DNA from: a virus
IMG/VR virus record: IMGVR_UViG_3300024520_000239
Location: 1 to 36,567 of that record
DNA: 36,567 nt
Strand: one strand, 5' to 3'
This document shows, one piece after another, positions 1-36,567 of the stretch. The notes beneath the pieces are model-generated. The model worked only from the letters and a program-made list of their open reading frames with translations. It was not told the origin of the DNA and did no database searches. Positions within the stretch are counted from its first letter, which is position 1. Every line of letters begins with the position of its first letter. The translations under genes were made by a program, and so were the position numbers.

Positions 1-3
1 CTA

Positions 4-1506
4 ATGGCTAGATTCGGATCATTAGGAGCAGGTCTTGCAGCCGGTGTCGAATCCGGTCTTAATCGTTTGGATAAACAGCATACTGCTGAATATCAAGGGA
101 TGACGGACAGACACAAGATGTCTCAGCAAGGTCTGACCCAGTTGATGAATGTTGCGCTTAAATATAAAGAGGCTGGAAAGCAGATCCCACCCGAAATACA
201 GGAGATGCTGAACGTATTAGCCAAACAGACTGACCGCTATTCCACCCATATGGGATTGGGTGATGCCGGTATGCACGAAGCTACGATGCAAGCACTGTCT
301 GGGTTGCCTGTTACATCAAAAGATCAAGAAGGTTATATGTTGCAGCACCGAGATACCAAAGAAATAAAACACTTCAAGACTTTGGGGGATAGAGACGCTT
401 TTCTGTATGGTAGTGGTGCATTGGTGGGTGATGAAGACTCCGGCGTTTATCCCGCAGATCCAAATGAACAATTCGAAGATAAAGGTAAATGGTTGTCTGT
501 TAAGCCAGGAACTGCGGATATGGAGGATCCTGTACAACCTAAACCCACTAGGATGTGGGTAAGTCTTTTAGATGAAAATGGTAAGTTGACAGGGGAAAGA
601 AGAAAAATTACCGACGAGGAGTACGATCCTAATCTCCACACTGATCTAAAACTTCAAGCGGATAGTCTCCCATCATTACGCACAAAAATAATTAAAACAG
701 ATGACGGTCGTCTTGCAGAACAAAAGGAACAGTTAACCAACGGTGAGTATGTTGCTTATGGAGTTGCTAAACCGATCGAGGATCTTCCTTATACCTATAC
801 ACCACTAGAAAATAGAAAGGGTCATTATCTTCGGGTTAACCCGAATACCGATGAGAGAGTTATTGTTGATCTGAGTGATCTTAGCGCACAACAGCAAGCT
901 GAAATGACAGCAGCCCAATTAAGAGCAGATGCGACTGCTGGTGTGTCTACTTTAAGAGGTCAGGCACAAGCGACGCAACAGACCGCTCGGTTTAAGGCTT
1001 TAGTCGATGAAAATTACTTCCGAAACGAAGGTATTCAAAACGCAAGGGCAGATCATGCAAAGTTAGTCGAGGCAAAGGTGCTTGGGATGCCGATGTTAGA
1101 GGCAATGCAACGTGCAGAGTCTGAGGTTAATGAATCGCTCCGCAAGGCTGAATACCTAAGATCAAAGGGTCAAGAGGTCAGCGATACTCAGCAACTGATA
1201 GCGGACGGAGTTCTTGCGGATACAAGTAAACCGGATATAAGAAGTGTTGCTCAAATTCTAGCCGGTGTAGAGGCTGGAATACCTTATGACGTTATGCAGA
1301 ACATATATAACGGGACACTCGGGGTGAATGACACAGTCAAAATCGGTGGAAAGGATAAAACCGTAAAGGATATTGTGAAGGAGTGGAGAGCTAAGATGGT
1401 GGGAGATGCGCTGCTGGACTTCTTAATTAGTTTGGGTGGGGGTGTTGGACAACCACCCGTCAATCAAACTGGCACAGCAACCGGTTCCACCCGTGTCAGT
1501 GACTAA
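4..1506 (+). CDS. Putative internal virion (ejection) protein, 500 aa
   Basis: I do not recognise a named domain. The N-terminus is Gly/Ala-rich (GSLGAGLAAG), and residues about 295-400 are rich in Ala, Gln, Glu and Arg, as expected of a long helix or coiled coil. It is the middle of three consecutive genes of increasing size (214, 500, 955 aa), the arrangement of podoviral ejection proteins such as T7 gp14-gp15-gp16 or P22 gp7-gp20-gp16. Its ATG overlaps the TAA of the gene that starts at 35927 when the window is closed, and the end of the window then supplies a GGAAGG ribosome site just upstream. It ends with TAATG overlapping the next start. The ejection role rests on position and composition only. 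Confidence 0.6.
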   Translation: MARFGSLGAGLAAGVESGLNRLDKQHTAEYQGMTDRHKMSQQGLTQLMNVALKYKEAGKQIPPEIQEMLNVLAKQTDRYSTHMGLGDAGMHEATMQALSGLPVTSKDQEGYMLQHRDTKEIKHFKTLGDRDAFLYGSGALVGDEDSGVYPADPNEQFEDKGKWLSVKPGTADMEDPVQPKPTRMWVSLLDENGKLTGERRKITDEEYDPNLHTDLKLQADSLPSLRTKIIKTDDGRLAEQKEQLTNGEYVAYGVAKPIEDLPYTYTPLENRKGHYLRVNPNTDERVIVDLSDLSAQQQAEMTAAQLRADATAGVSTLRGQAQATQQTARFKALVDENYFRNEGIQNARADHAKLVEAKVLGMPMLEAMQRAESEVNESLRKAEYLRSKGQEVSDTQQLIADGVLADTSKPDIRSVAQILAGVEAGIPYDVMQNIYNGTLGVNDTVKIGGKDKTVKDIVKEWRAKMVGDALLDFLISLGGGVGQPPVNQTGTATGSTRVSD

Positions 1507-4373
1507 TGGCAAAAGTAGCATTCACCTACAACGGTAAGACGCACACTAGAGAAGTCTCCGAAGATTTTTTTGATCTTCCCGTCGAGAAGCAGAATGCGCT
1601 GAATACTGGCTGGATTCACGCACAAGAGGCGACCGGACAATTAGGTAGTGCTACTGATTTTATGTCTGATGCGTGGGATAAAGGCGTCACAGGGCCGTTA
1701 GCCAGGGTAAAGCAGATATACGGGCAGCAAGTTGACGAGGGGTTCTCCACGATTGGAAAAGCGTTTGACGAGGGGTCACCCCGGAATCCCATTCTTCCTT
1801 CCCTTCAGTTAATAGGGGGGGCAATCCAGTCTACTTTTGCATTGCCTACTGCAATCGCGCAAACCTATCTTGGGGAACCTGTCGAAAAGATTACCCAATC
1901 TGGATTGGATACTGTTACTCGCGCAAGAGGTGGGGATCCAGAACTCACACGAGATGGGTACGGTCCTGCCCAGTTTCTGGGTGATGCTGCTGCGTTTGCC
2001 GGAGAAGTGTTTTCTCCAGTGCAACTTATCAGGTCAACGGTGAGTCAGATTCCTAAGGTAGCCCACGAATCATTACATCCGATCTGGAAACTTTTTGCTG
2101 GTGTTGACCGACCATTAACCAGTACCGCACCTATCGCCAGGGTTGGAGATGACACTGATATGCCATCTGTTCCTGGTGCTGTAGATGAAATACCGTCAAC
2201 CGCAGACGATATACCCACTGGGACTGGCAGTAGTGAGGAATTGGGGTTAAGGGGTTTTATAAATCGGATGACCGATCAAACCCAAGCAGACGTAATTGTT
2301 AACGTAGATCGGGCAGCTTTGGAAGAGGCTGGGGATTCGGAACGTCTGTTTAAGAGGGTTTCAAGACTTCTTATTGGTGCGATAGAAGACGGTTCCCTTG
2401 CGACTGATGATCTTTCGAAGGTTATGGATGAATATAACCTTGATCCTGTTCAGTTCGCAAAAGAGTACGAAGAGACTATTTCCTTTTCCGGTCGCTCTCT
2501 GGCTCGATTATCTGCATTGGCTAGATCTATGGCACGCAACGCACCGGAACTGGATGATGCAGCTAGGTTGGAACTTGAGCAAATTGCGGATGCACAATTA
2601 CGCAAAGCAGAAGAACAGGGTGGCAAGATTTATGAGGCATTTCGGTCTATTGAAAACGCGAGACGTGGACTTCTCGTTACTCAGTTCGTCACCGCTATAA
2701 GGAACTATATATCTCAAGGTGGTCGTTTTACGATTGGTGCGGTAGATGACATCTTCGCGGGTGCAATACGGGGTGGGGGTGGTCGCGAGTCATTAGATAA
2801 TATCTGGAACACTCTAACTTCCAATTTCCATGCGTTAAAAAACGCAAGACTGAAGGATAAGAACCGTACCTTAATAAATCATATTCTTGAAGGTAAGCCA
2901 CTGACTAAGGCTATGTTACTGAACAAGTCAGTGCATGAGGTGGAAGCTGTAGGTAAAATTATCCATGCGCTTAATGGGATGAATAGGTGGCAGGAAAAGT
3001 TCTACCGAAAACTTGCGTTTGAGGCACGCTTGAGACAGAACGTAAAGAGACTCAAGCTGGGTGAATTGGAGGAGATTGATCCAAAAAAGATTCCTGCGGA
3101 GGCACTCCAGGATGCGGTCAATTATGCGCTGGAGGTGTCTTTTGCAGCCGATCCAAAGTCAAAAGCGATAAGAGGATTTTTGCAGGGATGGAATAAATCG
3201 TTTGGAACACTTATTAACCCGTTCCCTCGATTCCATTTTGCAAACGCTATTCCTTTTTTGGCACAACACTCCCCTTTAGGTTATGCGAAAGCGTTAAGTC
3301 CTTCCACGCTTAAAAAACTCGCACAGGGTAACCCAGAGGAGTTTTCCCGAGCAGCATCCAGGGCTACGTTAGGCACTGTATTTATGGGCGTTGCTAACGA
3401 AATACGAAAGGAGCAACGAGAGAAAGGAGCTAAGTGGTACGAGTATGTAGTTTCTGAAGATCCACTATCGGGAGAGCAGATAGTAATTGACCTGAGAGGT
3501 TACGCGCCGTTCTCTACCTATCTACTTATATCCGATTTAATGCACGATCCAGGTGGTCTCAAGGCTGCTGACTGGGCAACTGCTTTAGTGAGTATCAACC
3601 GGATCGCCGGAACAGGGTTGATGATGGTAGATGCTTTGCGTGCTAAAGATGCGGACACTATGTTGGGTACTTTGGCAAAGTTTGGGGGTATTTATACCAG
3701 TGGGTTTACCACACCTATCCGACAGGTTTCAGATGTCTATTCTGCGTTTGATAAAGAAGGGGCGAAGTATCGAGATACCAGAGGAGATACGGTCGCAGAA
3801 AATTTACTACTGCCTATGCTTGCCAACATCCCTGTACTAAACCAGCGATTGCCGGTTGGAAAGAGTGCTATTCATCCTGGTGAACTGAAACCAATGGATT
3901 TTAAGGTGTTCGGCATGAACATACCCGGATCTCTTGCAAGGCAAATTTCCGGCATTACAGCCCGTAGAAAAAACTTTATCGAGCAAGAAGTCGATAAATT
4001 GGATATACCTTATTCAAAACTTCAACCAACACCTACCGGTAGTAAAAAGATTGATCGATACCTCAAAGGAATTATGGGGGTAAATGCACTATGGATCTAC
4101 GGTGCAGTTATGAAGAATCCAAAGTGGAAACAGATGGACGATTTCCAGAAGAGAGAACTGTTTGAACTTGCTGTACCGAAGTTAAGGCAAATAGCTGTGG
4201 CTCACTTACTACAGAATGCACCAGACGATATCAAGAATGAATTCAAAGCGTTGAGGATGAGTGCTTCCGACAAAAGAAAATTCGAGGAGGCTACGGGGGT
4301 TGATATTAGAGATGCAAAGCAAAGAGTAGATTATTTCCGTTCAGCCCCAGTAAGGGTCACAGGATACAACTAG
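1506..4373 (+). CDS. Large putative internal virion (ejection) protein, 955 aa
   Basis: This is the largest of the three tandem genes behind the tail nozzle. The protein has long helical charged stretches and several hydrophobic or amphipathic segments (around residues 95-120, 565-600 and 690-730), as seen in proteins that leave the capsid ahead of the DNA and line a channel. No transglycosylase or lysozyme motif (a Glu in a goose-lysozyme-type context) is obvious, so an associated lytic activity cannot be claimed. Start ATG at 1506 overlaps the upstream stop. It is followed by a 13-base gap and the C1q-like gene. Function is inferred from size, order and composition. Confidence 0.6.
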   Translation: MAKVAFTYNGKTHTREVSEDFFDLPVEKQNALNTGWIHAQEATGQLGSATDFMSDAWDKGVTGPLARVKQIYGQQVDEGFSTIGKAFDEGSPRNPILPSLQLIGGAIQSTFALPTAIAQTYLGEPVEKITQSGLDTVTRARGGDPELTRDGYGPAQFLGDAAAFAGEVFSPVQLIRSTVSQIPKVAHESLHPIWKLFAGVDRPLTSTAPIARVGDDTDMPSVPGAVDEIPSTADDIPTGTGSSEELGLRGFINRMTDQTQADVIVNVDRAALEEAGDSERLFKRVSRLLIGAIEDGSLATDDLSKVMDEYNLDPVQFAKEYEETISFSGRSLARLSALARSMARNAPELDDAARLELEQIADAQLRKAEEQGGKIYEAFRSIENARRGLLVTQFVTAIRNYISQGGRFTIGAVDDIFAGAIRGGGGRESLDNIWNTLTSNFHALKNARLKDKNRTLINHILEGKPLTKAMLLNKSVHEVEAVGKIIHALNGMNRWQEKFYRKLAFEARLRQNVKRLKLGELEEIDPKKIPAEALQDAVNYALEVSFAADPKSKAIRGFLQGWNKSFGTLINPFPRFHFANAIPFLAQHSPLGYAKALSPSTLKKLAQGNPEEFSRAASRATLGTVFMGVANEIRKEQREKGAKWYEYVVSEDPLSGEQIVIDLRGYAPFSTYLLISDLMHDPGGLKAADWATALVSINRIAGTGLMMVDALRAKDADTMLGTLAKFGGIYTSGFTTPIRQVSDVYSAFDKEGAKYRDTRGDTVAENLLLPMLANIPVLNQRLPVGKSAIHPGELKPMDFKVFGMNIPGSLARQISGITARRKNFIEQEVDKLDIPYSKLQPTPTGSKKIDRYLKGIMGVNALWIYGAVMKNPKWKQMDDFQKRELFELAVPKLRQIAVAHLLQNAPDDIKNEFKALRMSASDKRKFEEATGVDIRDAKQRVDYFRSAPVRVTGYN

Positions 4374-4386
4374 AGGCAAGATATTA

Positions 4387-5004
4387 ATGACCAATCCGTA
4401 CACACCGGTCACCATAACCGGTTACAACTCCAGTCCTCCACCCGACAATGGAAGTACGGGTACGGACAATCAACTTACGTGGGCTAAACACAAGACCAAG
4501 CTGGGTGATCCACTCAAGACCGCACTGGAAAGCGTTAACACAAACGTCACCTCTGCATTTGCCACTGCGGTTGACCATAAGTCTTTCCACGTTCACAAGA
4601 ATGGAACCGGACAGACTGGTGTAGCAAGCGGGACACAGACCAAGGTTACCTTCTCGACGGAATCGTTCGACACTGGTGGACAGTTTGCGAGTGATAAGTT
4701 CACTTGCTCGACTGCGGGTAAGTACTACTTCTACGCAGTGGTTAAGTTTACAGCCCAAGCGTTGTACGACAACGAGATCCGCTTATTTAAAAACAATACC
4801 GACATCGCAGCTTTGACCAACTACTTTATCGCATACGACGGTGGAGCAAATACCGGTCAACCCTCGATGATCGTTTCTACGATCCTCGATTTATCGGTAT
4901 CTGACTATATTGAGGTTTACGTTCACCAGGAGTCCGGAGGTGCGCTGACAATCGCGGGTGAATCCTATAACACTTATTTCTGTGGCAACAGGGTAGACGA
5001 ATAA
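4387..5004 (+). CDS. C1q-like jelly-roll tail protein
   Basis: 205 aa. The C-terminal ~140 residues have the pattern of a C1q/TNF-like jelly roll: FHVHKNGTG, VTFSTESFDTGGQF, then the conserved AGKYYFYAVVKF strand, LFKNN, a hydrophobic LDLSVSDYIEVYVHQ strand, and a terminal YFCG. In phages such domains sit at the distal end of tail appendages and bind host surface structures. The first ~60 residues are Pro/Thr/Asn-rich and may be the attachment part. It lies between the ejection genes and a fibre gene and shares a TAATG overlap with the latter. The receptor-binding role is inferred from family and neighbours. Confidence 0.7.
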   Translation: MTNPYTPVTITGYNSSPPPDNGSTGTDNQLTWAKHKTKLGDPLKTALESVNTNVTSAFATAVDHKSFHVHKNGTGQTGVASGTQTKVTFSTESFDTGGQFASDKFTCSTAGKYYFYAVVKFTAQALYDNEIRLFKNNTDIAALTNYFIAYDGGANTGQPSMIVSTILDLSVSDYIEVYVHQESGGALTIAGESYNTYFCGNRVDE

Positions 5005-5870
5005 TGGCTAGTGCAATTGATCCGACACTGGGTGGTGATCTAACCACTACCGCAAAAGCGGTTAGGAAATCAGAACTTGAGACAGCACTCAACTCAGCAG
5101 CGACTGAGATAACCGCACTCCAGGCATCGACCGATGCAGACGAAAAGGTTAAGGTTTCTGCTGATGACACCACAGCCGGATACCTTCTGGGTAAGGCACT
5201 CGGCGGGACTGCCTTAACCACTGTTGAGGGGTCTGGGGGTGGGGACGAGACGCTTACGTTTAATCTCGATAACACCGCAGTTACTCCTGGTTCTTACACC
5301 CTCGCAAGCATCACCGTTGACCAACAGGGGAGATTAACGGCTGCCTCGACCGGATCTTCTGGATCTGGAGATGTGGTGGGGCCGGGTTCTGCTGTAGATA
5401 ATTCTGTCGCCAGGTTCGATGCGACTACCGGCAAACTAATACAGGATACCGGTAGCAGTTTCGTTGTTAGCGATGCTGGTGCGGTAACGGCAGGGTCTTG
5501 GACAGGCACAGCAGTAGACGTAGCTTATATTGGAAGTGGGGTTGGCAAGCTGGCTACGGATGCATCCTGGTCTGGATCCCAACGTGGAACACCGCAGACA
5601 GTTACTGATGGAACGCTTGATCTAAATACAGGTAATAACTTTCTCTACACACCCGGTGCTGCGGACGTTCTGGAGTTCTCCAACGAAACAACCGGTCAAT
5701 CCGGATTCATAAAGTTAATCAACCCATCTGCCTACGCAATAAGCGTGGGGTCGGAGGTTAAAAAGAGTGCGACCTTTACGACAGATGTATCCGTTGCGGG
5801 TACTTATCTTGTTTCCTACTTCTGCGATGGCACAAACGTATATGTGTCCGCTTCTGCTGCGTTGAGTTAA
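5004..5870 (+). CDS. Tail fibre protein with GDVVGP-type repeat
   Basis: 288 aa. Around residue 122 it carries SGDVVGPGSAVDNSVARF followed by DATTGKLIQDTGSS, a motif very common in fibre and spike shafts of marine and enteric tailed phages. The earlier half is Ala/Thr-rich with TLTFNLDNTAVTPGSYTLAS and ITVDQQGRLTAAS, also typical of fibre beta-structure. The C-terminal ~90 residues (ending in CDGTNVYVSASAALS) look like a compact beta-rich cap. Start ATG overlaps the previous stop; the next ATG follows its TAA directly. Virion fibre is well supported; the exact place in the tail is not. Confidence 0.75.
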   Translation: MASAIDPTLGGDLTTTAKAVRKSELETALNSAATEITALQASTDADEKVKVSADDTTAGYLLGKALGGTALTTVEGSGGGDETLTFNLDNTAVTPGSYTLASITVDQQGRLTAASTGSSGSGDVVGPGSAVDNSVARFDATTGKLIQDTGSSFVVSDAGAVTAGSWTGTAVDVAYIGSGVGKLATDASWSGSQRGTPQTVTDGTLDLNTGNNFLYTPGAADVLEFSNETTGQSGFIKLINPSAYAISVGSEVKKSATFTTDVSVAGTYLVSYFCDGTNVYVSASAALS

Positions 5871-8800
5871 ATGGCAATACTTAATTCCGGCCTAGCCAAG
5901 TCTAGTGCTGCTGCCGGTTATGAGATTGATAACTCGTTGCGGTTTGATGATGGGAGCAGTCCTCTTCTAAGGAGAACCCCAACCGCTACTGGTGATCGCC
6001 AGAAGATGACATGGAGTGCTTGGGTTAAAAAATGTTATCAAAATCAAAGTGAGTATAAGAAACTAATTCATATTGGTTCTGGATCAGATGAACTTGGATT
6101 ACTATGGTTTGATGCTGATGAATTTTGGTTCTACTACTATACCGGAAGTTATGTTGCTTACCTAAAGACAAATGCAAAGTATCGCGATCCTTCAAGCTGG
6201 TATCATTTTGTCGTATCTATAGATAGCACTCAAGCGACTGCCTCTGACAGAATAAAAATATATGTGAATGGAGAGCAAGTAACAAGTTTTGCTACTGAAA
6301 CATACTTCGCGCAAAATACAAATCTTCCAAATGTAAGTGGCACTGCGATGGATATAGGTGCCTATACGGCTAGTGGAATATATTTTGATGGGTATTTTGC
6401 AGACTTTTATTTCATAGATGGTTCTCAACTACCTGCCTCAACCTTTGGAGAGCTAGATTCCACTACGAACATGTGGATACCCCTAGACAGCGATGATGTA
6501 AAAGATGCTGTTACCTTTGGAACCAATGGGTTCTACCAGAAATATAACTCTACTGAGTTGGCTGATAGTTTTAATGATTCAAGTTCAGGCGATCACACCA
6601 TAACAGCCAACGGTGACGCAACCAACCAAAGACCACAGCATCATGATGTAACCGCAAATGGTGATGCACATCTGGTTGGGCCGAAGGTTGGTACAAGCCT
6701 TATAACTTCATCCGTTAAAGCCGACTATCTTTCGGTCGCAACAGTAAGCGGTTTTGATTTCGGCACTTCTACTAACTTTACTGCTGAGTTTTGGATGAAT
6801 TGTGGGGTTCAGGCAGCGTCTGTTGCGTGCATGATTGGGAGTGGTAATGCAGGTTGGGGTACCGGGGCAAATCTTATCCGTATGTCTGGTTCCACTGGGC
6901 CAGGGGTGGAGTATTTCCATTATGACGGGAATGGGGCGACCGCTATGTTGTCCAGCACGTCTAATGTTAATGATAGAAAATGGCATCTAGTATCGGTCGT
7001 TAGGTCGTCTACAACTTGGTATCTGTTCATTGATGGAACATTAGAAGATACGTGGACAGGCACAAACCCATCGACAAATCTAGCTTACAACGGCTCGGTT
7101 TACTTTGGTAAAAATGGTTGGGATGGCACGAGTGGTGAGTGGCTGGGAGATTTTGGACCGATCCGAATTTCAAACAATGCAAGGTATACAGCAAGTTTTG
7201 ATTTACCTACAGATGTTTGGACGAATGACATTGATACTCTCTTTTTGTTGCAGAATGGTACAGACGGCACCCAAACATTTACAGATGCTAGTTCTGAAAC
7301 ACACACCATCTCTGTCAGTGGTGGTATGCGCTGGTTTGCACCAAAGGTAGGCGCGGGTGCAATGGTGTTTGATGGGACGGGCGACGAATTTAGCACCGCA
7401 AGCAGTACAGATTTTATGTATGGACTAGCGGATTTTACGCATGAGGCTTGGATAAAGCCTACTGCTGCTGGCTCTAGTGGTGGTGATTTAATTATCTATA
7501 CCGGAACAGACTCGACCGGAAATAACTCTACTTGGCTATCTATTGATGAGAATAGGAAAATACAAATTAATGCCCAGTACTCTGATGGTGGTGGCTGGGC
7601 TACAAGTCATACAAGTACCAATGCAGTTGATTTAAATGTTTGGACGCATATTGTTTTATTACGCCAAAGTTTAACATTTAGAATTTATATTAATGGCGTC
7701 CAAGATAGCACGGTTGGTGGCAATGTAGATTTAAGTTCAACTTACGGTGGTAGGGTAGGGATCGGTAATCAAATAGGTGGGCCAAGAGAATTTAATGGTT
7801 TCATTGATTCTGTGCGTCTAAGTAGATTATGTCGTTATCCTGATGGGACAACCTTTACCCCATCAACAACCGCATTCACAGATGACATAAATACAGCCCT
7901 ACTCCTAAACGCCGATATAAACCAAGGCACATGGGCAGAAGACACATCCACTGGTCTTGCAATCAGCACAGACTCAAGGATAGAACTAGATGGAACTGGA
8001 GATTACTTAACAGTACCGGACTCTAGTGATTGGGATTTTGGAAGTGGTGCTTGGACTGTGGAGTTCTGGGTAAGGCCAGATACTTTGCCAGCATGGACAA
8101 TACCGTTTGCTCATTCAACCGAGGCAAGCGGAAATGGTTGGTATATTGCTTGGGATGCTGACTCAATACAGTTTTTTACTGCTAGTAACACCAGTCAGTT
8201 CGATGTGAGTCATGGATTCTCCATTGGTAAGTGGAGTCATGTGGCTATGTCATCAAATGGTACGACATTAAAAGCATTTGTAGATGGTGCTGAAGTTGCA
8301 TCAGTTTCTGCTGCAACTGTCCAAGCTGATAGCAACACCTTACGAATTGGTGGCATTGTTGCTGGGTATGCTTTAGATGGATCTATGGATGAGATAAGAA
8401 TCTCAGATTCTGCAAGATACACCGCAGCATTCACACCACAAACCCGTGGCAACCCATTTGAAGCAGACGCAAACACCAAACTCCTGATCCACTCTGATTA
8501 CACTGGTGGTCTTGGCGCAGACTCAAGCGGAAACTACAACACCTTTACCGCAACCAATCTGGTAGCAACAGACCAATGCGGGGACACTCCGTCTAATAAC
8601 TTTGCTACGATGAATCCACTCGATTTGAGTTGGAGTTATCCGACAGGTCAACCTGTTGGGCCACCCACTCTTTCTGAGGGTAACCTAAAGGTATCTCATA
8701 AAGATGGTAGTAATGGGTATGAACAGGGAAGAGGAACAATCGCTGTTCAATCGGGCAAATGGTACTTTGAGGCATTACTAACAGCCACTTCAGGAACTTA

Positions 8801-10346
8801 CCAAGCATTTGGCATAGCCACAACATCTACTGATTCCATACGGTATTGGGGTGGCAACTTAGATACACAGTGGACGTATCAGAATGATGGATCAACATTT
8901 AATAACAATACACAATCATCAAGTGATGCGGATACTTATACCACCGGTGACATTGTTTCTATTGCATTTGATTGTGATGCTGGAAAAATATGGTTTGCAA
9001 AAAATAATACATGGCAAGGTTCTGGCAGCCCTAATCCAGCTACAGGAACGGATGCAAGATATACCAACCTTGCGACAGTAATAGCCTCTGATGGGAATCC
9101 TGTAGCACCTTTTGCTCTTATTTATAATACGAGTTCAGATTGGGCGATTAACTTTGGAAGTGACAGTTCGTTTTTTGCGACAAAAACAGCACAAGGCAAT
9201 CAGGACGGTAACAGTAAAGGCGATTTCTACTATGCCCCACCCACCGATTACCTTGCCCTATGCACAGACAATCTAAGCGCACCAGAGATTGCGTTGCCGA
9301 CAGATTATTTCGACACCAAACTTTGGACAGGCGATGGTACGTCTGGTGCTATGAGTACCACAGGACTCTCTTTCCAACCAGACTTTTTCTTTCAAGGATT
9401 AAGGGGTGGTAGTGGTGGTGGCGCACGTCTTACTTACGATTCTGTTAGAGGTTTTGGGAACGATAAGGAAATAACAACGGAATCAAACAAGATTGAAGGT
9501 GGAGAAAATGCAGATGAGTATGGTTATGTTTCCGGTGTTACTTCTGATGGCGTAACTTATGGTCAAGGATCGTTAGGGGTGGGAAGTGGAATCGTTTATT
9601 ACAACACCAGTGGTGCAACGTATGTTTCATGGAACTGGAAAGAAACTCCTACCGCTGGTTTTGATATTGTCTCCTATACCGGCACGGGGGTAGCCCGTAC
9701 AGTTAGCCATAATCTGGGCGTTGTCCCGTCCATGATTATAGTGAAAGACCTTTCCACCGCAGAAAACTGGCACGTATACCATAAGGACATGAACGCAACC
9801 CCAGAAGATTATTATATGGAGTTGAACACCACTCTTGCAGGGACTGACGATGTGTTCGCTTGGAACGATACCGCTCCTACGTCAAGCGTTTTTACTGTTG
9901 GCACGAAAAATGGAACCAACAAAGACACCGACAGTTTTATTGCCTACCTTTTTGCAGATATTGAGGGATATTCAAAGACCGGCGTCTACTCCGGAAATCT
10001 GACATCCGGTAGCGACGGAACTTTTATCTATCTTGGCTTTAAGCCAGCACTTTTCATGGTGAAAAATCTAACTTCTGCTTATTACGATACGCAAGCTAGT
10101 GATTGGCTGTTGTGGGACAACAAACGTGCACCATCCTTAACTGGCCCACCTAACTATAATGCGAATACTGAAAACGCATGGGTGAACACAAACGGTAATG
10201 AAGCTACTTCACAAGGTCATGCGATTGATTTTGTTTCTAATGGGGTAAAGCAGAGGTCATCTGGTGGCTCTCAGAACGAGACTACCCAATCTTACATCTA
10301 CTACGCCGTAGCTTCCCACCCATTCAAATACTCAAACGCGAGGTAA
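5871..10346 (+). CDS. Giant multi-lectin tail protein: four LamG-like domains, SPRY domain, DUF7483-like C-terminus
   Basis: 1491 aa. Four concanavalin-A/LamG-like units are visible at residues about 20-180, 280-480, 493-680 and 700-873, with the repeated signatures FTAEFWMNC, FTHEAWIKP and WTVEFWVRP for the first strand, WHLVSVVRSSTTWYLFIDG-type strands, and a closing RISNNARYTASF or RISDSARYTAAF. Residues about 918-1103 fit a SPRY/B30.2 domain (GKWYFEALLTA, DIVSIAFDCDAGKIWFAKN, WAINFGSDSSF). Residues 1140-1491 have features I associate with DUF7483 of aquatic phages (DTKLWTGDGTSG, FQPDFFFQG, SHNLGVVPSMIIVKD, NWHVYHKDM). The domain set implies carbohydrate or surface-protein binding on the virion. 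The base composition is more AT-rich and T-rich than the head genes, consistent with exchange in this region. Confidence 0.8.
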   Translation: MAILNSGLAKSSAAAGYEIDNSLRFDDGSSPLLRRTPTATGDRQKMTWSAWVKKCYQNQSEYKKLIHIGSGSDELGLLWFDADEFWFYYYTGSYVAYLKTNAKYRDPSSWYHFVVSIDSTQATASDRIKIYVNGEQVTSFATETYFAQNTNLPNVSGTAMDIGAYTASGIYFDGYFADFYFIDGSQLPASTFGELDSTTNMWIPLDSDDVKDAVTFGTNGFYQKYNSTELADSFNDSSSGDHTITANGDATNQRPQHHDVTANGDAHLVGPKVGTSLITSSVKADYLSVATVSGFDFGTSTNFTAEFWMNCGVQAASVACMIGSGNAGWGTGANLIRMSGSTGPGVEYFHYDGNGATAMLSSTSNVNDRKWHLVSVVRSSTTWYLFIDGTLEDTWTGTNPSTNLAYNGSVYFGKNGWDGTSGEWLGDFGPIRISNNARYTASFDLPTDVWTNDIDTLFLLQNGTDGTQTFTDASSETHTISVSGGMRWFAPKVGAGAMVFDGTGDEFSTASSTDFMYGLADFTHEAWIKPTAAGSSGGDLIIYTGTDSTGNNSTWLSIDENRKIQINAQYSDGGGWATSHTSTNAVDLNVWTHIVLLRQSLTFRIYINGVQDSTVGGNVDLSSTYGGRVGIGNQIGGPREFNGFIDSVRLSRLCRYPDGTTFTPSTTAFTDDINTALLLNADINQGTWAEDTSTGLAISTDSRIELDGTGDYLTVPDSSDWDFGSGAWTVEFWVRPDTLPAWTIPFAHSTEASGNGWYIAWDADSIQFFTASNTSQFDVSHGFSIGKWSHVAMSSNGTTLKAFVDGAEVASVSAATVQADSNTLRIGGIVAGYALDGSMDEIRISDSARYTAAFTPQTRGNPFEADANTKLLIHSDYTGGLGADSSGNYNTFTATNLVATDQCGDTPSNNFATMNPLDLSWSYPTGQPVGPPTLSEGNLKVSHKDGSNGYEQGRGTIAVQSGKWYFEALLTATSGTYQAFGIATTSTDSIRYWGGNLDTQWTYQNDGSTFNNNTQSSSDADTYTTGDIVSIAFDCDAGKIWFAKNNTWQGSGSPNPATGTDARYTNLATVIASDGNPVAPFALIYNTSSDWAINFGSDSSFFATKTAQGNQDGNSKGDFYYAPPTDYLALCTDNLSAPEIALPTDYFDTKLWTGDGTSGAMSTTGLSFQPDFFFQGLRGGSGGGARLTYDSVRGFGNDKEITTESNKIEGGENADEYGYVSGVTSDGVTYGQGSLGVGSGIVYYNTSGATYVSWNWKETPTAGFDIVSYTGTGVARTVSHNLGVVPSMIIVKDLSTAENWHVYHKDMNATPEDYYMELNTTLAGTDDVFAWNDTAPTSSVFTVGTKNGTNKDTDSFIAYLFADIEGYSKTGVYSGNLTSGSDGTFIYLGFKPALFMVKNLTSAYYDTQASDWLLWDNKRAPSLTGPPNYNANTENAWVNTNGNEATSQGHAIDFVSNGVKQRSSGGSQNETTQSYIYYAVASHPFKYSNAR

Positions 10347-10349
10347 ATT

Positions 10350-10967
10350 ATGTGGCACAGTGACAGTTTAGGTGTCATACGGACACCAAAAGAAATAACG
10401 ATAAATGGTGTGACCCACCCTCGTCAGATATTCCGTAAGTGGTCGAAAGCTGAGTTGGCAGAGGCGGGAATTTATCCCGCTCGGGTAGAGACTCCGGACC
10501 AACGGTACTTCAACACTGGCGCGGAATCGATGAACCTTGTGGATGGTGAGATGGTTATCTCCTATGCCTCCACAGAAAAAGCGGTCGATGATCTGAAGGC
10601 AAACGTCATCTCAGCGATCAAAACAACCGTCGCCTCTTTACTCGCACCTTCTGATTGGAGAGTGATAAGAGAGATGGATGGTGGAACTGCTATGACAGAC
10701 GAGTGGAAGACTTATCGGAATGAAGTTCGCGGACACGGGAATGCGCTTGAGTCCGGAGTCCAGTCCTTCGCCAGTGTCGAGGCTATCCGCAATCATCAGA
10801 ATCATGCGGTCACAGAAGTAAGATACACAAGCACTTACGACGCAGAAGGAAAGGAGACGATCGGACCAGAGACGCAAGAGGCGAACCGCACTGTAGACAA
10901 AACTCATTGGGGTTGGCCCGAGGCACCGGACGCTGTTGCGGATCCGTATCATGTTAAATATTTATGA
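10350..10967 (+). CDS. Tail fibre assembly-like protein
   Basis: 205 aa. The central part (LLAPSDWRVIREMDGG, then TAMTDEWKTYRNEVR and a later VEAIRNHQNHAV segment) matches the pattern of phage proteins that follow fibre genes and carry a DUF4376 or tail-assembly type helical domain: a sentence-like core of L-x-x-[ST]-D-W, R, then a W-x-x-Y-R-x-x-[LV]-R motif. The N-terminus (ITINGVTHPRQIF) is a short beta region. It directly follows the giant fibre gene by three bases, the usual place of a fibre chaperone. Whether it is a chaperone or a virion part is not decidable here. Its end overlaps the next start by four bases (ATGA). Confidence 0.6.
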   Translation: MWHSDSLGVIRTPKEITINGVTHPRQIFRKWSKAELAEAGIYPARVETPDQRYFNTGAESMNLVDGEMVISYASTEKAVDDLKANVISAIKTTVASLLAPSDWRVIREMDGGTAMTDEWKTYRNEVRGHGNALESGVQSFASVEAIRNHQNHAVTEVRYTSTYDAEGKETIGPETQEANRTVDKTHWGWPEAPDAVADPYHVKYL

Positions 10968-11329
10968 TACGCATCCTTCTCCTTCTAGCCGGTCTGATGA
11001 CCGGTTTTTTTGTGTCTGCTGGACCCCCCGAAGATGCTAAGAAGTTGATGATCCCATTTCCAGTCATCTGTACTCCCGGCATGACCTCGATGATTTCTAG
11101 TCTAACGACCGACTACGCTGTAAATATTGCGATGACGTTCGAGGAGACACCTGTCACGGGAATAATTGTTGTGACTAATATTGAAACCCGCACTGCTGCT
11201 GTCCTGCACATCACGAATGATCGCGTGTGCCTAGTGTTCTCGGGCCTCAATCTACAATTGTTTGAAAGGCCAGAAGGAATGGCACCACCACAATCACAAG
11301 TACCCAATAGTTTCGATACGGAGAGTTAA
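10964..11329 (+). CDS. Small secreted protein with signal peptide
   Basis: 121 aa. The N-terminus MIRILLLLAGLMTGFFVSAG is a clear export signal: one Arg, a Leu-rich core and a likely cleavage after VSA. The mature part has two Cys (ICTPG and RVCLVF), beta-rich alternation and a Pro/Gln/Ser-rich tail. No family is recognised with certainty, although small exported proteins with a single domain of this size follow fibre genes in many aquatic phages. The start ATG overlaps the preceding TGA. Oddly, the signal-peptide codons also form a strong terminator hairpin (10989-11011), so expression of this and later genes may depend on antitermination. Confidence 0.65.
   Translation: MIRILLLLAGLMTGFFVSAGPPEDAKKLMIPFPVICTPGMTSMISSLTTDYAVNIAMTFEETPVTGIIVVTNIETRTAAVLHITNDRVCLVFSGLNLQLFERPEGMAPPQSQVPNSFDTES
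10989..11011 (+). terminator. Rho-independent terminator inside a coding region
   Basis: CCGGTC (10989-10994), loop TGAT, GACCGG (10999-11004), then seven T. The stem is perfect and immediately followed by the T-run. It lies within codons 9-16 of the exported protein gene. Confidence 0.75.
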
Positions 11330-11331
11330 CT

Positions 11332-12327
11332 ATGTCATGGTCCCAGCAATATCCCGGTCTAGGGATGACACCGATGAACCGCAGTCGTCTAGGACTGGGG
11401 GGGATGGGTGATCCAACCCAACAGTATGCGAATGACCCTTACCCGAGTATGCAGTCATCTATGATGCCGACTAATCCTTTTAGTCCGTTCTCGATGTCGT
11501 CCATGCTACCGCTTAACAAGTTCAGCGGATCCGGTATGGGCAACCTCTTAGGTGGTTATGGGATGATGAACCCGTGGGTGCAGAACCCCTGGGCCAACTA
11601 TCAGCCGACCCAGTGGGCTGGTCCTAACGCACACTATCCCAACTGGAACGACCCAGCGGGGCCATTTGCGAATGATGTAGCCATGATGGGTCCATATCCG
11701 GTACCGACAGATCCCTCTCTTCCCCCTCCGGTAGAGGTGCTTGATTCCTCAAATCCTCAAAGTCCCAATTGGGAAGGTCCGGATGATGAGAGGGTACAGG
11801 CGATGATCGACCGTACAAGACGAAATTCTCTCAATTTCTATCGGAACAACCCCGATCATCCTTTGTCTAAGTTTGATGCTGCTATTAGAAATGCTTTTGG
11901 AGTACGGCAATTAGACTCACCCGGACAATTAGCCGGTAAGCCACAGACTGTTCCACAGGGTTATACACCGCAAACTCAGCCAGACTACGGTACTGCCCCC
12001 TTTGGGACGATGGATATTCCAAACGCACAGGGTGATCTAAATCTTATGGATGCCAATGCCCAGATGAGGTCTAAAAATGCTGCGCTTGCAGCTTTAGCAA
12101 ATTCAGCTAGAAAACAAGAAGACGCACGCATAGCAGCAGACAAAACGCGTAACCAACAAAAAGCAGCAGCAGCACAAAAGGCAGCAGCAGCTAGAGAAGC
12201 AGAACAAGAACGTCAACGTCAACGTACAGCCAGGACTCGATCGATGGGAACAAGGGCTAGAGGTGGGCGAGATAGTAGTGGTACATCCGGTCCAACTGGA
12301 GGTATGGGGGGTCAGGGCTGGACCTGA
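11332..12327 (+). CDS. Low-complexity Met/Pro/Gly-rich protein, probably virion-associated
   Basis: 331 aa, no recognised domain. Residues 1-130 are rich in Met, Pro, Gly, Asn, Gln and Trp with few charges. Residues about 240-320 switch to an Ala/Arg/Gln/Lys-rich helix (KAAAAQKAAAAREAEQERQR) that should be coiled-coil or nucleic-acid binding, ending in a Gly/Ser/Arg tail. A GGAGAG site lies upstream of the start. It is the last long rightward gene of the tail region and is followed by the small genes from 12361. The composition resembles disordered structural proteins. The function is unknown. Confidence 0.6.
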   Translation: MSWSQQYPGLGMTPMNRSRLGLGGMGDPTQQYANDPYPSMQSSMMPTNPFSPFSMSSMLPLNKFSGSGMGNLLGGYGMMNPWVQNPWANYQPTQWAGPNAHYPNWNDPAGPFANDVAMMGPYPVPTDPSLPPPVEVLDSSNPQSPNWEGPDDERVQAMIDRTRRNSLNFYRNNPDHPLSKFDAAIRNAFGVRQLDSPGQLAGKPQTVPQGYTPQTQPDYGTAPFGTMDIPNAQGDLNLMDANAQMRSKNAALAALANSARKQEDARIAADKTRNQQKAAAAQKAAAAREAEQERQRQRTARTRSMGTRARGGRDSSGTSGPTGGMGGQGWT

Positions 12328-12360
12328 TAGAGGGTAGCTTATTTCTGAAAGGAGTCTCAG

Positions 12361-12612
12361 GTGGATCTATACAAAAATCAAGTCCGCTCGATCGACCGCA
12401 TCTTTGAGCGGATGATGTCTCTGACAGGTCATACCTCGCCCCTGGCGATGGTAGACCATATGTTCACCCGGCTGGAAAGCCACACCGAAGGAGAAGAAGT
12501 AACCCTGTGGAAGATGGTTCCTACGCGCTACCGCGTGGAGAAGGGCGAAGATGGAAGATTAGTCCTGGAACCGATTGTCGATTCCACCACAAATAATGCA
12601 GATACTTTATAA
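12361..12612 (+). CDS. Small conserved-type phage protein, 83 aa
   Basis: Starts with GTG at 12361 preceded by AAAGGAG (12348-12354) at six-base spacing, which fixes the start. The sequence is acidic and mostly helical (SIDRIFERMMSLTG, MVDHMFTRLESH), then a beta-like VTLWKMVPTRYRVEKGED. No cysteines, membrane segment or known motif. It opens the group of short rightward genes between the tail genes and the integrase. The function is not recognised. Confidence 0.6.
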   Translation: MDLYKNQVRSIDRIFERMMSLTGHTSPLAMVDHMFTRLESHTEGEEVTLWKMVPTRYRVEKGEDGRLVLEPIVDSTTNNADTL

Positions 12613-12654
12613 CCCCGATCGATTTCAATCAGACCCAAGCAAGAGAAAGATATC

Positions 12655-13068
12655 TTGTCCAATCAAAATAGGAGCAACCATGCAGACACCGTTTCGCATC
12701 CCAGATTTTCAAGAACGATATCGCAAAGCGGACACGAAGCGAGACAAGATGCAGGTGCTACGGGATTGGGCAAGGGTGACCGGCTTTCTGGGAGACGCAC
12801 CGGACATCTTCGAGGACTTCCAGGCGCAGGAAAGGAAAGCAGCCTAGCTTACTTTGCCAAGATTGTTTGGGTAGACACCTGCGGATCCGCAGGATGGGAT
12901 ACGCCAGAAGAAGTTGAGATACGAGAAGTAGAACAATGGGGTTGGGTTGTGTTTGAAGACGACACCCAACTCAAAGTTGCGGACACGTATGCAGAAGAAG
13001 AGTACTACGGTGTAACAGCGATCCCTAGAGGATGTATAACCCTGGTTACCCGCTTAGAGTTTTCCTGA
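12655..13068 (+). CDS. Small acidic protein; true start uncertain
   Basis: The frame is open from 12655, but the first ~60 codons run across the 55-aa gene at 12680 and read like a shadow (Arg/Ser/His/Gly-rich). From about codon 63 (12841) the sequence becomes protein-like: YFAKIVWVDTCGSAGWD, EVEIREVEQWGWVVFEDD, AIPRGCITLVTRLEFS. The real start is probably a non-ATG codon near 12800-12870, just past the upstream stop. The C-terminal part is a compact beta-rich acidic domain of a type found as small accessory phage proteins. Its end overlaps the leftward gene at 13046 by 23 bases. Confidence 0.45.
   Translation: MSNQNRSNHADTVSHPRFSRTISQSGHEARQDAGATGLGKGDRLSGRRTGHLRGLPGAGKESSLAYFAKIVWVDTCGSAGWDTPEEVEIREVEQWGWVVFEDDTQLKVADTYAEEEYYGVTAIPRGCITLVTRLEFS
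12680..12847 (+). CDS. Small protein, 55 aa
   Basis: The ATG at 12680 has an AGGAG site (12670-12674) at good spacing; a longer in-frame reading from 12575 lies mostly inside the previous gene and is unlikely. The product MQTPFRIPDFQERYRK... is highly charged and helical, with no recognised domain. It overlaps the start region of the following ORF in another frame. Likely a real small phage gene of unknown role. Confidence 0.55.
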   Translation: MQTPFRIPDFQERYRKADTKRDKMQVLRDWARVTGFLGDAPDIFEDFQAQERKAA

Positions 13069-13231
13069 TCGGTAATACCTCTGCCTCTGGACCCTCCAAC
13101 TTCTTCTGCACCTGCTCGAGGATCTGTTCTGCCCCCCACAGTGCGTTCTGCATATGTTCTTCTTCCGTACACTCTACAGCCAATGAGATGATACCCCTCG
13201 CTTGCGCGATCTTATCGCCCAAATTGTCCAT
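13046..13231 (-). CDS. Small helical protein, 61 aa
   Basis: Leftward ORF with an AAGGAAG ribosome site just upstream of its ATG (complement of 13232-13245). The product is mainly helical: QARGIISLAVECTEEEHMQN then ALWGAEQILEQVQKKLEGPE. Such short helical proteins with an ALWGAEQ-like core occur beside phage integrases. It is the last gene of the leftward transcript, after the integrase. The function is unknown. Confidence 0.5.
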   Translation of the reverse strand: MDNLGDKIAQARGIISLAVECTEEEHMQNALWGAEQILEQVQKKLEGPEAEVLPIRKTLSG

Positions 13232-13279
13232 AGTTGTTCTTCCTTTTTATTAGCGGATAGTTAAAGTCTATCAAGTGGT

Positions 13280-14509
13280 CTAACCCACTGGATGAGCTAC
13301 TGGAAACTGATACACCTTCCTTTCTTGTATAATCTTCCCAATCTGTTCTCCCCACCAAATCCAAGCCTCTTTCTTTTCTTTCTCCGGGTTGTAATGGTCG
13401 TATGCACGACCTATCCTGTCCGGTGGTAAGTTCCCACCGTCTTTCGTATGATTAACCATGCGGTGCGCTAAGTATTCTCCAAATCTCTCACTCACCCTGG
13501 TCACCATTGTTGACCGCATATCGTACAGAACAGGTGAGATGTCCGGACCCTGATCCATCTTCAGTCGCTTAACTACTTTGTGCATATCCTTCCCTAACTG
13601 ATCTTCCCTCACATGACCGCTTTCTGTATGGGCTGGGAGTAACCATCCCTCACCACCCACAGGTCGGGTCAACCACACTCGATGACGTTTGCGAGTCTTC
13701 ACCTGTTTGTTTGAAAGCACCCACCACCCCTCATGTATCTGAGAGGAGTGCATCTGGGCCACCTCTATAGGTCGTTGTCCAGTCAACAGCACCTGTCTGA
13801 TTGCCTCTTCCCGTACTGGGTTCCCGATGATGTGAAGATTGTTCCACAGTAAGCGAATCTCATCGTCTTCGAGCGGACGTTCCCTGATCGGTTTCTCATC
13901 CCTTTCCTGTTTGAAAGAAGTGGTTATGTCGAACTCCACGTACCTCTTTATCATTGCAAATGTGAATATGTTTGAGATCACCCGATGAAGGTTTCCCGCA
14001 GCAGCCGGTCCCCTCTCTATCCGGACTTTTAGCTTTAAGTCTCTCAATCTGTCTAAGCGGATATCGGCTATAGCGCAACTTGCGATGTCGTCTTTCAGAA
14101 GGACTCGTTTAATCTGCCCGTCATATCCGTTCAGAGTTTTATCTTTTATCTTCCCCTCACTTCTCTTATCCTCGATGTATTCCTGGGCAACCTGACCCAG
14201 CGTTTGCCGACAAGCTATGGCATCTAACTTTTCTTTCTTTTGAAGTTCATCAATCTGGTTGTCTACTTTGGGGTTCCCCCCTCTGCGTACTTTTGCATAG
14301 GCGGTCAGGTATTCTGTCTCTATATCCTTTTGCGTATCCGCAGGAAACACCCCTAATTTCATGTCATAATTCTGAGTATTGCGTGAGTACCGGTAGTAGA
14401 CTGAGACTTCCCCATTGGTTGCTACCCGGACATAGACCCCTCTTTCATCGAGGTTTAACTTGTATCTTTTGTCGCGTGGCTTGAGTGTACGAATTTGACT
14501 GATTTTCAT
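13280..14509 (-). CDS. int: Tyrosine-recombinase integrase (P4-type)
   Basis: 409 aa. The N-terminal ~60 residues (RGVYVRVATNGEVSVYYRY ... KLGVF) match the DUF4102 arm-binding domain of P4-like integrases. Residues ~103-200 are the SAM-like core-binding domain and ~210-385 the catalytic domain. Catalytic residues are R246 (LLTGQRPIEVA), R332 (YDMRST), a box-III His at H349 (YLAHRM) or H354, and the nucleophile Y370 (GRAYDHYN) near the conserved KEKKEAW helix. The usual box-II His is replaced by Tyr (Y329 in YDMR). An insertion of about ten residues separates H349 and Y370. It integrates and, with the excisionase, excises the genome. attP lies directly upstream. Confidence 0.9.
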   Translation of the reverse strand: MKISQIRTLKPRDKRYKLNLDERGVYVRVATNGEVSVYYRYSRNTQNYDMKLGVFPADTQKDIETEYLTAYAKVRRGGNPKVDNQIDELQKKEKLDAIACRQTLGQVAQEYIEDKRSEGKIKDKTLNGYDGQIKRVLLKDDIASCAIADIRLDRLRDLKLKVRIERGPAAAGNLHRVISNIFTFAMIKRYVEFDITTSFKQERDEKPIRERPLEDDEIRLLWNNLHIIGNPVREEAIRQVLLTGQRPIEVAQMHSSQIHEGWWVLSNKQVKTRKRHRVWLTRPVGGEGWLLPAHTESGHVREDQLGKDMHKVVKRLKMDQGPDISPVLYDMRSTMVTRVSERFGEYLAHRMVNHTKDGGNLPPDRIGRAYDHYNPEKEKKEAWIWWGEQIGKIIQERKVYQFPVAHPVG

Positions 14510-14511
14510 TA

Positions 14512-14530
14512 TGGTCCCTAGATGGTCCCT
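14512..14530 (+). repeat. Integrase arm-type repeats, left pair
   Basis: TGGTCCCTA at 14512-14520 and TGGTCCCT at 14523-14530 form direct repeats 11 bases apart, one helical turn. The same unit recurs three times at 14730-14760 on the other side of the tRNA-like core. Direct short repeats on both sides of a core next to int are the hallmark of arm-type integrase sites. The left pair begins two bases upstream of the integrase start codon. Confidence 0.7.
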
Positions 14531-14643
14531 CTTTTCATTTGATTTGGTAGATATGGATAGAGTTGAATAGATATGAATGTAGATGCAAGAAATGCTTGGG
14601 TGTAAGCCAATTTTAGAGAACTCTTATAGAAAAATCAAGCAAT

Positions 14644-14683
14644 GCCGGTGTAGCTCAGTTGGCAGAGCAGGGCATTCGTAATG
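14644..14683 (+). other. Candidate attP core: 5' half of a tRNA-Thr(CGU) gene
   Basis: The segment begins GCCGGTGTAGCTCAGTTGGC, with a D-arm stem GCTC/GAGC (14653-14668) and an anticodon loop TTCGTAA (14675-14681; anticodon CGT). It matches the 5' half of a proteobacterial tRNA-Thr gene of the thrW type. After 14683 the match stops: the 3' anticodon stem, T-arm and acceptor strand cannot be formed, so it is not a functional tRNA. Its place between the integrase and excisionase genes and between arm-type repeats makes it the likely attachment core. A TATAGA hexamer (14625-14630) lies just upstream and could act as a -10 for the rebuilt tRNA gene. Confidence 0.7.
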
Positions 14684-14719
14684 ATAAGGGTTCGATCAAG
14701 AAACCCTAGAAACAGGCAA

Positions 14720-14986
14720 TTATCGGGGGTGGTCCCTACTTTGGTCCCTAGCTGGTCCCACTCTTTCTATACTTGAAAAGTACGCTTGGAGTTCCGCTAC
14801 GTGCCAAGCGGTCAACCCGTTTGTGATCCGCACCCTGCGGGGGAAGTTCTCGTCCGTCTTCTCTAATCGGCGCAGTGTCATCTCACTAACGCCGATGACT
14901 TCCTTAACGTGCGGTGGTGTTACAAGAAGAGGTGACCCCACGCTACCCCCGGTTGTCCAGACCTTGGTCAGATTCGTAACTAACAT
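14720..14986 (-). CDS. xis: AlpA/MerR-like excisionase
   Basis: 88 aa. The core LLVTPPHVKEVIGVSEMTLR, continuing RRLEKTDENFPRRVRITNG and AWHVAELQAYFSS, is the pattern of AlpA-type winged-helix excisionases and regulators: helix-turn-helix with V-S-x-x-T-[LI]-x-R, then F-P-x-x-x-x-[IL] and a W-x-x-x-E-[VL] helix. These proteins bend attachment-site DNA and steer integrase to excision. The gene is separated from int by the attP region, so xis and int flank the core. The start is not firmly fixed; no good ribosome site precedes 14986. The C-terminal 12 residues are encoded by the arm-type repeats. Confidence 0.75.
   Translation of the reverse strand: MLVTNLTKVWTTGGSVGSPLLVTPPHVKEVIGVSEMTLRRLEKTDENFPRRVRITNGLTAWHVAELQAYFSSIERVGPARDQSRDHPR
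14730..14760 (+). repeat. Integrase arm-type repeats, right triplet
   Basis: TGGTCCCTA at 14730-14738 and 14742-14750, then TGGTCCCA at 14753-14760; start-to-start spacings are 12 and 11. They are in the same orientation as the left pair at 14512-14530. They lie inside the last codons of the excisionase gene and encode its repetitive GPARDQSRDHPR tail. Confidence 0.7.
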
Positions 14987-15013
14987 TTACGGATAAATTT
15001 GGCAGCGTGGGGA

Positions 15014-15268
15014 TCATAATTTTTCCAGCATTTGTCTCTCTATGTTCGTAATCCAAGGAACCGAGTTGTCATCTTCGTCATCATCATCTGGGGGATCGGG
15101 CAGCATCTGCCAATGCGAAACAAAGTCTGTAAGTCCTCTGTTTTCACCAATCAGTTCCCACTTGTGCTTTCCGTGATAAATACCAAGGTCAACTACGCCG
15201 ATCTTGTGTTCATAGACAAGAAGGACATCTCCGATGTGTGGGTTACTTCGACCGGTACTATTCCACAC
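15014..15268 (-). CDS. DUF551-like small protein
   Basis: 84 aa starting with GTG, which overlaps the stop of the upstream SSB gene by one base (TAGTG). The order NPHIGDVLLVYEH, VVDLGIYHGKHKWEL, VSHWQMLPDPPDD matches DUF551 proteins, whose mark is a terminal V-[ST]-H-W-x-x-[LI]-P-x-P-P. An acidic DDDDEDD stretch follows. DUF551 proteins are common in recombination and accessory segments of temperate phages. No biochemical role is established that I can state. Confidence 0.65.
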   Translation of the reverse strand: MWNSTGRSNPHIGDVLLVYEHKIGVVDLGIYHGKHKWELIGENRGLTDFVSHWQMLPDPPDDDDEDDNSVPWITNIERQMLEKL

Positions 15269-15744
15269 TAGAATGGAATGTCTCCTTTCTTCTCCTTAAC
15301 GGGGAAGTCCAAACCACCACTTCTTCCGTCTGCGATACGCTGGACTCTTTCTAAAAGAACCGTGTTGCCTTTCATAGTTCCTGTGTCGAACTCAGCAAAT
15401 TTAATTATTGCTCGGCACTTATCACCTTTTCGGATAACACTGGGATCAATCTCTGCGCCTTCCGCATTTTTGCAGGTAGGCTGGAATATGGACTTAGCTT
15501 TAGTAAGGATAAAGCCGGTGTCGTACTCACCTTCCCCCACCTTAAAAGGACTCCATCCTTCGCCATTCATTTGGTCGAATTTCGATAATTTACTTTGCAG
15601 TTCTTCCAGTGTTTGAGAGTCCGGTTTCAATCGCATTTGAATAGAATACTTTCCAGTATCCGTTCCTTTTACCACTTCCTTTTCTGTGAGATGTATAAAT
15701 CCCATTTCAAACTCACCGGTTAATACTTCGTCGCTCATTCGCAT
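15268..15744 (-). CDS. ssb: Phage single-stranded DNA-binding protein
   Basis: 158 aa. The central part has beta-strand patterning expected of an OB fold (KYSIQMRLKP, EGEYDTGFILTKAKS, KCRAIIKFAEFDTG, NTVLLERVQRI). The C-terminus is GLDFPVKEKKGDIPF, and the terminal DIPF is the protein-interaction tip typical of bacterial and phage SSBs. It sits in a leftward recombination cluster between a PD-(D/E)XK nuclease and a DUF551-like gene, where an SSB works with exonuclease products. The assignment rests mainly on the tail, strand pattern and context. Confidence 0.65.
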   Translation of the reverse strand: MRMSDEVLTGEFEMGFIHLTEKEVVKGTDTGKYSIQMRLKPDSQTLEELQSKLSKFDQMNGEGWSPFKVGEGEYDTGFILTKAKSIFQPTCKNAEGAEIDPSVIRKGDKCRAIIKFAEFDTGTMKGNTVLLERVQRIADGRSGGLDFPVKEKKGDIPF

Positions 15745-15754
15745 ATTTATAGCC

Positions 15755-16207
15755 TCAGTTAAGTTGATCCTGTGTTAATCCGTAAGTCAGTCCATACCCC
15801 AGGTCGATAAGATTCCCGTCATCAAACAACTCGTCCGCTGTGGCGTATCCGGCAAAGGTATAAGACGGCCACTCGCATAGCATGAGTGCATAGACATCTG
15901 CCGGGTTTAGGACTTTGTGCCTGACCGCTAATAAGCGACCGGACTGATACTTGGTGGTTTTGACATCGATCTTATGGCCGGTCTTGGTCATAGCATCGTA
16001 ATTGTCTTTCTCGCTCGATAGGTTTGGGTAGAGGTTCCACAACTTGCAGAACGCGATCTCTGCGCCGGATCCTAGTACGTCTATCTCGATGTCTGACTGC
16101 GGACCTTTCTTCATGTTAGGAACACCCTCTGCTCTGCACTGCTCCAGGCGCATGGTTCCTACATCTTTTGCAATCGATTGTTCCACGGGTGTCAAAGTGA
16201 TCTTCAC
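15755..16207 (-). CDS. PD-(D/E)XK nuclease-like protein
   Basis: 150 aa. The motif order is G-x-GAE (E50 in VLGSGAEIAFCK), then KIDVKTT with D81 and K83, followed by beta-strand RLLAVRH and an LNPADVYALML segment. This is the E...D-x-K active-site layout of the PD-(D/E)XK fold, as in T7 endonuclease I-like resolvases and many small phage nucleases. It lies directly after the split exonuclease, whose stop overlaps its start. It may cut branched or duplex DNA during recombination; the substrate is not visible from sequence. Confidence 0.65.
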   Translation of the reverse strand: MKITLTPVEQSIAKDVGTMRLEQCRAEGVPNMKKGPQSDIEIDVLGSGAEIAFCKLWNLYPNLSSEKDNYDAMTKTGHKIDVKTTKYQSGRLLAVRHKVLNPADVYALMLCEWPSYTFAGYATADELFDDGNLIDLGYGLTYGLTQDQLN

Positions 16208-16680
16208 TTATATCTCTGTTTGCCGATCGCTCGTTTCGTTTCTACCTGATCGTGCTTGAGCCGGTTAACATCCTTTGCTATCCGTCTCAGCGTGGGTGTG
16301 AACTTGACGCGCTTACACTGGAACCGACCGTGTGGCTTATCCGTCACCTCTTTGGGCAACCGAAACACGTACAGCCATTTAACCTTTTCCTTTTTGTTGA
16401 TCTGCTCGACCGCTATGGCATACAGGGCAAGCTGGATGAAGTGGTCGAAATTAACTCGCTTGCTTGTCTTGAAGTCTCCGATGCACAGGTCTTTGCCCAT
16501 GCGAAAGCGGACATCCAAGGTTCCACAGAAATCATGGGTCGGCTTGCGTGGGTTGGTGTAATAGATAACTTCCTCAGACGCTAGATACTCTGGATTGTTT
16601 TCTGTCTCCCAATCGAGGAAAGCATCTATCCCCATCCGCACACCATCGTGTACCGGTTTGTCTGGGTAGTTAACGTCCAT
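16204..16680 (-). CDS. RecB-like exonuclease, C-terminal half (D-x-K motif)
   Basis: 158 aa. It holds most of a Cas4/RecB-family PD-(D/E)XK active site: D56 in HDFCGTLDVRF, D69 and K71 in CIGDFKTSK, and the QLALYA helix motif (Q83...Y87). The N-terminal H-x-x-x-E helix expected ahead of these motifs is missing here and is found instead at the end of the upstream ORF (16670-17038). The ATG at 16680 overlaps that ORF's end by 11 bases. Upstream of the ATG this frame is open, so the two pieces look like one ~280-residue 5'-3' exonuclease that was split. Either a two-subunit enzyme, a +1 frameshift product, or a sequence error would explain it. Confidence 0.7.
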   Translation of the reverse strand: MDVNYPDKPVHDGVRMGIDAFLDWETENNPEYLASEEVIYYTNPRKPTHDFCGTLDVRFRMGKDLCIGDFKTSKRVNFDHFIQLALYAIAVEQINKKEKVKWLYVFRLPKEVTDKPHGRFQCKRVKFTPTLRRIAKDVNRLKHDQVETKRAIGKQRYK

Positions 16681-17038
16681 TTCTAATCCTGTGTTTAACG
16701 TGTTCTTCCAGCCACTTGTGGGTCAGGTTGCCGATACTGATCGCCTCGCCACTCACCCGCATATGTTTAGTCCTGGCCTGTTCTGCAAGGTCTGTGACGT
16801 TTAATTCGGTCAACTTGATCTCACCTTTCATCACACCTTTCAGAATCTCCAGCGTCTCTTCCCCAGCACAGGATGCAGACCAATACATGAGTCCGTCTAG
16901 GCCATCTCCCATCATCTTGGACATTCCGGTCACACCCATGACCTTTCGGTTGCCGATCTGGTAGCTGTGTCCTTTCTCGTAGAAGTCAATCTCCAGTCCT
17001 TGGATAAAATGTCTTGTTGGTATCTCAGATTCCGGCAA
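16670..17038 (-). CDS. RecB-like exonuclease, N-terminal half
   Basis: 122 aa from a TTG at 17038, chosen because GGAGG lies six bases upstream; a longer reading to 17125 overlaps the NinB-like gene and is not protein-like. The sequence GHSYQIGNRKVMGVTGMSKM, then LAEQARTKHMRVSGEA and IGNLTHKWLEEHV, is the usual N-terminal part of RecB/Cas4-type nucleases, with the H-x-x-x-E motif at H107/E111. It stops 11 residues after that motif, before the catalytic D-x-K region, which is supplied by the next ORF. Its start overlaps the stop of the NinB-like gene. See the 16204-16680 entry for the split. Confidence 0.65.
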   Translation of the reverse strand: MPESEIPTRHFIQGLEIDFYEKGHSYQIGNRKVMGVTGMSKMMGDGLDGLMYWSASCAGEETLEILKGVMKGEIKLTELNVTDLAEQARTKHMRVSGEAISIGNLTHKWLEEHVKHRIRNGR

Positions 17039-17402
17039 GGGTTGCCTCCAGTAATTGGATGTATTCGGATGCCTCTTCTCTTGACAAGTCTGTCGTTGAC
17101 CTGGGGATCTCCCGCCAGATGCCACCGACCTCGATCGTCTTCATCCCGAGGTGGTTACTCTTAGACCATTCCTTAACCTCACCGATCGTGTGGCCCGATC
17201 TCTTCGAGAGTTCCCGATAGATCTTGTGGATCGTATCGTTCTGAGGGTTTGACCGGCGTTTAGGTCGGATGAAGACCTCATGCTGTGCACCACCGGATTC
17301 CAGAATCTTGACCGCACCTTCTATGTTCTCGATGATCTCGATAACATCCTGGCGAATTACGTCTGTCCTAAAATTCACGATAATTTGATCGAGCCGTTGC
17401 AT
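17025..17402 (-). CDS. NinB-like recombination protein
   Basis: 125 aa. The C-terminal two thirds read NPQNDTIHKIYRELSKRSGH, TIGEVKEWSKSNHLGM, then PRSTTDLSREEASEYIQLLE. This order (Q-N/Q-x-D near a helix, EVK-x-W-x-K, and a terminal [ST]-T-x-x-[LM]-[ST]-x-x-E helix) resembles the NinB/Orf family, lambda recombination proteins that bind ssDNA and help load strand-annealing activities. Its neighbours (exonuclease, SSB, DUF1364) support a recombination role. The N-terminal 55 residues are less characteristic. The assignment is by pattern, not by alignment. Confidence 0.55.
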   Translation of the reverse strand: MQRLDQIIVNFRTDVIRQDVIEIIENIEGAVKILESGGAQHEVFIRPKRRSNPQNDTIHKIYRELSKRSGHTIGEVKEWSKSNHLGMKTIEVGGIWREIPRSTTDLSREEASEYIQLLEATLAGI

Positions 17403-17704
17403 AAGAGGTCGTGCAGGTAGATAAGGGATGCCTCTGCGTGCCTTGCGCGGACAAAATCTCTGTCCAGAATTCGGGTACGACCGTCACACTCGTCATGGCA
17501 GGAACTGCAACAAGCTGCGCCGAAGATGGTTGGCTTTAACCCCATACCCGCACCCAGTCTTAGATGTCGAAAGTGGGCGAACACCACCGTCTCCGGATTG
17601 TCATTGCAGATTTCGTGAAACATCAGCCGACAATCTTCACCCTTTGCCGATTTGGTCACCTTTGAGATGACCCTGCGGTTGATCCTGTTCTTCAGACAAA
17701 CCAT
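17375..17704 (-). CDS. DUF1364 (HNH-like) protein
   Basis: 109 aa from ATG 17704, which lies within the end of the upstream wHTH gene; a GTG at 17734 is an alternative. The pattern GEDCRLMFHEICNDNPETVV, FAHFRHLRLGAGMGLKP, ACCSSCHDECDGR is that of DUF1364 proteins: C...C pair, N-P-E-T-[TV]-V-x-A-H, G-M-G-x-K, and C-x-x-C-H-D-x-x-D-G. The cysteine-histidine set suggests a zinc-bound HNH-type fold. These proteins are regularly found beside phage recombination and ninR-like genes. It is part of the leftward recombination operon. Confidence 0.75.
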   Translation of the reverse strand: MVCLKNRINRRVISKVTKSAKGEDCRLMFHEICNDNPETVVFAHFRHLRLGAGMGLKPTIFGAACCSSCHDECDGRTRILDRDFVRARHAEASLIYLHDLLCNGSIKLS

Positions 17705-17943
17705 GTCTGTGCCAAGCGACCGGATACGGTGCACTCTCTGGGGTTACCCTTGTCACACAAACGTCGCTTGTGTAGCTCTGGGAGCCTTCTAGCGGTCGCT
17801 TTACGGTCTAGCCCCAACTCGATAGCTAGTTCGAGAGAAGTGACTGGTGTGGGCGAATCAAGGAGTCCGTCTATGATCTGGACCGGAGTGGATTTGGCTC
17901 GGGAAACGAAGTGGTATGCGTTGTCAGAAATAGTAGGTTCCAT
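17692..17943 (-). CDS. Winged-helix DNA-binding protein
   Basis: 83 aa. TPVTSLELAIELGLDRKATA, then RRLPELHKRRLCDKGNPREC and TVSGRLAQTWF, fits a winged helix: helix 2-turn-helix 3 (ELAIELGLDRKATARRLPEL), a wing, and a final TW strand. Such small wHTH proteins are common next to phage repressor or replication genes. It follows the repressor by about 40 bases on the same strand, and its end overlaps the DUF1364 gene. Regulatory or replication role undecided. Confidence 0.65.
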   Translation of the reverse strand: MEPTISDNAYHFVSRAKSTPVQIIDGLLDSPTPVTSLELAIELGLDRKATARRLPELHKRRLCDKGNPRECTVSGRLAQTWFV

Positions 17944-17984
17944 ACCTGGGTATGGTAACCGATCGGGTACAACAACGCAAACTG

Positions 17985-18359
17985 TTAAGTCGACACTAAT
18001 TTAATAAGAAATTCTATATTAGTGTTCTCTTTATAAGATTCTACTGCTATTCGAGCCACTTGAGTGGGGCTGAGTTGCACACCTTTGTCATCTGCGGTCT
18101 GTTGGATATCAGTCAACACTCGAACCAATTTATCCTCATCGAACGCTGGCGTATCGTGGCCCCAGAGCAGGGCAGCAGGGTGGACGTTTAAGTGTTGAGC
18201 AGCCTCTTCCCACCTTTTTAGGTTCATTTCCTGTAACCCGTTGATCCACCGATAGGTCTGCTGTCGGGCAACACCCATCTTCCTGGCGAGTTCAGCGGAG
18301 GTGATTCCCGCCTCTTTCATTTGGTTCTTTAGCCTTATCAAGGCTTCTGTGTGTTTCAT
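17985..18359 (-). CDS. HTH-XRE repressor (CI-like, no protease domain)
   Basis: 124 aa. Residues 18-60 form a classical XRE helix-turn-helix: SAELARKMGVARQQTYRWIN then GLQEMNLKRWEEAAQHLNVH. The rest is a short helical C-terminal domain for dimerisation with no LexA-type Ser/Lys protease motif, so RecA-stimulated self-cleavage is not expected. It is the first gene of the leftward transcript and is divergent from the early rightward promoter at 18442-18470. Two nearly identical operator-like repeats (18369-18381 and 18390-18402) stand just upstream of its start, which suggests autoregulation. CI role is inferred from position; a Cro-like role is possible. Confidence 0.7.
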   Translation of the reverse strand: MKHTEALIRLKNQMKEAGITSAELARKMGVARQQTYRWINGLQEMNLKRWEEAAQHLNVHPAALLWGHDTPAFDEDKLVRVLTDIQQTADDKGVQLSPTQVARIAVESYKENTNIEFLIKLVST

Positions 18360-18368
18360 ATCTATTCC

Positions 18369-18402
18369 TACCTATTCGGGTCTGAATGGTACCTTATCGG
18401 GT
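18369..18402. promoter_or_regulatory. Paired operator-like repeats upstream of the repressor
   Basis: TACCTATTCGGGT (18369-18381) and TACCTTATCGGGT (18390-18402) are direct repeats that start 21 bases apart (two helical turns). Each is an imperfect palindrome with ACC/GGT ends. A relative, TACCTTATCGCGG, occurs on the other strand near 23245-23257. Probable binding sites for the HTH-XRE protein. Confidence 0.55.
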
Positions 18403-18441
18403 GCTTTATTGGTAGATATTATTTACAAAGCCACGTAGTGC

Positions 18442-18470
18442 TTGCAAGGTACACTAGACTACGCTACCAT
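18442..18470 (+). promoter_or_regulatory. Early rightward promoter (sigma70-like)
   Basis: TTGCAA (18442-18447), a spacer of exactly 17, then TACCAT (18465-18470). Each hexamer matches 4 of 6 consensus bases. The spacer contains AAGGTAC (18446-18452), a partial operator match, so repressor could block it. It reads towards the leader and terminator at 18495-18559 and the genes from 18868. Confidence 0.55.
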
Positions 18471-18494
18471 AGATATGCAATCAAAACTCGCCTT

Positions 18495-18559
18495 GAGTGG
18501 GGGCCAATCCACTCTCCTCCTTGATGGTATTCCCCCCTCACTCCAGAGGGGGGTTTTTT
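18495..18559 (+). promoter_or_regulatory. Leader with terminator and alternative antiterminator pairing
   Basis: Terminator: CCCCCCTC (18532-18539), loop ACTCCA, GAGGGGGG (18546-18553), six T. An upstream hairpin pairs GAGTGG (18495-18500) with CCACTC (18509-18514). GAGTGGGGG (18495-18503) can instead pair with CCCCTCACTC (18534-18543) with one bulged T, which would open the terminator. The three pairings are mutually exclusive, as in attenuators. It may also simply yield a small terminated RNA. About 300 bases of leader follow before the next rightward gene. Confidence 0.6.
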
Positions 18560-18578
18560 AGAAGGGGGTTCTGGGAAC

Positions 18579-18851
18579 TTAACGGTACTCCTTCGGGAGA
18601 GAACGATTCGGCCCAGGTAAAAACGCGACGATGAATGGGTTACAGGGATAGTCGCCGGGGGTCCATCGTAAGCCAGACCCGCCTTGGTAAAAGCTGAACA
18701 AGTTGCGATCAGGGTTTAACCAACCTTGCCAGTAAGCGACGGTGGCTCCGACAGTCACATCCCCTGGCAGACCTCTACTTGCTACTGGTGGGTAAGGGGA
18801 TTCTGCCAGTTGCTCTGGTTCACCAACAGTCAACCCCCCACAGGCATACAT
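18579..18851 (-). CDS. Possible small protein of unknown function
   Basis: 90 aa from ATG 18851 (an upstream GTG at 18878 is possible). The sequence is rich in Gly, Pro, Trp, Tyr and Phe, for example AYWQGWLNPDRNLFSFYQGG and RWTPGDYPCNPFIVAFLPGP, and reads like a folded extracellular domain rather than a random frame. No ribosome site is evident, and it would lie antisense to the early rightward leader, between its terminator and the gene at 18868. No family recognised. It may be non-coding leader. Confidence 0.4.
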   Translation of the reverse strand: MYACGGLTVGEPEQLAESPYPPVASRGLPGDVTVGATVAYWQGWLNPDRNLFSFYQGGSGLRWTPGDYPCNPFIVAFLPGPNRSLPKEYR

Positions 18852-18867
18852 CTTAAAAGAGGTGCCT

Positions 18868-19470
18868 ATGGCAACCAAGAAAACTACAGATCAAATAATT
18901 TCATCCTGGCCTGACTATAAGCAGTCCGCATTTTTAGAGGCATGGAAATTCGGCTGGCGTGCGGGATCCAACAAACGCCAAGCGACAGAGGCATGGGATA
19001 GATGGATCACCCAAGAGAACGTAGACGAGGCAACAGAAGGCGCAAGACAATACTGTTCACGAATGCGGGGCAACCCTTACATAAAAGGTATGGCCCCGTG
19101 GGTCAACGGAGAATCATGGAATGATGAACTACCACCCGACAAGACGAATCCACAAGCGGAAGAAGGTCCGAAAACTCATTGCCCTTGTGGGCAAGTGGCG
19201 ACTCACTTTCACCCCGAAATCGGATGCAACAGATGCCACTCCGACAAATACAGTACGCAGTTCTTCCAGGGCCAGCACATCCCGTATCGCGTACTCCACG
19301 CATCGACCTTGAATGATGCCGGACTTGCACCAAAAGAGGGAGAAACAACAGTCGATTGGCAGTACCGACTCAAAGAACACACGAACCGTCGTCTCGGAAG
19401 TCTACTTCAGCGACACACCGCAGGGAAAAAGACTGCGGATGGAATGGCTAAGAAATCGAGGGCTGCTTGA
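18868..19470 (+). CDS. Replication-protein-like: helical domain plus zinc ribbon
   Basis: 200 aa from ATG 18868 with AAAGAGG (18856-18862) upstream. Residues ~12-90 (AFLEAWKFGWRAGSNKRQAT, AWDRWI, YCSRMRG, YIKGMAPWVNGESWNDELPP) follow the pattern seen at the C-terminus of phage replication initiators and DUF1376/YdaU-type proteins: F-x-x-[AF]-W, K..A..AW, then Y-I-x-x-x-x-x-W-[LV]-N-x-x-x-W-x-D. Then comes a zinc ribbon CPCG...CNRCH. It is the first gene of the early rightward operon, the usual place of an O-like initiator, although it lacks an N-terminal winged helix. Replication role is inferred. Confidence 0.5.
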   Translation: MATKKTTDQIISSWPDYKQSAFLEAWKFGWRAGSNKRQATEAWDRWITQENVDEATEGARQYCSRMRGNPYIKGMAPWVNGESWNDELPPDKTNPQAEEGPKTHCPCGQVATHFHPEIGCNRCHSDKYSTQFFQGQHIPYRVLHASTLNDAGLAPKEGETTVDWQYRLKEHTNRRLGSLLQRHTAGKKTADGMAKKSRAA

Positions 19471-19793
19471 GTTTGTCTCCATCACGGCCCACCGCTTCTT
19501 CGACGGCGTACTTCCCACCGTCCCCGGATGCTTTCAAAGAGTGCACGATGTGTTTGAAGACAAAACCGCACAGCGAGTTCGGGAGGGCAGCGAGTAACCA
19601 GGATGGTCTGGTCAAACGCTGTAAGAAGTGTTCCATCAAACGAAGTGTCGGCGCAGCAGATGAGCGACCGTGTGATGACTGCCAATACGAACAGCGGTGT
19701 GCTGATCTTAGCCACACCTGCCTTGTATTCCGGCACTGGGTCGAGTCTGGGGTGGCTGTCGATCGTGAGCGGATCCCGGATGAGCGGTTATGA
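19467..19793 (+). CDS. Zinc-finger protein, possibly HNH-related
   Basis: 108 aa starting at TTG 19467, with GAGGG (19458-19462) upstream and the start overlapping the previous stop. Two Cys clusters are visible: CTMCLKTKPHSEFGRAASNQ ... CKKC, the C-x-x-C...F...C-x-x-C element that precedes HNH or recombination endonuclease VII-like domains, and CDDCQYEQRCADLSHTCLVF. There is no HNH catalytic triad in the 108 residues, so it is either a DNA-binding zinc protein or a nuclease remnant. Its TGA overlaps the next ATG (ATGA). Confidence 0.6.
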   Translation: MSLSPSRPTASSTAYFPPSPDAFKECTMCLKTKPHSEFGRAASNQDGLVKRCKKCSIKRSVGAADERPCDDCQYEQRCADLSHTCLVFRHWVESGVAVDRERIPDERL

Positions 19794-20095
19794 GTCCGAC
19801 CGCTAGATCACTCAAGAAGCTGCGGGACGAGGGTTGTCTGGTTGACATAGTAGAACGCAGGGCCGGTGGCAGACTGCACGATTTATTTGGGTTTTTGGAT
19901 CTGCTTTGCATAACAGCAGACGGGGATGTGTTAGGGATTCAGACCACATCTGGATCCAATGTATCCGCAAGAATAAAAAAGATTACCAATCACCAAAACG
20001 TAGGACGAGTTCGAGATGCAAACATAGGTATTCATGTTCATGGCTGGAGAAAAGCCAAGGGGAAGTGGATATGTCGGACGGTCGATCTTTCGTAA
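19790..20095 (+). CDS. Small nuclease-like protein (PD-(D/E)XK/VRR-type pattern)
   Basis: 101 aa. HDLFGFLDLLCITADGDVLG, IQTTSGSN, RIKKITNH, IHVHGWRKAKGKWICRTVDL. The G-F-[LI]-D, G-[IV]-Q-x-T-[ST] and GWRK-x-x-x-W order is that of a small family related to Holliday-junction resolvase-like nucleases. D37 could be the first metal ligand and Q51 stands where Asp/Glu often is. Start ATG 19790 overlaps the preceding stop. It is the third gene of the early rightward operon and may process recombination or replication intermediates. Confidence 0.6.
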   Translation: MSPTARSLKKLRDEGCLVDIVERRAGGRLHDLFGFLDLLCITADGDVLGIQTTSGSNVSARIKKITNHQNVGRVRDANIGIHVHGWRKAKGKWICRTVDLS

Positions 20096-20262
20096 CAAAA
20101 TCTGGTGCGGTGGTAGAGGTTCCGGCCTCGGACATTCATTGGGTGTCCAAGTCTGGAAGGGACAAAGGGGCAAGCGTGACCCTGTGGGTACCTTCTAATG
20201 TGGCAACCCGACTAATGGAGGAACTCTTTGAGCGAGATTCTGAAGATGTTAGCGATCAGTAG
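20071..20262 (+). CDS. Small protein of unknown function, 63 aa
   Basis: ATG at 20071 with an AAGGGGAAG ribosome site just upstream; a longer reading from 19906 lies in the shadow of the previous gene. The product begins MSDGRSFVTKSGAVVEVPAS and ends in an acidic helix (LMEELFERDSEDVSDQ). No domain is recognised. It overlaps the neighbours at both ends in a tightly packed operon ending in the Q-like gene, so it is probably expressed. Confidence 0.55.
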   Translation: MSDGRSFVTKSGAVVEVPASDIHWVSKSGRDKGASVTLWVPSNVATRLMEELFERDSEDVSDQ

Positions 20263-20731
20263 CCCCAGTATGGAACGGGGATCCGGATTCCCTGAGATAG
20301 TCCCGACAGATGTCGCTGCTGCCCTTGCCAAGCTGGGCAGACCGGTGTCTCTCTACGCCAGGGTGGTCTACCTGGGTGAAGAAGGTAAGCGTGACGAGTT
20401 GGTGTTGCACCTGATCCCCGAGTGTATAAAGCTGGGATACGATCGTGACCGGATCATGCTAGATGGGTTGATCCTGCTCGGACTCGAAGAAAGCAAGAAA
20501 CAAAACCGGTGCAAGGTCTGCAAGGGTGTCGGCACCATTGGCATACACAAGTGTGAAAACTGTTTCGGGTCCGGACTCAAACGACCGAGTGATCGATCGC
20601 GGGGTAAGTTCCTGTTTATGGATCATCGAAAGTTTAAGAGACGGTGGAAGCGGTTGTACGAACAGACCGTGTTGCCTACGCTGACTGAGCTAGACATTCG
20701 CCTGTCGAGGTTGAATCACAAGCTGGGATAG
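20228..20731 (+). CDS. Antitermination protein Q-like
   Basis: 167 aa from TTG 20228, fixed by GGAGG (20217-20221) six bases upstream. The centre carries a DnaJ-type zinc finger, C95-x-x-C98-KGVGTIGIHK-C109-x-x-C112-FGSG, followed by a basic helix KFKRRWKRLYEQTVLP. This layout (N-terminal helical part, CxxCxGxG pair, Arg/Trp-rich C-terminus) is that of phage-82-like Q antiterminators. It is the last gene before a promoter-terminator pair (20751-20810) resembling lambda pR'-tR', which strongly supports the call. It would let host RNA polymerase read the late genes. Confidence 0.75.
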   Translation: MSEILKMLAISSPSMERGSGFPEIVPTDVAAALAKLGRPVSLYARVVYLGEEGKRDELVLHLIPECIKLGYDRDRIMLDGLILLGLEESKKQNRCKVCKGVGTIGIHKCENCFGSGLKRPSDRSRGKFLFMDHRKFKRRWKRLYEQTVLPTLTELDIRLSRLNHKLG

Positions 20732-20750
20732 GTGCTTAATGGACCAAAGT

Positions 20751-20777
20751 TTGCTACACTATTTGTATAGGTAGTAA
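20751..20777 (+). promoter_or_regulatory. Candidate late promoter (pR'-like)
   Basis: Immediately after the Q-like gene: TTGCTA (20751-20756) and an AT-rich TATAGGTAGTAA (20766-20777) from which a -10 (TAGTAA, 15-base spacer) can be read. The hexamer match is only moderate; the position between Q and a terminator is the stronger argument. Confidence 0.5.
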
Positions 20778-20786
20778 CCATGACCG

Positions 20787-20810
20787 GACCGCTCAAAAGC
20801 GGTCTTTTTT
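20787..20810 (+). terminator. Terminator directly behind the late promoter (tR'-like)
   Basis: GACCGCT (20787-20793), loop CAAA, AGCGGTC (20798-20804), then TTTTTT. A perfect 7-bp stem about 10 bases beyond the promoter region. This is the target expected for Q-dependent antitermination. Confidence 0.85.
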
Positions 20811-20816
20811 ATTGGA

Positions 20817-21035
20817 GTGACACAACGATTTTTAGATGCAATCACGGGTGAAGTCATTACATCAGACGCAGATCCGGATTTTATGGTTGCATCAGGATTT
20901 GAAGTCGTGACCGGTGGTAGTGTCTCCAATTCAGAATGGTTTGCTGCTCAAGATCCAGCGGACCTCGAACGCAAGCGACTCGACCGGCTGCATGGTAAAA
21001 AGGTATGGGACTTCTATGGGGATAAGACCTCGTGA
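20817..21035 (+). CDS. Small acidic protein, 72 aa
   Basis: Starts at GTG 20817, just after the tR'-like terminator, with only a weak TTGGA close upstream, so expression may be low or start elsewhere. The sequence MTQRFLDAITGEVITSDADP, FEVVTGGSVSNSEWFAAQDP and a basic helix KRLDRLHGKK has no known domain. It is the first gene of the late transcript and its stop overlaps the next start (GTGA). Confidence 0.5.
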   Translation: MTQRFLDAITGEVITSDADPDFMVASGFEVVTGGSVSNSEWFAAQDPADLERKRLDRLHGKKVWDFYGDKTS

Positions 21036-21244
21036 CGGTGCTAGACCTTAAACACCTAAAAAGCGGATACGAATATATCCCTCACCTACTCTACATATGG
21101 AAGATAGGATGCATTCTGGCTGTCGTGACGGTGGTAGCCTTCATACATGGGGTGCTACCGTGGGTGTGTACTGATATCGTATCCAGGACAATCAACAAGC
21201 TACACGAGACACTCAAAGAAAACCCCCACAAAAGTGGGGGCTAA
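21032..21244 (+). CDS. DUF6356-like membrane protein
   Basis: 70 aa from GTG 21032. It has one or two membrane segments, HLLYIWKIGCILAVVTVVAF then IHGVLPWVCTDI. The pattern (K-S-G-x-x-Y-x-x-H-L at the start, a hydrophobic helix, then A-x-I-H-G-[IV]-[LF]-P) is that of DUF6356 proteins, short membrane proteins of phages and proteobacteria. Its place at the beginning of the late transcript would suit a lysis role (holin), but this is only an inference. Its end overlaps a hairpin (21223-21240) that acts on the opposite strand. Confidence 0.6.
   Translation: MTVLDLKHLKSGYEYIPHLLYIWKIGCILAVVTVVAFIHGVLPWVCTDIVSRTINKLHETLKENPHKSGG
21223..21240 (-). terminator. Terminator of the leftward accessory operon
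   Basis: Leftward strand: CCCCCAC, loop TTTT, GTGGGGG, then TTTTC. It stands just past the stop of the gene at 21265 and lies within the last codons of the DUF6356-like gene. Confidence 0.7.
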
Positions 21245-21264
21245 AGCGGTCATAGTTCAGTACC

Positions 21265-21510
21265 TTAATGTTTTGCTTTACTTCGACTCCCGAATACATC
21301 TGATATCGGTCTGATTGTGACATCTTCAATCAATCCGACTTCTTCGAGAAATCGCTCGGCTTCCATGATAGTTTCAAACTGTACCGGCTCATCATCACAC
21401 ATTAACTGAGCGAATTCTCCGCATTCGGTATTGCATAGTGTGAATATGCCGTACATGGTCGTGACGGTGGTAGTATCGTGACCGGACGGTGGTAGCGTTT
21501 CGGTTTTCAT
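21265..21510 (-). CDS. Small acidic protein, 81 aa
   Basis: ATG at 21510 with a GGAG site nine bases upstream; the longer reading to 21645 would run through a terminator hairpin and is rejected. The product has an acidic centre (CDDEPVQFETIMEAERFLEE) and a basic end (FGSRSKAKH). The order of a small beta region followed by an EAERFLEE helix recalls small phage accessory proteins, but no family is recognised. It is isolated from the upstream genes by the terminator at 21534-21565. Confidence 0.55.
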   Translation of the reverse strand: MKTETLPPSGHDTTTVTTMYGIFTLCNTECGEFAQLMCDDEPVQFETIMEAERFLEEVGLIEDVTIRPISDVFGSRSKAKH

Positions 21511-21533
21511 AAATAAATCTCCGTTTTTAGGGT

Positions 21534-21565
21534 AAAAAAAAGACCCGGCACCTGAGCACCGGGTC
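21534..21565 (-). terminator. Terminator on the leftward strand
   Basis: Leftward: GACCCGG and CCGGGTC (21559-21565 with 21542-21548) around a ten-base loop, then eight T (21534-21541). It follows the 50-aa gene at 21578. Confidence 0.8.
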
Positions 21566-21577
21566 GATTGCGGGTAA

Positions 21578-21730
21578 CTATTGTTTGATGCGTCGGATAT
21601 CTTTAACAGAGTACCGACGGTTTTCCGGCTTGATCCGGTTTTCAATAGTGGTAACTTTCCCGTGTTTCGTCATACGTACGACTACGTACTGATTCGGGCA
21701 ACGTTGGGTAACACTTAATAGCTTATTCAT
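21578..21730 (-). CDS. Small basic protein, 50 aa
   Basis: Short ORF read from the leftward strand: MNKLLSVTQRCPNQYVVVRM ... YSVKDIRRIKQ. It is strongly basic with a beta-like centre (QYVVVRMTKHGKVTTIENR). Its ATG overlaps the end of the 46-aa membrane protein, and a terminator follows 13 bases after its stop, so it fits a compact operon. No family recognised. It may bind nucleic acid, judging only from charge. Confidence 0.55.
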   Translation of the reverse strand: MNKLLSVTQRCPNQYVVVRMTKHGKVTTIENRIKPENRRYSVKDIRRIKQ

Positions 21731-21863
21731 CTTTAATAGCCCCATGTATTAATAGATAGATAGTCGCGACACCAACTGTCACCGGTGTCACGACTACAGG
21801 ATCAGCACCCCATAAAACGAGTGCCGGACTTGTTGCAACAATTAATAGCCAATTTCTGATCAT
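21723..21863 (-). CDS. Small membrane protein, 46 aa
   Basis: Leftward ORF MIRNWLLIVATSPALVLWGA ... TVGVATIYLLIHGAIKDE. Two hydrophobic segments (residues ~5-19 and ~24-40) separated by a short loop suggest a membrane hairpin. It starts two bases after the stop of the gene at 21866 and overlaps the next gene by eight bases. No clear ribosome site is seen, so it is probably translated by coupling. Role unknown. Confidence 0.5.
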   Translation of the reverse strand: MIRNWLLIVATSPALVLWGADPVVVTPVTVGVATIYLLIHGAIKDE

Positions 21864-21865
21864 GG

Positions 21866-22096
21866 TTATTTATTCCAGTCAGATTGGTCTAACGCGTGAA
21901 CATCACAAAAAAAGCGGATAAGGTTTGACCGCATACCGGATTCGGCGCGCGGGTCATTACGTTGGTAATAACTATTGCCAATTAGATAGTTGTGTAATAC
22001 CGATACATCCGACGGGCTATAACTATTCACCAATTCAGTTGCACGGTTAAATCGATCATCACCCGTGTATTTCATCCAGGCACGTTGATTGCTCAT
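21866..22096 (-). CDS. Unknown protein, 76 aa
   Basis: ATG 22096 overlaps the stop of the DUF7227-like gene by four bases. The product is helical and polar: TGDDRFNRATELVNSYSPSD, VLHNYLIGNSYYQRNDPRAE, NLIRFFCDVHALDQSDWNK. The NSY/YYQR-rich centre is unusual, but no domain is known to me. It belongs to the leftward accessory operon. Confidence 0.6.
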   Translation of the reverse strand: MSNQRAWMKYTGDDRFNRATELVNSYSPSDVSVLHNYLIGNSYYQRNDPRAESGMRSNLIRFFCDVHALDQSDWNK

Positions 22097-22824
22097 ACTT
22101 CACCCCGTGCTACTTGTGTAGCTTTACGTTTACTTGAACCATGCGCGGGAAACCCGACAACAACGCGGGGTCGGATACCGTTTTGTGCGGACACTTTAGA
22201 AACTGCACAAAGTTTGCAAGTCGAACAGGTCACGTTGTCTTTATAAGTAGCGGGACAGACAACGGCCGGATAACCGCCCGGAATAGCAAACCGCTTTTCC
22301 TGGTGATCAGTTGGCAGCACGGTTACAACTGGCGCGATATCTAATTCCAACAACCGTTGTGCATGGTGAGGGTTATTACCGGACAGATTGACACTCAATC
22401 CGGCTTTTGCCATTGCGCGGACAACTGACCGGTTATGTCGGGCTATAGCTTTACCTTCAAACTCACCGGTCATATCGTAATGACAATAGGCAATAGCAGA
22501 CTTACCCTTAGACGCCTTCGCCAGCGCGATACACTTGGCCCGGTCTAACCGCTTACCGTCTCCGGGAAAGTCTCCGACTTGCGCGTGCCTAAACAGAGTG
22601 CTATCTGGTAAAGCGGACACGCTAGAAACATAATCAGTCCAACTAGTCCCACGTTCACCAGAACTTACCTTGTTCCAGTGCAAGCGGATCGGACCACCGT
22701 CACCATAACAACCCTTCCGTTTAAGCGGACAACAATCCGGACAGCTATCTTCTGATACTGTACTAACCGGTATAGGGCCGGTCTTAGCGTTACTACTCTT
22801 TATAGTTAAATGTGCTGTAGTCAT
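22093..22824 (-). CDS. DUF7227-like phage protein with Cys clusters
   Basis: 243 aa from ATG 22824, chosen over 22836 because GGGAG lies six bases upstream. TTAHLTIKSSNAKTGPIPVS, CPDCCPLKRKGCYGDGGPIR, LHWNKV, FRHAQVGDFPGDG, VNLSGNN, VTVLPTD, VVCPATYKDNVTCSTCKLC and VVVGFPAHGSSKR follow the order of DUF7227 proteins, which are found in many phages. The two Cys clusters could bind zinc or an iron-sulfur centre, and the overall pattern of short strands recalls a TIM-barrel-like enzyme. No activity is established that I can name. It is the main gene of an operon convergent to the late transcript. Confidence 0.7.
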   Translation of the reverse strand: MTTAHLTIKSSNAKTGPIPVSTVSEDSCPDCCPLKRKGCYGDGGPIRLHWNKVSSGERGTSWTDYVSSVSALPDSTLFRHAQVGDFPGDGKRLDRAKCIALAKASKGKSAIAYCHYDMTGEFEGKAIARHNRSVVRAMAKAGLSVNLSGNNPHHAQRLLELDIAPVVTVLPTDHQEKRFAIPGGYPAVVCPATYKDNVTCSTCKLCAVSKVSAQNGIRPRVVVGFPAHGSSKRKATQVARGEV

Positions 22825-22852
22825 ACAATCTCCCATTGCAGTTAATACGCAA

Positions 22853-22877
22853 AAGGGCCGGACAAATGCCGACCCTT
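22853..22877 (-). terminator. Leftward terminator-like hairpin
   Basis: Leftward: AAGGGTCGG and CCGGCCCTT with one T-G pair and a seven-base loop, then TT. It lies between the gene at 22885 and the DUF7227-like gene and may attenuate the latter. Confidence 0.55.
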
Positions 22878-22884
22878 TAACCTA

Positions 22885-23205
22885 TTAACCGCTAACGGAA
22901 TGACCACAACCAACACCAGACTCTCGTTCCCAACCGCCACTTTTACACCAGATGCATACGTTCTCGCCGAATTCATCTATCTTTAGGTTGTCGAGGGTGT
23001 GGTCTTTATGACACCAATCACACTCCCTTTGGTTGGGATTAAACTGATCTAGTATTGATTGGAATTGGTCTATATAAGATTGTCTACGTCCAGCAGGGAA
23101 GGGTAGTTTTTCTATATCTTTAAGTCCGTTACATCCTTCACCTGTATAGGTTATAGAACCGATTAAGTCCTGCAATTCTTCAATTACTTGTTCGAGTGTT
23201 AACAT
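22885..23205 (-). CDS. Zinc-finger protein, 106 aa
   Basis: ATG 23205 with AGGAG upstream. Residues 1-60 are helical and acidic; residues ~61-90 carry CDWCHKDHTLDNL ... NVCIWC, a four-Cys zinc ribbon of the kind found in small phage proteins, then a Gly/Ser tail with GVGCGH. It is the promoter-proximal gene of the leftward accessory operon. DNA or protein binding is possible; nothing more can be said. Confidence 0.6.
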   Translation of the reverse strand: MLTLEQVIEELQDLIGSITYTGEGCNGLKDIEKLPFPAGRRQSYIDQFQSILDQFNPNQRECDWCHKDHTLDNLKIDEFGENVCIWCKSGGWERESGVGCGHSVSG

Positions 23206-23244
23206 CTGTATAACTCCTGTAGTCTTAATGGGGGACTAATGTTA

Positions 23245-23318
23245 CCGCGATAAGGTACAACAGTACCAATAAGTATTAGTGATACCGGGTAGGACTACGT
23301 ATAAGCCTAGAAAGGTAC
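23245..23318. promoter_or_regulatory. Control region of the leftward accessory operon
   Basis: On the leftward strand it holds TACCTTATCGCGG (complement of 23245-23257), 11 of 13 bases like the repressor operators at 18369-18402. Overlapping it is an inverted repeat GGTAC-AACA-GTACC (23254-23267). A further AAGGTAC lies at 23312-23318. No confident -35/-10 pair could be fixed. Confidence 0.45.
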
Positions 23319-23389
23319 AGAGTGCTACAGGGTGCCGGGGTTTATGTGACGACTAGCAAACTTCAATCGTTTGCGTACATCCGTACAGG

Positions 23390-23590
23390 CCGGTTTAGCC
23401 GGTTTGTCAGTTCGGCTAGTTCTGAGTGTTCGACAGTTCTCAACCGACAAACCTGGGCCAACCTGGGTACCAACCCGAAGGGGTCGCACGTTTACCCGAG
23501 GAAACTAGGGCAGACCGTAGCATTGCCAATGCTGTGCGACCGGTCGATACTATAAAAAAAGGGACGGCCACCCCCCCCTGGTCGTTGCGT
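23390..23590. ncRNA. Strongly structured non-coding region ahead of terminase
   Basis: No convincing gene lies in 23206-23657. Within it, GGTTTGTC (23401-23408) pairs with GACAAACC (23446-23453). GGTCGCAC (23482-23489) pairs with GTGCGACC (23534-23541) and encloses two hairpins: AGCATT-GCC-AATGCT (23519-23533), stacked directly on the closing stem, and GTTT/AAAC (23490-23505), whose loop CCC (23495-23497) can pair with GGG (23508-23510), a possible pseudoknot. ACGGCCA/TGGTCGT (23564-23585) has a loop of eight C. It could be an RNA element or the packaging (pac/cos) site; the sequence alone does not decide. Confidence 0.5.
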
Positions 23591-23657
23591 ATACGTTTAT
23601 ATGACCCGTCAATCATTCAACCAACTCACACCGTTTTTTTTTAGAACACAGCCTCTT

Positions 23658-24155
23658 ATGAACTCATCCAGAGACAAGTTCGGACTCACGCAGAAGCAGA
23701 GACGTTTTTGCGAGGAGTTCGCCAAAACCGGTAGTCCCTCTAAGAGTTACCGGATAGCTTTCCCAGACGGAAGTCCGGCGAATGCTGCGAGTGGTGCGGG
23801 TAACTTGTTGAAAAAGCAGGCTGTCCAGGACTACATCCAGACACTGCATAAGTCTACAGAACAGGCACTCTCCGAGATCGTGTTCGATAAGAAGAAGGTG
23901 ATGACGGATCTGGAAGGGTTGAAGAAGGGTGCTGCCCAGGAGAAGCAGTTCGGTCCTGCGGTACGTGCAGCGGAATTGCAGGGCAAGGAATTGGGAATGT
24001 TCCGGGAGAAGACGGATATCTCGATCCATGCCGTATCGGATACGGAACTTATTCAAGCCTTGGCCCAGGAAGATCTGAATCTGGCTGCGGAGTTGTCTCG
24101 GGTGCTGAACGTACCTACTACAGAGTACAAGGAGATAGACGTTGAGAGTGCGTAA
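23658..24155 (+). CDS. terS: Terminase small subunit
   Basis: 165 aa from ATG 23658; an ATG at 23601 would add 19 residues encoded across a run of nine T. FGLTQKQRRFCEEFAKTGSP, SKSYRIAFP, then AGNLLKKQAVQDYIQTL is the HTH region of Terminase_2-type small subunits. The middle is helical for oligomerisation (VRAAELQGKELGMFREKTDI is the standard AAEL-x-GK-x-LGMF motif). It binds the packaging site and loads the large subunit. The structured DNA upstream is a candidate for that site. It overlaps the next gene by 14 bases. Confidence 0.85.
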   Translation: MNSSRDKFGLTQKQRRFCEEFAKTGSPSKSYRIAFPDGSPANAASGAGNLLKKQAVQDYIQTLHKSTEQALSEIVFDKKKVMTDLEGLKKGAAQEKQFGPAVRAAELQGKELGMFREKTDISIHAVSDTELIQALAQEDLNLAAELSRVLNVPTTEYKEIDVESA

Positions 24156-24378
24156 GGCGAGAAAGAAACCGGGGGGTTCCAACGTGGGTAACTACCCGAG
24201 GGTTAAGACCTTTGCCGGACCTTCTGGCGGTGCACCTGCTGGATCTTTTCCGATCAACAATATGTCTCGCGCCAAGTCCGCTTTGCAGCTTGCTCACAAC
24301 GCACCCAATCCTGCGGGTATTAAACGGGCCGTATATAAGAAGTACCCGTCCTTGCGTCCTAATACGAGAAAGAAGTAG
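24142..24378 (+). CDS. Small basic conserved phage protein, 78 aa
   Basis: TTG start at 24142 set by AAGGAG (24130-24135). The sequence VGNYPRVKTFAGPSGGAPAG, SFPINNMSRAKSALQLAHNA, PNPAGIKRAVYKKYPSL is a very recognisable small basic protein that occurs near terminase or portal genes in aquatic phages (S-x-A-L-x-L-A-H-N-A-P-N-P-x-G-I-K motif). Possibly a minor head protein. No biochemical role known to me. Confidence 0.65.
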   Translation: MRVRKARKKPGGSNVGNYPRVKTFAGPSGGAPAGSFPINNMSRAKSALQLAHNAPNPAGIKRAVYKKYPSLRPNTRKK

Positions 24379-24413
24379 TGCCACATATAAAGATCCCCAT
24401 CACCGGAGGCGAT

Positions 24414-24902
24414 ATGCCTCAACCTCATTCCACTACGACCAGGACTTATTTCAAGGGGACGGATGAGCCGTTAACCCAAGCGGAGATGGAAGCTGTCGAT
24501 CAGAAGATGTCGGGGAAGATCGACAAGACCTTTTCGATGGATAACCCGCCTACGTGGATGCTGCGTGCGCTGGATCCAGCTACCCCTACGACTGAGGCAA
24601 ACGAATCTGTCCGCACGATGTCCGCACCTCTTAATCAGAGAGGCTTGGGTGGACAGTGGATAGTCTTTCCTTCTATCCGGTTAGTTAAAGGCCAACTCAT
24701 GCGTGCGGATAACGAGGACGAGGCGCGTGAATGGGCGATGGATAAGAAGGACTTTATGGTTTTCGATACGAAGGGAGAGGCAGAACTTTTCTCCCACAGA
24801 TTCTCGGACATGATCGGTCAATCTAGAAACGACCATGCTAAGAAGATCAGGTTGATGTCAGATCCCGAGTTCCGCAACTACAAGGAGAATGGTGGTGGCT
24901 GA
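24414..24902 (+). CDS. Unknown protein of the head module, 162 aa
   Basis: ATG 24414 has GGAGG (24404-24408) at five bases; the GTG at 24378 is less likely. The product has RGLGGQWIVFPSIRLVKGQL, DEAREWAMDKKDFMVFDTKG and AELFSHRFSDMIG, resembling conserved hypothetical proteins of phage head regions that have an EA-x-x-x-A ... F-x-x-x-x-EA-E-x-F-S pattern. No catalytic motif. It lies between the small and large terminase genes. Confidence 0.6.
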   Translation: MPQPHSTTTRTYFKGTDEPLTQAEMEAVDQKMSGKIDKTFSMDNPPTWMLRALDPATPTTEANESVRTMSAPLNQRGLGGQWIVFPSIRLVKGQLMRADNEDEAREWAMDKKDFMVFDTKGEAELFSHRFSDMIGQSRNDHAKKIRLMSDPEFRNYKENGGG

Positions 24903-25398
24903 AGATTTTAATGCGGATGTAATCGAACAACAGAGAAAAAGAATTAGTCGGTCGCAGAATTCTTTAGGGACTTCGGAAAAAGTTCTACGCAACTCAAAAG
25001 AGAATCGTCCGGAAGGATCTCCCTTACAGGAAAAAACTCAGAAGCGGATAAAGCAATTACGGAAAACCATTTCAGAACAAAAAAAGACTCTAAAAGCTAT
25101 CCGTGCAGAGAGTAGACCAGTGCGGTTGGATAAGAGTGGTTATTCAGTTATTAAACCGTCAACCGTTTACCACGGGTTCCACGACGATAATGCATTGTTA
25201 AACGAGATGCGTGGTAAAAGTAAAACTCTGAATCAGATGTCAGACGCAGAGTTCGATAAATTCAAAAAGGATTTGGACAAACCGAGAAAACGTGGAGGTT
25301 CCGGTGGGGCTGTCACTAAGTCGCCAACAGCTAGGATAGGTGGTGGCCCACGTAGGCATAAAACAATACAAGAAACATTAGCGGACATTATCAACTAA
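24889..25398 (+). CDS. Unknown highly charged protein, ~168 aa
   Basis: AAGGAG ends at 24887, one base from the ATG at 24889, so a GTG at 24892 or 24895 may be the real start. The protein is Lys/Arg/Gln-rich with a long coiled-coil-like region (residues ~10-80) and a Gly/Arg tail. TLNQMSDAEFDKFKKDL resembles the NDAEFAHYKD helix at the end of the scaffold protein here. No domain known. It overlaps neighbours at both ends. Confidence 0.55.
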   Translation: MVVAEDFNADVIEQQRKRISRSQNSLGTSEKVLRNSKENRPEGSPLQEKTQKRIKQLRKTISEQKKTLKAIRAESRPVRLDKSGYSVIKPSTVYHGFHDDNALLNEMRGKSKTLNQMSDAEFDKFKKDLDKPRKRGGSGGAVTKSPTARIGGGPRRHKTIQETLADIIN

Positions 25399-25613
25399 TG
25401 CCTAGCCCGATCACAGGGACGGATGTCCTGGAATCCCCATTAGGAAATATGGGTGCCTTTTCTGATTACACCGACTTCACATCCGGCGAGGGAATATTTT
25501 CAGCCTGGACTGATACGGTTTCTGGAAACACCATCCCGCAGGTTGGAGACAGGTCTAGTGGGTATTACGCAGGTGTCCGCGATTTCTACCGCTCCTACGG
25601 GTTTATAGACTAA
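25398..25613 (+). CDS. Unknown small protein, 71 aa
   Basis: TAATG overlaps join it to both neighbours. The product is Gly/Ser/Asp/Tyr-rich (GAFSDYTDFTSGEGIFSAWT, SSGYYAGVRDFYRSYGFID), without charge clusters or membrane segments. It may be a minor virion component. No family recognised. Confidence 0.5.
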   Translation: MPSPITGTDVLESPLGNMGAFSDYTDFTSGEGIFSAWTDTVSGNTIPQVGDRSSGYYAGVRDFYRSYGFID

Positions 25614-25963
25614 TGCAAATCGACTCTCGCGTAATCACCGTCGTCCTCTTCCTTACGGTTCAATCGGTCGCTGCCATCTGGTGGGCAAGCGGTCTTAGTT
25701 CAGAAGTGCAGAGAGTAGCCAGCTTGGTAGACAGTAAGATTCCTGCGCTTGAAAAAGAGGCGCGTGTCTGCGGAACCGAGATTCATAATTTGAAAACCCT
25801 GATCTCTGATATGGGCGATGTTAAGTCCACGATCAAAGGGATGGATGTTGTTCTCTACCGGCTAGAGGATATCGAGAAAAGTATCACCAGTCTTGAAACC
25901 ATTATGGATCGGTACTTCGCAGGACAGCGCGATTCGATGATGCAGCAGCAGAAGGGTGGGTAA
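25613..25963 (+). CDS. Membrane-anchored coiled-coil protein, 116 aa
   Basis: Residues ~8-26 (ITVVLFLTVQSVAAIWWASG) are one membrane segment; residues ~30-105 are helical with heptad-like leucine spacing (EVQRVASLVDSKIPALEKEA, YRLEDIEKSITSLETIMDRY). A single N-terminal anchor with a periplasmic coiled coil is the shape of an i-spanin (Rz-like), and small membrane genes follow, so a lysis role is possible. It is not proven by sequence. Confidence 0.55.
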   Translation: MQIDSRVITVVLFLTVQSVAAIWWASGLSSEVQRVASLVDSKIPALEKEARVCGTEIHNLKTLISDMGDVKSTIKGMDVVLYRLEDIEKSITSLETIMDRYFAGQRDSMMQQQKGG

Positions 25964-26059
25964 GTGCACTGGACTGAATACGTCTTCCCAGCTTGCATGA
26001 TCTCTTTAATCCTGGGTATACCAATCGGGTTGGTTGTTTGGGTCAACTACATATTATAG
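25964..26059 (+). CDS. Tiny membrane protein, 31 aa
   Basis: GTG at 25964 directly follows the previous TAA; the upstream AAGGGTGGG can serve as ribosome site. Product MHWTEYVFPACMISLILGIP ... VVWVNYIL is almost entirely one membrane helix. It is short but lies in a run of membrane genes with no space for another feature. Too small for a family call. Confidence 0.4.
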   Translation: MHWTEYVFPACMISLILGIPIGLVVWVNYIL

Positions 26060-26072
26060 ACACGGAGTCTTT

Positions 26073-26195
26073 ATGCAAAAATGGAAAGAGTTATCCGCTG
26101 GAAAGAAAAGATTCGCAGTGGCACTGGCTGTGATTCTCGCTGTCGCCGTAGTTGGGTGGATTACGGGTTGGTATTCCTCGCCTACTGTCTCTTAG
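26073..26195 (+). CDS. Small membrane protein, 40 aa
   Basis: ATG 26073 with GGAG (26064-26067). MQKWKELSAGKKRFAVALAV ... WITGWYSSPTVS: basic N-terminus, then one membrane segment (residues ~13-32), then a short outside tail. It overlaps the lipoprotein-like ORF in another frame. Possibly part of a lysis cassette. Evidence is the good ribosome site and the membrane pattern. Confidence 0.5.
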   Translation: MQKWKELSAGKKRFAVALAVILAVAVVGWITGWYSSPTVS

Positions 26196-26518
26196 TTGGA
26201 TGTACGACACTCAAAAAGTCAGCGATCATAGCCGGATCGGTCGGCCTTGCATCTGTGGTGAGTGCCTCTCTGGGGGGTGCGACTGCACAGATTTTGGGTG
26301 CCACGACAACTGCTTTTGTCAGCAGTGCGGTAGTTCAAGCCACATCGATCGGAAGCGGGACTATGAGTGAGTGCGTAACAGGATTTTGGCCGTTGTTGGG
26401 ACAGGTGGTATCCACCGGAGGTTGGGTTCTTGGTGCGGTGTTGATTGCAGGTATGGTCATGCCACTCATTATGGGTTACTTGATTCCTAACGGCATGGAG
26501 AAAAAGAAAAAACGCTAA
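26156..26518 (+). CDS. Lipoprotein-like membrane protein, ~120 aa
   Basis: The frame is open from 26081, but the first 25 residues are a shadow of the 40-aa gene; GTG 26156 or TTG 26168 is more likely. The sequence then reads VFLAYCLLVGCTTLKKS, with a lipobox-like LVGC, followed by Ala/Gly-rich membrane helices (AIIAGSVGLASVVSASLGGA, VVSTGGWVLGAVLIAGMVMP) and a basic end KKKKR. It may be a holin- or pore-like protein; the lipobox may be accidental. It ends with TAATG into the large terminase. Confidence 0.5.
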   Translation: MDYGLVFLAYCLLVGCTTLKKSAIIAGSVGLASVVSASLGGATAQILGATTTAFVSSAVVQATSIGSGTMSECVTGFWPLLGQVVSTGGWVLGAVLIAGMVMPLIMGYLIPNGMEKKKKR

Positions 26519-27903
26519 TGGAGCTAAATCGTGAAGAAGCGTTAAAAGAAGTTTACCGGAGAATATCCGGCAGAAAGTTTTTCAGATGGGAACCTTACCG
26601 CTGGCAACAGCAGTTCCTGGATGCCACGCTGGATAATGAAGAGTTAATGCTGCGTGCAGCCAACCGTGTTGGCAAAACTGCAACGGCAGCTTACCTGGCA
26701 ACCTGCTGGGCAACCGGCAAGTATCCGGAAGGGTGGCAGGGCAAACGCTATCGCAAGTCCACGCTGGGTTGGGTCGTTTCAATAACCAACGAAACCAGTC
26801 GGGATATATGCCAGAAAGAGTTGTTGGGAGATCCGGTCGGTACGGGACTCATACCGGCAGACGATATCCGCAAGGTGAGCTATCGTCAGGCTGGAGTCTC
26901 GAATGTTGTAGACATGGTTCGTGTTAAACACAAGACGGGTGAATCCCAGATCATGTTCAAGACGGCAGAGCAGACCTGGAGAAAGTTCCAGGGTACGGCC
27001 CCGGACTGGATTTGGATAGATGAAGAACCGGATGACTTCCGAATCTATACAGAATGCCTGACCCGTATCATCACCTCTAAAGGTCGATTATTTGTAACCT
27101 TTACGCCTCTCCTGGGTGAGACGGATCTGGTCCGTCATTTCGAGGACGGCAAGAAAGGCACCTACGTGCAAACGGCTACGTGGGACGATGCCAAGCACTT
27201 GTCCGAAGAAGACAAGTCCCGGTTTATCTCCAGCTATCCCGAATACGAGAGGGATGCGAGAACCCGTGGTGTGCCGATGATGGGAGAGGGCAGAGTATTC
27301 CCGGTGGATGAGGGATCTATCTCGGTACCCGCTTTTGAGATTCCATCTCACTGGACCCGAATCTGCGGAATCGATTTCGGGATAAGTCACCCCGGTGCTG
27401 CTGCCTGGATTGCTTGGGACCGTGATAGCGACACGCTGTACGTGTACGACGCTTACAAGCGTGCAAACGAAACCCCGATCTACCATGCGGATGCAATTAA
27501 GAAACGAGGAGAGTGGGTGCCGGTTGCTTTCCCGCACGATGGTCTTAACCGGGAGAAGTCCGGAGGCAAGACACTTCGGGATCACTATGCAGATGCCGGA
27601 GTCAATATGCTGGGGATATCAGCACGCTACGACAAGGACAAAGGTGGCGCACAGCCGATCGAACCGATCGTGATGGAAATGCTTGAGCGGATGAAGACCG
27701 GACGCTTTTACGTGTTCTCCCATCTGTCCGAATGGTTTGCCGAGTTCAGGAATCTACATCGTAAAGAGGGGCGACTGGTCGCTGTGCGAGACGATATGGT
27801 CAAGGCGACGATGTACGGCATCATGATGAAACGCTACGGCACGACTGACGTTCCGATGCGTGTAGAACGATACACCCGACCCGTTATGAGTATGCGTGCA
27901 TAA
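26518..27903 (+). CDS. terL: Terminase large subunit
   Basis: 461 aa. ATPase domain: Walker A AANRVGKT (about 47-54), Walker B WIWIDEEP (about 164-171) and coupling motif FVTFTPL (about 191). Nuclease domain (RNase H-like): GIDFG (D~286), AFPHDG (D~342) and VRDDMVKATMYG (D~425/426), the three acidic clusters of TerL nucleases. It pumps DNA into the prohead and cuts it. Start ATG overlaps the stop of the membrane gene. Length is typical for podovirus-type terminases. A rightward terminator-like hairpin (27974-28005) and a leftward one (27902-27925) follow. Confidence 0.92.
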   Translation: MELNREEALKEVYRRISGRKFFRWEPYRWQQQFLDATLDNEELMLRAANRVGKTATAAYLATCWATGKYPEGWQGKRYRKSTLGWVVSITNETSRDICQKELLGDPVGTGLIPADDIRKVSYRQAGVSNVVDMVRVKHKTGESQIMFKTAEQTWRKFQGTAPDWIWIDEEPDDFRIYTECLTRIITSKGRLFVTFTPLLGETDLVRHFEDGKKGTYVQTATWDDAKHLSEEDKSRFISSYPEYERDARTRGVPMMGEGRVFPVDEGSISVPAFEIPSHWTRICGIDFGISHPGAAAWIAWDRDSDTLYVYDAYKRANETPIYHADAIKKRGEWVPVAFPHDGLNREKSGGKTLRDHYADAGVNMLGISARYDKDKGGAQPIEPIVMEMLERMKTGRFYVFSHLSEWFAEFRNLHRKEGRLVAVRDDMVKATMYGIMMKRYGTTDVPMRVERYTRPVMSMRA

Positions 27904-27925
27904 AAAACCCCGCCGAAGCGGGGTT
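27902..27925 (-). terminator. Terminator of the leftward gene between terL and portal
   Basis: Leftward: AACCCCGC, loop TTCG, GCGGGGTT, then TTTTTT. A perfect 8-bp stem with a UUCG loop. In the rightward direction there is no T-run. Confidence 0.8.
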
Positions 27926-27973
27926 GTGGTAAGCTGATCCAGCAATCTGACGGTTGCCTCTCATTTTGAGAGT

Positions 27974-28005
27974 GGGGCGGGGTCTATGACTTTCGCCCCT
28001 TTTTT
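27974..28005 (+). terminator. Rightward terminator-like hairpin behind terL
   Basis: GGGGCG (27974-27979) and CGCCCC (27994-27999) around a 14-base loop, then six T. It overlaps the last codons of the leftward gene. A long loop makes it weaker than the others. Confidence 0.5.
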
Positions 28006-28319
28006 GTGGGCCATTCCAGCTTGGATACGAAGACCAGACCATCGACTTCAGGTTGGTAGTCCATAATGTCGTACCCTTGCTTTAAGGGACCAGGAACCCA
28101 GAACAGATTTGCATAATCGGCAGAGATAGTTCCGGTATCGTTTCGTTTTCTGATGTTGATTACTTCCCAAAGGTCAGTACCAGCATTCCATCCTAACCAT
28201 GATGAGATGAACCAGTGGAACTCAGGAAGCTTCTCAGGCTTATCAAGTTCCCAACCAGCTTTGATGCCTGGATACAAAGTGAAATACCTTTTGAGGTTTT
28301 CTTTAGTTACGTTTGGCAT
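27984..28319 (-). CDS. Leftward accessory (moron-like) gene, 111 aa
   Basis: ATG 28319 with AAGGAAT upstream. The product is Trp/Tyr/Lys-rich (LKRYFTLYPGIKAGWELDKP, HWFISSWLGWNAGTDLWEVI, YANLFWVPGPLKQGYDIMDY), compact and without known motif. It is the only leftward gene inside the head module, is flanked by terminators on both strands, and is preceded by an AT-rich region (28340-28560). That is the pattern of a moron, an independently transcribed insert often expressed from the prophage. Function unknown. Confidence 0.6.
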   Translation of the reverse strand: MPNVTKENLKRYFTLYPGIKAGWELDKPEKLPEFHWFISSWLGWNAGTDLWEVINIRKRNDTGTISADYANLFWVPGPLKQGYDIMDYQPEVDGLVFVSKLEWPTKKGRKS

Positions 28320-28339
28320 AACGATTCCTTGCTACTTGC

Positions 28340-28565
28340 GTAGCGGTTGTTGTTTCTAAATTGTTAAATAGCGTGTCGAAATACTTATCCGACATTCATA
28401 TTTTACCAAACGTGTTTTTCCCAAAATTCAAAAACTCAATTTGCTCTCTATAAAAATAGAGTGAATCTTCCATCGATTGCAAAATCTTGAAAACAGCAAA
28501 AATCGGATGAAAATAAAATTTAAGTGTTTGAAAATTAAAAGGCGATTGGTAAGACCAAGGCACAT
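28340..28565. other. AT-rich intergenic region
   Basis: About 225 bases without a gene, much richer in A and T than the flanks. It contains a hairpin CTCTAT-AAAA-ATAGAG (28446-28461) and should hold the promoter of the leftward gene and perhaps one for the rightward genes from 28577. No hexamer pair could be assigned with confidence. Confidence 0.4.
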
Positions 28566-28576
28566 TTAAGGCGAAA

Positions 28577-28876
28577 ATGACCCCAACACAATTCGGTGAA
28601 ATCCTGTCTCAATCAGGCTACGACAACCTCCAAAAACTAGCACTGAGAAATGGAGACGGCTACTACGCAGAACAGTTTTCCCATGCGGACCAGGATAGGG
28701 AAGAAGCGCATTGGAAAGTTGTTTACGCAATAGGTAAAGAAGAAAAGATGCACATGGCGCAGTACCGGTTTGATTCAGTAGGTTTATCCAGCTACGAAAG
28801 ACTACGACTATCGCGTGAAGACGCGCAGAAACTATTAGACGACAACCAGCAGGTATTTAATGGCTCGACGGTTTGA
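28577..28876 (+). CDS. Unknown small protein before the portal, 99 aa
   Basis: ATG 28577 behind AAGGCG. The product is helical and charged (MTPTQFGEILSQSGYDNLQK, REEAHWKVVYAIGKEEKMHM, LRLSREDAQKLLDDNQQVF). No domain recognised. It overlaps the portal start by 17 bases, which suggests coupled translation. It may be a small head-assembly protein. Confidence 0.55.
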   Translation: MTPTQFGEILSQSGYDNLQKLALRNGDGYYAEQFSHADQDREEAHWKVVYAIGKEEKMHMAQYRFDSVGLSSYERLRLSREDAQKLLDDNQQVFNGSTV

Positions 28877-30647
28877 TAAAAGAGATTTCGGCAGACTGGC
28901 TGAATCTATAAAAGCGGATTTCGATAAGAGAAAGGACCGCAGGAAAGACCTGGAGAAACAGTGGAAGGAAGTCGATCGTCAGGTCGGCATGAAACCCTCT
29001 CCACGGGAAAAGCGACCGGGTACTGATTGGATGCCGGAGATGGAACTGCCATTACAGGCACAGGCATTGGAAGTATTGACTGCTGACGCAAGACGACTTC
29101 TATTCCCACGGGAGAAGGAGTGGTTTCGTTGTCATGCCAAGTCTACGGACGAATACCTGCGTGCTGTTGAATCCACACTGCTTATCTCCGGGGACGAGTC
29201 TGCGACTCCTGTCTCCCCAGACCAAGCTGATCTGAACGCACTCACCCAGGCAATCCTCGCCCACTTCCACGGTCAGTACGATTTCCGTGCTGCTGTGGAC
29301 TGTCTCAACGTACAAGCGTTCAAATACGGAACCTACATTGGTCATGTCCGCTGGGTTAAACGAGAAGTATTCTCGAATGACTATCGCGGAACCTTCCGGT
29401 CACGGGAGGAGATCCCGGTGCTTGTTCCCGGAGATATTAAAAACACTTATCTCGATACCTCTGCCCAGATGGTAGCGAGAGAGGGGATGATGATTGCCCC
29501 TTCGGTTATCCGCACTTACCGGCAGAAACTGACTGATCTCAAGATGGCAGCGAAAAGCCGAGACACGCAGACGATGAGTGGTGGCTGGATGCCAGCCAAT
29601 ATTGCCAAACTCCATACCGAAGACGGACACGTTCACCTGATGGAGTACGAAGGTGACTGCGTTATCCCCCGCAGCGGGAAGGATGCCTTCCTGCCTAACT
29701 GCATCGTTACCCTGGCGATGGGATCCAACTTGCAGGTCGTGAGATACCGCGAGAACCCCTATCCCTTCCGACTTTTTATAACAGGTAATTATCACCTGGA
29801 GAATATGGGTCCATACGGGGTTTCTCCACTTATGAAAGGTGTACCCATCCAGATGGCAGCGTCTGAGGCTTTCAGTCGCACGATGCAAGCGCAGATACTG
29901 GAAACGGAACCACCGGTCTGGTGCGACCCGAATGACCAGTATTGGAAGGCGCAGGGTGGCCCGAGGATAGAACCCCGTGCATTGTGGATGTCCCTGACCA
30001 AACCGGAACCCGTATCGATCGGCAATGCCGGTGCATTGTTTAACATCTATCTTGGATTACTCAAACAGTACGAAGAACTGACGGGTGTTTCATCTCCCCG
30101 TTTAGGCGCACAGACCAAATCCCACCAGACCGCATTTGCGATCGATCAGGAACTTGTGCGCGGACAAGCCAGGACGGTGGACTACATCTCCTGTTTTACT
30201 GAATCCCTCGTTACCTTTCTCCAGATGGAACTGGCAATGTTACGCAAGGGAATGGGTGAGACTTCTGTCTTTATCCCGCAGTACGCCGGATATGTAGACG
30301 TTAACCGTACCCATGTACCGGAACAGGCTTTTATAGAGGTCTTCGGTTCCTCCTCACCCATCGAGCGGAGAGAGCAGGAGCAGAAGGAATTCCAGGCACT
30401 CCAGATGCTGCTTGAACTGGATCCGCAGATTAGAGAGATGGGCGGTCGCCCACTTGATTTGGATGCGATCCGTAGAGATATTCTGAGGCGTGCAAACCCA
30501 GCTTTGGATTTAGAGGCGTATCTAGCAGAGGAGCAACCACAAGTTGAACAACCCCCAATCCCCGGACTACCACCAGGAGTTGCCCCCGCACCTCAAGGAA
30601 TTCCTGGCGCACCTCAGATCGACCCCGGACTTTTCCTCTCTGCTTGA
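28860..30647 (+). CDS. Portal protein
   Basis: 595 aa. It follows the terminase and precedes scaffold and coat. The sequence begins with a charged helix (FDKRKDRRKDLEKQWKEVDR), has DWMPEMELPLQAQALEVLTA and an AFKYGTYIGHVRWVKR strand, YLDTSAQMVAREGMMIAPSV, a long stem region with SPRLGAQTKSHQTAFAIDQE, then a Pro/Gly/Gln-rich C-terminal tail (QVEQPPIPGLPPGVAPAPQ). That order (clip, wing, stem, crown, tail) and size fit podoviral portals. It forms the dodecameric DNA gate. Identification is from pattern and synteny. Confidence 0.8.
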   Translation: MARRFDKRDFGRLAESIKADFDKRKDRRKDLEKQWKEVDRQVGMKPSPREKRPGTDWMPEMELPLQAQALEVLTADARRLLFPREKEWFRCHAKSTDEYLRAVESTLLISGDESATPVSPDQADLNALTQAILAHFHGQYDFRAAVDCLNVQAFKYGTYIGHVRWVKREVFSNDYRGTFRSREEIPVLVPGDIKNTYLDTSAQMVAREGMMIAPSVIRTYRQKLTDLKMAAKSRDTQTMSGGWMPANIAKLHTEDGHVHLMEYEGDCVIPRSGKDAFLPNCIVTLAMGSNLQVVRYRENPYPFRLFITGNYHLENMGPYGVSPLMKGVPIQMAASEAFSRTMQAQILETEPPVWCDPNDQYWKAQGGPRIEPRALWMSLTKPEPVSIGNAGALFNIYLGLLKQYEELTGVSSPRLGAQTKSHQTAFAIDQELVRGQARTVDYISCFTESLVTFLQMELAMLRKGMGETSVFIPQYAGYVDVNRTHVPEQAFIEVFGSSSPIERREQEQKEFQALQMLLELDPQIREMGGRPLDLDAIRRDILRRANPALDLEAYLAEEQPQVEQPPIPGLPPGVAPAPQGIPGAPQIDPGLFLSA

Positions 30648-30774
30648 CCACATAGCAGTTACGGATGTTCCCAGGTGGACACCAGATTCTTCTGAAAAGA
30701 AGTGGATATTCGATTCCGGCAGACGATCCGGAGAGCAATTCATCATCGACCTACTAAGGGGTAATCATGGCTGA
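30544..30774 (+). CDS. Small conserved phage protein overlapping the portal end, 76 aa
   Basis: TTG 30544 with GAGGAG ten bases upstream. The first third overlaps the portal tail in another frame; the rest reads LPPHLKEFLAHLRSTPDFSS, KKWIFDSGRRSGEQFIIDLL. The W-[IF]-x-x-SGR-x-x-G-x-x-x-[IL]-x-x-L motif is shared by small proteins near portal and scaffold genes of podoviruses. It ends eight bases inside the scaffold gene. Role unknown. Confidence 0.6.
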   Translation: MNNPQSPDYHQELPPHLKEFLAHLRSTPDFSSLLDHIAVTDVPRWTPDSSEKKWIFDSGRRSGEQFIIDLLRGNHG

Positions 30775-31309
30775 AGAAAAGGCACCAGAAGCAGTAGAAC
30801 CACAACAGGAAGAATCGCTGGACGACATCTTGTCTGACTTCGATCAGCAGATGCAACCACAGCAAGCACCACAGCACGAACCAGTGGAACATGACCGGCT
30901 GGCGAATATCGAACACTATGTTCACCAGCAGCAGCAGGGTCAGATTCGTACTGAAATAGATTCTGAGATGGGCAAACTGCGTGGGTTGAACGAGACTCTT
31001 TCAAACCTGTCTAACCAGGATCTGGAAGGTCTGGTAACTGCTCGGGTCCAGCAGGATCCAAGAATTGGAAACGCATTTGCACAGCGTCACTCCAACCCCG
31101 GCGCATGGGACAAGGTTATGCGTGGAATGTCGCAGGACATTGCCAAAATATTTGAACGTCCTGATCCCGGTGTGACTGCGGATCAGACTGCGATGCGTGC
31201 TGCGGTCGAATCCCAGCCCGACATCTCAGAACCAGATGCACCCAGTACAAAAGACTTAAATAACATGAACGATGCTGAGTTCGCTCACTACAAAGATTCG
31301 CTCATGTAA
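30767..31309 (+). CDS. Scaffold protein
   Basis: 180 aa, acidic and rich in Gln, Glu, Asp and Pro at the N-terminus (EKAPEAVEPQQEESLDDILS, QQMQPQQAPQHEPVEHDRL), helical in the centre (QIRTEIDSEMGKLRGLNETL) and ending with a short acidic helix. This composition, together with its place between portal and major capsid protein, is standard for scaffold proteins that shape the prohead and are then removed. AGGGG lies upstream of ATG 30767. Confidence 0.75.
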   Translation: MAEEKAPEAVEPQQEESLDDILSDFDQQMQPQQAPQHEPVEHDRLANIEHYVHQQQQGQIRTEIDSEMGKLRGLNETLSNLSNQDLEGLVTARVQQDPRIGNAFAQRHSNPGAWDKVMRGMSQDIAKIFERPDPGVTADQTAMRAAVESQPDISEPDAPSTKDLNNMNDAEFAHYKDSLM

Positions 31310-31450
31310 AAGAATCCGACCTTCTCGATACCACGGGTGGCATGAGAGAGGGGAAGAAAACTGAGAACGTACACCGATACCGAAACCGGCATGAGGTGCA
31401 ACAGGACCAGTTCAACCTCAACACTTCGCAATATATATAAGGAGTAGTAA
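31310..31450 (+). other. Spacer between scaffold and major capsid gene
   Basis: About 140 bases with no gene. It ends in AAGGAGTAGTAA, a strong ribosome site for the capsid gene. No clear promoter pair was identified. Confidence 0.4.
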
Positions 31451-32772
31451 ATGGCTAGTCCCATTACCACTACCACTCAAATTGCGGGTCCGGTTAACGT
31501 AGTTTTTCAACAGACTCTGTTGAGAAACGCGAAAGCACGCTGCCCGTATTTTGTAGGTAGTGTCCCGGCTGAAATCCGGGAACACACGGGATCCTTCACC
31601 GCTAAATGGCGTAGGATCGAAAACCTCACCCCGGTGTCTGCTGCACTCTCACAACTGACCGGTAACGTCGCGTTCCCAACGCGAGATGCCGTGCAGCCGA
31701 GTGTGTCTGACATCACACAAGCCGTCTCCAAGTACGGTAACTACATTCTGCTTAACGAAGAAGTCGATTTGGTTAATATGGCCCCAGTGCGCGGTAACGT
31801 GCATTAGTGAACTCTGTGAATTGCGGGAACCCCCTAACGTAAAGGCGAGGGCAATCCGCAGCGAAGCCTCTAACGAGGAACGTTCAACGACTATCCCGAA
31901 AGGGAGTAGGACCAAGTGGTCCGAAGCGCAGAGAATCCCGAAAGGGATTAAGAGATAGTCTCATCTGCATCGACGAGATGCAGCAGCGAAAGCGGGACAA
32001 GACTAACGATCTTGTCTGAAGATAATGCAACTTCACCGGACAAGCAGATAAGTTAGTAGAAGTACTTGGTATCAACGCAGGTCAATCCATCAACCGCGTA
32101 CAGCGCGATGAAATGGAAGACAACGCAACTCAGATCTACGCCAACGGCGTGGCAAACCGTGTTTCGGTCGCAACAGCTATCAAGCTGAACGACATCAAGA
32201 ACGCAGTCAACCAGATCAAACGCAACGATGGTACAGCGTTTATGGCACAGACTGAAGGTTCTCGAAGCATTGGTACCGCACCGATCCGTGAGTCTTTCTG
32301 GGGGATATGCCATCCTGATGTCGAGGAAGATATCCGCACTCTGACCGGCTTTAACGCTGTTGAAACCTATGCCAGTCAGACTTCGACTGCGCCGGGTGAA
32401 TTCGGTGCTGTAGCTGGTGTGCGTTGGTTATCCACTTCGGAAGGATCGATCGATGACAACAGTGGTGTTGCAGTTGGTGCAACCGGTTGTCGTTCGACGG
32501 GTGCTGTAACTATCGATACCTACGACAGCGTGGTGTTCGGTAAAGACTCGGTTGGTTCGTTGGGATTTGGTGCTGAACACATCAAAGAAATCTACACTGC
32601 GGGAGACAAACTCCCAGCCGTTCTTGCTATCAGCAAGTCTCGCGGTTCCAGTGGTGTAGCTGACCCATTGAACGAACTTTCAACGATGGGTTGGAAGTCC
32701 TGGATGGCTGCCAAGATTTTGAATGGCAACTGGATCAGGAACATCGTGAGTGGTGCTACCGACCTTGCATAA
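31451..32772 (+). CDS. Major capsid protein (N4-gp56-like), interrupted by a group I intron
   Basis: Exon 1 starts at ATG 31451 after AAGGAG; exon 2 ends at 32772. Read without splicing, translation would stop at 31805-31807 after 118 residues. With splicing the two parts form one 357-aa protein. Exon 1 has NVVFQQTLLRNAKARCPYFV, FTAKWRRIENLTPVSAALSQ, DITQAVSKYGNYILLNEEVD; exon 2 continues FTGQADKLVEVLGINAGQSI, then SFWGICHPDVEEDIRTLTGF, SLGFGAEHIKEIYTAGDKLP. This matches the N4-gp56 capsid family, where the VDL segment is followed within ~15 residues by the LLGEQAG-like helix. The preferred join is 31779 to 32028 (codon AT|C, Ile); an alternative is 31800 to 32028 (codon GT|C, Val). Confidence 0.85.
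31780..32027 (+). ncRNA. Group I self-splicing intron in the capsid gene (subgroup IA-like)
   Basis: Conserved elements in order: P AATTGCGGGAA (31819-31829), Q AATCCGCAGC (31853-31862), R GTTCAACGACTA (31882-31893), S AAGAGATAGTC (31950-31960). Pairings: P3 CTCTGTG (31812-31818) with CGCAGAG (31927-31933); P4 between P and Q; P5 CCCT/AGGG; P6 CCTC-TAAC-GAGG (31867-31878); P7 GACTAT/ATAGTC; extra hairpins P7.1/P7.2 (31894-31922) as in subgroup IA; P8 AATCCC-GAAA-GGGATT (31934-31949); P9 hairpins 31965-31983 and 31996-32016. It ends TAATG with the terminal G at 32027. P1 is drawn between 31772-31779 and 31801-31808, with a U-G pair at the splice site and one A-C mismatch. There is no homing endonuclease ORF. 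Confidence 0.9.
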
Positions 32773-32785
32773 GGTCTAACGGAAT

Positions 32786-32809
32786 AGGGGGACTTCGGTC
32801 CCCCTTTTC
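32786..32809 (+). terminator. Terminator behind the major capsid gene
   Basis: AGGGGGAC (32786-32793), loop TTCG, GTCCCCCT (32798-32805), then TTTCTT. A perfect 8-bp stem with a UUCG tetraloop. It would reduce expression of the later head and tail genes relative to the coat protein. Confidence 0.8.
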
Positions 32810-32834
32810 TTATCGGTTTACATAAGGAGTAATC

Positions 32835-33158
32835 ATGTCGTCATTCATTTTTTCAACCCCAGAATCAGAAACTATTGGCAGTAACAATCCCTTGCAGATG
32901 ATGCGTAGAACAGAATTGTTCAACGTCGCTATAAAAAAGGGGTTGATCGATCGGGATGCAGCAACCCCGACGAAAGATGAATTAATTTTGCTGATCGAAA
33001 CAGCACCGGAGCAAACCATTATCTCGCTCGAAAGGGCAAAGACTCTCCGGCATTTCGGTCTGCTTGGACTTTGCAAAAAGGTAGGTATCGAGTGCGATCG
33101 GAAATCTACTCGGGAATATCTTTTGGAAGAATATGAGAAACTTCTCAGGGAACTTTAA
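32835..33158 (+). CDS. Unknown head-region protein, 107 aa
   Basis: ATAAGGAG lies six bases upstream of ATG 32835. The product is helical: LQMMRRTELFNVAIKKGLID, TKDELILLIETAPEQTIISL, LLGLCKKVGIECDRKSTREY. Residues 50-105 resemble a short winged or three-helix domain. Small genes at this place in podoviruses often encode head fibre or capsid-completion proteins. No family is recognised. Confidence 0.55.
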   Translation: MSSFIFSTPESETIGSNNPLQMMRRTELFNVAIKKGLIDRDAATPTKDELILLIETAPEQTIISLERAKTLRHFGLLGLCKKVGIECDRKSTREYLLEEYEKLLREL

Positions 33159-33818
33159 TTGGCATATACCCTCTTAAATGCGATCAACCTTTCCTTAAAG
33201 CGGGTAAGGATCATACAGGGCGATTCTGGCGACCTAACATCGTTAACCGACAGCGGTCATCAGGCAGACATCGACATTATGGTGCAAGCCTGGAATGAGG
33301 TAATCACCGATCTGTACGATGCGGGTCACGACCTTCCTAAAGAAGAAAAAGAGGGAACGATTACTCTGGTTGCAGCGCAGCGTGAGTACGATGTGCCAAC
33401 CGATATGGATGTTTTATCGTCCAATGTTCTGCTTGACCAGACCAACGGGCAATATCTTTTTGAATACCCTGGTGGTTTTGCGGGTATGTTCCAAGACCAA
33501 TCTCAACCGGCGAGCTACACCGGTTTGCCAATTTACTACTGTATCAACCCGACCAATGGGAAGTTCCGTGTGGATCGAGGCCCGGATACGGGAGATGCGG
33601 GAAAGATCTACACCTTTATTTATCGCAAGCGACTCTATATGGATAGCGCAACCGATACCTTCCCGTTTGTAGATACGATCGTCAACGATCTTATCCAGGC
33701 AGTTAAAGAGGTCTGGAACCGGGAATCCAAGGAGAAGTTTGACGGTGCAGCGTACCAGAAGAGTATTGCGCGAGGTGCGGACCACATCAGGCAGTTAGAT
33801 TATCCTGGGAAATATTAA
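33159..33818 (+). CDS. Head-tail connector / tail tube A-like adaptor
   Basis: 219 aa from TTG 33159, directly behind the previous stop; AGGGAACTTTAA can serve as ribosome site. It starts TLLNAINLSLKRVRIIQGDS and has IMVQAWNEVITDLYD, ITLVAAQREYDVPTDMDVLS, then LIQAVKEVWNRESKEKFDGA. A helical bundle interrupted by a beta domain, with the A-Q-R-E-Y-x-[VL]-P strand, is the pattern of gp11/gp4-like adaptor proteins that join portal and tail nozzle. It precedes the nozzle gene with a TAATG overlap. Confidence 0.7.
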   Translation: MAYTLLNAINLSLKRVRIIQGDSGDLTSLTDSGHQADIDIMVQAWNEVITDLYDAGHDLPKEEKEGTITLVAAQREYDVPTDMDVLSSNVLLDQTNGQYLFEYPGGFAGMFQDQSQPASYTGLPIYYCINPTNGKFRVDRGPDTGDAGKIYTFIYRKRLYMDSATDTFPFVDTIVNDLIQAVKEVWNRESKEKFDGAAYQKSIARGADHIRQLDYPGKY

Positions 33819-35437
33819 TGCTGGAGAATCAACCGGCTAAACCGTTTCAGACGATTCTACGGTTTGGAGGTGGCATTGTAAGTGTCGCGTCCGAAGATGA
33901 GATAAAAGAAATCGAGTGTAGTGCTGGACAGAATTTCAGCATGAGTCTTGATAACTCACATTACAAACCGCGCAAGCCTTTTCAGTTGATGGGGACCGCA
34001 ACCAACGGTGCCGATATAAAAGGGTTTGCTCAGTTGGTAAAGAAAGATGGCACGATCTCTACACTCGTCCAGGCTGGTGATGTGGTGTATGAGTGGGATG
34101 GGACAACTACATTTACATCCAGAGGAACTGTAAATGCGGGTTCCCAGTTGCGCGGACCACTCTCCGCAAACTGGACACTCGACGACAAGGTTCTCATTAC
34201 GGACCTGGCTAAACTGGAAGTGGTTAAAGAATGGAACGGTACTGCGCTTTCGGATGTCACCACTAACCTGGGAGCGGATTTCTACGCCAAATACTGTTTT
34301 GTTGAGAATGAACGTGCGTGGTTTGGAAACGTAAAAGCGGGTACTGACACACCGCATCTGATAGCGGTATCTAAACTGGAAGATTACGACAATCTTTCGG
34401 TAGCTGATCGACCGTCTTCCTTGCTGAGTGATGCCGATCCTTTTTATCTACTCTCGCCTGATCTAAGACCGGTTAACGGAATGCTTGAGGCATTCGGTGC
34501 GGTCATGTTCTCGTCCATCCGTGGATCTGTCTTTAAGTTCACAGGGACCAGTGCAAAGGATTACGCGATTACAGCGTTCTATAACGGATCCGCAGCCACT
34601 GGTGATGAAGGGGTTGTCCACGTTGGGAACGATGTTTATTTCGGCAGGGCTGGCGCGATTGAAACACTGTCCGGAATTCAAACGATCGGTGAGGCAACGG
34701 TAGATGATCTAAGTCGCTTTATCGCTAACGATGTCGAAACCGTAACCGAATGGAGACTGGTGTGGGATCGGGATACTGCGAAACTCTACTGCTTTCCCAA
34801 AGATAACGACGAGATCTGGGTCTTCCAGAAACCGATCTACGACGATGTAGCCAAGAACGCTGCATTAAATAATCTAGGAAAGTTTGTTTCCCCCTGGTCG
34901 CGTTATGTCACAACGCACTCTGCGGGATTTCAGCCCACTACTGTTTGGAATATGCTGGATCCTGCTACCAGCAAGATGGCAGTCTACTTTGGAGATACTT
35001 CCGGCAATATCTACAAGATGGAAGGGGGCAGTTACAACGGAGACGGTGGTACGACGGACATATTATCTACGAGAACGTCTAAGGCTTTTCAATCCCCACC
35101 CGGTCAATTGTTCGACGTAAACGGGTGGATTCTCTATCGCAAACCTTCGGAAGAGGTGAAGGTCACCCTGGTGTTTGAATATGGTGGTGTATCGGTGTTT
35201 GACCAATCCATAGAGTTGACCCTACCTGCTCCATCAACGACGACATTTTCAGCGTATGGCAGCGGAACAAGTTATTACGGAAGTGGAACAAGCTACTACG
35301 GCACCTCCTTTATCGGTCGCCTCAGTAGACAAGAGTGGAGTGCAGCAGGACGCGCCAGTCAAATCCAAGTCAAAGCGCAAATCGAGGGCAAAACAGACTT
35401 CTCGATCGCAGAAATCGGGATCAACTGGTCGGGTTAA
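33818..35437 (+). CDS. Tail nozzle (tail tube B-like) protein
   Basis: 539 aa, beta-rich. Repeated propeller-like blades are visible: GTISTLVQAGDVVYEWDGTT, LDDKVLITDLAKLEVVKEWN, YCFVENERAWFGNVKAGTD, DVYFGRAGAIETLSGIQTIG, RDTAKLYCFPKDNDEIWVFQ. This is the layout of podoviral nozzle proteins such as T7 gp12 or P22 gp10, and it follows the adaptor. Near the C-terminus (about 481-497) there is a short repeat YGSGTSYYGSGTSYYG, also repeated at DNA level. The last 180 bases are overlapped by the next ORF in another frame. Confidence 0.75.
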   Translation: MLENQPAKPFQTILRFGGGIVSVASEDEIKEIECSAGQNFSMSLDNSHYKPRKPFQLMGTATNGADIKGFAQLVKKDGTISTLVQAGDVVYEWDGTTTFTSRGTVNAGSQLRGPLSANWTLDDKVLITDLAKLEVVKEWNGTALSDVTTNLGADFYAKYCFVENERAWFGNVKAGTDTPHLIAVSKLEDYDNLSVADRPSSLLSDADPFYLLSPDLRPVNGMLEAFGAVMFSSIRGSVFKFTGTSAKDYAITAFYNGSAATGDEGVVHVGNDVYFGRAGAIETLSGIQTIGEATVDDLSRFIANDVETVTEWRLVWDRDTAKLYCFPKDNDEIWVFQKPIYDDVAKNAALNNLGKFVSPWSRYVTTHSAGFQPTTVWNMLDPATSKMAVYFGDTSGNIYKMEGGSYNGDGGTTDILSTRTSKAFQSPPGQLFDVNGWILYRKPSEEVKVTLVFEYGGVSVFDQSIELTLPAPSTTTFSAYGSGTSYYGSGTSYYGTSFIGRLSRQEWSAAGRASQIQVKAQIEGKTDFSIAEIGINWSG

Positions 35438-35924
35438 AGCACACCCAAAACTGGAAAGACTTCTTAAACGGGGTGGTTATTACCGTTTGATAGAAGAGAG
35501 AGATGCACGGTGGGTCTACGCAGCCTATAAGAAAGGTGCGTTTGAATCTATCCGGCGTGATTTAGAACCACAGGAGTTCCTCGCAGAGTTGTTGGGTCGC
35601 AGTGCTAATGCAACTATATATGTAGCAATATCTAATGAAAGGCCGATAGGTCTTGGTTTTATGGTCCCGATCAACTCTAAGTTGACGGATCTGCACGGTG
35701 TATGGTTTCCGTGGTCAACACCTAGAGAGGTGATGTCGGCAACCGCACGGTTTATGAACGACCAAAAACATGAAACTTCCCTTCTGATTACTTCAGAAGA
35801 CCATACGAGAGCTAATTTTATTCATATGTGCAAATACGGACTACTAAGACTCGTGGGCAAGATCGAGAACTATTTTGAAGGTGAACGTGCCGGTCACGTT
35901 TTCCAGAGTGTAAGGAGAAGTTAG
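35340..35924 (+). CDS. GNAT-like acetyltransferase-fold protein
   Basis: About 194 aa if it starts at GTG 35340; an ATG at 35256 gives 222 aa. Either way it overlaps the nozzle gene deeply. The first part is a Lys/Ser/Arg-rich linker. The folded part has YYRLIEERDARWVYAAYKKG, AFESIRRDLEPQEFLAELLG, TIYVAISNERPIGLGFMVPI, LLITSEDHTRANFIHMCKYG and ENYFEGERAGHVFQ. It resembles the GNAT-like proteins next to podoviral tail genes, with the order of alpha, beta and a final N-x-x-x-[FY] segment. The acetyl-CoA loop (Q/R-x-x-G-x-G/A) is not clear, so catalysis is uncertain. Confidence 0.6.
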   Translation: MQQDAPVKSKSKRKSRAKQTSRSQKSGSTGRVKAHPKLERLLKRGGYYRLIEERDARWVYAAYKKGAFESIRRDLEPQEFLAELLGRSANATIYVAISNERPIGLGFMVPINSKLTDLHGVWFPWSTPREVMSATARFMNDQKHETSLLITSEDHTRANFIHMCKYGLLRLVGKIENYFEGERAGHVFQSVRRS

Positions 35925-35926
35925 AA

Positions 35927-36567
35927 ATGAGTTGGGGTCAAATTATTCCCGCTGCTATTTCTGGTTATTCAGCATTAAAGGGATCAAAAGCCGAGAAACG
36001 TGGACAACAAGCACTAGCTCAAAATGTGGACTGGGCCAAGAACCTGATCCCAGATCAGTGGACCGCCTCGACTCCGGTTGGTGGTGTTGGGATGACCCCA
36101 GACGGACGGATGGTTAATGCTTTCCAATCTCCTTTCAGAGACTCCCTTTCCTCGATGATTCCTGGATACAACCAACTCTTCTGGCAAGGTGAGCAGTTAA
36201 ACCCCTTCCAGCAGCAACTGACGGGGTTGGGGACAGACTTGGCTGGCATGAGAGACAAGGTGGCTCCTGGGTACTCCCAACTGCGCGATGTGCGCCGATC
36301 TGCATTGTCGGATGCACACACACAGAGGATGGGTAATCTTAGAAACACTATCAACCAACGCAGACTCACTGGTTCCTCTTTCGGTAATCAAGCGGAGGGT
36401 ATAGCAGAAGCAGACTATGCACGCGCACGGGAAGAGTCGGACGCTAAAACCTTTCTTGAGGAATTTGCAGCTACGAGTGGTTTGATTAACCAGGAGGCAG
36501 AGATGGCAGGTCGGGCGATGAACGCACTACTTGCGCGGTTAACTCAACAGTCCGGTGCCTTGGAAGG
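35927..36567 (+). CDS. Putative internal virion protein (first of three), runs across the window end
   Basis: ATG 35927 with AAGGAGAAG upstream. The frame is open to the last base; joined to base 1 it ends as GALEG then TAA (bases 2-4), giving 214 aa. The start MSWGQIIPAAISGYSALKGS, followed by Lys/Glu/Arg/Gln, is the usual start of the small ejection protein (T7 gp14-like, P22 gp7-like). Later parts are Gln/Arg-rich helices with NTINQRRLTGSSFGNQAEGI. It is followed by the 500- and 955-aa genes. Role inferred from start pattern, size and order. Confidence 0.65.
   Translation, partial: MSWGQIIPAAISGYSALKGSKAEKRGQQALAQNVDWAKNLIPDQWTASTPVGGVGMTPDGRMVNAFQSPFRDSLSSMIPGYNQLFWQGEQLNPFQQQLTGLGTDLAGMRDKVAPGYSQLRDVRRSALSDAHTQRMGNLRNTINQRRLTGSSFGNQAEGIAEADYARAREESDAKTFLEEFAATSGLINQEAEMAGRAMNALLARLTQQSGALE

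Follow-up and report, generated by a model that had tools for sequence, protein, structure and literature searches.

The window analysed here, the 36.6-kb IMG/VR record IMGVR_UViG_3300024520_000239, contains a major capsid protein (MCP) gene whose coding sequence is broken in two. According to the ORF table, the capsid frame opens at the ATG at 31451, which is preceded by an AGGAG ribosome-binding site, and closes after 118 codons at an in-frame TAG (31805-31807); a second ORF (32113-32772) follows in a different frame, an arrangement already described in the first-pass annotation of this DNA. An automatic pipeline would call two proteins here, and, inasmuch as the second ORF has its own ATG, these might be taken for separate genes specifying two coat polypeptides without any splicing. 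That reading is exceedingly improbable: inspection upstream of 32113 revealed no ribosome-binding site, that is, no counterpart to the AGGAG of 31451; coding similarity to relatives extends 5' past this ATG up to 32029; relatives encode the capsid protein as a single fused ORF; and the gap between the two ORFs contains a group I ribozyme. The reading of the split gene is corrected here to one gene with two exons on the + strand: exon 1 (31451-31773; 107 codons plus 2 nt), as defined by the ORF table and by alignment with intronless relatives, and exon 2 (32028-32772), as defined by alignment with relatives and by a match to phrog_1357.

By sequence match and predicted fold, the interrupted gene encodes a major capsid protein of the N4-gp56 family, which agrees with the N4-gp56-like coat protein suggested at the outset. 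Exon 2 alone matches phrog_1357 (major head protein) with an E-value of 8.8e-25, and the uninterrupted protein of an intronless sister (termed here L010; IMGVR_UViG_3300025128_007395) matches TIGR04387 (N4-gp56 family major capsid protein) with 137.5 bits, the cut-off being 60. For an alignment-based model of the capsid protein (mean pLDDT 62, with low confidence at the insertion region itself) the best Foldseek matches are to the N4 capsid (E 3.1e-11); a single-sequence model (pLDDT 29) was useless and was discarded. The insertion falls within codon 108, adjoining three residues that are invariant (E103, E104 and D106) and one that is nearly so (N109), just before a long helix predicted by the model at residues 112-140; neither half would be expected to serve as a coat protein by itself.

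The boundaries of the insertion were obtained by placing the exon 1 and exon 2 proteins on 90 loci drawn from IMG/VR and from the window's own record. L010 is the informative relative: its MCP is 99% identical in protein sequence, its DNA is about 96.5% identical over 8.3 kb, and its two capsid halves are joined by one codon, with exactly 254 bases of the window absent at that same codon. Hence the intron corresponds to 31774-32027 (254 nt, + strand, without a long ORF). This empty site confirms the 3' end at 32027 (TAATG) that had been proposed from the sequence; the 5' end, however, was originally put at 31780, six nucleotides downstream of the real start. Starting the intron at 31780 would add two residues absent in intronless relatives and leave the U.G pair described below unused. 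Because the intron starts at 31774, the spliced protein, as aligned with relatives, has 355 residues rather than the 357 first given. Group I introns require a U at the end of exon 1 that is paired with a G of the internal guide, and a terminal G; here the last base of exon 1, U31773, pairs with G31781 of the guide, and the last base of the intron is G32027. The predicted exon junction of the spliced RNA is GATTTGGT followed directly by CAACTTC.

Inasmuch as the record is of metagenomic origin, a break within a capsid gene could in principle be an assembly or sequencing artefact. A second contig (termed here L011; IMGVR_UViG_3300024057_000210), which is 99.96% identical to the window, carries the identical 254 nt at the same site, and so assembly error is very unlikely; moreover, the insert is a structured ribozyme. 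An artefact thus has a vanishingly small probability.

The identity of the intron is indicated by a covariance search, as the first-pass annotation had advised: Rfam RF00028 (Intron_gpI) matches 31765-31983 over the full model (1-253) with 87.3 bits (gathering score 50) and an E-value of 3.8e-21. Intron_gpI is the sole Rfam family above its gathering score across the whole window, and a search of the record found a single group I intron, at the capsid gene. (A weak match to a CRISPR repeat, below gathering, was rejected; it is the P8 hairpin.) The segment also folds more stably than expected, at -94.1 kcal/mol versus a mean of -73.9 for shuffled sequences (z -3.85), with none of 200 shuffles as low.

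All helices expected of a group I intron can be drawn on the + strand. P1 (31771-31783) pairs exon GGU and the first intron base, U (31771-31774), with the guide GGCC (31780-31783); a P2 hairpin (31786-31805), obtained by folding and in the drawn structure, follows. A 7-bp P3 (31812-31818/31927-31933) encloses P4 (31822-31826/31856-31860), P5 (31830-31832/31849-31851), P6 (31861-31862/31882-31883), P6a and the 5' strand of P7 (31889-31893/31956-31960). The hairpins P7.1 (31894-31905), P7.2 (31909-31922), P8 (31934-31949) and P9 (31965-31983), like P4 and P7, occur both in the drawn structure and in the alignment described below, in which P5 and P6 served as positions for the covariation count; P9.1 (31986-31993) and P9.2 (31996-32016) come from the drawn structure only, and P10 amounts to only about 2 bp on paper. 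Thus the first-pass annotation was right both in its coordinates for the core elements P (31819-31829), Q (31853-31862), R (31882-31893) and S (31950-31960) and in listing a 7-bp P3, P4-P8, two hairpins like P7.1 and P7.2, and P9 hairpins.

These pairings were examined for covariation by aligning the window intron with six other phage introns (seven sequences in all). Both sides are altered in 26 of 48 pairs, a count that none of 500 shuffles reaches, although this is not to be read as a probability, because the seven introns are related. Paired bases occupy 94.6% of the alignment cells, versus 33-42% in controls in which the partner strand was slid. The helices differ in what they contribute: all five pairs of P7.2 show changes on both sides; P7 is invariant and carries no covariation information either way; and P5 is weakly conserved, being paired in 62% of cases. 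Subgroup IA is characterised by hairpins in the interval from P7 to the 3' strand of P3. By its sequence, and specifically by its P7.1 and P7.2, the intron is of the phage IA type, an assignment at the level of the subgroup (IA1, IA2 and IA3 taken together). (Of the group I introns of viruses, more than half are IA2; PMC11835236.)

It is thus very highly probable, judging from the sequence, that 31774-32027 is a compact, ORF-less IA group I intron within codon 108 of an N4-gp56 capsid gene and that splicing restores the coat protein; the covariance match, compensatory pairs, empty site, U.G pair, terminal G and capsid-family match together uphold the ORF-less group I intron originally proposed for the MCP gene. 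The intron and its limits are read directly from the sequence; splicing itself we infer from this anatomy and from known group I chemistry. Within the late transcript the intron RNA would fold and splice itself: an external G would attack, with cleavage after U31773 while it is paired with G31781; exon 1 would then be joined to exon 2 at C32028, the intron leaving with G32027 as its last base; and the joined exons would give the 355-residue coat protein. On unspliced RNA, the in-frame UAG (31805-31807, + strand), which both the ORF table and the drawn structure place just 5' of the catalytic core, would halt ribosomes before P3, and so keep the core free of ribosomes, and only a 118-residue fragment would be made. 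Since an unspliced message can be read only as far as codon 118, it is reasonable to suppose that capsid yield depends on the efficiency of splicing.

The intron seems to be confined to one phage lineage. Besides the window and L011, none of the other placed loci has an insertion of intron size at the capsid site; an Rfam scan of 16 loci detected an intron in L011 only; a search of IMG/VR for the exact core pattern likewise found only the L011 contig; and probing other MCP genes for an intron at this motif otherwise yielded chance matches alone, as tblastn and Rfam showed. Such confinement is what might be seen if the element, its core still intact, spliced inefficiently and were decaying within a phage or prophage defective for its coat protein. 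This is very unlikely, inasmuch as every core helix is intact, the identical intron recurs in a second contig at 99.96% identity, and both exons retain open frames with very few amino-acid changes relative to L010. The window and L010 capsid genes differ by 4 amino-acid changes in 355 codons and, because the differences in both exons are mostly synonymous, both capsid halves are still under selection.

Related introns, with 69-77% identity, are located in terL, polymerase, thyX and MCP genes; the nearest in sequence are ordinary phage introns of terL, polymerase, thyX and reductase genes. The introns of DSS3_VP1 (terL) and AD45 (thyX), for example, share with the window intron a core that is 73-75% identical and the same P7.1/P7.2 layout, but reside in terminase and thymidylate synthase genes, and in each the matched core is followed closely by an annotated endonuclease gene. 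In some phages small group I introns without an ORF are common, as in the Jug phages, where they average about 206 nt (PMC12363816).

Nor is a capsid-gene intron unprecedented, as might have been supposed. A probable group I intron likewise interrupts the major capsid gene of the mycobacteriophage LittleE, for which splicing was demonstrated by RT-PCR and N-terminal protein sequencing, and which illustrates that splicing can supply hundreds of coat subunits per virion; that intron differs, however, in its length (about 819 bp), in its LAGLIDADG-like ORF and in belonging to an unrelated phage, and its ORF-less, 265-bp relative in BAKA lies in a tail gene (PMC3706429). The same paper cites a group I intron in the capsid gene of Tuc2009. 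Group I introns also occur in the MCP genes of crAss-like phages (Delta and Zeta; PMC7886860). The MCP intron of crAss cr118_1, which has no annotated ORF inside, aligns with the window intron and itself scores 94.7 bits as a group I intron; these gut phages, however, have a crassvirus-type capsid, of another MCP family. Within cr118_1 (NC_055872) the group I intron, at 1047-1540, lies between two annotated major head protein genes, and so these should probably be annotated as one spliced gene. The Podoviridae phage ctDrO704 (MW202512) has an N4-gp56 MCP gene (TIGR04387) with intron-like DNA just upstream (817-1444), but there the insertion sits nearer the start of the gene, beside an HNH (IceA-like) ORF, and its Rfam score does not reach gathering; exon 1 of this MCP gene was not located. 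Capsid-gene introns of group I are thus already known from phages, and the window intron is a well-supported further example, a clean instance of a coat-gene intron that lacks an ORF and lies at a conserved capsid motif, just before a predicted long helix. A literature search of incomplete coverage found no paper on an intron at this site in this N4-gp56 subfamily.

The intron encodes no homing endonuclease, its longest stop-free stretch being about 62 codons, as the first-pass annotation had also concluded. Family searches of the 36.6-kb record (which may be incomplete) and of sister contigs found no HNH, GIY-YIG or LAGLIDADG endonucleases, and none was evident in a Pfam scan of about 30 window ORFs. 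The phage does possess a YbcO-type nuclease; we know of no homing role for YbcO. Because no homing endonuclease was found within the intron or the record, any homing would be helped in trans; collaborative homing and trans homing routes have been reviewed (PMC2988022).

The flanking exons are suggestive in this regard. The capsid genes of the window and L010 show 25 mismatches, of which nine lie between -9 and +31 of the insertion point, and all nine are synonymous; such clustering was reached in 0 of 20,000 random placements, although uniform placement is a rough null model and the 8.3 kb compared include four further 40-base patches of equal divergence. This cluster resembles the co-conversion of flanking exon that accompanies homing in T4 (PMC2988022). 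One of the differences, at position 31771 (G in the window, T in L010), permits a P1 pair that is impossible for the L010 exon. The intron may, then, have been acquired when the phage recombined with a relative that carried it, probably aided by an endonuclease encoded elsewhere, a proposal that is modestly supported. Whether that move was a recent instance of collaborative homing, bringing in a foreign exon patch that improved P1 pairing, is a more doubtful though possible suggestion; if true, L010 and L011 would constitute a natural before-and-after pair. So similar an intronless sister is good material for studying the spread of endonuclease-free introns.

Divergence from L010 is also raised over other short stretches of the window, at 28599-28673, 28765-28822, 34392-34460 and 35904-36016. 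Elsewhere in the window, positions 13280-18359 (- strand) contain a lysogeny and recombination module, consisting of a tyrosine integrase, AlpA-like and SSB-like proteins, the YbcO nuclease and a Cro/C1-type regulator, given which the phage carrying the capsid intron is probably temperate. Positions 22093-22836 (- strand) encode a DUF7227 protein (250 bits).
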